A stretch of DNA of 64,000 bases from Proteiniborus sp. MB09-C3 (GTDB lineage: Bacteria > Bacillota > Clostridia > Tissierellales > Proteiniboraceae): assembly GCF_030263895.1 (NCBI RefSeq), contig NZ_CP127161.1, forward strand, positions 3,817,361 through 3,881,360. Direction: 5' to 3'. This document shows, one piece after another, positions 1 to 64,000 of the stretch. Numbering within the stretch: the first letter of the stretch is position 1; each line of letters opens with the position of its first letter. The notes under the pieces were generated by a model that saw only the letters and a list, made by a program, of their open reading frames with translations, had not been told where the DNA came from and did not search any database. The position numbers and the translations under genes are program-made.

Positions 1-3000
1 AGCACTTACAGTATCTCCTACCCTTATAGCTGGGTCCCATATACCTAATTTTTCCCCGTTTTTTGTCCCGTCACCTATATATCCCTCTAGATATACTCTT
101 GCTTCACCTGTACCATCATCTATATATAAGCTATTACCCTCAGCATCTATTCTAGTTACTTTACCTTGTACTCTTACTAACCATCCTTCATTATCTTTTA
201 GCATACTATTTTTTGTACTCATTAGCTTAGGTTCTATTACTTGTATTGCACTATCAAGTACTACTAAATCAGTATTTTCATTCTTAATTTGAAGCTGATA
301 ATCTCCCTGATATTGACCAGCAGTGCCTGTGACTCGTACCTTTGCACCTAAGGGCAGCTTTGTTTGAGATACTCCAAATACTGTTATACCTCCTGTTTCA
401 TCTTGAACATATATTACTTCGAAGAAAGCATTATTTAATTCATGCTCTTGTGAGTATGCCTCTGACATAGAAGTTATTCTTCCCTCTATAATAAACTTTT
501 CACCAAAATTACCTGGCATTCCATCTCTTACTTCTTTAATGGTCTTTACTTCTGACTCTGGTTTCAGCTCTAGCCAGTCTAATACTTTATCTGCTATTTG
601 AATATTGGAATATCTATTATCTCCTGACATCTCAAAGTCAGAAAAGAATGTAGTGCCAGAAGCTATTATTTTTGCTCCACTTGAAAGCACTTCTGCCGCT
701 AACCCATATACATTTCCTGCTGCTATTTCAATAAATCCTATAGGAGTGTTACCAGCATTTTCATTTTTAGTAGTAGAATGGCCTTTTACTATAAAATCTA
801 CATTTTCATCATTACCACCATCTTTTAATAATACTGAACAGCCACTATAGAAGCTATATAAATCTTCCTCATTTAAACCGGAAGTCAATTTGTATTTTGT
901 TGATGTATATGTGTTAAAGTATAGTCTATATTGTTGTCCGCCATTTTGTGTATAGTCCACTACCTGGTCAGAATTAAATATAATATTTGAGCCTATGGCA
1001 TTTAATAGTTTATTACCTTGGATGGAGTTTTGATAATCGTCTTTTCCATCATTGTAGTTTGCTCTAGAGGTAACTATTAAAGACCCTCCTTTGTCTGTAA
1101 ATCTTTTTACTGCTTGTATTTCTTCATCACTTAATTTTGATCTCTTTATTTCACCATTATCGCCTCTATCTATTGGCTGTGGAGAAGTAATGATCAATAT
1201 GTCAATATCATTTAATGCTTCATCAGTTATGGTATCATGATTTTCTACTATAATCATGTTCTTATTCTTTAACATTTCTCTGAAACTTTCTATTTTATTA
1301 CTATAATCTCCACCACTTACGTAATGGTTCTTATGAGCGTAGTCTATCATTACCTTTGTAGCAGAACCTTTTGGTACAACTTCTATTCTTGTACTAGCTG
1401 TGAAGGTCTTATCTGCTCCTTCTATTGTAGCTACTGCATATATATTGTATTCTCCTACATTTTCAGGCTTCCATGTGATTTTAGCTAAAGCTGTTGCTCC
1501 TTGTCCAATATTAGTTACTGTACTTGAGCCTATTTTATTTTCTGGATTTATAGAGTCAACATAAAAATCTACTACAGCTTTGTTTAGCATATTTGATTCA
1601 TTGTTGAATACTGTAGCAGTTATATCTACATTTGAACCTAATTCTAGTAGGGACTGCGAAGCCTCCATATTCGACAATCCAAAAGCGCTTACTTCTCCAA
1701 CCCAAATAGGTGCTGTTACAGCTATATCCTTGTCTTCTTGAGTAACTCTTACATAATAATAGCTAAATCTAGGATCCAGTTCAAAATCCCAGTCAACTTT
1801 ATTTGAGCTAAATGTTCTTGAGGCTGATATGGCTCCACCATCTGAAATTAGCTCTACTTTTGCAATATTGTCATTAGCATCTGGATCGAGAATTGATATA
1901 CTAACGTTTAGCTTATCAGGATCATTTAACTGTGAACCCATGGGCTGATCGTTAACCTTATACATTATTTCTAGATTATTGTCCTCAGTAGAATAAACTC
2001 TTAAATCTCTAATTGCATCATATAGACTATCTCTTGTAAGAGCTTCAGCTACTATTACAGTTCTTGCAGTATTGGCAAGTATCCAGTTTCCCTTATGGTT
2101 ATCTTGATTGTTTGAAGGTGCTAAATGCCATCCCTTATCTAATGCTCTAGTATAATACCCATAGCTTGGGAAATAACCGCTTCCTCTTACAGGGCCTTCT
2201 CCATTCCCAACCTCTATTAATTGTACTACCTTATCAACATTAGGTGCGTAAAATCCAAAATCTGCAAAATCTCCAAAGGTTTTACCTGGATGATTCAATT
2301 GATTTATTGATTCTGGCCATTGTGCTATTTTATTATAATATGCCTGTAAATTCATAGCAGAATTTGACCTTGAAGCAAACCAAGGAGTATTAAATGTATT
2401 TATATGTCCCCATCCACCAGTACTGCCACTCCAAGTCATTTCATAGCCAGGTATACCAACAAATGCTTCTGTAGTAGAGGATAGAGCTGTACTATTTAGC
2501 TGTTTCCATTCAGCACTATTGGATTGACTAACATCCGTTATATTTTCATTCATTAAATCTTTTTCATTGTCAAACCAATTTGAGTGGTCTGTTACCGCAA
2601 AAAAATCCGCTTTTGCTTCGTCTCTTGCAAATCTAAATGCTTCGTTTACTGTTCCTGTACCGTCTGATAGATTTGTATGGCTGTGTAATTGTCCGAAGTA
2701 GAAATTAAAGTTTCTTTTTCCAACATAGAAACCCCATTCTACTATAGATTTCTGTGGTACCGATGCCATGTCTGATACCTCAAGCTTTGCTGTATGATTT
2801 CCTATTGAAAGGTCAGTCTTAGGTACATAAGTTATTTTGCTTTCAGTTATGTCTGCTTCCGCTGTTATATCTATGCCATCTAAATAAAGTTTTATTGAAC
2901 TTACATCTATTCCCGATGTATCGCTATATTCTGCACTTATTTCTGGTCTTAAATTGTCATCTGTAGATGTTCCATTTACAGGTGTTAAATTAATGATAAC

Positions 3001-4734
3001 TGGTGGTACTATGTCTTCATCTGATATTTTTACTTCATATGGTATATTTTTATCTTCTGGTGCTGTTACTGTATTTGTTCCATCAGATGCTTCTATATAG
3101 TATTGAAGCTCTCCTAGTACAAGCTGCGATTTAGGGATCTTGACTGAATAATTTTCTCCATCTTTAAGCATTGCAAGATGCTCATATTCATCTTGTCCTT
3201 TTATTCTATAATAAAGAGTAACTAACTCAACTTTCCTGTTATCTGTAACTTTCGCAGTTATCTCTAGGTCAATTTCTATATTTCCCTTCGTTACAGGTGT
3301 GTGTGCTATAACAGGATTTTCAGTATCTGGCCCTAATATTTTCTGAATATCATCTGCTTTCCTTACCCTAAGTTGATAGCCTGGTGTAGTATTTGGATCT
3401 TTAGTGAATCTTGATAGTATTGCTATTAATTCTACTTCATCACCCTCTGATAATTCTGTAGAAGGTATTCTAAAAATATTTATACTTCCAGTTGAATCTG
3501 TTAATACTGTATCCCCACCTGTGTTAATTGTACCAATAGTTGCCTTTTCAATTTCTATAAGCTGTGATTCATATGTGTCATTATTTGCTTGTTCTATTGT
3601 AATTTTTTTGGGGACTGGAAGTGTGTTATTTTTAGATTCAATTCTAATTGCAGCTGGATTAGGAGTTATTGTAATCAATTCATTAAATGCATTCAAATTA
3701 CCTGTTACTTGTATAAAATCTCCTTCCTCTACTTCAGGAGCGCCTGTGATTTTATAATAATCTATCACTATTCCAGCTGTATCGTCTTGAATATATTTCT
3801 TATCTCCATCCACCCATGTTACTACTCCTCTAACCGTTGCTTCTTGACCTTTAGGTAGGTTTCTAGCTTCTGCTATTGTAATGACTGTAGCTGGTGCTTT
3901 TATAGTATAAGAAAATTCTGTTATGTCACTATCTTCTAGCCCTTCCTTAGTTGCATATGTTTTTATTGTCAACGGCTCATCTACCTGTATAGGTTCAGCA
4001 TATTCCTCAAATACTACATCTTCATTTGAAAATGATTCCTTGTATACTGCATAGAATACTGTTGCGTCTATTGTTGAGGTAGATAAAATGACTTTAGTAC
4101 CTGCCTCCACTTCTCCCGATGAAGGATTTGCAGTTACTGGCAAAACCTTCGGGTCTCCTCCAGACCCTCCATCGTCATAGTTAGTCCATGTTATGTTGTC
4201 AATAGTAATTTGAGCATTTGCACTTCCACCAGATAGATGCCTAATTTCAAGAATAAATTTACCTTCAATATTAATACTGTCAACAGAAAAATTCTGGACT
4301 TCACTATTGTTTTCTAATGTGTAGGACTCTATAAGTTCATCATTTATAAAAAGTCCAACTTCTCTTACTGTACCAGTTGTGAAAGCCTTCTTTAAGTCAA
4401 CAGAAAAATTCTTTATTCCTCCATTGATCTCTGCAAATATTTTGGAATTGCCTCCAGATCTTCTAAGCATAAGGCCTTTTCCATCTATAGAGTAGTCGTT
4501 TCCTTGGTCTATTAGACCCCCTCTAGCATGTATATAGCTCCATTCAATACCATTTACACCGATGAATTTCCCATCTACATAGCTACTTCCTGTCAGTTCT
4601 AAATTATCAAACGTCTCTACGAAGGTCTGTGTATCAGCCTTTACTAATGCAGTTGGCACAAAACTAAACACGCTTGTAAAAGTTAAAACAAACACAAAAA
4701 ATAAACTTAAGCTTTTTGAAACTTTCTTATTCAA
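1..4734 (-). CDS. Large secreted PHP-domain (CehA/McbA-like) multidomain protein, 3' end outside window
   Basis: Reading the minus strand from a TTG at 4734 gives 1578 codons without a stop, running off the left edge. The start follows AAAGGGGG at normal spacing and opens a signal peptide (NKKVSKS, then a hydrophobic core, then VKAD). Domains in order: a carbohydrate-binding-like segment (about 35-170), a chitobiase/hexosaminidase C-terminal-like repeat (about 200-270), two OB-fold-like modules (about 280-460), Ig/cadherin-like modules (470-670), then a PHP metallo-phosphoesterase domain with H684-S-H686 and T715-D716-H717 as likely metal ligands. Further Ig-like modules follow, then a ThuA/GATase-like segment (about 1180-1350) and another OB-like module (about 1390-1500). 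The family is secreted and thought to hydrolyse phosphoesters. The substrate is unknown. The identity of the outer modules is inferred from sequence feel only. Confidence 0.8.
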   Translation of the reverse strand, partial: MNKKVSKSLSLFFVFVLTFTSVFSFVPTALVKADTQTFVETFDNLELTGSSYVDGKFIGVNGIEWSYIHARGGLIDQGNDYSIDGKGLMLRRSGGNSKIFAEINGGIKNFSVDLKKAFTTGTVREVGLFINDELIESYTLENNSEVQNFSVDSINIEGKFILEIRHLSGGSANAQITIDNITWTNYDDGGSGGDPKVLPVTANPSSGEVEAGTKVILSTSTIDATVFYAVYKESFSNEDVVFEEYAEPIQVDEPLTIKTYATKEGLEDSDITEFSYTIKAPATVITIAEARNLPKGQEATVRGVVTWVDGDKKYIQDDTAGIVIDYYKITGAPEVEEGDFIQVTGNLNAFNELITITPNPAAIRIESKNNTLPVPKKITIEQANNDTYESQLIEIEKATIGTINTGGDTVLTDSTGSINIFRIPSTELSEGDEVELIAILSRFTKDPNTTPGYQLRVRKADDIQKILGPDTENPVIAHTPVTKGNIEIDLEITAKVTDNRKVELVTLYYRIKGQDEYEHLAMLKDGENYSVKIPKSQLVLGELQYYIEASDGTNTVTAPEDKNIPYEVKISDEDIVPPVIINLTPVNGTSTDDNLRPEISAEYSDTSGIDVSSIKLYLDGIDITAEADITESKITYVPKTDLSIGNHTAKLEVSDMASVPQKSIVEWGFYVGKRNFNFYFGQLHSHTNLSDGTGTVNEAFRFARDEAKADFFAVTDHSNWFDNEKDLMNENITDVSQSNSAEWKQLNSTALSSTTEAFVGIPGYEMTWSGSTGGWGHINTFNTPWFASRSNSAMNLQAYYNKIAQWPESINQLNHPGKTFGDFADFGFYAPNVDKVVQLIEVGNGEGPVRGSGYFPSYGYYTRALDKGWHLAPSNNQDNHKGNWILANTARTVIVAEALTRDSLYDAIRDLRVYSTEDNNLEIMYKVNDQPMGSQLNDPDKLNVSISILDPDANDNIAKVELISDGGAISASRTFSSNKVDWDFELDPRFSYYYVRVTQEDKDIAVTAPIWVGEVSAFGLSNMEASQSLLELGSNVDITATVFNNESNMLNKAVVDFYVDSINPENKIGSSTVTNIGQGATALAKITWKPENVGEYNIYAVATIEGADKTFTASTRIEVVPKGSATKVMIDYAHKNHYVSGGDYSNKIESFREMLKNKNMIIVENHDTITDEALNDIDILIITSPQPIDRGDNGEIKRSKLSDEEIQAVKRFTDKGGSLIVTSRANYNDGKDDYQNSIQGNKLLNAIGSNIIFNSDQVVDYTQNGGQQYRLYFNTYTSTKYKLTSGLNEEDLYSFYSGCSVLLKDGGNDENVDFIVKGHSTTKNENAGNTPIGFIEIAAGNVYGLAAEVLSSGAKIIASGTTFFSDFEMSGDNRYSNIQIADKVLDWLELKPESEVKTIKEVRDGMPGNFGEKFIIEGRITSMSEAYSQEHELNNAFFEVIYVQDETGGITVFGVSQTKLPLGAKVRVTGTAGQYQGDYQLQIKNENTDLVVLDSAIQVIEPKLMSTKNSMLKDNEGWLVRVQGKVTRIDAEGNSLYIDDGTGEARVYLEGYIGDGTKNGEKLGIWDPAIRVGDTVSA

Positions 4735-4827
4735 AACTCTATTCCCCCTTTTGTAATTATTTACTTTATTATGAGCGAATAAAACTTTCCCCCTTTCTTG
4801 CTTATTTTCAAGACTCTTTTAGCTTTG

Positions 4828-4863
4828 ATATTGCAATCCCCTGTAATACCCAATTTGCAATAT
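4828..4863 (-). promoter_or_regulatory. Inverted repeat in the leader of the secreted PHP-protein gene
   Basis: Perfect 9-bp arms ATATTGCAA (4828-4836) and TTGCAATAT (4855-4863) enclose 18 bases, about 95 bases upstream of the TTG start at 4734. It could be an RNA hairpin in a long 5' leader or a protein-binding dyad. It has no T-run, so it is unlikely to be a simple terminator. No known riboswitch consensus was recognised. Confidence 0.4.
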
Positions 4864-4960
4864 TTCATTACAGCATATAGTCGTACATATTTTATAGCTG
4901 GACTTTAATAATTCTACATTTATTCAAAAAATCCTTCTTATGTAAAATTTGTTATTAAAA

Positions 4961-4989
4961 TTGATTTTATCTATATAATAGAATATAAT
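4961..4989 (+). promoter_or_regulatory. Vegetative promoter of the YibE/F gene
   Basis: TTGATT at 4961-4966, a 17-base spacer, and TATAAT at 4984-4989, followed by AAGGAGG just before the ATG at 5019. This is close to the sigma-A consensus and leaves a leader of only about 25 bases. Confidence 0.8.
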
Positions 4990-5018
4990 CTAGTTAAATA
5001 CTTTTCTAAGGAGGACCT

Positions 5019-6161
5019 ATGAGAACAAAGATTTTAAAATACTTTCCAATCATAGTAGTAGGTATAATTATTATTTTAATATTTACTTCACCTTTAACTT
5101 CAAAAAAGGAACATCATTTTGATTTTGAAAAGGCTGAAGTAATATCTATAAATGAAGAAAACTTAGAAGAAGATGCGGTAATCCCAGACCTTATGCTTGG
5201 ATATCAGCAGATAAAAATAAAAATATTGACAGGTAAATATATAGGGGAAGAATTTAATATAAAAAACCCTATGAGCAGGACCTATAATGTACATACAAAA
5301 ATAGGAAGTAAAATAATAGTAAGTATTGAAGAACAAGGGGAACAAGTAAAAAGTATATCAGTTTTTAATTATAAAAAAGAATATGTTTCATATATCTTAG
5401 TTGCCCTTTTCTTTTTAGTACTTTTAATATTTGGCGGCATGAAAGGATTAAAGTCATTCATATCATTAGTATTCACAGGAGTACTTATAATATTTTTCAT
5501 GATACCTCTCTTCTTTAAAGGCTATAGCCCAATATTGCTGACTATAATAACCGTAGCTATAACTACAATTGTAACTATAGTGATGGTAGATGGGTTAAAT
5601 AAAAAAACTATATCTGCAATAGCCGGGACTATCTTGGGAGTTATCATAGCAGGCATTATATCATATATAGGCAGTAATATGGCTCACTTATCAGGTTTAA
5701 CAACTAACGAAGCTGAAGAGCTTATGTATGTAGCTGGTATTAAGGATTTGAAAGTTAGAGGACTGATGTTTTCTGCTATATTGATAGCAGCCCTTGGTGC
5801 CATAATGGATGTTGCCATGTCAATAGCCTCTTCCACTTTTGAAATACATAAAACGAATCCTAATATTTCATTTAAAAATCTTATGGCATCAGGATTAAAT
5901 ATAGGAAAGGATGTCATGGGAACCATGTCCAATACTTTAATCCTAGCGTTTATTGGAAGCTCATTAAATATAATAATACTTTTAATGGCTTATGAAATGC
6001 CTTATACTCAGCTAATGAACCTTGATTTAATAGTTACAGAGGTAGTTCAAAGCATATCAGGAAGCATAGGGATTATTCTTACCGTCCCAATAACTGCTCT
6101 AATATCTACTTATTTAGCCCTTAAAGCAAATATCAAAAGAAGTTCTAAGATAGGTGTATAA
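5019..6161 (+). CDS. YibE/F family multi-pass membrane protein
   Basis: 380 residues. There is one N-terminal membrane segment (about 10-28), an extracytoplasmic domain (30-120) and then about seven more hydrophobic segments (125-145, 147-166, 170-190, 197-216, 248-270, 300-325, 340-372). This is the layout of the YibE/F family, and the conserved core with GLTTNEAEEL and LGAIMDVAMSIAS is present. The molecular function of the family is not established; membrane transport has been suggested. The ATG is set by AAGGAGG seven bases upstream. It is transcribed alone, divergently from the secreted PHP gene. Confidence 0.85.
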   Translation: MRTKILKYFPIIVVGIIIILIFTSPLTSKKEHHFDFEKAEVISINEENLEEDAVIPDLMLGYQQIKIKILTGKYIGEEFNIKNPMSRTYNVHTKIGSKIIVSIEEQGEQVKSISVFNYKKEYVSYILVALFFLVLLIFGGMKGLKSFISLVFTGVLIIFFMIPLFFKGYSPILLTIITVAITTIVTIVMVDGLNKKTISAIAGTILGVIIAGIISYIGSNMAHLSGLTTNEAEELMYVAGIKDLKVRGLMFSAILIAALGAIMDVAMSIASSTFEIHKTNPNISFKNLMASGLNIGKDVMGTMSNTLILAFIGSSLNIIILLMAYEMPYTQLMNLDLIVTEVVQSISGSIGIILTVPITALISTYLALKANIKRSSKIGV

Positions 6162-6262
6162 ATTGTAAAAAAACAGACTACAGTTTTCCTTCATAAAACA
6201 GTATAAGAACAAAATACATATGAACACTCTTGTGCTTTTTGTTCTCATGAGTTACAATTAAA

Positions 6263-6308
6263 ACCCTCCACTATAACACCAGACTTTTATACGATGATAT
6301 TATGGTGG
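6263..6308 (+). promoter_or_regulatory. Probable operator/promoter of the MerR-type gene
   Basis: Positions 6263-6287 carry a 25-base element (ACCCT ... ACACCAGACTTT) that recurs at 7082-7106 with 20 of 25 bases identical, just ahead of the ABC gene. It is overlapped by a dyad, CCACTATAA at 6268 and TTATGGTGG at 6300 (one mismatch). The placement fits autoregulation by the MerR-type protein encoded next. Between the YibE/F stop and this site an AT-rich inverted repeat (6206-6214 / 6237-6245) may act as a weak terminator. Confidence 0.5.
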
Positions 6309-6333
6309 AATAGAATGGTGGTGATACAATAAA

Positions 6334-7095
6334 ATGAATACCTACAAGACATCAGAAATTGCACATAGTATTGGAATTCATCCTAACACAGTACGACTTT
6401 ATGAGGAGCTTGAGCTTATTCCTAAGCCAGAACGAAAGGCAAATGGTTATCGTATTTTTACAGATTTCCATATGGAGCAAATTAAGTTTGCAAGAACTGC
6501 GTTAAAGGTTGAGGTTCTGCAAAATGGCTTGAGAAAGCAAGCCATTACTATCATTAAAACCTCGGCTTCTGGAAGTTTTAGCAAGGCGATACTCCTGACT
6601 GAACATTATTTGCATCAAATAAAAAACGAGCAAAAAAACGCCGAAGAAGCCATAGAAATTACCAAAGATCTATTATCAGGCAATGATCAAGGAATAGGCA
6701 CAGCTTTTTTTACCAGAAAAGAAGCGGCTAATTTTCTGCAAATATCAATGGATGCTTTAAGAAATTGGGAAATGAACGGCCTGCTAACTGTAAAGCGAAA
6801 ACAAAATGGGTATCGAGTTTATACCAATGAAGATATTCTACGGCTAAAAATCATACGTTCCTTGCGCTGTGCTAATTACTCTCTTTCAGCAATTTTACGA
6901 ATGCTGAATACTTTATCCAACAACCCCGAGGCAGATATACGGCAAGTCATTGATACTCCAAAAGAAAACGACGATATTATTTCTGTATGTGATAAGCTCC
7001 TCACATCTTTACATTATGCTGAACAAAATGCGGAGATTATGCTCACACATCTTGAGAAGATGAAAAAACAATTTGCAACAAACCCTACATTTTGA
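6334..7095 (+). CDS. MerR-type transcription regulator with two HTH domains
   Basis: 253 residues with two MerR-like winged HTH units in tandem. The first is at about 5-58 (SEIAHSIGIHPNTVRLYEE, then NGYRIF) and the second at about 125-192 (RKEAANFLQISMDALRNWE, then NGYRVY). A helical linker of about 65 residues joins them. Ordinary MerR proteins have one such unit followed by a dimerisation helix and effector domain, so this protein may bind as a pseudo-dimer or contact two sites. It lies immediately upstream of an ABC exporter pair, and a repeated element occurs in front of both. The inferred role is control of the exporter in response to a toxic compound. Confidence 0.85.
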   Translation: MNTYKTSEIAHSIGIHPNTVRLYEELELIPKPERKANGYRIFTDFHMEQIKFARTALKVEVLQNGLRKQAITIIKTSASGSFSKAILLTEHYLHQIKNEQKNAEEAIEITKDLLSGNDQGIGTAFFTRKEAANFLQISMDALRNWEMNGLLTVKRKQNGYRVYTNEDILRLKIIRSLRCANYSLSAILRMLNTLSNNPEADIRQVIDTPKENDDIISVCDKLLTSLHYAEQNAEIMLTHLEKMKKQFATNPTF

Positions 7096-7122
7096 CACCA
7101 GACTTTGTTCTGGTGTTATTAT
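7093..7122 (+). promoter_or_regulatory. MerR-type promoter with dyad operator in the spacer, for the ABC exporter
   Basis: TTGACA (7093-7098) overlaps the stop codon of the regulator gene. A 22-base perfect dyad, ACACCAGA-N6-TCTGGTGT (7095-7116), fills the spacer, and TATTAT (7117-7122, spacer 18) or TTATTT (7119-7124, spacer 20) supplies the -10. A dyad between -35 and -10 with a long spacer is the classic architecture of MerR-activated promoters. The same dyad followed by T-rich sequence could also act as an intrinsic terminator of the regulator gene. Confidence 0.6.
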
Positions 7123-7158
7123 TTTTATGCAAAGAAAAAAATAGGAGGATTTAATCGC

Positions 7159-7890
7159 ATGGAAATAACCATTAAAGTAGAAAAACTATGTAAGTCTTAT
7201 GCCCATGTTAAAGCGATAGAGAATATTAATATCTCAGTTTGTCGCGGAGAAGTATTTGGTTTGCTAGGCACAAACGGTGCGGGCAAAAGCACCACAATTG
7301 AATGTATTTTAGGAACAAAAAAACAAGATAGCGGAACTGTATCTATTTTAGGTATGAATCCGCAAAAAGATCGAAAAAGACTTTTTGAAAAAGTTGGTGT
7401 TCAATTCCAAGAAGCCAACTATCAGGACCAAATAAGAGTGTCTGAACTTTGTGAAGTTACTGCTTCGCTTTATAAAAACTCTTTGGATTACGGTACTATT
7501 CTAAAGCAATTTGGGCTTTCGGACAAGTTTAAAAGCCAAGTCAGTGAGCTTTCGGGAGGTCAAAAACAACGACTCTTTATCGTACTGGCGCTAATTCCAA
7601 ATCCTGAAGTTATGTTTTTAGACGAGCTAACAACCGGATTGGATGCTAAGGCACGGCGGAATGTATGGAAAAGCCTCTCTGAGCTAAAAGCAAAAGGGAT
7701 TACGGTTCTATTAACCTCACATTTTATGGACGAGGTGGAAGCCCTTTGCGACAAAGTCATGATTCTGAAAAACGGGAAAAGTATTTTCTACGGGACAGTA
7801 CAAGAAGCAATTGAAGCAAGTCCTTATGAAAAATTTGAAGATGCATATCTTTGGTACACAGACAAGGAGGAAGAAAATGCGAACATTTAA
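7159..7890 (+). CDS. ABC transporter ATP-binding protein (drug/antibiotic exporter type)
   Basis: 243 residues from the ATG at 7159, chosen because AGGAGG lies 10 bases upstream; the frame is also open further upstream, but without a ribosome site. It shows Walker A (GTNGAGKST, about 37-45), the signature LSGGQKQR, Walker B (VMFLDE) and the switch region LLTSHFMDE. It is a CcmA/DrrA-like ATPase. It overlaps the permease gene by 14 bases, so the two are likely translationally coupled and form an ABC-2 exporter. The substrate is unknown. Confidence 0.9.
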   Translation: MEITIKVEKLCKSYAHVKAIENINISVCRGEVFGLLGTNGAGKSTTIECILGTKKQDSGTVSILGMNPQKDRKRLFEKVGVQFQEANYQDQIRVSELCEVTASLYKNSLDYGTILKQFGLSDKFKSQVSELSGGQKQRLFIVLALIPNPEVMFLDELTTGLDAKARRNVWKSLSELKAKGITVLLTSHFMDEVEALCDKVMILKNGKSIFYGTVQEAIEASPYEKFEDAYLWYTDKEEENANI

Positions 7891-8620
7891 AACATTATTA
7901 AAAACAGAAGGCAGGCTGTCCCTTCGTGGAATGGACATGTTTATTTTCGCCATCTGCATGCCTGTCGTTGTCGTTATTATCTTAGGCGTAATTTTTGGAG
8001 ATAAGCCTGCTTTTGAAGGTGCGGAGTATACCTTTCTGGAACAGTCCTTTGGAGCAATATCTACTATTGCCATCTGTGCTGGAGGTGTGATGGGACTTCC
8101 TTTAGTCGTATCCAGTTACCGAAGCAGAAAGATATTAAAGCGGTTCAAGGTAACACCTACCAGTCCTGCCCTTATCTTGACGGTACAGGTTATCATTTAC
8201 TCACTTTATTCTATTGCTTCGCTTATTCTTGTTTATACAACAGAGACGATTTTTTTCGGCTATCAGCTACACGGCTCGTGGCTTCAATTCTTAGGAGCAT
8301 ACCTGCTGGTTATGCTATCTACATTCAGCATTGGGCTGTTAGTAGGAGGAATAGCACCAAATATGAAAATAGCAAGTGCTATAGCAAGTTTGTTATATTT
8401 TCCGATGCTTATTTTTTCAGGTGCTACTCTGCCTTATGAAGTTATGCCCATTGCACTTCAGAAAGTGGCTGACATACTGCCATTGACACAAGGGATTAAG
8501 CTTCTGAAAACTGCTTCGCTTGGCTTGCCAATGGATAGTGCTTTCATTCCCATTGTCGTTATGATTGCAATTGCGGTGATATGTATAGGCATTTCTCTTC
8601 GGTTTTTCAAATGGGAATAA
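7877..8620 (+). CDS. ABC-2 type permease
   Basis: 247 residues from the ATG at 7877, preceded by AAGGAGG. About six membrane segments are visible (near 20-42, 58-80, 105-128, 138-160, 168-190, 222-242), typical of ABC-2 membrane proteins of drug or lantibiotic exporters. It contains the usual FSGATLPYEVMP loop near 175-190. It is the partner of the ATPase just upstream. Codon use and GC of this three-gene cassette look slightly higher than in the neighbours, so recent transfer is possible but not shown. Confidence 0.85.
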   Translation: MRTFKTLLKTEGRLSLRGMDMFIFAICMPVVVVIILGVIFGDKPAFEGAEYTFLEQSFGAISTIAICAGGVMGLPLVVSSYRSRKILKRFKVTPTSPALILTVQVIIYSLYSIASLILVYTTETIFFGYQLHGSWLQFLGAYLLVMLSTFSIGLLVGGIAPNMKIASAIASLLYFPMLIFSGATLPYEVMPIALQKVADILPLTQGIKLLKTASLGLPMDSAFIPIVVMIAIAVICIGISLRFFKWE

Positions 8621-8689
8621 CAGATTATTATGAATCGCCAAGTAGAAGTATGGTCTTCCAGTAGCAATAATGCAATTGAAGGACGAAAA

Positions 8690-8720
8690 ATGGCGTAGAT
8701 TTACACTACGCCATTCTTTC
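8690..8720 (+). terminator. Intrinsic terminator after the ABC exporter
   Basis: Nine-base arms ATGGCGTAG and CTACGCCAT around a 7-base loop (8690-8714), followed by TCTTTCC. It separates the exporter from the convergent sbcCD operon and could serve both directions. Confidence 0.65.
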
Positions 8721-8820
8721 CAAATCAAATTCAATACTGTTTTACAAAAGACTGCATTATGGTAAACTACTGAAAAGCAACAGAAGATAGCTGCTCCTTC
8801 TTGGTTCTGATTCTCTATTC

Positions 8821-11800
8821 TCAATAAACATACCTAACCCTGCTGCCTTCAACACTTGGCTCTATTTCTATTCTTGAGGTTATTCTTTCCTGCAATTCTT
8901 TCACATGTGATATTATCCCTACTAGACGTCCTGAGCTTTGAAGTTCTAAAAGGCAGTTAATAGCATCATCTAAGGAAGCTGAGTCTAGAGAGCCGAAGCC
9001 TTCGTCTATAAACATGGTATCTAGCTTAATTCCGCCTGCATATGACTGTACCACATCTGCAAGACCTAAGGCTAGGGAAAGTGAAGCTTTGAAGCTTTCT
9101 CCACCTGAAATATTTTTTATAGGCCTGTATTGTCCAGAATTACCGTCCATCACATTTATATCTAATCCTCTGAATGCATTTCCTCTCCCTTCCTCTTTTA
9201 TCCTGTCCATTTGGAACCTGTTCTTAGTCATTTTTCTAAATCTTAAGTTAGCAGCATCTATAATATCTTCAAAATATGCTGCAAGTACATAGGTTTCAAA
9301 TGTAACCTTATAATCATTTCTTCCATTTGCTGTACTTGATAATTCACCTACAAGTGAGTATTCCTTTGCTTTTGCAGAGACCTTCTCTTTGATTACCTTT
9401 ATATTATCAAGTATGACTTTATTTTGATTTAGTCTTGAAAATACCATAGTCCTTTTATCATTTGAAGAATTCTTTTCCTGCTCCTTTAATACTAGCTTAT
9501 TCTCTAAATCTGATATATCTACAGTCTCCATATCCCTTGCCTCTTTTAATATCTGCTCATATCTATCCTTTACTGATATTAGCTTTTCATTATATTCTTT
9601 TATTTGATTATCTATATTTGCTATCTCTTCCTCTGTCAGCTTAGCATTTCTGTACTCTTCTTCGTCTATGAAACCCTGCTTAAAAATTTGTTCTTCAAAT
9701 TTATCCCTTAAGTCATCGCATTCAGCTTTAGCCTCTATTAAGTTTTTTTCTCTTTCTTGTTTTGTGTTTGTTAATGCAGTGTATCCATCCTTACATTTTT
9801 GCTGTTTGTCCTGAGCTTCTTTGATAGCAGCTTCCAAAGAGTCGATTTGTGCTTCTAATTCGGTTATTTTCTTCTTTAATCCATTCTCAGTTCTTACTTC
9901 CTCAGGAAGCTCCTTTTCTAGCTCTTGAATTAGATTGCTTTCGCTTTCTACTTTGGCAAATAAATTAGTATAAAATGTGTTTAAATCTTCCTTTTTTCTT
10001 TCTGTACTTTCCTTTTTATTTTCTAATTCATTCAGGTCCGATTCTATCTCTTTCCCTTCCTCTATTTCTTCATTTAGCTTAGCTAATTTAGATTTCATTT
10101 CATTTATTTGCAGCTGGATTTCCCTTTCTTTTTCTATGGCAAACTGTGATAACTCTTTTCCCTCTAAAGAATCAATGTCTTCATTCAATTCTTCACTAAT
10201 TTCCTTTTTCTTCTCTGCTATAAGTTGTTTTTTTACATTGCCTTGATTTCCTATTTGACTTACATTATCGCTGCTTGCTTTACATCTTTCGTCTAGCTCA
10301 TCTAATCTCTGCTCCATAAGCTTTAATTCATCTTCACTGGGCACGCCCTCTATAGGCTTTGCTGGATATGGATGATGAATAGAGCCACAGACTGGACAGG
10401 GCTTTTTATTTTCTAACTCCTTGGCTAGTTTTCCAGCATATCCTTCAATAAACTTTCTTCTAGTATCCTCAACATCTATTTTCAGGTCTGTATACTGCTT
10501 TTCTAAGAAAAGATGTTTAGATTTTCCATCCTTATATTTCCTTCGTAATTGCTCTAGTTCAGTGATTAGTGGAATAATGCTTTCTATCTTTTTATATATA
10601 CCTTCTTTTTTCTGTAGCTCTAGCTCTAACTTATTATGATCTTTTTCGCAATTCTTTAAGCTTTCTTTCCTCTCCTTAAGCTCATTAGCTGTATTCTTCA
10701 TGTGGTCTAGGCTCTTTGTAATGACGTCTAATTCATTCTTAATCTTTTTAAGGGATTTATCTAACTCCTCTTTATCTTTTTTCTTATCCTCATAATTTTT
10801 TACTTTTTCAATAAAAGAGCTATAAAGCCCTAAATTCCCTTTTAACTTATCTATTTCCTCACTTCTACTTAGCTGCTTAGTCAATTCATTTTCTGCTAAT
10901 TCCAGCATTTTCTCTGCCTTAACTAAATTTTCATATGCATCCTGTATCTCTTTTTCCTTTGCCTTTACCTTGACTAGGCTTTTATCATAGCTGTCCTCTA
11001 AAATTTTAATAGATAAGGCTTTCTTACCTTTTACCAAGGAAGCCTTCAGCATTTTAATTTCTTCATGTCTACTTTCTAATTGAGCCTTTTCATCTTTTAT
11101 TTCTCTTTTCCTTTGGAGCTTATCATTTATGTACTTTCCTTCTGTTATTTTCTTCTGAATCTCTTTGGATTCTTCTTCTAGCTTGCTCAGCTTCTTTTCA
11201 TAGTCTTCGATTTCATTTTTATCAGTTTGAATTTGGCTGATTAGCTCTATCTTAATTTGTTCACTATTTAGATTATCTTTAGCTATGAGAGCTTTCAGAT
11301 TTTCATTATTCCCAGTACTTATATTTCTAATATTGGTTTTTAAACCTTCCTCTAGCTTTATAATATCTTCACGCAGGCCCTTTGTCATTTTTTCAAGAGC
11401 ATCCTGAAGCTTTCTATATTCGCTTGTACCAAATATCCTTCTTAGTATTTCTTCCCTTTCTTTGCTTTTCGCTGTTATGAGCTGTCTAAATTCTCCCTGC
11501 GGTATCATTATAATCTGCTTAAACTGATCATATTCCAACCCGACCATCTCTACTATCTTATTGTTTACTTCTGAAACACTAGTAAGCACTTCATCATCGC
11601 CAATTATATTTAGTTCAGCTGCTGCTGCCTGCTCTGTATATCCATCTCCCCTTACTTTTTTTCTACGCTGAGCAGGGCTTCTCTTTATATAATAGGTTTT
11701 TTCCTTTAATTCAAATTCTAGTTCTACATAAGTCAAGATGTCATCATCTGCAATATCGTTTCTTATATAGCCCTGATCCTTGTCAGAGCTGCTGACAAAG

Positions 11801-11961
11801 CCATATAGTGCATAGCATATTCCATCAAATATAGTAGTCTTTCCTGCTCCTGTAGGTCCTGTTATGAGAAATATATTTTTATCATAAAATCTAGTGAAAT
11901 CTATGGTTTCAACTTTTGCATAGGAGCCAAAGGCAGACATTGTTAGCTTAATAGGCCTCAT
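8821..11961 (-). CDS. sbcC: Exonuclease subunit SbcC (SMC-like ATPase)
   Basis: About 1046 residues. Walker A GPTGAGKTT is near the N-terminus, long coiled coils run to about 900, a zinc-hook motif CPVCG lies near the middle (about 530), and a C-terminal ATPase lobe carries NISGGESFKASLSLALG and the Walker B FIDEGFGSLD. With SbcD it forms the MRN-like nuclease that opens hairpins and blocked DNA ends. The ATG at 11961 is preferred because AAGGAG in the end of sbcD sits 8 bases upstream; a GTG at 11970 is in frame but overlaps that site. It is the second gene of the operon. Confidence 0.95.
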   Translation of the reverse strand: MRPIKLTMSAFGSYAKVETIDFTRFYDKNIFLITGPTGAGKTTIFDGICYALYGFVSSSDKDQGYIRNDIADDDILTYVELEFELKEKTYYIKRSPAQRRKKVRGDGYTEQAAAAELNIIGDDEVLTSVSEVNNKIVEMVGLEYDQFKQIIMIPQGEFRQLITAKSKEREEILRRIFGTSEYRKLQDALEKMTKGLREDIIKLEEGLKTNIRNISTGNNENLKALIAKDNLNSEQIKIELISQIQTDKNEIEDYEKKLSKLEEESKEIQKKITEGKYINDKLQRKREIKDEKAQLESRHEEIKMLKASLVKGKKALSIKILEDSYDKSLVKVKAKEKEIQDAYENLVKAEKMLELAENELTKQLSRSEEIDKLKGNLGLYSSFIEKVKNYEDKKKDKEELDKSLKKIKNELDVITKSLDHMKNTANELKERKESLKNCEKDHNKLELELQKKEGIYKKIESIIPLITELEQLRRKYKDGKSKHLFLEKQYTDLKIDVEDTRRKFIEGYAGKLAKELENKKPCPVCGSIHHPYPAKPIEGVPSEDELKLMEQRLDELDERCKASSDNVSQIGNQGNVKKQLIAEKKKEISEELNEDIDSLEGKELSQFAIEKEREIQLQINEMKSKLAKLNEEIEEGKEIESDLNELENKKESTERKKEDLNTFYTNLFAKVESESNLIQELEKELPEEVRTENGLKKKITELEAQIDSLEAAIKEAQDKQQKCKDGYTALTNTKQEREKNLIEAKAECDDLRDKFEEQIFKQGFIDEEEYRNAKLTEEEIANIDNQIKEYNEKLISVKDRYEQILKEARDMETVDISDLENKLVLKEQEKNSSNDKRTMVFSRLNQNKVILDNIKVIKEKVSAKAKEYSLVGELSSTANGRNDYKVTFETYVLAAYFEDIIDAANLRFRKMTKNRFQMDRIKEEGRGNAFRGLDINVMDGNSGQYRPIKNISGGESFKASLSLALGLADVVQSYAGGIKLDTMFIDEGFGSLDSASLDDAINCLLELQSSGRLVGIISHVKELQERITSRIEIEPSVEGSRVRYVY

Positions 11962-11962
11962 T

Positions 11963-13129
11963 CTATTCACTCCTTCCCGCTTTATTCATTTCATTTATCA
12001 GCTTTTCTATAATGCTGGCTCTTTCTGGAGTAAATTCATTGCCTGTCATGCTTTCATAAAAGGCTTTAAATAATTCCAATTTAGTTTTTTGTCTAAATCC
12101 TTCTCCTGCTGAAGTTCTGGAATCCTTATTTCGATTAACAGCTTTCCCTCTCTCCATTGACAGGATATTAGAGTAAACCGACCTTAGCTTGCCTATAGGA
12201 TCCATAAGCTCCCCTTCGTCTGTTAATACTGCATGTATATAATCATCTGTATTAGTTCCTCTATATGTATCTGGTGCCAGCAATTCATCTAGGCTGCCCT
12301 CTATGATTCTTAAATCCCTCATTGGTCTTAGTTCCTTAAATCTAATGTTTGCATTTCCAGCACTATCTATATCTATTAGCTTTATACCTTTGCTGTGTTC
12401 CGTCTCAGAAAATGAATATTTTAAAGGTGAGCCTGAGTACCTTATTCTTTCATCTCCTGCCTTTTGCTGTCCGTGCAAATGCCCCAATGCAGTATAGTTA
12501 AACTGTTTAAAATACTCGTAGCTTACAAAATCCGTCCCGCCAACATATAATATTCTTTCAGATTCACATGTCTCTGGCTCTTCAATGCCTGTAATAAATC
12601 CATGAGTTATGGCTATATTTCTTTGGTCAGTATTCATTTCCTGATTAATACCGCTAATTATTGCTTTCATAGCATCATTGTAAGTCCTAATATCTTTATT
12701 ACCATGTAGTTCTCTTACGTAGGCTGGATCTGCATAGGGTATTACATAAAAATTCACTGGACCGTGATCGTCTTCTATAACTATTTTATTTACTCTTGGC
12801 TTTAATCTGCCTTCTATATATAATTTGTTGTTTTTTAAGATGCCGCTAGCAAAGCTTAGCCTGTCTCCGTTGTCATGATTGCCTGCTATGGCTATAATCG
12901 GGATATTTAATTCTAATAAAATCCTATTGAAGGCCTTGTCCAACAATTCAACAGCTTCTACTGGTGGTATGGATCTATCGTATATATCTCCAGCTATAAC
13001 TAAAACATCTGGTCTCTCTTCTTCTATTATCTCGATTATTTTTTTCAATATGTATTCTTGATCCTCTATTAGGCTTGTATTATTTAACTGTTTACCTATG
13101 TGCCAGTCCGCTGTATGAAGTATTCTCAC
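11963..13129 (-). CDS. sbcD: Exonuclease subunit SbcD (Mre11-like)
   Basis: 388 residues. It has the calcineurin-like metallophosphoesterase signature: D8 and H10 in HTADWH, GDIYD, and GNHD near 85, with later metal ligands in THGF and LGHLHGQQ. These bind the two manganese ions of the nuclease site, and a capping domain follows. It is the first gene of the sbcDC pair, with the stop adjacent to the sbcC start. The length is normal for the family. Confidence 0.95.
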   Translation of the reverse strand: MRILHTADWHIGKQLNNTSLIEDQEYILKKIIEIIEEERPDVLVIAGDIYDRSIPPVEAVELLDKAFNRILLELNIPIIAIAGNHDNGDRLSFASGILKNNKLYIEGRLKPRVNKIVIEDDHGPVNFYVIPYADPAYVRELHGNKDIRTYNDAMKAIISGINQEMNTDQRNIAITHGFITGIEEPETCESERILYVGGTDFVSYEYFKQFNYTALGHLHGQQKAGDERIRYSGSPLKYSFSETEHSKGIKLIDIDSAGNANIRFKELRPMRDLRIIEGSLDELLAPDTYRGTNTDDYIHAVLTDEGELMDPIGKLRSVYSNILSMERGKAVNRNKDSRTSAGEGFRQKTKLELFKAFYESMTGNEFTPERASIIEKLINEMNKAGRSE

Positions 13130-13154
13130 CTATTTTCCCCCCATTTTTATTCAC

Positions 13155-13182
13155 ACAAAAGGATGATTTTATATCCTTTTGT
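13155..13182 (-). terminator. Hairpin between the fusion gene and sbcD
   Basis: Perfect 10-base arms ACAAAAGGAT and ATCCTTTTGT around an 8-base loop. No clear T-run follows on the minus strand, so termination after the 13299-15842 gene is only likely. It may alternatively lie in the sbcD leader. Confidence 0.4.
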
Positions 13183-13215
13183 ACCTATAATCTATTACTT
13201 TAATATTATCACAAT

Positions 13216-13280
13216 GAGACAGTCAGATACCACTATAAAAGTCTGGCTTTTACTTCCTAAGGTGGCAACAGAACTGTCTC
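13216..13280. repeat. Imperfect palindromic element (REP/MITE-like)
   Basis: Outer arms GAGACAGT (13216-13223) and ACTGTCTC (13273-13280) flank about 49 bases with further complementary pieces (CCAC and GGTGG). The half ending GAACTGTCTCC resembles small interspersed palindromes of clostridial genomes that I recall as ending GAACCGTCCC. Only one copy is seen here. Confidence 0.4.
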
Positions 13281-13298
13281 CTATGATTTCCATCTCAT

Positions 13299-15842
13299 TT
13301 AAATACTAATCTTAAATCCATGTTTATTCCCTAGTTTTCTTGTTAAAAGAATATTTTCTATAGATATTCCCGAAGCTCCTAGACTTGTGTGCTCATAATG
13401 TTTTTCCAATGCTAGCATCATGGTCTCAGCCATACAAGCAAATGCATATCCTTCCTTTAGCCCAACGTTTACACCTAAGGAAGGTCTTCCTGGTATTTCT
13501 ATGACTCCACCCTCAATTACCAATACATCGGGTCTGAGAAGCTCTACATCTTCGCTTACATTTCTAGGCCTTGACATATCACAAACTATAGCACCTTGCT
13601 TTAAGTGCTCCGGTCTAATTATCCTTGCAACTGAACTTGTTGCACTTATGACGATATCAGCCAATAGTAAATCCCTGTGAATATCTGTAGTGATAATTAT
13701 AGGTGATTCATGCCTATCTAATCTATGTGCAAATTCTGTAAATGATTCTACTGGAGCATCCCAGCTTGGAGGATTGTATTCCTTTATTCTTTCCCATATA
13801 ACGCTACATTTATGGTAAGTATGTATATGTTCCATAGTGGCTAAATGTTTATATATCTTTCCTGATATTTTATACAATCTTTTTATACTGGACTCTGCAT
13901 TAGACGGATTGCCTATCAATATCAATTTCGATACCTTTTCTGAAATAAGCAAGGCTGCTCCATAACCAATAGAGCCTGTTGCACCTACGATTGCTGCTAT
14001 AGAGCTTTCAGCTTTTTTATCTAATCCTTCTAATGCTTTCATCACTGCATCAATGGCTGATACTATTGTGTAGCTATTTCCAGTAGTTATGGAAATGCCT
14101 TCATCCTTGACATATAATCCTCCGCCTGAAACAACTGAGGTATATGCCCCTAATCCTACAATCTTTGCTCCTCTGTCCTTAGCCAATTTAATTGCTTTCT
14201 TAATCTCCCCTATTGCCTCTCCTTTTGGCAGTGTAGATATTTCCTCTGCTGTTCTAGGTACAACTATGAATTCTCCATAGGCTTTTCCACCGTTTTGAGA
14301 TGTTATTTTAGTTTCAGATACCACAAAGGGCTCTACCATATCTCCCCACATTCCAGTGAGCTGATTCAATTCATCTTCACTTAATAAGGAAAGTGAGCTA
14401 TCAAAATCTATATAATTTTTTAATTCCAATGGATGAATTAAAAATCCAAATCTGCCATAATCATTTGTTGGAGGCTCTAATCTAGGTAAGATTGTGTTAT
14501 TTTCAGCTTCGAACTCTTTGTCAAGAGTTTTGTCTATTAAAAACGATAAAAACTTAGCCGTATTGCCTTTGTTTAGAACATATAGCATATTTTCTATAGC
14601 TTCTAATGCTATTTTTATGTCCTTTTCACTGATATTTAAGCTTGGCTCTATACGTATGACCTTGTTTCCATTTAAGGTTGGAGCTACTCTTACCTTCTCT
14701 ACATTTAGCAAATAACTGGAAATGATAGGAGTTAATAGGTCCTGCTCTGCCATTATACTCAGTAAACTATTAGGAAATGTCTGTCTTTGAATATCAAATT
14801 CTATTCCAAGCATTAGTCCTCTTCCTCTAATTGACTTTATTATATTAGGATACTTTTCTTTTAGCAGAATAAGTCTATCTTTGAATAGATTTCCCTTTTC
14901 ATTTACATCATTTAAAATGCTTTCATCTTCAGTCAATAACTCTAGTACTTTTAAGCCTATTTTACATCCTAATGTATTGTTTGCAAAAGTCGATGAATGA
15001 TTTAATGCAAATTCTTTATTATATACTTCTTCAGCTGATATGCAGGCACCTATTGGGAATATACCTCCCCCTAGTGCCTTTGATAATAGCAGCACATCTG
15101 GCACAACCTCCTCATGCTCTATGGCAAATAGTTTGCCAATACGTCCCAATCCTGTTTGAATTTCATCGACAATTAGCTTTACGCCATATTTTTCACATAC
15201 TGTTTTTACGGCTTTTAAATATCCTCTCTCAGGCTCTATTATCCCTCCTTCTCCTTGAATAGGTTCAACTATAAAAGCTGCATAATAATCTGGTTTGCTT
15301 TGAAGCTCAATGACTAGCTCTTCCAAGCTTCCATATTGGATATGATTAAACCCATCAGCTGGTGCACCAAAAGAACTGTGATATTTTTTATTACCCGTTG
15401 CTGAAAGTGCTCCTAATGTCTTACCATGAAAGCTATTTGTAGTTGAAAGTATCCCTAATCTATTTGTAGCAGATCTGCATAGTTTTATTGCCGCTTCTAC
15501 AGCTTCTGCACCACTATTAGTAAACGTTACATATTTAAGCTCCTTTGGTGTCACTTCAATTAACTTTTCTGCCAAGGCTCCGGCAAAATTTAATGTTGAA
15601 GGCTGCATAAAGCTAGGCTCTTTATTAGCATGCACTTCAAGAACTACATCCCATATTTCCTCAGGATTATAGCCAAATGGCAAAGCTCCATAGGCAGCAA
15701 TTAAATCCAGATACTTATTGCCTTTAGCATCGTATAGATAACTGCCCTCTCCTTTTATATATGTCTTGTCCATTTTTAAATTTTCTAATAATCTCCCTAA
15801 GTATGGGTTCATATGTTCTTTAAATAAATTCAAGTCAAGCAC
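13299..15842 (-). CDS. Fusion of class III aminotransferase with acyl-ACP-reductase-like domain
   Basis: 847 residues. Residues 1-420 are a fold-type I class III aminotransferase: NSGAEAVEAAIK (109-120), D226 in VDEIQTGLGR, and the PLP lysine K255 in LLLSKALGGG. Residues 465-847 resemble the cyanobacterial acyl-ACP reductase: FGFLIHPLEL, LGAYTSVVSGGG, a Rossmann loop GATGSIG (620-626), IEGGVIEIPG, and FACMAE with C803 at the place of that enzyme's acyl-binding cysteine. The inferred reaction is reduction of an acyl thioester to an aldehyde, followed by transamination to a primary amine. GTG at 15842 or TTG at 15833 could be the start; the latter has better spacing to AGAGG. It stands alone upstream of sbcD. 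Confidence 0.8.
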   Translation of the reverse strand: MLDLNLFKEHMNPYLGRLLENLKMDKTYIKGEGSYLYDAKGNKYLDLIAAYGALPFGYNPEEIWDVVLEVHANKEPSFMQPSTLNFAGALAEKLIEVTPKELKYVTFTNSGAEAVEAAIKLCRSATNRLGILSTTNSFHGKTLGALSATGNKKYHSSFGAPADGFNHIQYGSLEELVIELQSKPDYYAAFIVEPIQGEGGIIEPERGYLKAVKTVCEKYGVKLIVDEIQTGLGRIGKLFAIEHEEVVPDVLLLSKALGGGIFPIGACISAEEVYNKEFALNHSSTFANNTLGCKIGLKVLELLTEDESILNDVNEKGNLFKDRLILLKEKYPNIIKSIRGRGLMLGIEFDIQRQTFPNSLLSIMAEQDLLTPIISSYLLNVEKVRVAPTLNGNKVIRIEPSLNISEKDIKIALEAIENMLYVLNKGNTAKFLSFLIDKTLDKEFEAENNTILPRLEPPTNDYGRFGFLIHPLELKNYIDFDSSLSLLSEDELNQLTGMWGDMVEPFVVSETKITSQNGGKAYGEFIVVPRTAEEISTLPKGEAIGEIKKAIKLAKDRGAKIVGLGAYTSVVSGGGLYVKDEGISITTGNSYTIVSAIDAVMKALEGLDKKAESSIAAIVGATGSIGYGAALLISEKVSKLILIGNPSNAESSIKRLYKISGKIYKHLATMEHIHTYHKCSVIWERIKEYNPPSWDAPVESFTEFAHRLDRHESPIIITTDIHRDLLLADIVISATSSVARIIRPEHLKQGAIVCDMSRPRNVSEDVELLRPDVLVIEGGVIEIPGRPSLGVNVGLKEGYAFACMAETMMLALEKHYEHTSLGASGISIENILLTRKLGNKHGFKISI

Positions 15843-15968
15843 CTCTTTTTTAGATTCTATACATTTAGTTATTATTGGAATATTTGATAATATTTATTCA
15901 TAAAAATATGGAGATATACGCCTAGGATATGGGCCCTAAAAATAAAATTAAAGGATTATTTTAAAGGA

Positions 15969-15998
15969 TTGTGACGATTTATGTAGAAAATATATCAT
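15969..15998 (+). promoter_or_regulatory. Possible promoter of the SpoIIE-type phosphatase gene
   Basis: TTGTGA at 15969-15974, an 18-base spacer and TATCAT at 15993-15998. AAGGAG follows before the ATG at 16035. The hexamers are imperfect, so this is tentative. Confidence 0.4.
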
Positions 15999-16034
15999 AA
16001 ACAGAAAAACTGTAGAATCAAGGAGAATCCTTTT

Positions 16035-17708
16035 ATGATATTAGAAAAGAGAAAATTAAATGTTGACCCTAAAGAATATTTGAAGATAATAGCACTTTTT
16101 ATAGCAAATCTATCATTTTTGAAGATAATAGGAGTTTTCGAAGAGCAGATATATGGAATTATAAATATTCCAGAATTTCTGGCAATGCATATAGTCCTTG
16201 AGTTTTTGGGGATACTTATTTTCCTTATGACCTATGTCATCACATATTATACCTTCAACAAAAATAAGAGATTTAGGCTACTAATTTACAGCAGTACATT
16301 TTTCATAAGCGGATCTGTAAGCTTCTTTCATACCATGAGCTATAAAGGCATGCCTAGCTTTTTTACAGCAAGCTCTGCACCAAAGGCTACAAATTTTTGG
16401 ATTATCAGCAGACTTATTATGGCAATAGGACTCTTTGTGGCTGCTATTATACCAGCAAACAAAAAAACTAACTTAAAAAGAGAGTATTTTCAAGCAGGGA
16501 GTATTTTTGTCACCATAATAATCTTTTACATAGGTACATTTAAACAGCATTTAATTCCTTCTATGTTCGTTGATGGACAGGGACTGACTCAGCTTAAGAT
16601 ACTATTAGAATACTTTATTATGTCTATCTTATGTATAACTGTATTTATCTACGTAAAGGATTATGTACATACTGGAAATAAAACTTATAAAACATTTTAC
16701 ATAGGCCTGTGTTTCGCAGTTTTTACTGACTGTGCATTTACATTATATAGAAGCGTATATGATACATATAACCTTTTAGGCCACATCTTTAACATAATTT
16801 CTGCCTTCTTTATTTTTCGAGCGATTTTTTCTTATAATCTAGATCATCCCTATGATGAGCTTGATAAGGCCAACGAAAGAATCAGCAAATATGCAGATAA
16901 TCTAGAGGAAACAGTTCAACGTAGAACTGCTGAGATACAAGCTGTTAACAGAAAAATAATGGAGGATTTGGAGTACGCAAAGACAATACAGCAATCCTTA
17001 CTTCCACCGAAATCATTGAATATTTTTGATACTAAGTTTATTTCAGAATATATTCCATGTGAAAAGTTAAGCGGTGATTTTTATAATATCCATGCTTTAG
17101 ATGAAGAAAATCTGTCAATGTATATCTCAGATGTTTCAGGCCATGGGGTATCAGCCGCAGTGATAACTGTATTTGCAGATAGAATAATGAAGCCTACAGG
17201 CTTATTTAACCCTAAAGAAAATATTATATCTCCCTCACAAAAATTAGCTAACTTTTATGAGGAATTTAACAAATCTGACTTTCCTGATGAAATGCATATA
17301 GTAATGTTTGGAGCTGTATACAATATAAGAACAAAAACGCTGTCATATTGTTCAGGTGGCATGAATGTTCTGCCAATCTTAGTCAGAAAAAACGGAGAAT
17401 CGGAGTTTTTAGATAAGAGCATTGGATTTCCTATATGTAAATTTGGTGAATTCTATAACCCTGAATATAAAAATGGATGTATCCATTTAGATAGCGGAGA
17501 TAGAATTATATTTTATACTGATGGATTAGCAGAGTTTTTTAAAAATAATTCATTGCTTAAAAAAGAAACTATCATTGGCATTATGAAGGAAAATAGAAAT
17601 AATGACATAAAACTATTAAATGAAAAGATACTCCTAGTAATTAAAGAAAATACTAGGAGAGGCTATATACATGATGACGATATTACATATTTTATTTTAG
17701 AGGTATGA
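16035..17708 (+). CDS. Membrane sensor with SpoIIE/RsbU-type PP2C phosphatase domain
   Basis: 557 residues. The N-terminal half has about eight membrane segments (18-265) of the MASE3/7TM sensor kind. A short coiled coil (275-315) leads to a PP2C-like serine phosphatase domain (about 320-557) with QQSLLPP, SGDFYN, ISDVSGHGVSAA, CSGGMNVLP and FYTDGLAEF. The aspartates in the GDF and SDVSGHG motifs are metal ligands in this family. Such proteins dephosphorylate anti-anti-sigma factors (SpoIIAA/RsbV type). No partner is encoded nearby, so its target is unknown. Confidence 0.88.
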   Translation: MILEKRKLNVDPKEYLKIIALFIANLSFLKIIGVFEEQIYGIINIPEFLAMHIVLEFLGILIFLMTYVITYYTFNKNKRFRLLIYSSTFFISGSVSFFHTMSYKGMPSFFTASSAPKATNFWIISRLIMAIGLFVAAIIPANKKTNLKREYFQAGSIFVTIIIFYIGTFKQHLIPSMFVDGQGLTQLKILLEYFIMSILCITVFIYVKDYVHTGNKTYKTFYIGLCFAVFTDCAFTLYRSVYDTYNLLGHIFNIISAFFIFRAIFSYNLDHPYDELDKANERISKYADNLEETVQRRTAEIQAVNRKIMEDLEYAKTIQQSLLPPKSLNIFDTKFISEYIPCEKLSGDFYNIHALDEENLSMYISDVSGHGVSAAVITVFADRIMKPTGLFNPKENIISPSQKLANFYEEFNKSDFPDEMHIVMFGAVYNIRTKTLSYCSGGMNVLPILVRKNGESEFLDKSIGFPICKFGEFYNPEYKNGCIHLDSGDRIIFYTDGLAEFFKNNSLLKKETIIGIMKENRNNDIKLLNEKILLVIKENTRRGYIHDDDITYFILEV

Positions 17709-17710
17709 TT

Positions 17711-18574
17711 TTAAACACCTAAATAGTATGCTATATTTGCATCTTCTGTCTTTATGCCTTTTATTTTCGCAGTCTTTGAACTCAAGATAACAGTAATTCC
17801 AGGGCCATGACCAGATTTTATACAATCGCTGTGTACAACTACCCCAATTGATACAGAGCCTTTTAGGTATTGACGTCCATTTGTGTTGTCACAGTCTCTC
17901 AACAATACTAAATCTCCAAATCTAAGCTTATATATTTCAAACTCCTTATTTGCTTCTTCATCTCCTGTCATTATGTCGTAGTCTCCTAAAAAAGCTGTGG
18001 AACTGCCTACTCCTGAGCCCATTAAATATGCAGGAATTTCTGTAACTACTGGCACCTCTAATATTCCGTCTGCATTTTGTTTTATACCTAATTTTTCAAA
18101 TAGGTTCGGATCTATATTCATACATTTAACATCATCAAAGCCTTCTATCTTTAGCCCTTGTCCATGAGCTTTAACTAGAATCATATCTCCTATAGCCATT
18201 TTCTCCATGTCTTCTTCACTGAAGTATATTAGTACATGGTCTATTCCGCCATGCATACCAGTTACATAGCCTTTGGCACCTTTAGCATCTCCCGAAACAA
18301 CTCTGGCCTCATTGCCTATGCATGATAAAAGCATAAGAGCATTGTTTTCATTAGCATTGTCATTTTTAATGCTAACTCCTGGCTCTATATGGTCTCCTAC
18401 TAAATCCATACATGAATCCCCTATTTTAAAATTGTATGTAATCCCTCCAGTAGCTGGAAGTATTTCAGCTATACCGTCTCTATTTATTCTATAAGGATTT
18501 AGTGAAACTATAGGGCTATGGATTTCGCCTTGAACAGATTGCATTACTATCTTTTCCCTATTTGTCTTTAACAT
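17711..18574 (-). CDS. DUF4438 domain protein
   Basis: 287 residues from the ATG at 18574. This start is chosen because AGGGAGG lies 8 bases upstream, although the frame stays open for 26 more codons. The glycine-rich sequence matches what I know as DUF4438: GDSCMDLVGDHIEPGVS near 50, AKGYVTGMHGGIDHVLIYF and SGVGSSTAFLGDYDI. The family has no established function. It converges with the SpoIIE-type gene, leaving only 2 bases between the two stops. Confidence 0.75.
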   Translation of the reverse strand: MLKTNREKIVMQSVQGEIHSPIVSLNPYRINRDGIAEILPATGGITYNFKIGDSCMDLVGDHIEPGVSIKNDNANENNALMLLSCIGNEARVVSGDAKGAKGYVTGMHGGIDHVLIYFSEEDMEKMAIGDMILVKAHGQGLKIEGFDDVKCMNIDPNLFEKLGIKQNADGILEVPVVTEIPAYLMGSGVGSSTAFLGDYDIMTGDEEANKEFEIYKLRFGDLVLLRDCDNTNGRQYLKGSVSIGVVVHSDCIKSGHGPGITVILSSKTAKIKGIKTEDANIAYYLGV

Positions 18575-18666
18575 AATGTTGCCTCCCTCTATAAAAATAT
18601 CTCCTGCTCCTATTTTATCAAAAGATACTGAAGTTCTCAAGAAGCTAAGCAACTTGCCATTATCCT

Positions 18667-18697
18667 TTGAATAAACTTATTTTTAATTGCCTATAAT
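18667..18697 (+). promoter_or_regulatory. Probable promoter of the 45-residue protein gene
   Basis: TATAAT at 18692-18697, with TTGAAT at 18667-18672 at a 19-base spacing. The -10 is perfect and the -35 spacing is long. AGGAGGA follows at 18714-18720. Confidence 0.5.
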
Positions 18698-18726
18698 AAC
18701 AATAAACTGTATGAGGAGGAATGATT

Positions 18727-18861
18727 GTGGAAAAGAAAAACAATCTTGATCAAGTGGCTTTAGGTAATGTAAATGATAATGAATTAAATCAAATACAACA
18801 ACTAGAAAAGCAGTTAGGCGAGAAATATTATCTAATAGCCTTCGAAAAGGCTGGTAAATAG
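18727..18861 (+). CDS. Small uncharacterised protein (44 residues)
   Basis: GTG at 18727 lies 6 bases after GGAGGA, whereas an in-frame ATG at 18721 directly abuts that site, so GTG is preferred. The product is VEKKNNLDQVALGNVNDNEL followed by a QIQQLEKQLGEKYYLIAFEK segment, probably a short helix pair; it has no signal peptide or membrane segment. It has its own promoter and a strong terminator, so it looks like a genuine monocistronic small gene. I do not recognise the family. Confidence 0.65.
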   Translation: MEKKNNLDQVALGNVNDNELNQIQQLEKQLGEKYYLIAFEKAGK

Positions 18862-18881
18862 GTACTTATAACAAAAAACTG

Positions 18882-18909
18882 AAGAGAGTATTCCCTTGAA
18901 TACTCTCTT
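18882..18909. terminator. Bidirectional terminator
   Basis: Twelve-base perfect arms AAGAGAGTATTC and GAATACTCTCTT around the loop CCTT. On the minus strand it is followed by CAGTTTTTTG, on the plus strand by TGTCTAT. It serves the small plus-strand gene and the convergent dehydratase gene. Confidence 0.85.
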
Positions 18910-18912
18910 TGT

Positions 18913-20799
18913 CTATCTACTTGCAGAGACCTCCACATACGCTCCATTAGAACTTACATTAGTATCTCCTGTATTATTTTTATTATATGTAGGTACTATT
19001 TGCTGAACGTAATCTCTGAGAGCTGAGCCATCGCAGCTATCTATTATTTCTTTCAGAGTATCTATAGACTTTAACATCAGCTTATAGTCAGCAAATATTG
19101 GTTTTCCAATAAATATTTTTTCATGAGCAGTTGACTGTATACCTTCTTCATCAAGCAATAATTCTTCAAAAAGCTTTTCGCCCTGCCTGAGTCCAGTAAA
19201 TACTATAGGGATATCTGCATCAGGTTCAAAACCAGAAAGTTTTATTAAATCCCTTGCTAAATCTATAATTTTCACTGGTTCTCCCATATCAAGAACGAAT
19301 ATCTCCCCACCCTTTGCCATTGCTCCAGCTTGTATAACTAACTGGGCTGCTTCGGGTATAGTCATAAAGTATCTAATAATTTCTGGATGAGTTACTGTAA
19401 CAGGCCCGCCCTCCATTATCTGCTTTTTAAATAGAGGAATAACACTCCCATTGCTTCCTAGTACATTTCCGAATCTGACAGCTACAAACTCAGTTTCGCT
19501 TTTCTTATCTATGGACTGTATTATCATCTCACAAATTCTCTTAGAGGCTCCCATAATATTAGTTGGATTTACGGCCTTGTCTGTAGATATCATGACAAAT
19601 CGCTTTACTCCATATGTATCTGCTGCTTGTGCTAAGTTAAGAGTACCGAAAACATTATTCTTGATAGCTTCTTTAGGATTATCTTCCATTAAAGGTACAT
19701 GTTTATGTGCTGCAGCATGAAATATAACATCCGGCCTTATGTCTTTCATAATTTCATCAATACGCTTCTTGTCACGTATAGAAGCAATAAAAACTCTGAG
19801 ATTCAAATCCTCATATTTTCTTTTTAACTCATTCTGTAAATCATAAGCATTGTTTTCATATATATCGAGAATACAGAGTTCATTGGGATTAAATTTTGCA
19901 ATCTGCCTGCAAAGCTCTGAGCCAATAGAGCCTCCGCCACCAGTGACTAGAACTCTTTTTCCTTTTAAGTACCCGCTTATCTCATCAATGTCGAGATTGA
20001 TCTCATCTCTTCCCAAAAGATCCTCTATCTGCACTTCCCTAATCTCTTTTATACTGACCTTGCCATCTATAAGCTCGTACATTCCAGGCAATATTTTTAG
20101 TTTACATTTTGTTTTTTTGCATTCATTTACAATACTTCTTATCTCACTTTTACTAGCAGAAGGTATAGCAATTATTATTTCATCAATGTTCATTTTATCT
20201 GCTATGGTAGCTATATCCACTCTTCTCCCCATAACAGGAACCCCATTTATTCTTTGGCCCTCTTTAAGAAAATCATCATCTATTATTGCCACAGGCCTGC
20301 TGTTAAGCTGAGTATGGTTTTTAAGCTCCCTAATGACCATTGCTCCTGCATCTCCAGCTCCTATTATCATAATATGCTTATAACCATTTCCATTGCTAAG
20401 TATGCCTCCATTAACTCTCCTTAGTGCCCTATAGCTGAATCTGACTCCACCTATTAATAGCATATCCAGCATAATAGTAATAGCGTAAACCCCTCTAGGC
20501 AAATGGGTCTGTAGTGCAAATAGATAGCTAATTACTCCAGCATTGGCTACTATAGAGGCTACCACTACATTTAATAGCTCGTCTATACTAGCATACCGCC
20601 ATAGGCTTTTGTAAAGCTTGAAATAATGAAATACTATTATCTTTAATAATGTGATAATAAGTGCATTGTTTATGTACACCTTAAGGTAATTAGCCTCAAT
20701 ATTTCCGTCAAATCTTAGATATAGTGCTATGTAATAAGAAAGGTTAATTAAAAAAGCATCTAAAAGGATTAGGAAAATAACTCTAGCTTTTTTTTGCAT
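18913..20799 (-). CDS. Membrane-anchored UDP-sugar 4,6-dehydratase (PglF/EpsC/WbpM type)
   Basis: 628 residues. Four hydrophobic segments (about 8-27, 42-60, 80-97, 106-125) are followed by a first Rossmann-like domain (145-255) and then the SDR catalytic domain (285-600). The latter shows the NAD motif TGGGGSIG and STDKAVNPTNIMGASKR; the usual catalytic tyrosine is replaced by methionine, as is typical of this subfamily. It likely converts UDP-GlcNAc to the 4-keto-6-deoxy sugar. Its partner aminotransferase and phosphosugar transferase lie 30 kb away in the polysaccharide locus. Start: ATG with AAGGAG 8 bases upstream. Confidence 0.88.
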   Translation of the reverse strand: MQKKARVIFLILLDAFLINLSYYIALYLRFDGNIEANYLKVYINNALIITLLKIIVFHYFKLYKSLWRYASIDELLNVVVASIVANAGVISYLFALQTHLPRGVYAITIMLDMLLIGGVRFSYRALRRVNGGILSNGNGYKHIMIIGAGDAGAMVIRELKNHTQLNSRPVAIIDDDFLKEGQRINGVPVMGRRVDIATIADKMNIDEIIIAIPSASKSEIRSIVNECKKTKCKLKILPGMYELIDGKVSIKEIREVQIEDLLGRDEINLDIDEISGYLKGKRVLVTGGGGSIGSELCRQIAKFNPNELCILDIYENNAYDLQNELKRKYEDLNLRVFIASIRDKKRIDEIMKDIRPDVIFHAAAHKHVPLMEDNPKEAIKNNVFGTLNLAQAADTYGVKRFVMISTDKAVNPTNIMGASKRICEMIIQSIDKKSETEFVAVRFGNVLGSNGSVIPLFKKQIMEGGPVTVTHPEIIRYFMTIPEAAQLVIQAGAMAKGGEIFVLDMGEPVKIIDLARDLIKLSGFEPDADIPIVFTGLRQGEKLFEELLLDEEGIQSTAHEKIFIGKPIFADYKLMLKSIDTLKEIIDSCDGSALRDYVQQIVPTYNKNNTGDTNVSSNGAYVEVSASR

Positions 20800-20966
20800 A
20801 GTAAAGACTCCTTCTAAAAAAATATATACTTTATTAACATGCTATGATTATTTTACCAAAATATTAACTATTATGCTAGTGATAAGAAGAAAAGTTATAT
20901 ACAATACCTCCAATAGTCATAGCTTTACTCATGAATCTCTTATATCCTTAAGACCAGTTATATTAA

Positions 20967-20994
20967 AGGGACAAAGCATTTCAGCTTTGTCCCT
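20967..20994 (-). terminator. Terminator of the sugar operon
   Basis: Eleven-base perfect arms AGGGACAAAGC and GCTTTGTCCCT around a 6-base loop, followed on the minus strand by TTTAATAT, 40 bases after the nagA-like stop. The 800-base side towards the dehydratase gene holds nothing else visible. Confidence 0.75.
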
Positions 20995-21034
20995 GCTCGA
21001 CCATATATTCAAAATAATTTAAATGTCTAGCTTC

Positions 21035-22222
21035 TTAGTTCCACTGCTTTATTCCTTTGACATACACATCTTTTAGATTCCACAAGCCATCTATAATGAG
21101 TAAATCGGCATCCTTGCCTTCCTCTATTGAGCCTTTTTTATCATAGACTCCAATATATTTTGCTGGATTCTCTGATGCCATCTTGACTATATCTCCTATG
21201 GATGCATCTATATTTTTAACTACATTCCGAACTGAGCCTAAATATCCTAGCTCCAAATCCTTTACCTTTTCATAATCATATTTATAGATTCTGTCTTCCC
21301 TGCCATCATCATAGATCAGCCTTAAATAATCTCCATCAGGTGAAAAGGTACATTGTCTAATATAATGGTGAAATGGTTTCTTCACATGGGCAAGACCTAC
21401 AGCATCTGATGTTAAAAATACTTTTTCAGGTCCCTTTATCTTATACATTATTTTAAAAGCTTCGGGTTTGACAGTCATACCTGTTTGCTTTGCAAACTCT
21501 GCATACATATCATCAAAATACATAGCAGCTCCAGCCACTCCCAGTCTTCTATGATGGAATCCTCTCATGCCACTGAAGGTATGAGTAAATCCGCCTAATC
21601 CATAATCCTTTAATGCCTTTATATCTTCAAACTCAGCAGCACTATGGCCTATAGACAACTGTATACCTTCATTATTGGCATATTTAATAAACTCCAAGGA
21701 GCCTTCTAATTCAGGAGCAATTGTAATTAATTTTATATTTTCTTTTCCACCGCTTTCAAAGAATTGCTCAAGTATTTCTATAGAAGGATTTAAGCAATAT
21801 TCTTCTTTTTGCATGCCTTTAAATTCTTTGTTTATAAAGGGGCCTTCTAAGTGAAAGCCTAATATATCAGCACCTTTTTCAGGACTATAGTTTCCTATAG
21901 CTTTCTTCCCTTCCACAAGCTGCCTATTTATTTTCTCCAGTGAGTCAGTTCCTGTAGTTGGTAAATAAGAAGTCACTCCTTCCTTTACCAGCTCCTTTGA
22001 CATATTTTCTAAGGACTTTTCAGTACCTTCATGGACAAATGATCCTGTAGCCCATCCATGGATATGAACATCTATAAATCCAGGTACAATTATACTATCT
22101 CTATAATCCACAAAATCTTCATTAATATCTTCAAGAATTCCTTTAATTTTTCCATCTTCTATTTTCAAATATCCCTCTCTAAAGCCTTGAGGAGTGTATA
22201 TTCTTTCAGAATACAAATACAT
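21035..22222 (-). CDS. nagA: N-acetylglucosamine-6-phosphate deacetylase-like amidohydrolase
   Basis: About 395 residues from the ATG at 22222, 8 bases after AGGAGG (a GTG at 22231 is also in frame). It has the amidohydrolase metal signature HIH near 56-58, E129 in GFHLEGP, H196 in IGHS, H217 in THTF and D276 in LTSDAV (numbered from the GTG). The substrate-binding DGxH motif usual in NagA is replaced by TGMT near 250-253. This suggests a different acetylated substrate, or that the name is only approximate. It is the last gene of the PTS operon, two bases after the GH4 gene. Confidence 0.75.
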   Translation of the reverse strand: MYLYSERIYTPQGFREGYLKIEDGKIKGILEDINEDFVDYRDSIIVPGFIDVHIHGWATGSFVHEGTEKSLENMSKELVKEGVTSYLPTTGTDSLEKINRQLVEGKKAIGNYSPEKGADILGFHLEGPFINKEFKGMQKEEYCLNPSIEILEQFFESGGKENIKLITIAPELEGSLEFIKYANNEGIQLSIGHSAAEFEDIKALKDYGLGGFTHTFSGMRGFHHRRLGVAGAAMYFDDMYAEFAKQTGMTVKPEAFKIMYKIKGPEKVFLTSDAVGLAHVKKPFHHYIRQCTFSPDGDYLRLIYDDGREDRIYKYDYEKVKDLELGYLGSVRNVVKNIDASIGDIVKMASENPAKYIGVYDKKGSIEEGKDADLLIIDGLWNLKDVYVKGIKQWN

Positions 22223-22234
22223 AGTATCCACCTC

Positions 22235-23569
22235 CTACTTTAAATTCCAATAATCCTTATTGACCTCCATTAAATCATCTAATACAGCCCTAGCCTTTTC
22301 AGGCTTTGTAACTGCGCGATTTAAAGTAAGAGCTTCTAAGGCTTTTTGATAATTAGATTCTAAACATGCTTCTACAGTTAATTTTTCATAGGCATGCTGG
22401 TTCTCCATTAAGCCCTTATAGAAAGTCTTTATTTCTCCATATGGGTATAGCTTTGCTCCATCCTTTGATAATTCTCCAGCCACTTCTACAAAAGCATCCT
22501 CTGGCATATTAGGTATTATATCTCTGCCTTTATTTACACCCATTATTACGAATACCTTCTTTAAATCAAAGGCTATAGATTCAGCTACCTCTACCATCAT
22601 ATTGCCATGGACCTCACCTATTAGCAATGGTACACCTTCTAGTGAGCCCTGCTCTCTAGCTTGTTTACAAATATCTAGTACTTGCTTTTCACGGCCTCTC
22701 TTTGCTTCTTCAGCTCTAGTGAATTCAGGATTGCTGGCCTTTGCAATATCATCTGCAAAAAAATAATACTGTAAATAAGTATTTGGTAAATATTCAGGAA
22801 AGAATTCCATCATTCTATTTACATTTTTATAGGTGTCCAGCCACGACTGATCTCTTTGCTCTGCATTAAATGGTTTAAATTCATGGTCCAATAAATAATT
22901 CTTTAGCTTCGGTAAAAGATCTTCACCTGTTTTTGAATTGTATAGCTTAGTGAACCAGCCAAAATGATTAAGTCCAAAGTATCTAGGCTCTATATCATAC
23001 ATATCTACTTCTAATATTTTTGCAAAGGACTTTATCATAGAGTAAGGCTGATCGCACATGTTTAATATCTTATCATCATGTGGAAATACTTTAGATAAAG
23101 CTAATCCAACTATGGCTGCCGGGTTAGTATAGTTTAAAATCCAAGCATCTGGGGCAAATTCCCTAATCTTGTTTACCATATGAATCATAGGCTTAATAGA
23201 TCTCATGCCATAGGCAAAGCCTCCGGGGCCACAGGTTTCTTGTCCCACTAGTCCATATTTTAGAGGTATTTTCTCATCATGGCTTCTCATCTCAAAGCCG
23301 CCAACTCTCATCTGCACAAATGCATAATCCATTCCTATATATGCCTTATCCTCATCATCTGTAAATATCAGCTCTACATCTGGACAATATTTTTGCATTG
23401 TAAGTCTGATGTAGTCTTCCTGTACATCTATTCTGCTTTTATCTATATCAAATAAAATTAATTTCTTAAGAGGAAATCTTTCTCTATAATTAACTAGACT
23501 ACCAATGAGGGCTGGTGTTCTAGTACTTCCAGCACCTACAATAGTAACTGTTAATGGCCTGCGTTCCAC
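22235..23569 (-). CDS. Glycoside hydrolase family 4, probable 6-phospho-alpha-glucosidase
   Basis: About 444 residues. The NAD-binding VGAGSTRTPAL is at the N-terminus. GQETCGPGGF and a CDQP motif at 175-178 correspond to the CDMP motif that marks 6-phospho-alpha-glucosidases; beta-specific members have CN-P. H205 in GLNHFGWF completes the Mn-binding pair C175/H205. The enzyme would split the phosphorylated disaccharide delivered by the PTS permease through the NAD-dependent redox mechanism of the family. GTG at 23569 is preferred, 8 bases after AAGGAG; the regulator stop overlaps this site. Confidence 0.85.
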   Translation of the reverse strand: MERRPLTVTIVGAGSTRTPALIGSLVNYRERFPLKKLILFDIDKSRIDVQEDYIRLTMQKYCPDVELIFTDDEDKAYIGMDYAFVQMRVGGFEMRSHDEKIPLKYGLVGQETCGPGGFAYGMRSIKPMIHMVNKIREFAPDAWILNYTNPAAIVGLALSKVFPHDDKILNMCDQPYSMIKSFAKILEVDMYDIEPRYFGLNHFGWFTKLYNSKTGEDLLPKLKNYLLDHEFKPFNAEQRDQSWLDTYKNVNRMMEFFPEYLPNTYLQYYFFADDIAKASNPEFTRAEEAKRGREKQVLDICKQAREQGSLEGVPLLIGEVHGNMMVEVAESIAFDLKKVFVIMGVNKGRDIIPNMPEDAFVEVAGELSKDGAKLYPYGEIKTFYKGLMENQHAYEKLTVEACLESNYQKALEALTLNRAVTKPEKARAVLDDLMEVNKDYWNLK

Positions 23570-23574
23570 TATAA

Positions 23575-24330
23575 TCACTCCTTGTCTGTCATCTCAATGT
23601 AGGATATCAATATTTGCACTAAAGTGTGCAATCCGATTCTAGAAATCAAATCATTGTACTTTGTCTGAGTATCATCAGCAAAGCAAAACATATTATAATT
23701 TGCAATTTTCTGCAATGAGTTATTTGTAAAAGAGGTAAGGGCCACTACATCTACTCCCCTTGCTCTTGCAGTCTTGGCTATGGTCAAAATCTTTTCTGTC
23801 TCCCCAGATAAGGACATGACTATTATGGCCTCATCTAGGGAGAGAGAATCACCTAATACATCAATTATATTTGGGTCTGAAATCAGTATTGCCTTCACAT
23901 TAAGCAGAGCAAGCCTAGAGCACAATAAATCCGCCATTGGCTTAGAAGCTCCTCTCCCTATTACATATACTATTCTTGAGCCCAGTATTTTCTTTACTAT
24001 CTCTCTAATATTGTCCTTGCTTTGAAGAGATAAAGTCTTAGCCACTTCTGTATTGATGCCGTCTAATATCTCTTCAAAGGACAAATTAGGACTGTTCTTT
24101 TCTCTATCTTTTAGATAATCCTTTACATAGTACCTAAGCTCGCTATATCCCTCAAAACCAAGCTTTTTAGACAGATTGATAATAGAGGTTTTGGATACAT
24201 AAAGAGCATCTGCTACTTCACTTGCAGAGGATCTCTGTATATTCCTCGGATTATTCATTATATATTCGACTATTTTCTTTTCAAGATCAGTTAACTCATC
24301 GTATCTCTCTGTCAATTTGCTCAGCTTCAA
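23575..24330 (-). CDS. RpiR/MurR-family transcription regulator
   Basis: 251 residues. The N-terminal RpiR HTH (about 1-75) contains SASEVADALYVSKTSIINLSKKLGF split over the two helices, and a SIS domain (about 105-240) binds phosphosugars (VYVIGRGASKP, SLSGETEK). It probably senses the phosphorylated substrate of the operon. It sits between the PTS permease (2 bases downstream of its stop) and the GH4 gene, so it is co-transcribed. The start appears to be TTG. Confidence 0.88.
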   Translation of the reverse strand: MKLSKLTERYDELTDLEKKIVEYIMNNPRNIQRSSASEVADALYVSKTSIINLSKKLGFEGYSELRYYVKDYLKDREKNSPNLSFEEILDGINTEVAKTLSLQSKDNIREIVKKILGSRIVYVIGRGASKPMADLLCSRLALLNVKAILISDPNIIDVLGDSLSLDEAIIVMSLSGETEKILTIAKTARARGVDVVALTSFTNNSLQKIANYNMFCFADDTQTKYNDLISRIGLHTLVQILISYIEMTDKE

Positions 24331-24332
24331 TT

Positions 24333-25904
24333 CTATGCCAGCTCCCCTCTTAATTCCTTATCTACAGCATTCTTTACAAATTCCACATTTGGACCAAATA
24401 CTATGTGGATATGATTCTTAGCTGGGAAGAATATTCCCGAAGTACCAGATTCCTTAAGTTTTTCCTTATTCACAATATGCATATCATTTAAATCTATTCT
24501 AAGTCTAGTAACGCAGTTTTCTACATTTACTATGTTTTGTCTTCCGCCTATGGCTTCTATTACTATCCGTGCAACCTCATCATATCTCTTTTCCTTTAAT
24601 AGAGTATTATATTCTACTTCATCCTCTTCACGTCCAGGTGTAGGTATATGCCACTTCTTGATTGCCCAACTAAATGAGAAATACGTAATTATAGCTAATG
24701 GAATACCTACTATAAATAGATTATACCATGAAGTATTTTCATACATGAGACCAAATATTGCGAAGTCAAAAATAGTTCCTCTAATGTAGCCTACTCCCGT
24801 TTTTAAAGCTGCCAATGCTACTGCACCAGAGGCTGCTAAAACCACATACCAAACATAAAGTAATGGAGCAATAAATAAAAATGAAAACTCCATTGGCTCA
24901 GTAATATTACCTAAGAATGGTGTTAACACCATAGTCAAAATAATACCTTTTACGAATTTCTTATTTTTATGAAAAGAAGTTTTATACATTGCAAGACCTA
25001 TGGCAGGAATCATAAATAGTGTAACCAGCATTTGGTTTTGAGCCATAAATCTAGTCAAGTTTGGTACCATTCCCCATGCCTCATGGGATGGTCCTAAATC
25101 AAATAGTATCTTATTAAGTGCAGGCAATACTCCTACAAATTCTTCACCTGCAATCATATATATTCCACCAGCTGGTGTAAATCTAAGCATTGCACTCCAT
25201 ACATGGTGTAGTCCAAAAGGTATTAAAAGCCTTACCATTACAATATTTAAAAATACTCCTATATATCCATTTAGAATAAGCGAAGACATGGATATAAGCC
25301 CTTTGGTTATAAACTGCCAGAAAAATGGGATTACAAGTCCAGCAACAATAGTAACTCCAATAGTAACTATAGGTACAAATTTCTTTCCGCTAAAGAAGGC
25401 GAAAGCTATTGGCAGCTCCTTCTCATGATATCTGTCAGTCAGCCATGCAGCTATAAGTCCACTTATAATACCACCTAATACATCAAGTCTAAGGGTCTGA
25501 ATACCTAAAACCATTCCTTGACCAACTTGTGCCATTTGATCTGATGATGCCAAGTTACCTGTTGTCTTTAGCCATACATTGATAGTTGCATTTAAGATTA
25601 AATAAGAAATAATTGATGAAAATACAGAAATGCCTTTTTCCTTTTTAGATACTCCATAGGCAACACCCATGGCAAAAAGTATTGGAATATTAGTAAAGAT
25701 TACATCTGCAATACTTCTTAAGCCAACTAAAACTGCTTGAAGAGCTGGATTCCCTAAAAAAGGCACCCTTTCAATCATGTACCCTTGCACCAAAGCCCCT
25801 GTCAGCCCTAATGCCATTCCTACCGGTGCCATTACAGCAATAGGCAATAGTAAAGAACGACCAAACCTTTGAATATTTTCACTAAGTCTCCCCTTCTTTG
25901 TCAA
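24333..25904 (-). CDS. PTS permease, IIC-IIB (glucose/maltose family)
   Basis: 523 residues. An N-terminal IIC domain with about ten membrane segments (15-420) includes PFGLHHVWSAMLRF and GNITEPMEFSFLF, both typical of the glucose/maltose/GlcNAc group. A C-terminal IIB domain carries the phospho-cysteine C464 in ENCVTRLRID. No IIA domain is attached or encoded nearby, so a IIA elsewhere must supply phosphate. The start is TTG at 25904, 8 bases after AAGGAG, under a cre box. Confidence 0.9.
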   Translation of the reverse strand: MTKKGRLSENIQRFGRSLLLPIAVMAPVGMALGLTGALVQGYMIERVPFLGNPALQAVLVGLRSIADVIFTNIPILFAMGVAYGVSKKEKGISVFSSIISYLILNATINVWLKTTGNLASSDQMAQVGQGMVLGIQTLRLDVLGGIISGLIAAWLTDRYHEKELPIAFAFFSGKKFVPIVTIGVTIVAGLVIPFFWQFITKGLISMSSLILNGYIGVFLNIVMVRLLIPFGLHHVWSAMLRFTPAGGIYMIAGEEFVGVLPALNKILFDLGPSHEAWGMVPNLTRFMAQNQMLVTLFMIPAIGLAMYKTSFHKNKKFVKGIILTMVLTPFLGNITEPMEFSFLFIAPLLYVWYVVLAASGAVALAALKTGVGYIRGTIFDFAIFGLMYENTSWYNLFIVGIPLAIITYFSFSWAIKKWHIPTPGREEDEVEYNTLLKEKRYDEVARIVIEAIGGRQNIVNVENCVTRLRIDLNDMHIVNKEKLKESGTSGIFFPAKNHIHIVFGPNVEFVKNAVDKELRGELA

Positions 25905-25930
25905 CTTCCCCGCTCCTTTTCAGAATATTT

Positions 25931-25944
25931 TGAAAGCGCTTTCA
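25931..25944 (-). promoter_or_regulatory. Catabolite-responsive element (CcpA cre)
   Basis: TGAAAGCGCTTTCA is a perfect 14-base palindrome matching the cre consensus. It lies 27 bases upstream of the PTS start and just downstream of AT-rich promoter-like sequence (TATTAT immediately before it). A CcpA complex here would block transcription when preferred sugars are present. Confidence 0.85.
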
Positions 25945-26048
25945 TAATAAGATTAATATATATATACTCAGAAAACAACATTTTATTTGTATTTGTGTCT
26001 TTGACCGTGTAGTTTTGCTTTGGTCAGTTTTTGTGACTAAAGTAAAAG

Positions 26049-26085
26049 CCCATATATTCTAAGGAATATTCATAGAATATATGGG
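26049..26085 (-). terminator. Terminator after darT
   Basis: Thirteen-base perfect arms CCCATATATTCTA and TAGAATATATGGG around an 11-base loop, followed on the minus strand by CTTTTACTTT. It isolates the defence island from the PTS operon. Confidence 0.65.
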
Positions 26086-26138
26086 TTTTCATTGTAATTT
26101 TTTCTTTGTTTTATTCAATACTAAGTATACCAATTTTA

Positions 26139-27164
26139 CTACACTAATTCAAACTCATCTATTTTTAATGTATTTAAATACATTAAACAATTATCAAAAC
26201 TTACCTCGAGCAATACTAAATTACTTTTCACCTTTGTTTTTGGTGCATAAGCTAATTTTATAGTATCACTATAGTCAAGCTTGGTATATCCTGATGTTCT
26301 TTCTAAAAATTCGAAATCATTTCCTAACCAATCAACATTAACATTAAATTCAATGTCTTCTCCATTAGCGGCAACATAATTATATCTATTGCTATTATCA
26401 TTCAAATAAAAACAGAATCTACCTTCTTCATATTTTACATTTTTTATAAATATTCCATTGTTGAAAAAAAGGTCTGTCTCTGGCTTGTACATTATAATAT
26501 TTTTATATTTGTTATATTTTTTGATTGAAGTCTTTTTTAATAAATATAATAATGTCTGTTTTTCTGCAATGCTCCTACAAGCTATCCCCCTAATGATATC
26601 TGAGATAGGGATTCCATTTTCTCGAACTACTTCTGTATGACGATATTGTTTTATATCACTTCCCTGTGAAAAAGGTCCATCATGAAATATTTTTTGAAAG
26701 TTTAAATATGCAAAATTTTCCGCTCCATCAAGTAAGTTTTCATTGTTATAAGCTCGCCCTGCTAGCCCCTTTTCTATAAACTTAACTCCATCCATTGATA
26801 AAGTTTTTTCCGCATCAAGTAGGAAGAAAACCGGAACAGGACAATTAGCATTTAAGTTGGTTTCTCTAATATGGGGTGGCTTATATCCTTCATTGTGATA
26901 CTGCGTTGGCGTTTTAGGCCTCATGTATAACCTTGCGTATTTTGAAACTTCCTCATTTGTAATCTCAATTACTTGAGAACTCGCATTATCGGTAATCATA
27001 AGTTTTTCCTCATTAGCTTGTTTTCTTCCTAATATATATTCTCTATCAATAATACTTACTGCATTATGCACATCAGTAAAATGATATAAATATAATGGCC
27101 ACCAGTTAATATTTTTATTTAATCTTTCCCTCTGCTCGTTTATAATTTCATTATAGGTCGTCAT
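26139..27164 (-). CDS. darT: DarT-type DNA ADP-ribosyltransferase toxin
   Basis: 341 residues. The N-terminal 210 residues fit the DarT (DUF4433) fold: YLYHFTDVHN (H28-F29-T30) for NAD binding, YARLYMRPKTPTQYH with R82, and YRHTEVV with E178 as the likely catalytic glutamate. DarT enzymes transfer ADP-ribose to bases in single-stranded DNA and block replication, which stops phage growth. The last 130 residues are an extra domain that I do not recognise. It follows the darG-like gene by 14 bases, whereas in the best-known systems the toxin comes first. Confidence 0.8.
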   Translation of the reverse strand: MTTYNEIINEQRERLNKNINWWPLYLYHFTDVHNAVSIIDREYILGRKQANEEKLMITDNASSQVIEITNEEVSKYARLYMRPKTPTQYHNEGYKPPHIRETNLNANCPVPVFFLLDAEKTLSMDGVKFIEKGLAGRAYNNENLLDGAENFAYLNFQKIFHDGPFSQGSDIKQYRHTEVVRENGIPISDIIRGIACRSIAEKQTLLYLLKKTSIKKYNKYKNIIMYKPETDLFFNNGIFIKNVKYEEGRFCFYLNDNSNRYNYVAANGEDIEFNVNVDWLGNDFEFLERTSGYTKLDYSDTIKLAYAPKTKVKSNLVLLEVSFDNCLMYLNTLKIDEFELV

Positions 27165-27178
27165 AAAAGCTCACCTAC

Positions 27179-28033
27179 CTATTCACTAACGTATTGATAT
27201 CCATTACTTTTCAGTAAGTTCTTATCACTATTGTTTACAATAATTATTGGTTGAACATATTCTAAACGTCTTAAAATATCTAACATAATCAAGCCATAAT
27301 CTTCAAATCTATTCGGTAGCCTCTCAATATCTATAACCCCTACATCACGAATATAATTCCAAAAATCACACATGTCTTCTTCTGTTATCAATATCTCACT
27401 TCCATTAATCAGGTGAATCCCATCATCTTCCCACGATATATGTTTTAGCTCACCCTCTTCTACAAAAAGTTCATTATTAGTATTTATAACTTTTTTTATC
27501 TCTTCTTTTATAAAAGAAAATCCAAGGGATTTAACATTACTTCTTAACCAATTCTCCATTTCTAATGGCTGTTTATGTTCTGGATTTTCTTCTTTATAAT
27601 TATCTAAATATATATATACTTGAATTGGAAGGTTTTTAAGATATTTTTCCATCATTGGTCCTACAACATCCCAATCTAAGCCCCCATTCCCACATCCTAG
27701 CTTTGGAAATGCAATCGATTCGACTCCAAGTTTCTCATAAGACTGTACAAATTTTTCTAGCCCCTTTTCTATATATTCTATTTTAGATGGTGAACGCCAG
27801 TGTCTTTTTGTCGGAAAGAGTAAAATCCACCTTTTATCTTTTTTCCATAACATAAGTTTTCCAATTTCTAAGTTATTATCATCGCATATTTCTTGATAGA
27901 CTTTAAACATTTCAGGGTATCTATTCTTAAATTCCAAGGCTATACCTTTTCCCATAACACCTACTGTGTTAACCGTATTAACTAATACCTGTGCTGGGCT
28001 ACTAAATATATCTCCTTTTATATATGTAAGCAT
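27179..28033 (-). CDS. darG: DarG-type macrodomain antitoxin
   Basis: 284 residues. The macrodomain (1-155) has VNTVNTVGVMGKGIALEF (18-35) with the conserved MGKGIA lysine, and FPKLGCGNGGLDW (108-120) for ADP-ribose binding. This is the type that removes ADP-ribose from DNA. The C-terminal part (160-284) is acidic and may bind and neutralise the toxin. Start: ATG 7 bases after GGAGG. A TATAAT on the minus strand (28093-28098) may be the promoter -10. Confidence 0.82.
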   Translation of the reverse strand: MLTYIKGDIFSSPAQVLVNTVNTVGVMGKGIALEFKNRYPEMFKVYQEICDDNNLEIGKLMLWKKDKRWILLFPTKRHWRSPSKIEYIEKGLEKFVQSYEKLGVESIAFPKLGCGNGGLDWDVVGPMMEKYLKNLPIQVYIYLDNYKEENPEHKQPLEMENWLRSNVKSLGFSFIKEEIKKVINTNNELFVEEGELKHISWEDDGIHLINGSEILITEEDMCDFWNYIRDVGVIDIERLPNRFEDYGLIMLDILRRLEYVQPIIIVNNSDKNLLKSNGYQYVSE

Positions 28034-28372
28034 ATATAACCTCCTTCACGAAAAAAATCTAATCATAAAATTCATTAATTAATATTTTATCCATTATACT
28101 TTACAATAAATTACACTACTATTAATTAAGTATACATTCTTTGTTTTATTATATCATTCAAGCTCAATTAGAACAAGAGTTCGGAAAGATATCAAATGAC
28201 ACTCTGCGTAGTTTTTTAAGTAAGTAATTGAATTTTCAAAAATGTTCTAACCCAGTTATTTTTTTGTTTTCTTGGCTAAAAGTTAACATATAAGATTAAA
28301 AACATTTACATTAATATGAAATATTCTTAGGATACTACAACATTTTATATTATATCTTTTTTTGCATACTAC
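28034..28372 (-). other. Intergenic stretch between the reverse transcriptase and darG
   Basis: 339 AT-rich bases without a gene. It holds a TATAAT (28093-28098, minus) about 60 bases before darG, with no good -35. I see no strong hairpin after the reverse transcriptase stop, so read-through into darG is possible. Confidence 0.5.
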
Positions 28373-29689
28373 CTATTCATCCTGGAGCCTTTTATGAATT
28401 TTTTGCCAATGTCTTTTAGTCTGATCATTTATTCTATTCTCCAAATAATTACTCTCCTGAAAGACTTTTTCAGACTTTCTTGCATATGTTATGAAGTTTC
28501 CATATCCTTTGTTAGATTTCTTGTCACCTAAATGAGTATATAATCTATACAATGACTTTTTAACAGCATTTCCTTCTTTTTCATCCTTGTATTTCTTAAC
28601 AACTTTAACTTTTTTATAAGCTCTAGAATAATACTTGAATAGAGTCTTATCTCTTATCTTAACAACTTGTCCGTCAAAGCTAAATCCTAAATAGTTAATC
28701 ACATCTTTATTGGAATTTAAATTAACTAATTTTCTGTCTGAATTTTTATTATAAAAAAAGTGTTCAGTTTTATCCATATTTAAGTTTAGCCTAGGTATAG
28801 TTCCTTTTACTTTATCAATCATTTCTATATGATGAATATGTATATCTTTATTTATATCTATTTCTTTCATAGGAATGACTATAATTAAATCATCACAATA
28901 TCTTCTATATAAGCCTTTTCTACTTGTAACATAATCATTCATCTGTTTATCAAAGTCAATCATATAGACATTTGAATAAACAGAACTAATTGATGAACCT
29001 TGAGGTATTCCATAAGAGTTTTCATTTTTTTTCAAATATTCTTTTTTAAATTGTCTCAATTCTTGCGTATTAAAATATTTGAGGTCTCTTCTCATCTCCC
29101 TACTTTTTTTACCTTTTATTTTCTCTATATCTTCAAGCTCTATGTATGTATAATTAGTTATGTTTTTTAAAACTGAAAAATGATCATGTGGCAATCTATC
29201 TACCTTTAATATTTGTTTTAATTTCTCTTTTAGATATTCATGATCCAAATTATCAAAAAAACCTGTAAAATCACCAATAAATATAAAAGCGCTTTCATAT
29301 TTTACTATAAATTCCAATGCTTCTCTTGCAAAATGAATATTGCATTTACCAGGTAACGTATTTCTATATGCCGTAGCTACTTTGTTTATTCCTTTATCTA
29401 TTGCTATTCTATTATAGTAATCATTTGTAATCTGTCCATAATACTGATAAATAAATCTATCTATATGCGAAGAATAGAAAATATCTCTCTCTTTTATTTT
29501 TTCTTCTTTTGTTTTAGTATCTTTATTATAAACGTATTTATTAAATTTAATAATATAATGAATAAATGGATAAAACCCATGCGACTTTATCCATTCAGGA
29601 CTTTCAATTAACTTTTTATATTTTTGATGGTTTTTCTTTATATCTAAATGAGTATACCGTTTGCTTTTAAAAACAGTTTTTTTCTTCAT
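28373..29689 (-). CDS. Antiviral-type reverse transcriptase (DRT2-like)
   Basis: 438 residues, a single RT domain with no fused effector. Visible motifs: IGDFTGFFDNLDH (first catalytic Asp D140), GIPQGSSISS (227-236), YCDD (264-267, catalytic D266/D267) and INYLGF (331-336). A conserved segment NTLPGKCNIHFAREALEFI (110-128) recalls the UG/Abi group of defence RTs rather than group II introns or retrons; there is no maturase X domain or HNH. The YCDD box, single-domain length and long structured leader on the same strand fit DRT2-type systems. GGAGG lies 7 bases before the ATG. It is next to darTG in a defence island. Confidence 0.85.
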   Translation of the reverse strand: MKKKTVFKSKRYTHLDIKKNHQKYKKLIESPEWIKSHGFYPFIHYIIKFNKYVYNKDTKTKEEKIKERDIFYSSHIDRFIYQYYGQITNDYYNRIAIDKGINKVATAYRNTLPGKCNIHFAREALEFIVKYESAFIFIGDFTGFFDNLDHEYLKEKLKQILKVDRLPHDHFSVLKNITNYTYIELEDIEKIKGKKSREMRRDLKYFNTQELRQFKKEYLKKNENSYGIPQGSSISSVYSNVYMIDFDKQMNDYVTSRKGLYRRYCDDLIIVIPMKEIDINKDIHIHHIEMIDKVKGTIPRLNLNMDKTEHFFYNKNSDRKLVNLNSNKDVINYLGFSFDGQVVKIRDKTLFKYYSRAYKKVKVVKKYKDEKEGNAVKKSLYRLYTHLGDKKSNKGYGNFITYARKSEKVFQESNYLENRINDQTKRHWQKIHKRLQDE

Positions 29690-30000
29690 GTATTTCCTCC
29701 AAAAGAGCTTGTTAGCTATACGACCGGTAGATATCTAAAGCTAACAAGCATTTTAGTTACTGAACAATATTAAGTATTGATCTAAATCATACTAAATATT
29801 GTCCTCTACCATCCTCCAAAATACGATTTGGTATATGATTACATTATCAATAGTTATAATGAAATTGAACCATTAATAGGAGGTCATGGAATGTACAATA
29901 TAACTCTTATACAATTCACATTATTATTCATAGTCAGATTCTTACTTGACTACGGATACAATTATCCCTTATGACAATAGTAAATATGATTTCATAAGGC
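29690..30000 (-). ncRNA. Structured non-coding RNA upstream of the reverse transcriptase (candidate template RNA)
   Basis: About 310 nt between a strong promoter and the RT start with no sense-strand frame worth calling. Three perfect or near-perfect stem-loops occur in order on the minus strand. The first is CCTTATGA/TCATAAGG (29992-29999 with 29967-29974), right at the predicted 5' end. The second is a 13-bp stem with one mismatch built from ACAATATT and AGTAT (29764-29802). The third is the 11-bp stem GCTTGTTAGCT/AGCTAACAAGC (29707-29749), followed by TCTTTT and the RT ribosome site. The 164 nt between the first two stems is the candidate template. Position and size resemble the ncRNA of DRT2 systems. 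Confidence 0.65.
29786..29971 (+). other. Stop-free frame opposite the RT ncRNA (candidate never-ending ORF unit)
   Basis: On the strand that a cDNA of the ncRNA would have, one frame has no stop for 62 codons (TAA at 29783, TGA at 29972). All three sense frames are riddled with stops. Inside it AGGAGG (29878-29883) is followed after 7 bases by an in-frame ATG (29891). The frame reads LYHPPKYDLVYDYIINSYNE up to the ribosome-site region, then MYNITLIQFTLLFIVRFLLD and YGYNY, a plausible helical peptide. It is not expected to work as a normal gene; its meaning depends on tandem copying by the RT. Confidence 0.5.
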
Positions 30001-30006
30001 ATCTTC

Positions 30007-30035
30007 ATTATATACTAAATAATCTATTTCTTCAA
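30007..30035 (-). promoter_or_regulatory. Promoter of the RT ncRNA
   Basis: TTGAAG (30030-30035) and TATAAT (30007-30012) with exactly 17 bases between, minus strand. The predicted start near 30000 puts the first stem-loop at the 5' end of the transcript. It is far too distant (over 300 nt) from the RT start to be a simple mRNA promoter. Confidence 0.8.
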
Positions 30036-30114
30036 TGTTTTAGCAATTTTATTTCCAATTATACAAACTATTTAGGGATTAACATAAATAACAAAGTGTT
30101 AAGATCATTTTAAT

Positions 30115-30570
30115 TCATTTTTTACTAGATACTGAATAAACTATAATTCCAAAAATAGCTCCAACAGTATCAATAAGTACATCTTTAAACTGCCCACTTC
30201 TGCCAGAAATAAATAACTGGTGAATTTCATCACTTATAGCATAAAAAACGCATATTGTTAAAGCTAAGACTATTTTTCTATATCCATGCACATTTCCATA
30301 TCTCTGAGTATTTATCACTAAAATCCCCAGTATCAAATAAGCAAAAAAATGTGCATTCTTTCTTGTGATATGATTAAAGTTCCCTAAATCAAGCTCTAAA
30401 TCTGGGGCGACCCTTTCCACCGTTCTTATGATCTTCTCTGTTATCCCTGTACTTAAATCATTAGACTTCGTTGCTGACTGATGTGATAAATAAAAAATTA
30501 AAGCCATCCAAATAATAACTGCTATCCAAGAAAGTTTTTTTCTTAAGTTTATTCCATTACATTCTGTCAT
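30115..30570 (-). CDS. VanZ-like family membrane protein
   Basis: 151 residues with four membrane segments (about 12-28, 70-88, 98-113, 130-146). It has the VanZ family features: FYLSHQ near 22-27, RKNAHFFAYLILG near 69-81, and SDEIHQLFISGRSGQFKDVLIDTVG split over 110-137. The family is named after a teicoplanin-resistance gene but is widespread in Firmicutes with unknown function. Nothing around it suggests glycopeptide resistance. It is 9 bases downstream of the 30580-31068 gene. Confidence 0.88.
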   Translation of the reverse strand: MTECNGINLRKKLSWIAVIIWMALIFYLSHQSATKSNDLSTGITEKIIRTVERVAPDLELDLGNFNHITRKNAHFFAYLILGILVINTQRYGNVHGYRKIVLALTICVFYAISDEIHQLFISGRSGQFKDVLIDTVGAIFGIIVYSVSSKK

Positions 30571-30579
30571 AATCCGTCT

Positions 30580-31068
30580 CTACCCAACAATCACCTTAAA
30601 CACTTCGTAGCTGACTCCCATGATAATAATTCCAGCAATTAAGTTCCCTACAAATATAGCAGGAAATGCCCATTTGAATCTCATATCAAGAAGTGCTGCA
30701 GCTAGACTACCACTCCATACTCCAGTCCCTGGAAGAGGAATAGCCACAAATACAAGTAAACCCCATGCACCATACTTCTGGATTTTTCCGCTTTTATTGA
30801 AGGATTTAACTGTAATTTTATGTACTAGTTTTTTAAATGCTCTAGTCTTTTTCAAATGATTAAATATAGGGCGAATGGTGAACAAAATAAAAGGTACAGG
30901 TATCATACTTCCTATAAAACTTAATATAGTGGAATGAAGAGGAGACAACCCTAATGAAATACCCACTGGAATAGCTCCTCTAAGTTCTATAATAGGTAGT
31001 GCTGCTGTTAGCATTACTGTGAATTCTACTGATAAGAAACTAAATATCTCATTTAAAAATGATCCCAT
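30580..31068 (-). CDS. Small multidrug export family (COG2426-like) membrane protein
   Basis: 162 residues with four or five membrane segments and the family motif AALPIIELRGAIPVG near 23-36. A second conserved region, FVAIPLPGTGVWSGSLAA, lies near 108-125. This matches the putative small multi-drug export family (Sm_multidrug_ex), whose real substrate is not known. It is co-transcribed with the VanZ-like gene. Confidence 0.85.
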   Translation of the reverse strand: MGSFLNEIFSFLSVEFTVMLTAALPIIELRGAIPVGISLGLSPLHSTILSFIGSMIPVPFILFTIRPIFNHLKKTRAFKKLVHKITVKSFNKSGKIQKYGAWGLLVFVAIPLPGTGVWSGSLAAALLDMRFKWAFPAIFVGNLIAGIIIMGVSYEVFKVIVG

Positions 31069-31122
31069 ATACCATTCTCCTTACATGACTTAAACAAGTC
31101 CCTTAAAATCGTCTTTGAAAAT

Positions 31123-31165
31123 AGACCCCAGCTATTTAGGAATAATCCCTTATATGCTGAGGTCT
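31123..31165 (-). terminator. Terminator of the O-antigen-ligase-like gene
   Basis: AGACC-N-CAGC and GCTG-N-GGTCT pair with a single mismatch around a 23-base loop, followed on the minus strand by ATTTTC. It lies just after the stop at 31179. Confidence 0.5.
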
Positions 31166-31178
31166 TTATAATTAAAAA

Positions 31179-34160
31179 CTATTTTTTAAACATAATCACT
31201 TCTTCTAAGTCAATATAGCCGTCATCATTTCCGTTATGCTGAAATCCTAAATATTGAGTACCTGGCTCAATGTCTGAATCTGTCTTAAAGTCTAATTCGT
31301 ACACAGTCCAATTTTCACCAAGTGCTAAATATCCTAAATCTCCTTGTGTCTTCTTTTCAGCATTATTATCATATACAAAAAATCTAAATGTATCTTCTTT
31401 TACATTACCTCTAGCTTTAAATAAGACCCTATATTCTGTATCAGGTTCTAATTTTAGATCATATGGAAATACTAAACCATACTTACTTCCATCATTAGTT
31501 ACTCTAATGAAGCTACCATCTTGCTCCTCTTTCAGCTTATATTTGATGTTTCCACCTCTAGAATTATATGTAACTAACTTATCAATCTTTCCATCATCAT
31601 TTATGTCTAAGTTAAAGTAGTAGGCAAAGTCAAGTGCATAGTTTTCGTCTATAATATATTCTTGGTTATTTAGATTCTCATAATTAAATTGTAAAAATCC
31701 TATTTTATATAATAGGTCTTCGTTATATGTAAGAGGTCTCAACGCTATAGAATTGATATTTTTTATCTGTTGTTTTACTCCATAGCCCTTTCCTAAAACA
31801 TCTTTAGCTACATCTATATTACCTTGATCTACATAATGATAAAACGCAGTTAAATATGCATCACATTTTTGAGTATAGTTTTCTACTCTCATTGGTTGAA
31901 GATCTATTGACTTTTCTACTAGTTCTAAAGCTTTATCAACCTGTCCTATGCTCATAAAGAATGAACTTCCTACTGCATTCAATCTTGAATTATAACTTGC
32001 TAAACTTAGTCCCTTATCTACCGAATCTATTGCTTTATCTAGATAATCACGACTACCTGTTCCCTGATACATTGCCCTATAAAATGCACCTAAGTCCATC
32101 TTGTATTCAGCCATAAATGGATCAAGCTTTGATGCTTTTTCAAAATATTTAAGAGCTTCATTGATATTTTGTCTTTCATTTGCAGCCAATCCTTTTTCTT
32201 TGTAAGAATCACTTAATGCAAGTGATGATGAACCTATTATCACCAATATTAAAAAAGCAGAAAATATAATATCCATATAACCATACTTGGATTTAAGATT
32301 TTTGTCTTTTGGTCTATTAGGTATTACCTCTTTTCCTGGTATAATCAAAGCACTACCAGATAATATGCCAATAAATGCCCACAGTATATTTGTTAAAGAA
32401 ACTAATGATAAATCAAAATCCATAAATGCATGTATAAGTATGCCAACTACTGCTGTAAAGATTGCAGAGACAACTATCTTATTATTTTCTAATTCTGCAA
32501 TTCTATATAATTTAAAAAGTTTATATACTAAAATCAAAATTAAAACTATAAATAGCGCTAGTCCAACTATACCAACTTCTATCCACATCTGTAAAAAGTA
32601 ATTGTGGGCTTGGGTAGTCCAATATGAGTATGATTGGTACATTTGATATAGTGTTAGCCAACCACCGCCACCAGTTCCTAATATAGGATAATCTTGTATT
32701 ACCTTGAATGCATCTTTATAAAAAGCTATTCTGGCTTGAGAGCTATTTTCTCTTAAACTAATATTTTGAAATCTATTATAGATGTTTTCTGGTATATATT
32801 TGTACCTTAGAGGTACTTCTTTAATTAGTATACCATTTTTATCAAAAAGTGAAGCCTCAATATAAGTAATACCTGTACCTACATAGTAGTTATCAAAATT
32901 AATCCTAAGACTTTCTGTATTGTCTAATGTAATCAGTGGGATATTTAACTCTCCTTGGGGCTCCTTTATTTCAATCAAACTTACATTATCTACCTTTTCC
33001 TTATCATCGTCCAAGCCCACAAAATTTATTCTTACTCTACCAATATGCGACTTGTCTTTTGTATTAGTCCCTGTATATTTTATCTTTAGTTCATACTCTT
33101 GATTTGGAAGTATACCGCCTATACTTCTTGTAATAATAGTCCAATTATCCTTATCTGTATTGTTACTTAATGTAAGCTCTGTAGTAGTATTAAGTGCAAT
33201 AACAGCTCCTATTCCCAGAAATATTAATATAGACATAACAAAAGTAAAAAGTAGCTTCATAGACACCTGCTGAAGCTTATGAGATATTAGTGACACTACA
33301 TAGGTAAGTAATGCTGAAACTATTATTAGGCCAATAACTATCATCCAAAGCCCTGTACTTTTTCCATTCGCTAGCAACGCTGTAAACAAAAAAGCTAAAG
33401 GAACTGCTACTACTACATTAGTAGCTGTATATACAATAAGTTCTAGCTTTCTTTTGTTTGGAATAATGAAGAATAAGAGTATAAATAATATAGGTAAAAT
33501 CAGCCACATTCCTCTTGAATATGTAAGTATAAAAGTAAATAGCATTAAAGAAGAACTTATCCCATATAATGCCTTGGTTTTTTTATTATCTTCTATAATA
33601 ATTAAACCTATTATCAATACAAATACTGCTGCTAAATATGAAGCTAAAGTATTTGGGTATTGAAAGGTAGAACTTATCCTACCACTTATAACAGCACCAT
33701 TGTACTCCCATGTTCCAATAGCAGAACCTATACCTACTAAAGTTATGCCTACAGCACTTAGGATTATAGTATTAAGTAAATATCTTTGATGCTTTTCATC
33801 GGATATTAAATCTCTAGCTAATATATATATAGCAAAATAATTTCCATACTTTAAAGCCTCTATAATAGCAAATCTTGTATTTACACCATATATTATAGAA
33901 ACAAAGTACATTAGAGTTAAACATAAAACTAATATGTCTATACTAGATTTTATGAGCTTATAGTTTTTATCTTTATATTTATATGCTATCCATATCAAAG
34001 CTAATAAAAAAGAAAATATTTGTGCAGGTAGTAGTTCTGTTTCAAAAAACAGACCTCTAAAATATGGACCTAAAAAAAGTAATAAACATAGTCCCCAAAA
34101 TACTAAATATTCAGTTGTAGAATTTGACTTTCTATTTATAGAAGCAGATTTTGCTACCAT
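31179..34160 (-). CDS. O-antigen ligase/polymerase family protein with TPR and C-terminal binding domain
   Basis: 993 residues. An N-terminal membrane region of about ten segments (18-330) and an extracellular loop domain (330-470) are followed by the ligase signature around 480-560 (GTGGGGWLTLYQMY, TQAHNYFLQMWIEVG), two or three more membrane segments (to about 650), a TPR-like helical region (655-800) and a C-terminal beta-rich domain (830-993), perhaps carbohydrate binding. Proteins of this kind join or polymerise surface glycans outside the membrane. It follows the chain-length regulator gene by 48 bases. Start: ATG after GGAGG. Confidence 0.85.
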   Translation of the reverse strand: MVAKSASINRKSNSTTEYLVFWGLCLLLFLGPYFRGLFFETELLPAQIFSFLLALIWIAYKYKDKNYKLIKSSIDILVLCLTLMYFVSIIYGVNTRFAIIEALKYGNYFAIYILARDLISDEKHQRYLLNTIILSAVGITLVGIGSAIGTWEYNGAVISGRISSTFQYPNTLASYLAAVFVLIIGLIIIEDNKKTKALYGISSSLMLFTFILTYSRGMWLILPILFILLFFIIPNKRKLELIVYTATNVVVAVPLAFLFTALLANGKSTGLWMIVIGLIIVSALLTYVVSLISHKLQQVSMKLLFTFVMSILIFLGIGAVIALNTTTELTLSNNTDKDNWTIITRSIGGILPNQEYELKIKYTGTNTKDKSHIGRVRINFVGLDDDKEKVDNVSLIEIKEPQGELNIPLITLDNTESLRINFDNYYVGTGITYIEASLFDKNGILIKEVPLRYKYIPENIYNRFQNISLRENSSQARIAFYKDAFKVIQDYPILGTGGGGWLTLYQMYQSYSYWTTQAHNYFLQMWIEVGIVGLALFIVLILILVYKLFKLYRIAELENNKIVVSAIFTAVVGILIHAFMDFDLSLVSLTNILWAFIGILSGSALIIPGKEVIPNRPKDKNLKSKYGYMDIIFSAFLILVIIGSSSLALSDSYKEKGLAANERQNINEALKYFEKASKLDPFMAEYKMDLGAFYRAMYQGTGSRDYLDKAIDSVDKGLSLASYNSRLNAVGSSFFMSIGQVDKALELVEKSIDLQPMRVENYTQKCDAYLTAFYHYVDQGNIDVAKDVLGKGYGVKQQIKNINSIALRPLTYNEDLLYKIGFLQFNYENLNNQEYIIDENYALDFAYYFNLDINDDGKIDKLVTYNSRGGNIKYKLKEEQDGSFIRVTNDGSKYGLVFPYDLKLEPDTEYRVLFKARGNVKEDTFRFFVYDNNAEKKTQGDLGYLALGENWTVYELDFKTDSDIEPGTQYLGFQHNGNDDGYIDLEEVIMFKK

Positions 34161-34208
34161 AGAGTTACCTCCATATATTACTAAAATTTCGTATTAATTT
34201 GTCTAAAA

Positions 34209-35519
34209 CTATAATTGAACAGCTGATTTTTGCCAGTATTCTTTGAAAAATGCAACAAATATTCCTACCATCACACCTAATATTCCCGCAATAGCTACAT
34301 TAAGCATTTTCCTAGGAGCCACTGGTCTTATAGGTACAAGTGCATGTGAAACTATGTTTATGGTGGATTCTCCCATTTCAGTTGCTTCTACAACCCTAGT
34401 TTCTTCATATTTTTTTAGAAAAGCATCATAGGTTGCTTGTGCTATATCTACATTTCTTTGCACAAGATTAAGCTGATGTTTCTTTTCTGCTAAGTCTGAT
34501 TGAATCGCTTCTATTTCTTTCTGTGTTTCATCTATTTTTGCCTTCATCATTTCTAATTCTTCAGAAACTTCTGATACCATCATTTTATATTCCGCTACTT
34601 TTGTTGATAGTTCAAAGTAATTTATATTTATTTCTTCGTTTTTCATTGTAATACTAGCTGTTTCAATAGCTGATTTATTTTTCTCTTCTGATATTATACT
34701 ACTTAGTAGCTGATCCTCCGATACAGATTTGTTTGTTACAAGTATCTTAGGAGTGTCTTTAAGTTCTTCTTCTGCTGCTGTTAGTCCTGCTTTTAATTTG
34801 CTTAATTCAACTTCCTTTTCTACTACTCCAACCTTGTATTCACTTAATAATATAAGCTTGGCTTCTTGCTCACTTACCAATTCATCTACTCCTCTTGGCT
34901 GCGCCATTAGTTTCTTAAGCTCTAGGGAAGCCTCGTCTAGCTTTTGCTTCTCCGATTCAATTTGTGTTTTAAGAAATTTAGATGATTTAGATGCCTGTTC
35001 TCTAGATATATCTGTAACAAATTCTGTGAACCTTTTTGCTACTGCATTAGCTATATCAGCAGCTAACTTTGGATCATTATGTGTTACCTTTATCTCAATA
35101 AGATTAGTATCTTTTATGGCTTCAAGACTTATCATATCTCTTAGCCCTACTCTTGTTATCTCTTTTTCAGTAAGACTTAATTCCTCTATTACTTGCTGTA
35201 GCACCTTAGGACTTTTTATTTGCTCTTTATATGTTTGTATAGTCAACACGGGGTATGTAGATATAGTACTTAGGATAGCTTCCACACTTTCTCCATTTTT
35301 GCTTATATTAGCTAGCTTGTCCGTTGCAAGAGATGCCATAAGTACTGATTTTGCTTCGTATGTAGGTTTTATTATAAGGAAGCTAAACACTCCAGACATT
35401 AGTACACATATAGCAGTTATGATAGCTATTAGCTTCCAACCTTTTAATAGGATTTCTATGAGCTCTCTTAGTGATATTTCTTCGTAATCATATTGTTGTA
35501 TTAGTTCTTGTTGCTGCAT
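34209..35519 (-). CDS. Wzz-type polysaccharide chain-length determinant protein
   Basis: 436 residues: a cytoplasmic N-terminus, a first membrane segment (about 32-52), a large extracytoplasmic region with coiled coils (165-370) and a second membrane segment near 405-424 preceded by the proline-rich PIRPVAPRKM. This is the Wzz/PCP family that sets glycan chain length. The tyrosine kinase domain found in some Gram-positive relatives is absent. It starts the last operon of the polysaccharide locus. Confidence 0.9.
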   Translation of the reverse strand: MQQQELIQQYDYEEISLRELIEILLKGWKLIAIITAICVLMSGVFSFLIIKPTYEAKSVLMASLATDKLANISKNGESVEAILSTISTYPVLTIQTYKEQIKSPKVLQQVIEELSLTEKEITRVGLRDMISLEAIKDTNLIEIKVTHNDPKLAADIANAVAKRFTEFVTDISREQASKSSKFLKTQIESEKQKLDEASLELKKLMAQPRGVDELVSEQEAKLILLSEYKVGVVEKEVELSKLKAGLTAAEEELKDTPKILVTNKSVSEDQLLSSIISEEKNKSAIETASITMKNEEININYFELSTKVAEYKMMVSEVSEELEMMKAKIDETQKEIEAIQSDLAEKKHQLNLVQRNVDIAQATYDAFLKKYEETRVVEATEMGESTINIVSHALVPIRPVAPRKMLNVAIAGILGVMVGIFVAFFKEYWQKSAVQL

Positions 35520-35553
35520 ATGCTAACCTCACTTTCTATATTTCATATCATTC

Positions 35554-35584
35554 ATTATAGCATATGTTTAATTTATTTTGTAAA
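35554..35584 (-). promoter_or_regulatory. Promoter of the wzz-like operon
   Basis: TGCTATAAT (35554-35562) is an extended -10 element. TTTACA (35579-35584) or TTACAA lies 18-19 bases upstream. The Wzz start is 35 bases downstream. Confidence 0.6.
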
Positions 35585-36970
35585 TTATTAATTCATTTTT
35601 ACTTTTTCTTCAAAACTCTAAAGTCAAAAATATAGCTATAAGTATTATTTTAGACGTAAACTATGCTACATAGATTCCAGTAAAAATATCTAATAACCGC
35701 AGAATAATGAGTACAGCACCCACTCTCTTCATCTAATATATTCGCACATAATATCCATTTTAATTCTAAGTTCAAGTATCTCCTATCTATCATAATTATC
35801 TATATCATTGGCAAGCACATTTACTCCCTCTCTTAATTGATCTATAATCTTTTTAATTTTGCTCATATGTAAACCATCAACTTTCTTATAAAATTTACTT
35901 ATAAAACAGACTAAGCGATTGAGCTTGTTCCATAATCAAGTTTATAAATGAACCATTTAAGAAACTTCTTATAACCAACTAATATGATATAGCCAATTAA
36001 ATGATAGAAACTTAGCAGACGACAGTGCTCATGGAGCGGCGACACGATACTATGCCAAAACAACTCAAACAGACCTCTTGACCCGTATTGATAGAAGAAT
36101 TGAGCTTGAAAAACTATAATTTCCAAAATAGTGATAAAATCAGAATCAATTAGAGCAGTTCTTTAATTAATTCTAACTTTTTCAATGAAGGATTGCACTT
36201 TTCTAATTTTTTCAATCCTATACCTCTAAATTTGCTATTTTATTCTTATTTGATAACAAAAAAATTTCAACCATTAAACCTATACTTGGTACTAAAAAAT
36301 CACTTCATAATGACTCTTTTCTTTATGCTTCAAAAACTCCTATAGCTTCAAAATGTAAAAAGGACTTCTTCTGAAGCAAACTCAGTTGTTCCTCAAATTC
36401 ATCGCTATTTATAATTAATTTAGAAATGAAGCAATCACCATGGATATAGTTTAATTCCTTATTATCGATATTATAAAGTATTTCCATCATCTCTTCATTT
36501 CACATATATAAATCTTTAAACATTATCCTCATAAATTGAGTCCTATATACGAATAAGTGAAGTAATATAATCAGCTATTTTATCTATTGAATTGCTCTTT
36601 TTATTATTCCGTGTATACCTGTTATAATTATTCTATGAATTCTCCCAATTTACTTCACTTATACATCATTACATAGCAACTTGCCCTTAGTAAGAGATAA
36701 TCTCAGAATATTATAAGTTGTTAATTTAAGTTATCAACACTCCTTTATTTTTAAAGAAAATTACTCTCTACAGAACTCACTTTAACATTTTTTTACTGCT
36801 CAGTTTCCTATGTTATTCTGCTGCTTACTTTGTTAAATAAACTAAACTATTAAAGAGATTGTATTGATATTTATGTATTACTCCATAACTTGCGATATAT
36901 GTACCTATCCTACTCAGCACTCAACCTCACACATTCCACTATACCCTATCATTCTTGGTAAATAAGCGAA
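35585..36970. other. Long non-coding gap inside the polysaccharide locus
   Basis: Nearly 1.4 kb without a convincing gene, very AT-rich, in an otherwise tightly packed locus. A 71-codon frame on the minus strand (35911-36126) covers a patch of higher GC near 36010-36080 but has no ribosome site and matches nothing I recognise. I see no insertion-sequence ends or tRNA. Decayed genes or a lost insertion are the likeliest content. Confidence 0.5.
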
Positions 36971-38530
36971 TTAAAGGGTCTTATTGGTACCTTGATTTAT
37001 CATTCTATCAATTTTTTTCTTCATAGCTCCAACTATTACGTCAACATCTTTGAACTTCATAAAACAGATAATTACAAAGTATGATACCGCTCCAAATCCA
37101 ATAGCTATAATAAGCGAAAAATTATGTGACAAAATGGTTATTAGATAATTAAAACTAAGTTTAGCTAGCAAGCCCATAACCAATGAGGCAAATAGGATTT
37201 TTAAAAATGAAATGAATATTTGTTTCATTCCAAATGGTCCTATCTTCTTGCGAAGGCTTATGAATAATAAAAATGTAGTGAACGTTGCTGATATTGATGT
37301 AGCTAATGCCAATCCATTGATTCCAATGTAACGTGAAAGAATAATATTTAAGGTAATATTCATTACCATTCCTAATGAGGCATTAATTACAGGTGTTTTT
37401 GTATCTTGCATTGCATAAAATACTCTAGATAGTATCTCTCGTAACCCAACCCCAACAATTCCTAATGAATAAAAAAATAATGCAGACGAAGTGAGCTTGA
37501 TTGCTTGCGAATTAAATGCTCCTCTTCCAAATAACATTTCAATAATAGGCTTAGATAATATCATCAAGCCTATAGCTGATGGAATAATTAATAAAACCAT
37601 TCCTATTATAGATTCCTGAATTGATTTTTTAAAGCCAACTTTCTCATTTTGAGCAAGCATTTTAGAAATCCTGGGATAAAAAACTGTAGCTATTGATGTC
37701 ACAAATAAACCCTGTACAAAATAAATTAGTCTATTAGAATAATTTAAAGCTGCAATACCCCCAATTATTAGATTAGAAGCAATTGTTCTATCAATCAAAA
37801 CATTTATTTGGTCCACAGAAACACCTAAGCTTGCTGGTAATGCTAGCTTAATCATTTGTTTTAAATGATTGCTTTTAGGATTAAATCTCATTCTATATTT
37901 ATAACCATTTTTGTTTAACGATGGAGTAAGGAACAAAACTTGGGCAAATACAGCTAATACACTCCCTATAGCAAGTAAGCGAGTACCAAATGCACCACTT
38001 AAACTAATGGATGCAATTACAATAAGATTGGAAGGAATTCCTATTAATCCAGGAATCACAAAATTATTTTTTATTTGCAAATAACTTTTAAAAACAAATA
38101 CTAATCCTGTAAAATATATGCCAAATACACTTATCCTCGTTAAAGAAACAGTTAAATCTAAAACTTCATTATTAAACCCAGAAGCAAATAATTTAATAAC
38201 TGGAACTGTGAATAACAATACTATAATAACAATAATAGAACATAAAACTAAAATAAAATTCACAACATCATTTGTAAATTTTTCTGCTTCACTTACCCCA
38301 AAATCATTTTCTATGCTATTATATAAAGGAATATAGGTTGTAGCTATTCCTACACCTACAAAGGCAAATATAGTAAGTGGTAATGTTGTAGATATTAAGT
38401 ATGCATCTGCAACAAAAGAGATTCCATAATAATATGACAATACAATATCACGTACAAAACCTATTATTTTAGATGAAATTGATATAATTATTAAAATTAA
38501 TACTGTTTTCTTCAATAACTTTCTCACCAC
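36971..38530 (-). CDS. MurJ/MVF-family flippase (probable oligosaccharide flippase)
   Basis: 519 residues with about 14 membrane segments. The N-terminus resembles MurJ (KIIGFVRDIVLSYYYG, then VADAYLIS), and the conserved LFGRGAFN is near 330. MurJ exports lipid II. In this glycan cluster it more likely serves as the Wzx step that moves the undecaprenyl-linked repeat unit outward. It is the last gene of the main polysaccharide operon, 33 bases after a glycosyltransferase. Confidence 0.85.
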   Translation of the reverse strand: MVRKLLKKTVLILIIISISSKIIGFVRDIVLSYYYGISFVADAYLISTTLPLTIFAFVGVGIATTYIPLYNSIENDFGVSEAEKFTNDVVNFILVLCSIIVIIVLLFTVPVIKLFASGFNNEVLDLTVSLTRISVFGIYFTGLVFVFKSYLQIKNNFVIPGLIGIPSNLIVIASISLSGAFGTRLLAIGSVLAVFAQVLFLTPSLNKNGYKYRMRFNPKSNHLKQMIKLALPASLGVSVDQINVLIDRTIASNLIIGGIAALNYSNRLIYFVQGLFVTSIATVFYPRISKMLAQNEKVGFKKSIQESIIGMVLLIIPSAIGLMILSKPIIEMLFGRGAFNSQAIKLTSSALFFYSLGIVGVGLREILSRVFYAMQDTKTPVINASLGMVMNITLNIILSRYIGINGLALATSISATFTTFLLFISLRKKIGPFGMKQIFISFLKILFASLVMGLLAKLSFNYLITILSHNFSLIIAIGFGAVSYFVIICFMKFKDVDVIVGAMKKKIDRMINQGTNKTL

Positions 38531-38563
38531 TTTTCACTATTCTAACTTGTTTATTTAGCTATT

Positions 38564-39787
38564 CTATAAATTCTCGACTAATTCATTAATAAAGTCTCTA
38601 ATGCTTTCAGCTTGCTTTTCCCATGTGAAGTTATTAATTATGTACTCTCTTCCTTTCTTAGCTTTAATTAAGTAATCTTGATACACGCTTTCATCGCTAG
38701 TGATAGAAATGACTTTACTTAATATTGATTCAGGAGTATTATTATCTATAAAATTAATGTACCGATGTAACTCATTTGGTATAGATGAAATCTTCGTTGA
38801 AATAATTGGTGTTCCACTTGCCAGGTATTCAATAATCTTTGAAGGTAATCCATATTTATTTAATTCCTCATTAGTTCTAATAAGAAGCAATAATGAAGCA
38901 TTTGTTTGTGCTTCAATAGCTTTATCATTTGCTACTAATCCATGAAAAATAATTCGTTTATTTTTTTTGCTCTTTTCATCTATGTAGTCAACTAATGACC
39001 CCTTACCATATAGATTAAGATAATAATTTGAGGGAAGACTTTCTATCAGATCAACCATTTCTTTAACTCCATAGTATTCTTCTAAAGCCCCAGTAAAAAC
39101 TATATTAACTTTATTATTTAGTTTCTTCTCTATAGATGGAATACTTTCAATTTTTTCCAAAGAATAATTTATTAATTTATATGGCACTAAAGGTGCAAAG
39201 TCTAAAACTGTTCTTTCAACTAAAGTTACCATCCCATCATATTTCTTAAAAGTTCTTAAAGATATAAAATTATCGATACCTTTAGCAATCATGAAATATA
39301 ATTTTCTTTTTTTTTGAAAAGTTATTGGTATATCAACAACAAGACATATTTTGCAAAACTTTGCAAACATTGACGTAAAATATACAGGTAAAGATAAGAT
39401 AGAAGCTGAATTGTATGTCATAACTATAGTTTTTTCTCGTTTACTACAATTTTTTTTCATTATAATTTTATTCATGAGTATTGATAGAATAGAAATCATA
39501 ATAGACAATTGTTTTATAAATGGGATATTAATATATCCAACTGAATGAAGTAACAATCCATTTTCTAACATTAAGTTTCGTCTTTTATTTACTATCATTT
39601 TACTTCTTGGAAAACTTGCTCTTGGAGTTACACTTATAACAAATAAATCATTTCCATATATTCTATATAGATTTTTTAATAATGCTTTTTCCATGTTATT
39701 TCCTGCAACCGACACTGCTCTTGATTCTTTTACAATATTATCTGGTACAATATATCCAAGATATATAATATTCATATTTATCACCAC
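38564..39787 (-). CDS. Glycosyltransferase, GT-B fold (GT4-like)
   Basis: 407 residues. The C-terminal domain shows FTGALEEYYGVKEMVDLIE, IIFHGLV and a donor-site segment IEYLASGTPIIST with the surrounding acidic residues of family GT4. It has no membrane segments beyond a hydrophobic stretch near 95-115. It overlaps the polymerase gene by 7 bases. The sugar it transfers cannot be told from sequence. Confidence 0.8.
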   Translation of the reverse strand: MVINMNIIYLGYIVPDNIVKESRAVSVAGNNMEKALLKNLYRIYGNDLFVISVTPRASFPRSKMIVNKRRNLMLENGLLLHSVGYINIPFIKQLSIMISILSILMNKIIMKKNCSKREKTIVMTYNSASILSLPVYFTSMFAKFCKICLVVDIPITFQKKRKLYFMIAKGIDNFISLRTFKKYDGMVTLVERTVLDFAPLVPYKLINYSLEKIESIPSIEKKLNNKVNIVFTGALEEYYGVKEMVDLIESLPSNYYLNLYGKGSLVDYIDEKSKKNKRIIFHGLVANDKAIEAQTNASLLLLIRTNEELNKYGLPSKIIEYLASGTPIISTKISSIPNELHRYINFIDNNTPESILSKVISITSDESVYQDYLIKAKKGREYIINNFTWEKQAESIRDFINELVENL

Positions 39788-41127
39788 TTAATCCTTATTC
39801 TACGAACACTCATAACCCACACTGTTATCCAAAATATATTTCCTACTAAACCTTCAAAAAATTGAAACAGCTGATTATTTGCTGGTAAATAAAAAATCAT
39901 AATCATCAGTTGAGTAAACACAATTACAGAAATATAGTCTCTGTAATTAATTAGCCTATTCCATGATCTAGCAAGTATATATCCTAAAATTGATATAATT
40001 ATTAATACTCCAAAAAAAGAAACATCTGATGCTACCCAAACATAAAAGGATGACCACTTACCATGCCAGTCCCAACCATTTTCAATATAATTTCTATATA
40101 CATAAGTTCTTTCAAAAATCTTATTAGTATCAAATAAGTTAGATACATTTATCAACACAGCCATTGAACTTCCAATTCCGAAAGTAGGCATAAATTCTTT
40201 TTGCATGGCCAAACCAAGTGCATAGTAACCCTGGGTAAAATAACTAATTAGCGAACCAAGTGCTAATCTTACATCATTAGAACTAAATAAACTAAGTAAT
40301 TTGTGATTAACATCTATCATATATTCATTATTAGGCCCATATATATTTACACCATACCTTTTGGGAGCAGTATTAGAAAAATAATATATAAATCCAATGA
40401 ATCCTAATATTGAAATGAAGATTGTTGCAAATATTCTTTTGAGAAACAATAAATTTCTATTCTGCAATTTATATTGTATAATACTTTTTCTTGGTATTCT
40501 AGCTTTATATATTGAATTAATTAGTAATATAACCAAAAGAACTATCAAAAAATCTGCTATAGATTTATTTGTACCTCTAAAAAAATCTAAACCTAATCCA
40601 CCCAATAATCCTAGAACATAGATAGTTCTTCTTTTGTTTGTCAATTTACTCCAATAAAATAAACCTAGTGGAACATATGCCAATAGAAACGGTGATAATA
40701 TTATTCTTAAATACGAGATTACTGTAGCTATACTTCGACCTTGTCTTATTGTATAAGAATCCTTATAAGCTTGTCCTAAGTCAAATACTGCGTTAAGGTT
40801 AAAAATAAACGAACCAGTATTTAAATAATTTGTAAAAGGGATCAAAATTATATAAATGACCATTGCCTTTCTAAAGACTTTTAGACCTCTCCCTTCATTC
40901 ATAACAACCAACTCTTTTTTATTAATCCCAATCATATAACCTAATGTTAACATTAAATTAACCATTACTAAAAAGGAATAGAAGTATAATTTATTCTCAA
41001 CAGGATAATTTATCGGTCCAAAAGCAAATAATAATACAGTTAAGCTTAAATATAATACAGCAATAACTAGGGGGATATATTTTTGTAATTTTCCTTTTTC
41101 AAAATTAGTTTTATTCACAGTTGCCAA
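39781..41127 (-). CDS. Oligosaccharide repeat-unit polymerase (Wzy-like)
   Basis: 448 residues with about ten to twelve membrane segments and a large extracytoplasmic loop (about 270-360), containing GLGLDFFRGTNKS near 174-186 and NGWDWHGKWSSFY. This is the pattern of Wzy O-antigen polymerases, which are poorly conserved in sequence. Its location between two glycosyltransferases and beside a flippase supports the call. The 41128-41303 stretch upstream has no gene. Confidence 0.75.
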   Translation of the reverse strand: MATVNKTNFEKGKLQKYIPLVIAVLYLSLTVLLFAFGPINYPVENKLYFYSFLVMVNLMLTLGYMIGINKKELVVMNEGRGLKVFRKAMVIYIILIPFTNYLNTGSFIFNLNAVFDLGQAYKDSYTIRQGRSIATVISYLRIILSPFLLAYVPLGLFYWSKLTNKRRTIYVLGLLGGLGLDFFRGTNKSIADFLIVLLVILLINSIYKARIPRKSIIQYKLQNRNLLFLKRIFATIFISILGFIGFIYYFSNTAPKRYGVNIYGPNNEYMIDVNHKLLSLFSSNDVRLALGSLISYFTQGYYALGLAMQKEFMPTFGIGSSMAVLINVSNLFDTNKIFERTYVYRNYIENGWDWHGKWSSFYVWVASDVSFFGVLIIISILGYILARSWNRLINYRDYISVIVFTQLMIMIFYLPANNQLFQFFEGLVGNIFWITVWVMSVRRIRIKW

Positions 41128-41303
41128 TGGAAACCTCCTGCTAAATAATTTAGATACAACTCGTAGCTAATTAATTCTATATGCAAAAAATTATATAGTT
41201 ATATAACTGTTAACGATAATAATTTTATGAATTACATTATCATTTATAAGTTTATTAAAATCTTTACTCTACTAATTTCCTCTGTCGTGTAATTTGAAAA
41301 TTA

Positions 41304-42305
41304 TTAGATTATATAATCTTTCATTAAACTATAAAGCTGGTCACTGTTAAAAGGATTAAAGAATCTAACCTTATCATAATCATCTAGTATTTCATGAGAA
41401 AAAGCACAGTCTGAAGCTAGTATAGGACTATTATGCATCTTAGCTTCAAGCAATGGTAGCCCAAATGTTTCTATATATGAAGGAAAAATTAAAACTGATT
41501 TGCTATAGTATTCATATACTTCTTCTATGCTTATATATCCAATAAAATCAATTGGAATATCATGCTTTTTTATATCTCTATATAAGTCTCTAATGTTTTT
41601 ATTCTCATCACCTTTTAACGTAAATATTATTCTGAAATTTAATATTCCCTCCCTAGTCATTTTATGAGCTGCTTCCACAATTACTCTATGATTCTTATAT
41701 ATTAATGCACTTGAGGGGAAAAAAAATAGTCTAAAATTATCTTTATCTTGTTTATAGAAATTTTCAACTTTAATGTTCATCTCTGGTTGAACTAATTCAA
41801 ATTTATTTGGGTCAGTATTTACCTTCTTTAAGCAAGCCTCTTTTAGCCAGTTTGTTTGTATTATTACCTTATCGGCTTTTTTAACTGAGTTATATATCAT
41901 TCTGCTAATTATATTTTGATAAATCCAGAACTTATAGTTTTCAACAAGCCCATATTTTTTTTCTATAAATGGTAATGGTTGATGCAAGTATAAAGTCTGC
42001 TTAACCTTTACATCTTTGATAACTACATTCTGTAAAGATATAATTTCATCTATATCACTTGTTTTAGCTAATCTTTTTGCTACCATCTTATCAAAATATA
42101 GCCTATGAATCCAACTCTTTTTGACCCATGGATAACGTAAGATTTTTACATTATCTGTACCTTTAAGCTCTGGGGTGCTAATCACAAATATCCACTCGTT
42201 ACCTCTATCATTAATGGCTTTTTCATAGTATTGTTTCAATATTGTTAAAGCTCCTCCATTTTCGGCTGGAACATCAAAGACCATTATCCTCATAATTTTC
42301 TCCAC
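41304..42305 (-). CDS. Glycosyltransferase family 4-like protein
   Basis: 333 residues. FDVPAENGGALTILKQYY at the N-terminus is the acceptor-side loop. FFPSSALIYKNHRVIVEAA and FPSYIETFGLPLLEAKMHN near 265-285 carry the conserved E-x7-E donor site of GT4 retaining enzymes. It overlaps the 2-epimerase gene by 16 bases, so it is translated within the same operon. The specificity is unknown. Confidence 0.85.
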   Translation of the reverse strand: MEKIMRIMVFDVPAENGGALTILKQYYEKAINDRGNEWIFVISTPELKGTDNVKILRYPWVKKSWIHRLYFDKMVAKRLAKTSDIDEIISLQNVVIKDVKVKQTLYLHQPLPFIEKKYGLVENYKFWIYQNIISRMIYNSVKKADKVIIQTNWLKEACLKKVNTDPNKFELVQPEMNIKVENFYKQDKDNFRLFFFPSSALIYKNHRVIVEAAHKMTREGILNFRIIFTLKGDENKNIRDLYRDIKKHDIPIDFIGYISIEEVYEYYSKSVLIFPSYIETFGLPLLEAKMHNSPILASDCAFSHEILDDYDKVRFFNPFNSDQLYSLMKDYII

Positions 42306-43417
42306 ACCATTTTATTCACTATACCTGTATAACTTTGAATAATTTTTACTACCTTTACACTAACATTTTCATCAATATAATTAAGTACATCAACACCTAA
42401 GTCACCATTAGAGTTCATCTCTACAGCCATGTCAACAGCCTGCAATACCTGCTCTTTTGTAATACCACCAATTATAAAATTACCTTTATCTAAAGCTTCT
42501 GGACGTTCTGTACTTGTTCTTATGGATATAGCTGGGAATTTGAAATAAGAAGCTTCTTCAGCAATGGTACCGCTATCTGATACTACACATAGAGCGTTAC
42601 GTTGCAGACTGTTATAATCAAAAAATCCAAATGGCTGTAGACTTCTCACATTGGAGTGGAACTTAAACTCACGTTGCTCGATAAATTTCTTACTCCTTGG
42701 ATGTGTACTATATATAACAGGAATACCATATATTTCTGCCATAGCATTTACTGCATTCATAAGTGAAAAAAAGTTCTCTTCATTATCTATATTTTCTTCT
42801 CTATGTGCTGATAATAAGATATATTTACCTTTTTCAAGTCCAAGAGTTTCCAATACTTTACTACTATTAATCTTATCCGCATTAAAACTTAAAACTTCTG
42901 CCATAGGTGATCCTATAACATAAGTTCTTTCCATTGGTATCCCTTCTGCGTTCAAATATCTCCTTGCATGCTCTGTGTAGCAAAGATTAACATCACTAGT
43001 ATGATCCACAATTCTTCTATTAATTTCTTCTGGCAGGTTTTCATCAAAACATCTATTTCCAGCTTCCATGTGGAATATTGGAATTTTAAGTCTCTTTGCA
43101 GATATAACACTTAAACAAGAGTTTGTATCTCCTAATACTAGAACAGCATCTGGTTTTTGTTCAACCATAATTTCATAAGATTTAGCTAAAACATTTCCCA
43201 TAGTTTGCCCTAAATTATCTCCTACAACATCTAGATAAAAATCAGGTGCTCTTAATCCTAATTCTTCAAAGAACATTTCATTGAGTGTATAATCATAGTT
43301 CTGTCCTGTATGAATCAATATATGTTCAAAATGCTTATCACACTTTTTGATTATCTCTGATAGTTTAATGATTTCTGGACGTGTACCTACTATTGTCATT
43401 AATTTTAATTTATTCAC
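42290..43417 (-). CDS. UDP-N-acetylglucosamine 2-epimerase-type enzyme (CapG/FnlC/WbvD-like)
   Basis: 375 residues with the non-hydrolysing 2-epimerase fold: VGTRPEIIKLSEII near 10-23, LVLGDTNS, FHMEAGNRCFDENLPEE with the catalytic acids, SAHREENID and SDSGTIAEEASYF for UDP binding. With the two genes upstream it completes a three-step route from UDP-GlcNAc to an N-acetylated 6-deoxy-L-sugar, which is why a CapG-like role is preferred over simple WecB. Confidence 0.85.
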   Translation of the reverse strand: MNKLKLMTIVGTRPEIIKLSEIIKKCDKHFEHILIHTGQNYDYTLNEMFFEELGLRAPDFYLDVVGDNLGQTMGNVLAKSYEIMVEQKPDAVLVLGDTNSCLSVISAKRLKIPIFHMEAGNRCFDENLPEEINRRIVDHTSDVNLCYTEHARRYLNAEGIPMERTYVIGSPMAEVLSFNADKINSSKVLETLGLEKGKYILLSAHREENIDNEENFFSLMNAVNAMAEIYGIPVIYSTHPRSKKFIEQREFKFHSNVRSLQPFGFFDYNSLQRNALCVVSDSGTIAEEASYFKFPAISIRTSTERPEALDKGNFIIGGITKEQVLQAVDMAVEMNSNGDLGVDVLNYIDENVSVKVVKIIQSYTGIVNKMVWRKL

Positions 43418-43434
43418 CTGTTTCCCTCCTCATA

Positions 43435-44286
43435 TTAAAAATAATGTGGATAAATCTCTTTGTGATTTTCTATCCACTCTTTCATTTCAACAATCATATG
43501 TTCATAACTTGGTACAGTAAATATAAAATCATTTCTATTGTTAATTAAAGATTTATCAAGTACAACTACATCACTTGGTAAAATCATAATCCTATTATCT
43601 TTCATGTGCTTGTTAAAGAGTCTTAATAAGTCAAACTTGCTAATTTTCTCATTATTAACTAAGTTATATAAACCAGTCAAGTTTTCTTCTAAAGCCTTAT
43701 CCATTGCTTTCGCTAATGTTAAAGTTGTAACACCAGTCCATATAGATCTTGTAAATCCATTGATTTGCCCCTCTTGCTTCATAAACCAGTTAAAAAGTCC
43801 TATACCGTTTTTATTTAAATCAGGCCCAATAATTGAGTTTCTGAAAGTTAAATCTTTATCATTTTCTAGTTCCCCTAATGCTTTAGATCTATCATAAAAA
43901 GTCTCGCCGTCTCTAAAAGATGTCTCAGTATAACTACCTTTTTTTCCTGAAAAAACACAGTCTGTACTCATATGAATAATTTTAGTTTTCATATTCCTAG
44001 TAATATTGCTTAAAAAATGTGGTAGATAGCTATTTAATAAAACCGCAAGTGATTTATGATCTTCTGCATTTTTATTTAGAATACCGATAGCGTTAATAAT
44101 TGCATCGTATTTTCCTTCTTTAATAACATTTTTTACAAAATCGAAATCCGTGATATCACCAATAATAGTATCACAATATTTAAATTCACGTCTACTAAAA
44201 GCAATTACATCATGTCCCGCCTCCATAAAGTAAATTGCTATTGTGTGACCTGCCATACCAGTTGCACCAAGTACAAGTATTTTCAT
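43435..44286 (-). CDS. RmlD-like SDR reductase of the L-amino-sugar pathway (WbvR-like)
   Basis: 283 residues, an extended short-chain reductase: GATGMAGHTIA (8-18), STDCVFSGKKG, and Y-x3-K in FYDRSKALGELE. It lies between the dehydratase/epimerase and the 2-epimerase. CapF/FnlB, the reductase for UDP-L-FucNAc, is longer and carries a C-terminal cupin domain that is missing here. A short RmlD-like protein in this position is known as WbvR of the UDP-L-QuiNAc route. I therefore favour L-QuiNAc, as an inference. Confidence 0.75.
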   Translation of the reverse strand: MKILVLGATGMAGHTIAIYFMEAGHDVIAFSRREFKYCDTIIGDITDFDFVKNVIKEGKYDAIINAIGILNKNAEDHKSLAVLLNSYLPHFLSNITRNMKTKIIHMSTDCVFSGKKGSYTETSFRDGETFYDRSKALGELENDKDLTFRNSIIGPDLNKNGIGLFNWFMKQEGQINGFTRSIWTGVTTLTLAKAMDKALEENLTGLYNLVNNEKISKFDLLRLFNKHMKDNRIMILPSDVVVLDKSLINNRNDFIFTVPSYEHMIVEMKEWIENHKEIYPHYF

Positions 44287-44305
44287 TATAAAAAAATCAC
44301 CTCTC

Positions 44306-45364
44306 TTAGCCTATATCTGTGCTCTCTTTGGCAACAGCGGCTTCATTTGTCTGGAACTTATATAATTCTTCCTTAATGTAGTCAAGTTGAAGTAATTTTT
44401 CTTTTATCTGGTCGATATTGAGGATCTGAGTATTGTGAGAATTATATTCTCTCTCAGTAGATAACTTTTTATCGCCCTGAATAAAGTATTTATCATAATT
44501 AAGACCTCTTTTATCAGCTGATACTCTGAAAAATCCACCCATATCTTCTGCTGTTAGGTATTCTTCTTTTGTCAAAAGAGTTTCATATAGCTTTTCTCCA
44601 TGACGTGTACCAATTATTTTTATTTCATTATCTGCATTGAATAATTCCTTAATTGCCTGTGCTAAATCTCCTATAGTTGACGATGGTGCCTTTTGCACCA
44701 TAATATCTCCAGCTTCAGCATTTTCAAATGCAAAAACAACTAATTCAACTGCCTCTTCTAAGCTCATAAGAAATCTCGTCATATTAGGATCTGTCACTGT
44801 TAATGGCTGTCTGTTTTTAACTTGTTCTACAAAAAGTGGTATAACAGATCCTCTTGAAGCCATTACATTTCCATAGCGTGTCCCACAAATAAGAGTTCTT
44901 TCTGGATTCACAGTTTTTGACTTAGCCACAAATACTTTTTCCATCATGGCCTTTGAGATTCCCATAGCATTAATAGGATATGCAGCTTTATCTGTTGAAA
45001 GGCAAATTACCTTTTTTACTCCATATTCAATGCTAGCAGTTAGAACATTATCTGTCCCTAATACATTTGTCTTTACTGCCTCAAGTGGAAAGAACTCACA
45101 GGATGGAACTTGTTTTAGCGCCGCAGCATGAAACACATAATCTACACTATGCATAGCATTCTTAACACTTGAAAGATCACGCACATCCCCGATATAAAAT
45201 TTGAGTTTATCATTTTTATACAGTTTTCGCATGTCATCTTGCTTTTTTTCATCTCTTGAAAAAATTCTTATCTCTTTTATATCAGTATCTAAAAACCTCT
45301 TCATGACTGCATTACCAAAGGAACCCGTTCCACCTGTAATTAATAAAGTTTTATTTTTAAACAT
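44306..45364 (-). CDS. UDP-GlcNAc 4,6-dehydratase/5-epimerase (CapE/FnlA/WbvB-like)
   Basis: 352 residues. NAD motif TGGTGSFG (10-17), FHAAALKQVPSCEF, and STDKAAYPINAMGISKAM with methionine in place of the SDR tyrosine, as in CapE. It is soluble, unlike the membrane-bound dehydratase at 18.9-20.8 kb. It overlaps the preceding glycosyltransferase gene by 8 bases. It catalyses the first step of the L-FucNAc/L-QuiNAc pathway. Confidence 0.9.
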   Translation of the reverse strand: MFKNKTLLITGGTGSFGNAVMKRFLDTDIKEIRIFSRDEKKQDDMRKLYKNDKLKFYIGDVRDLSSVKNAMHSVDYVFHAAALKQVPSCEFFPLEAVKTNVLGTDNVLTASIEYGVKKVICLSTDKAAYPINAMGISKAMMEKVFVAKSKTVNPERTLICGTRYGNVMASRGSVIPLFVEQVKNRQPLTVTDPNMTRFLMSLEEAVELVVFAFENAEAGDIMVQKAPSSTIGDLAQAIKELFNADNEIKIIGTRHGEKLYETLLTKEEYLTAEDMGGFFRVSADKRGLNYDKYFIQGDKKLSTEREYNSHNTQILNIDQIKEKLLQLDYIKEELYKFQTNEAAVAKESTDIG

Positions 45365-46583
45365 TTTTTACTCTCCTATCTTCAATATGCTTAATTAGCG
45401 TCATGTAATTTTTATCTATTGTATAGTTATTTTCTAAATACATTCGACCATTTATACCTAGGTTATTTCTTAGTTTTTTATTCTTAATTAGCAAATCAAC
45501 ATAATTAAAATAACTATCAATATCTCCTGATTCAACCCAGTAACCACACTTTGCTTTTGTTAAAATGTCTTTAACATCAGTAGTCTTATCAGTAGCTGCT
45601 AATATAGGAAGTGCCGATTCCATATAGTATGTAAGTCGTGCAGGCGTATTAGGAACTGTAAATCGTCCATCAAGAAATATCAGACCTACATCACAAGAAG
45701 TTAAAAATTCCCAGTATTCTTCTTGTGGTATAGCATTCAATATATTTACATTCTTGAAATTGGAATCTGAAATAAATTTCGAAAGTTTTGAAAAGTCAGT
45801 CCCAGAACCTAAAATCATAATGAATAAGTCTTTATATTCATTAGCCTTTTTTAGAACTTCTTTTATAAATTCTATTCCTTGAGGTTTTCCAATGTTTCCA
45901 CCATATACAAATACGATTGCATCTTTGGGTATATTATATTTTTCTCGCATTTCTTTGCCCTCAAAAACTCTATTTTCAATCTTTCTAGGCCTAATGCTAT
46001 TTGGAAAAAGCTCAACCTTTGAAGGACTTACTTCAGGATTGTGGTTTATAATATAATTTATATTTCCTTTTGAGGTACAGCCAATAAAATCTGATATAGC
46101 ATAAAGTTTTTTTTCTTTTAAACGGAAAAATCGAAATATAAAACTGTTTCTTTTCATTATCTCTAAGTCAACAGCATTCTGAGGAAATATATCTTTCAAA
46201 ATAAGATAAGATAAACAATTATCACGATTTTTTATATACTTTATTACTTTCTCAAAGGTTACAGGAGGTGTTGTATATAAAACAATATCAAATTTAACAT
46301 TATTAAAATAGGTTTTTATAGCTTTAATAAATTGAGATTCAATAAGTATTGTTGAAATTCCCTTTTCAATAAAATTCGTTTTAGTAATATTGCCTGTACG
46401 AACTCTAAGAACACTAACTTTTTCTCTCTTTTCATTTACTGTACGCTTTCCATTTCTTTTCTCATTAGGACATACAATATAAACATTATTTTCTCTGTCT
46501 TTAAGTTCATTAATTAAATCAATGTATAACCCATTTCCATCTAAATTATTCATTGATGATATAGTTAGAAATAATATGTTCAA
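45357..46583 (-). CDS. Glycosyltransferase, WbuB-like GT4
   Basis: 408 residues. TTPPVTF near 104-110, LKDIFPQNAVDL near 138-149 and FPNSIRPRK near 200 recall WbuB-type enzymes, which often transfer N-acetyl-L-fucosamine or related sugars and sit beside the fnl/cap genes. The donor domain has YGGNIGKPQGIEF and ESALPILAATDKTTD. The context suggests it uses the L-sugar made by the next three genes. A 113-base gap separates it from the B12 gene upstream. Confidence 0.82.
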   Translation of the reverse strand: MNILFLTISSMNNLDGNGLYIDLINELKDRENNVYIVCPNEKRNGKRTVNEKREKVSVLRVRTGNITKTNFIEKGISTILIESQFIKAIKTYFNNVKFDIVLYTTPPVTFEKVIKYIKNRDNCLSYLILKDIFPQNAVDLEIMKRNSFIFRFFRLKEKKLYAISDFIGCTSKGNINYIINHNPEVSPSKVELFPNSIRPRKIENRVFEGKEMREKYNIPKDAIVFVYGGNIGKPQGIEFIKEVLKKANEYKDLFIMILGSGTDFSKLSKFISDSNFKNVNILNAIPQEEYWEFLTSCDVGLIFLDGRFTVPNTPARLTYYMESALPILAATDKTTDVKDILTKAKCGYWVESGDIDSYFNYVDLLIKNKKLRNNLGINGRMYLENNYTIDKNYMTLIKHIEDRRVKNV

Positions 46584-46696
46584 AACATCACCTGCTTATT
46601 TTAAGTATTCTGTATAGTTATAATTTAACAGCTAGATATAATATATAATCTATTTACTATCAGACTTTCCTCTGCTTTCTATAGTTCCTTATTGAA

Positions 46697-48595
46697 TCAA
46701 CAATTCTTTTGGTTTAATATATACTCAACTTCCTTAATATTCTCTTTTGCATAATCAACCACTTTATCAGAACTAATCAATTTATTATTTTCATCTACTA
46801 TTTTTACTCCGCCTTTTACAGGTTTTGTTTTCCAATACTTTGCGTATTTAAACTCTTCAACTTCACCCCATAAGTATGGTACTGGTAAGAAACCAGCTGC
46901 AAAAATCTTGTAAAATCCCTCAGCTGTATATGGATTGTCAATATGTGTTTCAATTCCAGAAATAATAGTCTTAGCAGAATCAATAAGTTCAAACATCCGT
47001 TCTTGAACATCTAAATTCTTACTCATATCCTCTACATTCCCAATTCGTCTTAACTCCCGATATTTTTGTAATGAATACTGAGTGATTTTTATGCTTTCAT
47101 TGATGATATTAGGTGTTGCTAAATGTGAAGCCTCTGAATAACTAACTACATGAATAATAGGTGGACTTGTTTCATTATGGGGATCTATATCATCCATCAG
47201 TGCGGCTACAGCCGCTAATTGTATTTTAGCTTCTTCTAAATCTGGTCTAAAATAATCCAGTCCAGCTCTAGGTTGTAGGAGAACTTTGAAATTAGAATTC
47301 TCAAGTTCTTTTATCAGTGTAAGCATTGCCCTAGACTTAGCTAAATCCTGAATTCCCCATGTAAATCTAGGCGTGTTTAACATATTCTGTAATATAAAAG
47401 TCTTCACACCTAACTTTCTAGCAAGCTTAGCCGATAAATAGGCAGAAACAATGTATGTTACATCATCTGCCCCTCTAAACGCAAAATGATGAGATACATT
47501 AGCTTCAAATGGTTTATCTGTTTTGGTAATATATTTTAATGTTTCAATATGTTGTTTTAAATTCGTATATAAATCATAAGGACCCCTTTCATCTAGCTTG
47601 TTAAACCACCATAGAGATAAAGCATGCCAACAAGTATTCAAAGTTTTCTCATACATTTCTGCTAACTCCGGTATATTTTTTGTTCCAGCATAAGTTCTCA
47701 CTAATAGCGGCCTAGAAACTTCCCAGATCATCCTATATTCTTCTGGTGAATTAACAGGAACTCCTCCGCCATTAGGTTTGTCTTTCCAATCTTCTCCAAA
47801 ATTAGATTGTGTTAATTGCGAACTTCCTATAGATAGGATATCTAAATACTTAGTTTTTGCAAGATATTTAGCCCAATCCATAAACTCTTTTAACAAATCC
47901 AGTCTATCAACAGCAGAAGAGTAAGGCCCTACATGCGCACGCATTAATGGTATAAAAGACCTTTTCATATTGTAATTGAGTCTTTTCACAAGAGTATCAT
48001 CCGAAGTTCCGTATTCTTTATACATGCATCGTTCTACTGGTTTAAAACTATCGTAGTTATGAGCATTTATAGTATCTTTACCAAATTCTAAACGGAAGTC
48101 ATCGTATAAACTACCATTTAAGATATCTTTTGGAATTCGCTCATCTGGAACATCCATTTTCATTAAAGATTCACAAACAGATTCTCCACCTTTAAAAGTT
48201 TTAACGAACCCTTTATGTTCTTTTTCTATAATCTCACATGCCTTGGGAAGTCCTCCAAAAAAAATAGATTTGATTGGTCCCCCTCGATAAGATAAAAGAT
48301 TGCTACTCTCAAGTGCATTCATAAAGTATCCCATCATTTTAACTGCTTCATCTTGATCCAATCTATAACTAAGTCCAATTCGACTAATCTTATTCTTACA
48401 AATCCAATCCAATATTATCTTCTGGTTTGCTTCATATTTTATATCATTTATTGCCTTTGCAATTATTTCATCCCCAAAGATTACACGATAACCGCAATCC
48501 CTTAAAAGTTCTGCTGCTGAATTTACTCCCAAAGTATGTGCATCTAAAGATGGTTTTACAAATGCAAATATATCTGAATCTACTGCAAACATCAT
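46697..48595 (-). CDS. Cobalamin-dependent mutase-like protein with N-terminal B12 domain
   Basis: 632 residues. D18-A-H20-T-L-G23 matches the DxHxxG motif of base-off/His-on B12 domains. The later RIGLSYRLDQDE and IKSIFFGGLP occupy the places of the usual S-x-L and GG motifs. Residues about 215-560 look like the barrel of glutamate-mutase-type enzymes (GGGVPVNSPEEYR, SHHFAFRGADDVTYIVSA, QPRAGLDYFRPD). The family reaction is radical carbon-skeleton rearrangement of an acid or amino acid. It overlaps the opine-dehydrogenase-like gene by 4 bases. Such an enzyme is unexpected in a glycan cluster; the call rests on motifs and is moderate. Confidence 0.6.
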   Translation of the reverse strand: MMFAVDSDIFAFVKPSLDAHTLGVNSAAELLRDCGYRVIFGDEIIAKAINDIKYEANQKIILDWICKNKISRIGLSYRLDQDEAVKMMGYFMNALESSNLLSYRGGPIKSIFFGGLPKACEIIEKEHKGFVKTFKGGESVCESLMKMDVPDERIPKDILNGSLYDDFRLEFGKDTINAHNYDSFKPVERCMYKEYGTSDDTLVKRLNYNMKRSFIPLMRAHVGPYSSAVDRLDLLKEFMDWAKYLAKTKYLDILSIGSSQLTQSNFGEDWKDKPNGGGVPVNSPEEYRMIWEVSRPLLVRTYAGTKNIPELAEMYEKTLNTCWHALSLWWFNKLDERGPYDLYTNLKQHIETLKYITKTDKPFEANVSHHFAFRGADDVTYIVSAYLSAKLARKLGVKTFILQNMLNTPRFTWGIQDLAKSRAMLTLIKELENSNFKVLLQPRAGLDYFRPDLEEAKIQLAAVAALMDDIDPHNETSPPIIHVVSYSEASHLATPNIINESIKITQYSLQKYRELRRIGNVEDMSKNLDVQERMFELIDSAKTIISGIETHIDNPYTAEGFYKIFAAGFLPVPYLWGEVEEFKYAKYWKTKPVKGGVKIVDENNKLISSDKVVDYAKENIKEVEYILNQKNC

Positions 48596-49674
48596 CTATT
48601 CCCCCTACTAAACAAATTCTTAAAGTCACTTTTTGAATTTGAATCATGGAAATAATCTAAATTTCTACCAACCTTTCTAAAATCAACATCCATTAAACTA
48701 GATGCTAAGTCTATAATTACGCTAGTATTTTTCATGTTTAAGCCTAACTTTTTTCCAATCGTTTCTAATGGTACTAGCCCACAAGGAACATCTTCAAATA
48801 TATACCTGTGCCTTAATGAACAAGGTGCATCAATTGTTTTGTAAGCTTCATTATTTTGAATACATTCATATAAAGTGTTACCATTAATATTATATGTCCT
48901 CTTAAGCCATTCTTTAGTTGTTTCAACTTCTAGCCCTAACTCTCTAGATACAGCTACTCTTTCTTCATCTATCCTTTCTACTAATCTTCCCACAGTTGGA
49001 GTTATACCATCATAGTAATATTTATATATAGTGCTTTCACTTTCAGTCCAGCCTGTATTTAATAAAAGTGGGGCACAATGAAGAATCATACCTACATTAC
49101 CAATAGAAGTTTCAATCATAGATCTTGCAGGAATAAAATACTTTTGAATACATTCTGGCAATTTCATAATGATATTTTTATTCTCAGATGAATTAAAAGT
49201 TGATATTAAAACACCAGATTTTAAAGATATTATATTTACTGAGTCTTCACCTGTTTTTCTGCAAGTATATATAATTGTTTGTGTTTCTGCAATTGTTTGT
49301 GTAACTTCTTGATTATGCTTTCTGTAAGTTGCATCAAACTCTAATGCCCCAAAAGTTCTCCCTGGATTTAGAACAATTAGTGTTTCTTTTTTTATAACCT
49401 TAGCAATTTGTTCGGCGAGCTCTTTATGAGAATTAGCTGGAGTTGTAATCAAAATAACATCGGGGTTTTCAACAGCTTTTTCAATGTCATCTGTAACCAA
49501 GTCTATTTTAATTTGATCATTTATAATTCCCTCACAATAAATTGTCTGAGTCTCTATTAATTTAGAAATAGTCGATTTGGAACGATTCCACAAAATTACA
49601 TTGTTTCTTTCTTTGCTTAAATGTGCAGCCATTGCCAGTCCAGAATTTCCTGCACCTATTACAGTGATATTCAT
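48592..49674 (-). CDS. Octopine/opine dehydrogenase family protein
   Basis: 360 residues. The N-terminal Rossmann domain starts with VIGAGNSGLAMAAHL, and the C-terminal octopine-dehydrogenase helical domain (about 180-330) contains NVGMILHCAPLLLNTG near 195-210 with the catalytic-type histidine. Enzymes of this family reductively join an amino acid to a 2-oxo acid. N-(1-carboxyethyl) amino acids made this way are known as substituents of some bacterial surface glycans. It is coupled to the B12 gene and 55 bases from the ATP-grasp gene. Confidence 0.8.
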   Translation of the reverse strand: MNITVIGAGNSGLAMAAHLSKERNNVILWNRSKSTISKLIETQTIYCEGIINDQIKIDLVTDDIEKAVENPDVILITTPANSHKELAEQIAKVIKKETLIVLNPGRTFGALEFDATYRKHNQEVTQTIAETQTIIYTCRKTGEDSVNIISLKSGVLISTFNSSENKNIIMKLPECIQKYFIPARSMIETSIGNVGMILHCAPLLLNTGWTESESTIYKYYYDGITPTVGRLVERIDEERVAVSRELGLEVETTKEWLKRTYNINGNTLYECIQNNEAYKTIDAPCSLRHRYIFEDVPCGLVPLETIGKKLGLNMKNTSVIIDLASSLMDVDFRKVGRNLDYFHDSNSKSDFKNLFSRGNR

Positions 49675-49729
49675 CTATTTCCCTCCCAGCCATTGTGTTT
49701 AAAACATATACTCTTTTTTATATATGACT

Positions 49730-50752
49730 TTACTCTATTATTTTTTTTATTATTTGGGATTCTAAAACTTTTTGAGTAGTAAACTGTTTGAGCATAATCA
49801 CATCATCTTCAAAATTATCTATAGTTTCGAATCTAATTGGCTCATTTTTAATTAAATTAAATATTTTTCCTGGAAAGTCCGCTCCAGCATAATGAGAAAG
49901 CGAATAGCACCCACTAATCCGAGGATTAAATTCCAAAACTACATACTCACCGTTATCTCTCTGGTGTACATCTGCACTTAAAGGTCCTAGATGTTTGAGC
50001 TTTTCACCTATTGATATTCCAAGCTGAATTAAAGAATTATCTCTATAAGTTTTTATATGAAATGTTTCCCCAAAATGTTTGAATAAGTTAACCATTCCCA
50101 CAACGCTTACTGGTTTTAAACATGCATCATTAAAAACATGAATAGAGTATTGTTCACTATTTATGTACTCTTGAAACATAAGTTTTTCATCTTCAGGGAT
50201 ATCCATTGACTCCATTTCTTCAACGTCATATGTTAATTGCTTCATGTTGTATAATAGATGTATACCAACACTTCTACTGCCTTTTCTTGGCTTTGCTATT
50301 ATAGGGAATTTAATCAAACTTAATTCTATGTCCTGTTTAAGCTTTTCTTTCTCAGTATATAAATATGTCCTAGGAACCGGGATTTCATTTTTTGTACAAA
50401 ATTCATAGGTCCTATATTTATCAAAACATATGTCAATTATCTTAGGGTCAGATATAATTGCCATAATATTATTTTCAGCAAGTTGGTCTTTATATTTGGC
50501 TAAAATAGGCAATTCTATATCATTAATTGATAGGATTCCCTTTATGTCGTTATTTTTACATATTTCTAAAAGTTTTGAATAATATTGAGAATCTTTAGCC
50601 ATAGGTATCACAAAGGCTTTATCTGCATTTTGTAATGCCGGGGCATATCTTGTTGCATCTGCAGCATATATACCAAATTCACCATTGGCGCTTTCTCTAA
50701 AGTGATCTATCAAGTAACCTCTTTGCCCAATACTTGTTATCAATATATTCAT
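49730..50752 (-). CDS. ATP-grasp ligase (CarB-like)
   Basis: 340 residues. An N-terminal pre-ATP-grasp domain ([12 protein letters not shown]) is followed by an ATP-grasp fold with [16 protein letters not shown] (150-165), the hinge KLMFQEYI, and metal ligands in [17 protein letters not shown] near 275-291. Such enzymes join a carboxylate to an amine through an acyl phosphate. In this cluster it may attach an amino-acid-like group to an amino sugar. It overlaps the phosphosugar transferase gene by 4 bases. Confidence 0.85.
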
Positions 50753-51438
50753 ATATCTCTTCCATTCCTTTCATCTCTTGCACTGTCTCTTACCAAGCTC
50801 TCATAAATACTTTTATTTTGCGTAAACTCGATTCCTTCTTTAATAAATACTTTTTTTATTGTCTTGAAAATTATCATCATATCAAGACTTAGAGTTATGT
50901 TGTCTACGTACTCAACATCTAAATTAAATTTATCTTCCCAACTAATAGCATTCCGACCATGGACTTGTGCCCAACCAGTTAGACCAGGTCTTACTTCGTG
51001 ACGACGCTTTTGGTGTTCATTATATAAAGATAGATATTGTACTAGTAAAGGTCTTGGCCCTATAATACTCATATCACCTTTAAGTATATTAAGTAGCTCT
51101 GGAAGTTCATCTAATGATGTTGATCTTAAGAACTTACCAAACTTAGTAAGCCTTACGCTATCTGGTAGCAACTTACCAAACTCATTTCTCTCATCTGTCA
51201 TAGTTCTAAACTTATATAGAGTAAATATCTTCTCGTTTAATCCCGGTCTTTCTTGTTTGAAAATTACTGGACTACCAAGTTTTATTCTAACCATTACGGC
51301 CACGACCAACAAAACAGGGCTAAGTACTGTAATTGCTATCAAAGATAATATGAAATCCATTGGTCTTTTAAAACATCTTCTATATAAACCACTATTCTGT
51401 GGTGACGGTTTTATATTAGATTTAGCTTCAGTTTCCAT
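50749..51438 (-). CDS. Undecaprenyl-phosphate sugar-1-phosphate transferase (PglC-like)
   Basis: 229 residues, the short monotopic form. One re-entrant membrane helix (about 28-50) and [20 protein letters not shown], then [20 protein letters not shown] with the catalytic Asp-Glu pair, and [14 protein letters not shown]. It lacks the long N-terminus of WbaP. It starts assembly of the repeat unit on the lipid carrier. With the PglE-like aminotransferase next to it, the first sugar may be an amino-deoxy sugar of the bacillosamine type; no acetyltransferase is seen here. Confidence 0.9.
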
Positions 51439-51439
51439 T

Positions 51440-52570
51440 CTACTTCCACAACTCCTTAATCACATTACATATTCTGCTTAAATCCTCATCCGTCATCTTT
51501 GTATCACTTGGCAAACAAACACCACTTTCAAATATCTTATCAGAAACTCCTTCGCCAATGAAATCATATCCTTCAAATACAGGCTGCATATGCATAGGTT
51601 TCCAAATAGGTCTTGACTCAATATTTTCTTTCTCCAAAGTTTCCATTACATCTAGTGGTTTAACTTGTCCACTTAACATTACACAACTTAACCAACAATT
51701 TGATTCATTCCATTTATTAATTGGCATAAACCGAATTCCATCAAGTTGTTCCAATTCTCTTTTATAAAAATCAAATATGTATTTCTTCTTAGTTACTCTT
51801 TGATCCAATACCCTAAGCTGTCCTCTTCCAATACCAGCAACTATGTTACTCATTCTATAATTATAACCTATTTCACTATGTTGATAATGCCTTGCCTGAT
51901 CTCTGGACTGTGTAGACCAGAAACGAACCTTAGCAATCCTTTCTTCATTATCAGAAACTAACATTCCGCCACCAGAAGTGGTGATGATCTTGTTTCCATT
52001 AAATGAAAATATCCCATAATCTCCAAAAGTTCCTGTATATTTACCTTTATATGTAGTTCCCAAACTCTCAGCAGCATCTTCAATCAGAATTGCATTATGT
52101 TTCTTACAAATCTCAACAATCTTATCCATATCTACAGCAAGTCCATATAAATGAACAACTAAAACAGCTTTAGCATTAGGGTACTTTTCGAAAGCTTTCT
52201 CTAATGCTATCGGACTCATATTCCAAGTTTTGTAATCACTATCTATAAACACCGGTATTGCATTCTGATAAATAATCGGATTAGCTGTAGCTGAGAAAGT
52301 AAGACTTTGACAAAACACAACGTCTCCTTCACCAACTCCTGCGGCTTTAAGAGCCATATGTATAGCCGCTGTTCCGGAACTTAGTGCTGCAGCATGTCCA
52401 CTACCAACCTTTGCTGCTAGTTCCTTTTCAAATTCGTTCACATTCTTGCCAAGAGGTGCTATCCAATTTGTATCAAATGCTTCCTTTATGTACTCTTGCT
52501 CATATCCTTCATCGCTCATGTGTGGGGATGATAGATATATTCTACTATTAGTTGTTTTTTGTGTTGTCAT
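51440..52570 (-). CDS. DegT/DnrJ/EryC1/StrS sugar aminotransferase (PglE-like)
   Basis: 376 residues. [15 protein letters not shown] (56-70), [20 protein letters not shown] and the PLP lysine in [15 protein letters not shown] near 185-200 mark the sugar aminotransferase family. It would aminate a 4-keto-6-deoxy UDP-sugar, probably the product of the membrane dehydratase at 18.9-20.8 kb. One base separates its stop from the PglC-like gene. Confidence 0.9.
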
Positions 52571-52626
52571 AACCTATTGCTTCCTTTCGTCAAGTAGTTT
52601 GATAGTTAAACAGTTATTAGCTTCCT

Positions 52627-53256
52627 CTACCAAAAAAACCTAACCACCCTACCACCATCATACCCAACTTCCCCAAGCCTTCTTCTTATATCATCCTCAT
52701 AGGTATAGCTGGTAATCACTATAGCATCATGGTTATATTTTTCTATATCGTCTCTTGATATTATCTTATATCCTAACAGTTTCTTGTTTTTCTTAGCCTC
52801 ATCATCGTCTATTATTCCTGCTATATTTAGCCTAGATGCACCCCTGTCTCTTATTACACTAAGAATAGTCTCTGCTACTTCTCCTGCTCCGTATAGTAAT
52901 ATGTTTCTATAGCCTTTATCTTCTAATTTTTCTAAAAACCCTTCTATGTTCTCTTTCGCTAATCTATATAGTTTTAGTAGCTCATGCAGGTAAGTTATCA
53001 ATAGATAATTTTTCCTTCTCACTCCTGCTGATGTTATTTTATATTTCACTGTTTTCGTTGATATGTATTCTCTTATTATATATCCTTTTTCTTCATAATC
53101 ATTGATATATACATTGATCATAGAAGGTGCTGCATTTACTAGTTCTGCTAGTTCTTTTTGAGTTGTATCTTCACTATTTTCTATATGCTGAAGTATTGTA
53201 AGTTCTTTTAACTCTGCTGTTGGTGTAAAAAATTTAATATTTTTTATAAAGTCCAA
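52627..53256 (-). CDS. Winged-helix regulator fused to a sugar-nucleotide-type Rossmann domain
   Basis: About 209 residues from the TTG at 53256, 8 bases after AAGGAAAG; another in-frame TTG at 53277 would overlap the operator. The MarR-like winged helix (20-100) has TQKELAELVNAAPSMINVYI. The Rossmann domain (115-209) has LLYGAGEVAETIL and IDDDEAKKNKKLLGYKI, resembling the N-terminal domain of PglD-like proteins. It is the first gene of the polysaccharide operon and likely tunes its own promoter, possibly in response to a nucleotide sugar. The effector is unknown. Confidence 0.8.
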   Translation of the reverse strand: MDFIKNIKFFTPTAELKELTILQHIENSEDTTQKELAELVNAAPSMINVYINDYEEKGYIIREYISTKTVKYKITSAGVRRKNYLLITYLHELLKLYRLAKENIEGFLEKLEDKGYRNILLYGAGEVAETILSVIRDRGASRLNIAGIIDDDEAKKNKKLLGYKIISRDDIEKYNHDAIVITSYTYEDDIRRRLGEVGYDGGRVVRFFW

Positions 53257-53275
53257 ACAAATCACTTTCCTTTTC

Positions 53276-53348
53276 AATCATTCGTTGAATGAACAATTAT
53301 AATTATACTATTAGTTCTCGTTTTTTTCAATGAATTTGTCGAATGATT
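53276..53348 (-). promoter_or_regulatory. Promoter of the polysaccharide operon with flanking inverted operators
   Basis: TTGAAA (53325-53330), a 17-base spacer and TATAAT (53302-53307) on the minus strand. The promoter is bracketed by perfect inverted 9-base arms AATCATTCG (53276-53284) and CGAATGATT (53340-53348). The downstream copy is itself a palindrome, TCATTC-GTT-GAATGA (53278-53292). This is a good fit to autoregulation by the winged-helix protein encoded just downstream. Confidence 0.75.
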
Positions 53349-53472
53349 ATAAGAATATCATTTTTTTCATATTTCTACACTATCCGATTTTTCTTTTTTT
53401 ATTAGTTTATCATATTTATAATATAAAAACCATCTTAAAATATATGTGAGCATATACTTTTAAACGGTCTTA

Positions 53473-53499
53473 GATCCTTCACTTGCGTTCAGGATGACA
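53473..53499. repeat. 27-base interspersed repeat, copy 1
   Basis: Begins GATCCTTCACTTGCG and ends TCAGGATGACA, with ATCCT/AGGAT complementary ends. It matches the copy at 53967-53993 at 24 of 27 positions, in the same orientation. It lies just after the fabZ stop. Confidence 0.7.
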
Positions 53500-53507
53500 A
53501 TAAAGTA

Positions 53508-53936
53508 CTATTTATCTATTATCCCAAACATCAAAGTTCCTTTACAAGCCACTTCTCCATCTACATATGCTACTGCTTCTGCTTTGCCTATTCCTCTTCT
53601 CATGGATATAAGCTCTACTTCCATCTTTAGTGTGTCTCCGGGTCTTACTTGTTTTTTAAATCTTACATCATCTATGCCTGCAAATACTGCTAGTTTGTCT
53701 TTGTTTTCCTCTAGAGTCATGACTGCCACTGCTCCTACTTGTGCCATAGCTTCTACTATTAGTACTCCTGGCATTAATGGATTATTTGGAAAATGTCCTT
53801 GAAAGAAAGGCTCATTTATAGTTACATTTTTTATTCCGATTGCTTTTTTCCCTTCTTCTAGTTCTATTATCTTGTCTACTAGAAGGAAAGGGTATCTGTG
53901 GGGGATTATGTTTTGTATTTCTATGTTGTTTAGCAT
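53508..53936 (-). CDS. fabZ: 3-hydroxyacyl-ACP dehydratase FabZ
   Basis: 142 residues, a hot-dog fold enzyme of fatty acid synthesis. The catalytic histidine is in [12 protein letters not shown] (about 12-23) and the catalytic glutamate in [20 protein letters not shown] (about 48-67). The length is normal. It stands alone, outside a fab operon, and is bracketed by two copies of a 27-base repeat. Its start follows AGGAGG. Confidence 0.95.
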
Positions 53937-53966
53937 TTAGTTTCCTCCTTGGATTTTTAAAATAGA

Positions 53967-53993
53967 GATCCTTCGCTGGCGCTCAGGATGACA
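53967..53993. repeat. 27-base interspersed repeat, copy 2
   Basis: Begins GATCCTTCGCTGGCG and ends TCAGGATGACA. It is 494 bases from copy 1 in direct orientation, in the gap upstream of fabZ. Confidence 0.7.
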
Positions 53994-54003
53994 TATTCGT
54001 TCA

Positions 54004-54927
54004 TTATAATGTTAGTAAATAAATTATCAATGGTGCTGTTAGCATATTTAGCAGTGTTGTAATAAATACTCCTTGGGATGCTAATTTTGAATCAGAATTG
54101 TATTTGGTTGCGAATATAGCTGTGTTTACTGCTGATGGCATACCTGTTAATGTTACTAGTACCCCTTTCACTATATCTGGCACTTTGAATACGGAAAATA
54201 TTAGTATCATTGATATAGGGGCTATGAGGAGTCTTATAACTGCTAGTATATAAAGCTTTTTATTGCTCAGTACTTCTGATATTTTTATATCTGCTAGCAT
54301 TGCTCCTGCTACAAGCATTGCAAGGGGTGTAGTTGTATCTCCTAATAGCTTTAATGGACTGTAGATTATATTCGGCAGCTTTACTGGAGATATGAAAACT
54401 AGCAGTCCTATAAATACTGAGATAATTCCAGGATTTATGAAGTTTTTCAATCCTGAATTGGTTTTATCTTCAATTGCATTATGAGCAGTCATATATTTTA
54501 CTCCTAGTGTCCATGTCAACAGATTGAATAGAAGATTGTATATTGCTCCATAAAATATTCCTATGTCTCCGAACATGGCTTTTAATATGGGAAATCCCAT
54601 AAAACCAGTGTTAGGGAATACTATTAAAAAGCTATACACACCTTTTTGAGGCTCATCAGGTTTAAATACTTTATTGAATATAATTGCAATTATTATGACT
54701 ATACCGTATGAAATAGCTCCATATATGAAGGTTAGCACAGAGTTATTAAGCATTTCTAATGAAAAGCTGTAGTTCATAGCTGTTATCATCATAAATGGAA
54801 GTGTTACGTTTAATATTAGTCCAGATAAATCTTTTATCATCTGGTCTGATATTACATTTTTCTTTTTAATTATGAAGCCTATTAATATTAAAATAAATAA
54901 AATCATTGTCTGGGTAAGTACTGTCAT
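54004..54927 (-). CDS. Auxin-efflux-carrier (AEC) family transporter
   Basis: 307 residues with ten membrane segments in two five-helix bundles and the family pattern FPNTGFMGFPIL near 104-115 and LVAGAMLADIKI near 204. Bacterial members move malate, malonate or similar acids. There is no neighbouring enzyme that points to a substrate. Confidence 0.88.
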   Translation of the reverse strand: MTVLTQTMILFILILIGFIIKKKNVISDQMIKDLSGLILNVTLPFMMITAMNYSFSLEMLNNSVLTFIYGAISYGIVIIIAIIFNKVFKPDEPQKGVYSFLIVFPNTGFMGFPILKAMFGDIGIFYGAIYNLLFNLLTWTLGVKYMTAHNAIEDKTNSGLKNFINPGIISVFIGLLVFISPVKLPNIIYSPLKLLGDTTTPLAMLVAGAMLADIKISEVLSNKKLYILAVIRLLIAPISMILIFSVFKVPDIVKGVLVTLTGMPSAVNTAIFATKYNSDSKLASQGVFITTLLNMLTAPLIIYLLTL

Positions 54928-54994
54928 TAATAACCTCCGATTTTAATAATAAACATTAGTGCTCAAAGTCCATCTATAGAAAAGTACAATAATA

Positions 54995-55016
54995 AAAGAA
55001 GGCTTAAGCCTTCTTT
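54995..55016. terminator. Perfect palindrome, bidirectional terminator
   Basis: A 22-base perfect palindrome with half AAAGAAGGCTT. The stem folds with a short TTAA loop and ends in a TTCTTT tail on either strand. It ends the transcript of the Spo0E-like gene. Confidence 0.7.
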
Positions 55017-55093
55017 CATTTATAATAACATTTTTGATATTATCGCCATATTTATTTAGGTTAAGGAATAAATTATGAAAGTACTGCTATCCT

Positions 55094-55246
55094 CTATTCT
55101 TTCTTCACTTTTATATATTCATATATAACCTTGTCCATTTCTTGGCTAATACCAAGCAATTCTTCTGCATTGCAGCCATCCATATCATCAGTAAGCCTAT
55201 TTAGCTGTTCTCTCAGCCCTTCCATCCGTTTTTCTACTTCATACAT
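55094..55246 (-). CDS. Spo0E-like aspartyl-phosphate phosphatase
   Basis: 50 residues from the ATG at 55246, which follows GGGGGA by 8 bases; the frame is open for 13 further codons without a ribosome site. The helical hairpin carries ISQEMDKVIYEYIK near 35-48, the SQ-x-(L/M)D signature of Spo0E-type phosphatases that remove phosphate from Spo0A and so delay sporulation. It suggests a spore-forming host. Confidence 0.8.
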   Translation of the reverse strand: MYEVEKRMEGLREQLNRLTDDMDGCNAEELLGISQEMDKVIYEYIKVKKE

Positions 55247-55319
55247 GCGTATATCCCCCAATTCTTTGATTATGGAGCAAATCATAATATTATGCTTGCT
55301 CCATAAATATCCTAATCTA

Positions 55320-57081
55320 TTATTTGATTAACTCAAAAACTGGGTTAATAATTTGCTGCATTACATCAATAAAACCGTAATCAGTTACTGCATATTCAGG
55401 TATAGCAGCTAGACATATAAAGGAAAGAAACATAAACGGAATGCTTATAGTACAGCCTAGTTCGTGGATTTTAGAATTCAATATTTTTTTCTGTGAAGCT
55501 AGTTCCCATGCATCTAAATCTGATAGCAGACCTAAAATAGGATACTCCACTTCGCAAATAACCTCACCATTGTTAACTAGGACCTGACCTCCTTGGATAT
55601 CTGCTATACGATTTACAGCAAGAGCCATGTCTTCAAAATTGGTTCCTAAAACTATTATATTGTGATTATCATGACCTACTGATGATGCAATCGCACCAGA
55701 TTTTAAATTAAACCCCCCCATAAAGGCCTTGCCAATATTTCCATTTTTCCCATGACGTTCTACCTGTGCTATGTATAAAATATCCTGTTCTAAATCGCAT
55801 TCAACAACTCCATCTTTAACAGGTAGTATAGCTTCCTGCCCAAATGTAATAGGTATCCAATCTAAAGTACGCATTACTTTTACTTTTGCTTCCTTAGCCT
55901 CTTTGTCCACCTTGATCATAAGGTCCTCAGCTGTAATTTTTTTAGACAATTTAATAGTGTTGAGAAGACAAGCTTTATGCTCTACCTTATCATAGCACTT
56001 GATTAGCTTGCTGTCTTCAACTACTAAATTTCCGCCTGATATTACAGACAATACCTTGAAGTCTTCTGGACCCTCTGAAATAATAATATCTGCACGTCTT
56101 CCAGGAGCCAAAGCTCCTATCTCTCTATCTAAATTAAATGCTCTTGCTGCATTTACAGTTACCATCTGTACAGCAGTAACAAAATCAATGCCATTTTTCA
56201 AAGCAGTACGTACAGCATCATCCAAATGTCCTCTTTCTACTGCATCAACAGTATGTAAATCATCCGTTACAATACTGCACATAGTTGAATCTAGCTTATG
56301 CTCTGTAATAGCCTTTAAACATTCTGTCATATTTCTCGCTGCTGAGCCCTCACGCATCATCAAATGACAACCTGCACGTAGTCTTTCAATTGCATCCTCT
56401 GTGCTAAGAGATTCATGATCAGTACTGACGCCCGCTGACATACAGGCATTCATAGCTGGTCCCTTCATCCTCCGGAAGATGTCCTTGAAGTGATTTTCCC
56501 ATAGACGAGGCTATTTCCATTGCTTTAATTAGTTCTGCATTTCCCTGCAGGAGATACGGTGCAACAATTTCAGATAGTCCCACTGCATCCCTATGACTAA
56601 GTGCCTTTTTTATGATTTCACTATTAAAGAAGCCTCCACTTGTTTCTAGTCCAGGAGCAAATGGTACATGAGAAGGCACTACAAAATAAATTTTAAGATC
56701 AGTTGCTTGTGCTTCATCTAGAACTGCTTCTATGGCTTCCAGTCCTCCAACAACACCAACCTCATGCATATCAGCCATTACTGCTGTAGTACCATGTGTC
56801 AGAACTATTTCAGCAAAACTCCTAATGCTCAAATTTGTGCTTTCAGGATGGATATGTCCATCAATAAAGCCTGGAAGAAGGTACTTACCTTTTGCATCAA
56901 TAATCTTAGTATCTTCGCCAATACAATATTTAATATCTCCTACTGCAGCTATTTTTCCGTTAGAAACCGCAACTCCACCATCATACACTTCTTTCGAATA
57001 AACATTAACAATTTTCCCGTTTACAACAGCTAAATCAGCTTTTTTCATTCCCATAGAAACAGTCACTAATTGTTTGTCCAT
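55320..57081 (-). pseudogene. ade: Adenine deaminase, broken by one frameshift
   Basis: The N-terminal part (56419-57081, 220 codons) contains PGFIDGHIHPEST and reaches GKSLQGHLPE, then runs into a short wrong-frame tail. The C-terminal part (55320-56468) resumes with MKGPAMNACMSAGVSTDHES. Removing one base from the CCTCC run near 56469 joins the two into a normal deaminase of about 585 residues with all expected motifs, including the later SVGHDNHNI. It is either a recent inactivating mutation or a sequencing error. The enzyme makes hypoxanthine from adenine. Confidence 0.88.
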
Positions 57082-57131
57082 TCTTAACCCTCCATTTTAA
57101 TTAATTTGTATTTTAATCTATAATACTATCC

Positions 57132-58490
57132 TTATATATATGGAAACCTATGAGGCAGCTGTATTCCAGCACGCTTATAAATCGCCGCTGCTCTTTTCTT
57201 AGCTTCATTTAAAATTGCACTTTCATCCACTGTCAATATTTTGCGCTCTCTCATAATCCACTTTCCATCGCATATGGTACTTTCAACATTAGATGAATGC
57301 ATAGAAGTAACTAGATTTGCAATATTATCGTGAAGAGGAAGCATCCCCGGAGAATCAGGATTTATGATTATCATATCGGCCTTTTTACCAACCTCAATAG
57401 AGCCAATACTATTTTCTTCAAGAATAGCCTTGGCGCCATTTACGGTAACCATCCTAATAATTTCCTCAGCCTTCATAATAGTAGGATCTAACCTCCAGCC
57501 CTTATGAATAAGAGAAGTAAGCCACATTTCATCAATTAGATCCATACGATTGCTAGATGGAGCTCCATCAGTTCCAAGAGTTACACAGATGCCCTCTTTA
57601 AGCATTCTTGGTATCTTAGCAAATCCAAGTACTCTCATTGCAGCAGCTGGATTGTGTGAAACCTTGACCTGCTTATCTCTAAAGATATCCACTTCCTCAT
57701 CAGTAAGCCAAACTGTATGAACTGCAAGAAAGTTTTTGTCAAGAACACCTAAGTTATCTAGATGTTTTACAATAGTAGCCCCTCTCGTTTCTAGTGCAAA
57801 TTCAACTTCCTCCTTTACTTCTGCCACATGCATATGTACACCTACACCATATTTATCTGCAAGCTCCTTAGTTTGAATAATCAAATCATCAGAGTTATTA
57901 AAAATAGTACGCAATCCAAACCAGACTTGAACACGGCCATCAGCGGTATTGTGAAACTTACGTAAATCCTCCTCCTGTTTTTCAAGCTCTTCTCGTGTTG
58001 TTTTCTGCCAACGTGCAGGTAAGCCTTCTCCACAATCCATGACTGATTTTGCAAGCTTGGCACGAATTCCAATCTCACCAACAGCCTTTGCCATACTGCT
58101 TACAAATTGTCCTCCTGGCTCTGCAAATGATGTAACCCCTGCTCTAATTTGCTCAAGACAGCAAAGTAATGTAGATATATATGAGTCTTCCTCAGTTAAA
58201 TTGCTTTCATATGGGAAAATGCGTTCATGTAACCAAGTCAAAAGGTTCACATCATCCCCAAGGCCTCTACCCAATTGCTGAGATGTGTGCACATGTGTAT
58301 TGATTAGACCCGGCATTATAATCTTTCCTTTAACATCAACAATCTCTGCATCAGAAGCTATCAAAGACTGTTCTACATCCCCTACTGCCTTTATCCTATC
58401 ATTCTCAATTAAAATACTTCCTTGGGTATATACCTGCTCTTTTTTGTTCATAGAAACTACAAAACCATTTTTTAACAATATCTGTCTCAT
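57132..58490 (-). CDS. Amidohydrolase of the TRZ/ATZ/MtaD family (nucleobase or nucleoside deaminase-like)
   Basis: 452 residues. Metal site: PGLINTHVHTSQ (H66 and H68), H in HMHVAEVKEE, H in LAVHTVWL and D in LGTDGAPSSNR. These are typical of enzymes that deaminate S-adenosylhomocysteine, methylthioadenosine, guanine derivatives or triazines. The exact substrate cannot be fixed. It sits 50 bases upstream of the broken ade, and a XRE-cupin regulator is divergent. Start: ATG after AAGGAGGAG. Confidence 0.82.
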   Translation of the reverse strand: MRQILLKNGFVVSMNKKEQVYTQGSILIENDRIKAVGDVEQSLIASDAEIVDVKGKIIMPGLINTHVHTSQQLGRGLGDDVNLLTWLHERIFPYESNLTEEDSYISTLLCCLEQIRAGVTSFAEPGGQFVSSMAKAVGEIGIRAKLAKSVMDCGEGLPARWQKTTREELEKQEEDLRKFHNTADGRVQVWFGLRTIFNNSDDLIIQTKELADKYGVGVHMHVAEVKEEVEFALETRGATIVKHLDNLGVLDKNFLAVHTVWLTDEEVDIFRDKQVKVSHNPAAAMRVLGFAKIPRMLKEGICVTLGTDGAPSSNRMDLIDEMWLTSLIHKGWRLDPTIMKAEEIIRMVTVNGAKAILEENSIGSIEVGKKADMIIINPDSPGMLPLHDNIANLVTSMHSSNVESTICDGKWIMRERKILTVDESAILNEAKKRAAAIYKRAGIQLPHRFPYI

Positions 58491-58595
58491 TCCATCTCCT
58501 CCTTAGCCTTAGTTTGATTAAAAATCTTCCAGAGCTTTATCTTAAATAAAACACCTCCTTGAACTTAATTCTGTTGTACGCTACAATAAAAAATG

Positions 58596-58623
58596 TTCAC
58601 TATTTTTAACATTCGCTATTTTT
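58596..58623. promoter_or_regulatory. Direct-repeat operator in the divergent promoter region
   Basis: TTCACTATTTTT (58596-58607) and TTCGCTATTTTT (58612-58623) recur with a 16-base period, 11 of 12 identical. A dyad AATGTT-N10-AACATT (58592-58613) overlaps them. They lie between the amidohydrolase and the XRE-cupin gene, which is where this regulator would act on both. The promoter hexamers here are not clear. Confidence 0.5.
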
Positions 58624-58718
58624 CGAAAATTTCCTCTAAATTTTTCAAATTTTATTTTATATGTTATTATTCTTGTATATGGTAATAATCAAAGGAGCTT
58701 TTAGAAAGGAGAGCAAAA

Positions 58719-59270
58719 TTGGACATAGGAAGCATAATAAAAAATAAGCGTTTAGAAAGAAAAATGTCACTTCGTGAGCTAGCTACTAAGACAGGGTTAT
58801 CTGCAAGTGCCATAAGTCAAATAGAAAATAATAAATCTATACCTAATATACTTACTGCTAAACAGCTAGCTGATGTTTTAGGTTTTTCGATTATTTCTTT
58901 TTTTCTTGATGATATAGATAGTAAAATTTCACTTGTACGAAAAGAGGAACGGAAAAAAATAATTCGCAACAAAAGCAAACATGGTAAATTAACAGAGGAA
59001 CTGCTCACTAAGGAAAAGAATGAAATTTTAGGCGGTTTAATTACTATCCCTCCTTTAGCTGATTCGGGTAATGAAGTAAGCCATAGTGGCGAAGAAATAG
59101 TATATGTACTTGAAGGCGAAGTAATGTATACTCTAGTAGGAGTTAATAGTTATACGCTTAGAGCAGGAGACACCCTGACATATCCTTGCTCTATTCCTCA
59201 CAAATGGTGTAACACCCACGACTCAAAGGAAGCAAAGATTTTGATGGTTGCTACATCAAAGGATTTTTAA
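58719..59270 (+). CDS. XRE-family HTH regulator with cupin domain
   Basis: 183 residues. The HTH (4-58) has MSLRELATKTGLSASAIS and QIENNKSIPNI. The cupin (105-180) has HSGEEIVYVLEGEVMYTL and a metal-site histidine in IPHKW near 165. This PuuR-like class senses small metabolites. TTG at 58719 follows AAAGGAGAG. It is divergent from the amidohydrolase/ade genes and probably controls this catabolic region. Confidence 0.9.
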   Translation: MDIGSIIKNKRLERKMSLRELATKTGLSASAISQIENNKSIPNILTAKQLADVLGFSIISFFLDDIDSKISLVRKEERKKIIRNKSKHGKLTEELLTKEKNEILGGLITIPPLADSGNEVSHSGEEIVYVLEGEVMYTLVGVNSYTLRAGDTLTYPCSIPHKWCNTHDSKEAKILMVATSKDF

Positions 59271-59280
59271 ATAAAAATGA

Positions 59281-59321
59281 CTCCCCTTAAGATAAATAAA
59301 AGCCTAATATCTTAAGGGGAG
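59281..59321. terminator. Bidirectional terminator between convergent genes
   Basis: Fourteen-base perfect arms CTCCCCTTAAGATA and TATCTTAAGGGGAG with a 13-base loop. T-rich tails follow on both strands (CATTTTTATTT on the minus strand). Confidence 0.85.
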
Positions 59322-59349
59322 AATACTTTTACCGCTGCTTCCTAAAAAA

Positions 59350-60036
59350 TTAGTTCTTCCTTTCAGCTTTGATATTTTGTTTTTGGCCTTTGTTGTGTAT
59401 CAATATATTTATCAGTATAGTCAGAATAATAGTTAGAAAAGTCTTCAAATATCCTGGAAGGAAATTTAGGTTTATTATGAGGAAAGAAACTGTAATAGCT
59501 ATTATTCCAGATTTATAGTTTATAAGAGCAAATTGAGCAAATATGGCGCCAAATAAAGCTGGAACAATATAGCTAAGCAGTTCTATAAAACTGCTGGGCA
59601 GAACTTTAAGTGCACTTACTCCCCCTATGACTAATATAGCTAAAAATAAAGTATTAACCAGAGTTGATGATATAGCTCCTATAGTTGATATAATATCTTC
59701 CTTTGGTGTTCCTTGTTCTGCGCTTACAGCAGCTTTAGCAGCTAATACGCTAGGTAATCTCATGTTTTTGATATTGCCAGTAAGTGAAGACATATATGTT
59801 GCTGCTGGTCCCATAAGCAAAATGTAAGTCATTAAATCAGCTAAATTTACCCAGGTATGTCCAACCATTGCAGCCACTCCTAGAAATCCAGTAAAAATCC
59901 GATCCCATCCTGGATGATATCCTTTAAAAAAGCTCAAATATACAGCATATACAAAGCTAAAAACTATACCTAAACCTAATGTCAATTGACCCCAAAAATG
60001 TACTTTCTTATAATAATCCTTTGCAGAGCTTTCCAT
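59350..60036 (-). CDS. Multi-pass membrane protein, partner of the DUF5058 protein
   Basis: 228 residues with about six membrane segments (17-37, 45-78, 118-140, 150-170, 172-190, 192-212). I do not recognise a named family with certainty. It lies 16 bases after the DUF5058-like gene and just beyond an M20 amidohydrolase remnant, a neighbourhood that suggests the two membrane proteins form one transporter for an amide or nucleobase-like compound. Confidence 0.65.
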   Translation of the reverse strand: MESSAKDYYKKVHFWGQLTLGLGIVFSFVYAVYLSFFKGYHPGWDRIFTGFLGVAAMVGHTWVNLADLMTYILLMGPAATYMSSLTGNIKNMRLPSVLAAKAAVSAEQGTPKEDIISTIGAISSTLVNTLFLAILVIGGVSALKVLPSSFIELLSYIVPALFGAIFAQFALINYKSGIIAITVSFLIINLNFLPGYLKTFLTIILTILINILIHNKGQKQNIKAERKN

Positions 60037-60052
60037 AACCTGTTCTCCCCCT

Positions 60053-60763
60053 CTAAGGAATCATAGCAACAACAATTACTGAAATAATAATAGAAAATGC
60101 AAGTGACCATTCCTTAACCCATAGAATTTTAAACTTCTCTCCAAGCTTTGTAACAACTAACACTGTTAAGAATGCAACTGCCACAGCAACTAAGTTCTTG
60201 TTACCTTTTTTTGCATAATCTAAAGAAAAATAGCCAAAGGATGCTAAGGAAGCACTAATTCCAATAATTTTTGCTAGATTCCTTTTATTAATTACTTTTT
60301 TACTTATATTCGATAATGATTTAGTAAATATAAGGGGCATAATGAGCATACAGCTACCTCCTAAACTCATTACCCAAACAGAGCATGTATAAGCAATAAG
60401 ACTATAGTCTGGTGAGTTTATGCTAGTGCCAAGTGCAGCTGCGCCAAGCTCAGCAGCTGAAGCTTCAAATGTCGCATTGCCTATTACGCTTAACCGTGCC
60501 AGAGTTAGAGGGCCACCTATCTGCGCTACTAATCCTAATCCAACTATAAATATTGAAAGTGCAGGACCAACTGTAGTTATAATTCCTGATTTGAATGCTT
60601 TTTTTATTTCACTTGAAGAAATACCAAACTCTTTTCTATAATTTAAACTAATTTTAGAAAATACAAAAGTCTGAAAAAATACAAGCACTACTATGAGTAA
60701 GCAAAATATCCATGCAGCAGCACTATTGGCAACTTGCATCACTTGATCATGCAGAGTCATCAC
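60053..60763 (-). CDS. DUF5058-like membrane protein
   Basis: 236 residues with six or so membrane segments and a conserved central region: GPALSIFIVGLGLVAQIGGP near 61-80, NATFEASAAELGAAALG near 92-108. It matches my memory of DUF5058 proteins, found beside M20 peptidases. Presumed transporter component; function unproven. Intact, in contrast to the genes just upstream. Confidence 0.7.
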   Translation of the reverse strand: MMTLHDQVMQVANSAAAWIFCLLIVVLVFFQTFVFSKISLNYRKEFGISSSEIKKAFKSGIITTVGPALSIFIVGLGLVAQIGGPLTLARLSVIGNATFEASAAELGAAALGTSINSPDYSLIAYTCSVWVMSLGGSCMLIMPLIFTKSLSNISKKVINKRNLAKIIGISASLASFGYFSLDYAKKGNKNLVAVAVAFLTVLVVTKLGEKFKILWVKEWSLAFSIIISVIVVAMIP

Positions 60764-60900
60764 ATCACCTCTTTATATGCCATAATTATATTGCAGTCTT
60801 TATATATGAATATTTGATATCATAAAGCTTTTATATGATTAGTCGTTTATATGGTTTACTGTGAGTTTAAGAAATAATCTATATTGTCTATAAAATACTC

Positions 60901-62317
60901 TTATTCTTGACCTGGTTTAATATTTTTAGGAAGCGGACATGTATATGGATATAAATTTAACTGTTCATTGTACTCTTTTTTCGCTCTCTCCAGAAGGTCT
61001 GAATCGGTCAATATATCTAATGCCATCATTGCTATAGCTTGTCCTGCACATAACATGCCTTTATGTCCTATGCTCATTCCAGAAGATACTACCTGCTGCC
61101 ATGAATGATTAGCAGTACCAATAGGCTGAGCTGCTATAAAGAATTGGCACATAGGAGCTTGCCAGCTTACATCACCTGAATTCGTTGAATAAGGAGAAAT
61201 TATACCCTCTGTCATATTTGATGAAATCTCATCATGAAGAGTTTTCTCAGCAACCTTGCTGTCAGATATACCGTAAGGAATCAACGATTTGACTTTGTCT
61301 GCAACAGTTATTCCTTTGCTTAGCTTTTCTGCAAAAACCTTATCTTCCTCTGTAAACTTAGGAGGACCTACTTTATTAAGATTTATCAAGGCTCTTTCAG
61401 AAAGTACCTTATTAGGCAAAGTATCAGATGAAGCACTGATAAGTCTTATATCTACTGTAGTCTCAGTAGCCATTGCCATTCCTTCTGCAATTTTATTCAT
61501 TCGACTATATATTTACTTCACTTCACCTCTTTTTTGGAGCACGGATATAGTACCAAATCTCAGCTAATTCTGGGACAATATTAGGAGCTACTCCGCCCTT
61601 TGTTATAATTGAATGCATTCTAACATCTGGAGTAACATGTTCTCTTAAATAATTGACACCTACATCCATCAACACAGCCGCATCTAAAGCGCTTCTTCCT
61701 AAGTGAGGGTTGGTGCCTGCATGAGATGTCTTTCCATGAAATACATACTTAACTGAATACATAGATAACGCAGGAGATAGACTTACATAGGATACATTTA
61801 CAGGATGCCATCTGACAATAGCATCTATTCCATCAAATACATTATCACGTACCATAAATTACTTTTGCTGCTCCTCCTTCTTCAGCTGGACAATCCAAAG
61901 TACTTTATCCTGCCTTTAATATCTAGTTTTTCCATAACTTTTTTAGAAGCAATAGCTGCAGCCATGCTTCCTACACCTAGCAGATTATGTCCGCATCCAT
62001 GGCCTGAACCACTCGTAGGTTCTTTTGTAGTAGATATTTTATGTCCCATGTTTGGGAGAGCATCATATTCTCCTATCATAGCTATAACTGGTCCCTGTCC
62101 ATTAGCCCATTCCGCAGTAAATGCAGTCTCGATTTCTAAGCTACCCTTTAGCAATTTTAAATCCTTCCTTCTCAAATTTCATTAATTAAAGTCTCACTAG
62201 ACTCAACTTCTTGAAATTTAGTCTCGGCAATACTCCAAATTCTATCACTTATATCAGTAACTTTTTTTTCGTTATCACAAAACCATTGTTTTATGAGAGC
62301 TTATCAACATTATCCAT
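60901..62317 (-). pseudogene. abgB: M20 amidohydrolase (AbgB-like), multiply frameshifted
   Basis: Pieces of one M20-family enzyme can be followed across three frames. KQWFCDNEKKVTDISDRIW is near 62290-62230. GEYDALPNMGHK and GSGHGCGHNLLGVGSMAAA (metal site) lie in 61882-62175. TSHAGTNPHLGRSALDA is in 61523-61855, and HSWQQVVSSGMSIGHKGML in 60901-61500. Single-base shifts occur near 62170-62190, near 61895 and 61857, and in an A-run near 61533, plus a TAA nonsense codon near 61514. Total length without lesions would be about 470 residues, normal for AbgB. The start is probably the ATG at 62317. Confidence 0.85.
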
Positions 62318-62384
62318 TATTAAGCTTATTCATACAACAATAATACACTCCTTTTATAATACATATTTTATGTGCTTTGGCCCA

Positions 62385-62864
62385 TCAGAAGCTATAATCC
62401 TCATAAAAAAGTCCTGCAATAACTGCGCATATAATTCCAATTGCACAGTTAATTAAATATTTGTTGCTGGGTACATCTGCAACAGCCAAAACTCTACCAA
62501 TAAACTGAACCTGGCTTCCTATGCATAAAATCATCGGTAGTATAATAGTTGCCTGTTTTTGCATCAATGAGAATACCATTAGCTGCGAGAGAAGCAGCAG
62601 CCGCACAACCTCCAGATAGAGCCATAAAAAGAAGTTAACAGAGCCATCATTGAACTTCCCCTGGAAGTCCAAATACTGCCATGATAGGTGTAAATAATTT
62701 TCCTACTATATCAAGAATGCCTGTAACCTTTAATACTTCAATTGCAGAATACCCTAAAACAACGCCAGGCAACAAAGCATTTAAACCACAGATTGAATGC
62801 CTTTCCTAGCACCAATCAAAAATATGTCTATAAACCCAACCTTTTTCTCACTTACATTACTCAT
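62385..62864 (-). pseudogene. yjiG: YjiG-like membrane protein, frameshifted
   Basis: ATG at 62864 opens SNVSEKKVGFIDIFLIGARK, then an extra T in GTGGTTTAAATG gives a stop; the next frame continues NALLPGVVLGYSAIEVLKVT to LPGE. A further shift leads to the C-terminal part GSQVQFIGRVLAVADVPSNK and the end at 62385. The order of motifs and the restored length (about 155) match YjiG of the YjiG/YjiH (spore-maturation-like) pair. Confidence 0.75.
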
Positions 62865-62942
62865 TTCATAACACTCCTTGTCTATTATTGATTTTATATA
62901 GGCCATATTGCTTTCTTTGTACTCATCATGGCATATTGTTAT

Positions 62943-63610
62943 TTATGCTTCTGCGGGAGCTTTCTTAGTCTTGCCTTCAAGCATATTTACATATAGTCTC
63001 ATGATATTGCCTGCTAAAAATTTTAGAACCATTATAAGAAACAGAATTACTCCAGCTGCAACAGTTAAATATGGGAACTAACAAAGCACCAGAATTTACT
63101 ATACAACATCCTATTATTTGTGCAGCCCCAACGAATTCATAACTTAAGCAATATGTCTCTTTCTTTTTCTGATATAACACCTTTATCTAGTAAATCTCTT
63201 GCAACAGCGGCACCAGTATCAGAGCTTTGCCAATTTGATACAATAGCTAATGTGGCCGATCCCCGGAACACCTAAAATAGGCTTTGATATTGGAGTTAAC
63301 AATTTTTTGAGCTGCTGCAAGTCCTTTGTAGTGTTCAATAATTGTAACAAATGTTACTGCCATAAATACACCTGGAGCAATGGTTAAGGATTGAAAAAAT
63401 CCTCCTCTTACACCATAGCCTCCTGCTCCCATTATCCCAGGTCTAGCCCCTTCAGCTATGGTTCCAAATTCTCCAATTAAAGTCTGAAGATCTAGTACTC
63501 TTAATGGACTTTCCATTTTGCCAAATATACCTGAGAAAAATAATACTTGCAATCAATAATGATATATATCCACCTATGCCATTACCTTATACTTTCTTGT
63601 TTTCTTCCAC
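62943..63610 (-). pseudogene. yjiH: YjiH-like membrane protein, frameshifted
   Basis: A GTG at 63610 preceded by GAGGAGG starts VEENKK, but the frame breaks within seven codons. Further pieces are GIFGKMESPLRVLDLQTLIG and GEFGTIAEGARPGIMGAGGY (63247-63552). After another shift come PILGVPG-like and nucleoside-recognition-like segments, ending KAPAEA at 62943. Restored length is about 222 residues, as expected for YjiH. It is the first gene of the decayed yjiH-yjiG-abgB series. Confidence 0.7.
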
Positions 63611-64000
63611 TGTATGACCTCCTCTGTAATTTATTTTTTCTTAGTAATCACTTTTCACCAAGCTTATAAACCCTCTTGTTCTCACAGTCCAATTAATTAC
63701 CATCTATCTCTGACTTCTCATAATATTTTAAATTTTTTTGCAAAAAATAGTTCTTACTATATATAATCCTGTTGTGTAAATGTAGAAGATTTGGTAAAAT
63801 ATTATCATAAAAGATTTGTTGCCTGCAAGCTTTATGATAATTTGCTGAATTTTTGATGCTATTTTTTTGATGTTTCAATATTTGAAACAGTATTTTGAAT
63901 TGCTCATCCTTAGTGTGCAATCCTTTTGTTCTCACACACCTTTTTAAAATATTTTTTCGCTAATCGCGTACTTTAATTTTATGATATATCGCCATTAGCG
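63611..64000. other. Upstream region of the decayed operon
   Basis: 390 AT-rich bases. An 80-codon minus-strand frame (63693-63935) opens with GTG but has a poor ribosome site and no recognised domain. It may be a decayed regulator fragment. No clear promoter or hairpin was found. Confidence 0.35.

Follow-up and report, generated by a model that had tools for sequence, protein, structure and literature searches.

Can a stretch of DNA beside a reverse transcriptase (RT) gene hold a further gene that becomes readable only once its transcript has been copied head to tail? This question is raised by a locus in the 64,000-nt stretch of Proteiniborus sp. MB09-C3 DNA analyzed here (the window). An earlier note had described, opposite the putative non-coding RNA (ncRNA) of a defence RT, a stop-free frame with a ribosome site, a -10 element and a -35 element in an order that would make sense only in a tandem array. 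The central idea of that note is retained: as predicted from the sequence, concatemeric cDNA would supply a promoter and a ribosome site for a frame that never ends, and the layout recurs in relatives. The individual elements and the open frame were recovered as described, whereas the -10 element and unit length proposed there are not those conserved in relatives. The locus is very probably of DRT2 type and, by analogy with DRT2 of Klebsiella pneumoniae, its predicted ncRNA would be copied head to tail in 135-nt units, each carrying the promoter and 45 codons of an endless frame (Table 1). As laid out in the genome, both the promoter and the endless frame are unusable.

The reverse transcriptase gene and its predicted ncRNA

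The RT is matched by the PADLOC Drt2 profile (464 bits, E 1.4e-139), its translation contains YRRYCDD, as in Drt2-type RTs with a YCDD motif, and its nearest solved structures are DRT2 chains in the PDB (E 1e-53 to 1e-55). The match to NCBIfam NF041746 (362 bits, residues 7-435) lies under the curated cut-off of 390. Among the best 120 of 1215 matches, the closest RT proteins outside the window are 60-70% identical, those of Clostridium species among them. The gene is likely to be of DRT2 type with a predicted antiviral role, and the kind of system named in the earlier note agrees with the Drt2 profile and with the neo-type frame opposite the predicted ncRNA. Directly downstream of the RT gene, 26139-28033 on the minus strand encodes a 341-aa toxin resembling DarT and a 284-aa antitoxin that matches the macro-domain protein DarG over residues 1-155 only; the RT and this pair are likely two phage-defence systems side by side.

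A structured ncRNA is predicted just upstream of the RT gene on the same strand, as in DRT2. This region is single-copy in the genome and folds far better than its shuffles (z -4.46). The consensus structure from ten loci comprises 48 pairs, 23 of them with two-sided changes, and 94.9% of cells are paired. Its covariation score is 0.427, compared with 0.217 in shuffles and less than 0.11 in slid versions, a comparison favoured by the derivation of the structure from the same ten sequences on which it was scored. In the 5' handle, 100% of cells are paired in the ten sequences and two-sided changes occur at 5 pairs; the same two figures hold for the main stem of the long 3' hairpin, which is a possible counterpart of the published 'tower'. 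The promoter predicted for the ncRNA is weak alone, because 29600-30200 contains three such sites against 4.7 expected in shuffles. Rfam gave no match at gathering thresholds within the 64-kb window.

One element of this fold bears on the ribosome site. CCUCC, the RNA complement of AGGAGG, can pair with GGAGG downstream of the template (29813-29817 in the window), forming helix 5, which is seen in most loci with 88% of cells paired and no two-sided changes. Part of the conservation of the ribosome site may therefore come from the RNA, and the GGAGG motif is possibly used doubly, for RNA pairing and as the ribosome site of neo.

Table 1. Features of the locus in the window (coordinates are window positions; strand as in the window)
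Feature	Position	Strand	Basis or remark
Drt2 reverse transcriptase, 438 aa, YCDD active site	28373-29689	minus	profile and structure matches
Predicted ncRNA of about 296 nt, oriented toward the RT gene	29705-30000	minus	fold z-score, covariation; ends estimated
Long 3' hairpin of ncRNA	29707-29749	minus	main stem 9 pairs
5' handle hairpin of ncRNA	29967-29999	minus	8 pairs, consensus of 10 sequences
Predicted ncRNA promoter TTGAAG-17-TATAAT	30007-30035	minus	10/12 matches; RNA start about 30000
Predicted cDNA repeat unit, 135 nt = 45 codons, template = minus strand	29825-29959	plus	DLVYDYIINSYNEIEPLIGGHGMYNITLIQFTLLFIVRFLLDYGY
ATAC jump motif, cDNA 5' side, just outside the unit	29821-29824	plus	alignment with relatives
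-10 element TATGAT, in frame Tyr-Asp	29834-29839	plus	TATAAT/TATGAT aligned in nine relatives
TATAAT named in the earlier note, coding for Tyr-Asn within the frame; unconserved as a -10	29855-29860	plus	38 nt from TTGACT in a 135-nt array
Ribosome site AGGAGG, 7 nt before ATG	29878-29883	plus	alignment with relatives
Predicted neo start codon ATG	29891-29893	plus	Met column in 8/8 aligned Neo units
-35 element TTGACT	29946-29951	plus	conserved; 17 nt before TATGAT of the next unit across the junction
ATAC jump motif, 3' end of the unit	29956-29959	plus	exactly 135 nt from the first
Predicted peptide across the unit junction			FLLDYGYDLVYDY

The predicted unit, its promoter and its frame

The unit was delimited by a cDNA-sense alignment of the window with nine relatives, in which the elements follow in the order ATAC, TATAAT or TATGAT, GGAGG with the start codon, TTGACA or TTGACT, and ATAC; this alignment fixes the -10 element and the unit at the positions given in Table 1. 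Unit lengths are 129 nt (L006), 132 nt (L008, L089), 135 nt (the window, L009-L012, L090) and 150 nt (L087), all divisible by three. GGAGG and ATG are in register in 8 of the 10 loci, and L087 and L089 have GGAGG elsewhere in the unit. The jump pair of L011 has TAC alone in common; in L008, ACAC stands against ATAC and is followed by a longer match (ACGAAA). Two of the relatives were deposited as phage, namely L089 (Clostridioides phage HGP05) and L090 (Bacteriophage sp.), and both carry a DRT2 with the complete neo layout, in units of 132 nt and 135 nt, respectively.

In the window, the predicted promoter TTGACT-17-TATGAT, which has two mismatches, would be re-formed only across a repeat junction, as in DRT2. 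The predicted jump pair flanking the template is GUAU in the RNA, not the ACA of known DRT2. The 135-nt unit contains no stops in the neo frame, compared with 4 and 6 in the other frames. The predicted Neo is hydrophobic (GRAVY 0.54, best 19-residue mean 1.73), and eight aligned Neo units have in common Y4, I7, G19, G20, M23, I29, L41 and D42.

Codon selection in this frame is weak. Among the six frames of eight Clostridia-type units, the neo frame has the largest, though modest, contrast (pS 0.388, pN 0.276), and it leads again in one Bacillus-type group (pS 0.628, pN 0.440). In the other Bacillus-type group, the neo frame gives 0.522/0.423 (pS/pN) and a reverse frame has the larger contrast (0.540/0.400), so codon selection is not decisive.

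Recurrence of the layout and variation of the jump motif

DRT2 loci were collected from species genomes (80 loci of the 125 found), viral contigs (three loci), two phage records and several further genomes. Genome loci L046-L085 were represented by 21 of 40, chosen by hand, and joined by L088; L104, a fragment, was left out. In total, 77 upstream regions were assembled, and removal of 15 near-identical or too-short ones left 62 non-redundant loci, the window included; among those removed were L022, which had failed the rule in a preceding comparison, L023, which has a 2-nt match only, and L088. The layout rule called for a promoter pair with at most one mismatch per hexamer and a spacer of 17, plus homology of at least 3 nt ending 7-11 nt after the -35 element; divisibility by three was not used, and the limits were set after inspection of many of the same loci.

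Promoter-plus-homology pairs in the 62 loci have unit lengths that fall 42:2:2 modulo three (42/46 divisible), compared with 124:120:109 in dinucleotide shuffles; these pairs are not independent, as the loci are related and several contribute more than one. Pairs on the opposite (sense) strand are few and also lean to three (12:3:4, 12/19 divisible). When an open frame in phase with the -10 element is added, the full layout is present in 29 of the 62 loci, including the window, in none of the 62 on the sense strand, and in a mean of 0.225 of 62 over 40 rounds of shuffling. It is found in 28 of 41 loci whose RT is at least 38% identical (the window included) and in one (L070) of 21 more distant loci, so no claim is made for RTs under 35% identity. 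L038 qualifies only through a pair other than that of its close relatives. In the 31 loci solved for a unit and in E. coli L111 and L112, the re-formed -10 element reads TAT-xxT in the neo frame, with TAC-AAT in three loci; these loci were partly selected for that phase.

The earlier note had named stops or frame breaks in homologues as evidence against the idea. All 31 solved loci proved stop-free, with every unit divisible by three (129-162 nt), which is not an unbiased count because they were picked partly for an open frame and divisibility. The other two frames of these units hold 2-10 stops each, a number that, unlike the absence of stops in the neo frame, was not a selection criterion.

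The full layout is absent in 13 of the 41 closer loci. Near misses are L021, L034 and L035, with a 2-nt match, and L013, with an 18-nt spacer. L097-L101 and L105 (41-45% identity) and L030, L037 and L086 gave no convincing solution even under wider limits; L086 and L101 contain a divisible unit open in another phase. In L097, L098, L101 and L103 (41-45% identical), -10-like and -35-like motifs stand at the expected places about 400 nt upstream of the RT, CCAACCC follows the -35 in three of the four, and no solution was obtained under the phase rule; these loci possibly differ in promoter or in jump geometry. Among the loci reached through G068, some likewise have -10-like and -35-like motifs where they are expected, outside the phase rule.

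Seven loci from plasmid and E. coli records served as outside controls. Two E. coli drt2 loci (L111, L112) have a 117-nt unit, a TGT match and the -10 element in the same codon phase, in agreement with published DRT2 (PMC12039810). Their TGT match lies 4-6 nt after the -35 element, outside the 7-11 nt range, indicating that the layout rule is tuned to Gram-positive loci. L106 (Photobacterium) has a 111-nt unit and a perfect promoter without a TGT pair, and no clear solution was found in the remaining four, L107 (Psychrobacter), L108 (Nitratidesulfovibrio), L109 (Ketogulonicigenium) and L110 (Enterococcus).

Jump sites were compared in the 31 solved loci between the 17 nt after the -35 element and the 17 nt before the -10 element; in most of these loci the match ends 8-10 nt after the -35, and in L021, L034, L035 and L038 it consists of two bases only. 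Most Clostridia-type loci carry ATAC. Of the ten loci in one Bacillus-type group, four have TTCAC and the others TCAC, CAC, CTAC, TCAT, AAC or a bare AC; of the eleven in a second Bacillus-type group, eight have AAAC and three a bare AC. Of 124 scored columns, 104 agree between the two sites of the same locus, whereas 20000 random re-pairings of loci never exceeded 82; the difference is inflated by relatedness because three clades supply much of it. The within-clade variants CTAC, TCAT and TAATACT also agree between the two sites of the locus in which they occur. There is a good probability that the DRT2 jump site serves as an alignment register that can be re-coded: Gram-positive lineages would have exchanged ACA for GUAU, GUGAA or GUUU at both template flanks, and the unit length would have changed in steps of a codon (129-162 nt) while the 17-nt spacer and the phase of the -10 element stayed fixed, so that one machine could write several unlike endless genes.

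Proposed mechanism and known systems

In the window, the elements, the distances between them, the open frame and the conservation of this arrangement are observed in the DNA; the cDNA and translation steps that follow are modelled on K. pneumoniae DRT2. The RT would bind the ncRNA and, after phage infection, copy the template from 29825 to 29959 in the cDNA sense. The cDNA end ATAC would then melt and re-pair with GUAU beside the template start, priming the next unit, and second-strand synthesis would give double-stranded repeats. In these, TTGACT and the TATGAT of the next unit would constitute the promoter, and AGGAGG and ATG would start translation of a repetitive hydrophobic Neo, which might halt the infected cell.

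The closest alternative keeps the array and changes the unit. The earlier note had proposed TATAAT at 29855 as the -10 element, with a unit of 114 nt or, by a jump between TACA motifs at 29840 and 29957, of 117 nt. TATAAT is a perfect -10; it, both TACA motifs, AGGAGG at 29878, ATG at 29891 and TTGACT at 29946 all occur at these positions, and either unit keeps the frame open. However, the 117-nt unit has a 20-nt spacer and the 114-nt unit merely a 2-nt match at the jump point. TATAAT at 29855 is unconserved, being present in only L090 of the nine aligned relatives, whereas every one of them has TATAAT or TATGAT opposite TATGAT at 29834, and the conserved jump repeat is ATAC at 29821 and 29956. 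This variant is regarded as very unlikely. Slightly less probable still is an ordinary DRT2 whose cDNA acts untranslated, the frame and motifs reflecting RNA structure and common descent. The strong RNA covariation and the weak pN/pS contrast are consistent with it, and the pairing of the ribosome-site complement within the RNA could explain the conservation of that site, but RNA structure does not readily explain the 42 of 46 pairs divisible by three, the stop-free frame in phase with the -10 element, or the constancy of the 17-nt spacer while units range from 129 to 162 nt.

Coincidence in AT-rich DNA (27% G+C in this region) could account for parts of the picture in the window itself. The 62-codon stop-free frame ending at 29971 exists as claimed; when 29690-30114 was shuffled with dinucleotides preserved, a run as long appeared in 306 of 2000 trials, in line with the concession in the earlier note that this run alone could be chance. 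Shuffling the region 4000 times produced 30 layouts that obey the rules, and the window holds a second rule-meeting pair (TATGAT 29985, TTAACA 30079, 117 nt), which lies outside the aligned unit and is taken as chance. A single locus is therefore weak evidence, and the recurrence in relatives carries the claim: the layout returns at aligned positions down to about 38% RT identity and also in E. coli loci, which leaves chance an exceedingly small share of the probability.

These loci suggest that many, though not all, of the examined Gram-positive systems work by the known DRT2 mechanism with a different jump motif. Motifs that differ between clades and match within a locus offer a direct test of how the enzyme chooses its jump site, and the layout can guide searches for genes absent from annotation. 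In PMC11100668, Neo is described as harder to annotate in more divergent clades and other mechanisms are raised as a possibility. The main texts of PMC12039810 and PMC11100668 do not contain the terms Firmicutes, Clostridi-, Bacillus or Gram-positive.

Among known systems, tandem-repeat cDNA is also made from an ncRNA by DRT10, a class 2 UG RT; it is described as protein-primed, and the portion of PMC12632851 used here mentions no such gene product. As in the alignment region of telomerase RNA, a comparison drawn for DRT2 in PMC12039810, a short cDNA end would re-pair with the other copy of its motif within a linear RNA; unlike in telomerase, the predicted unit is 135 nt rather than 4-8 nt and the product is predicted to be coding. 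The closest likeness is to K. pneumoniae DRT2/neo (PMC12039810; PMC11100668), in which a single RT gene has its ncRNA upstream, an antisense -10 lies near the template start and a -35 near the template end, a promoter with a 17-nt spacer is re-formed across the junction, the unit lacks stops and is a multiple of three, the template lies between short matching motifs and Neo is hydrophobic. The ribosome site follows the -10 element at 38 nt here, compared with a published 13 nt for site and start in K. pneumoniae DRT2. Published units of 42 close homologs are mostly 117 nt and in several cases 111 or 129 nt. DRT2/neo is already known, and this locus is a Gram-positive variant of it, differing in the predicted jump motif (ATAC in cDNA, GUAU in RNA, instead of TGT and ACA), the predicted unit length (135 instead of 120 nt) and the predicted Neo sequence.
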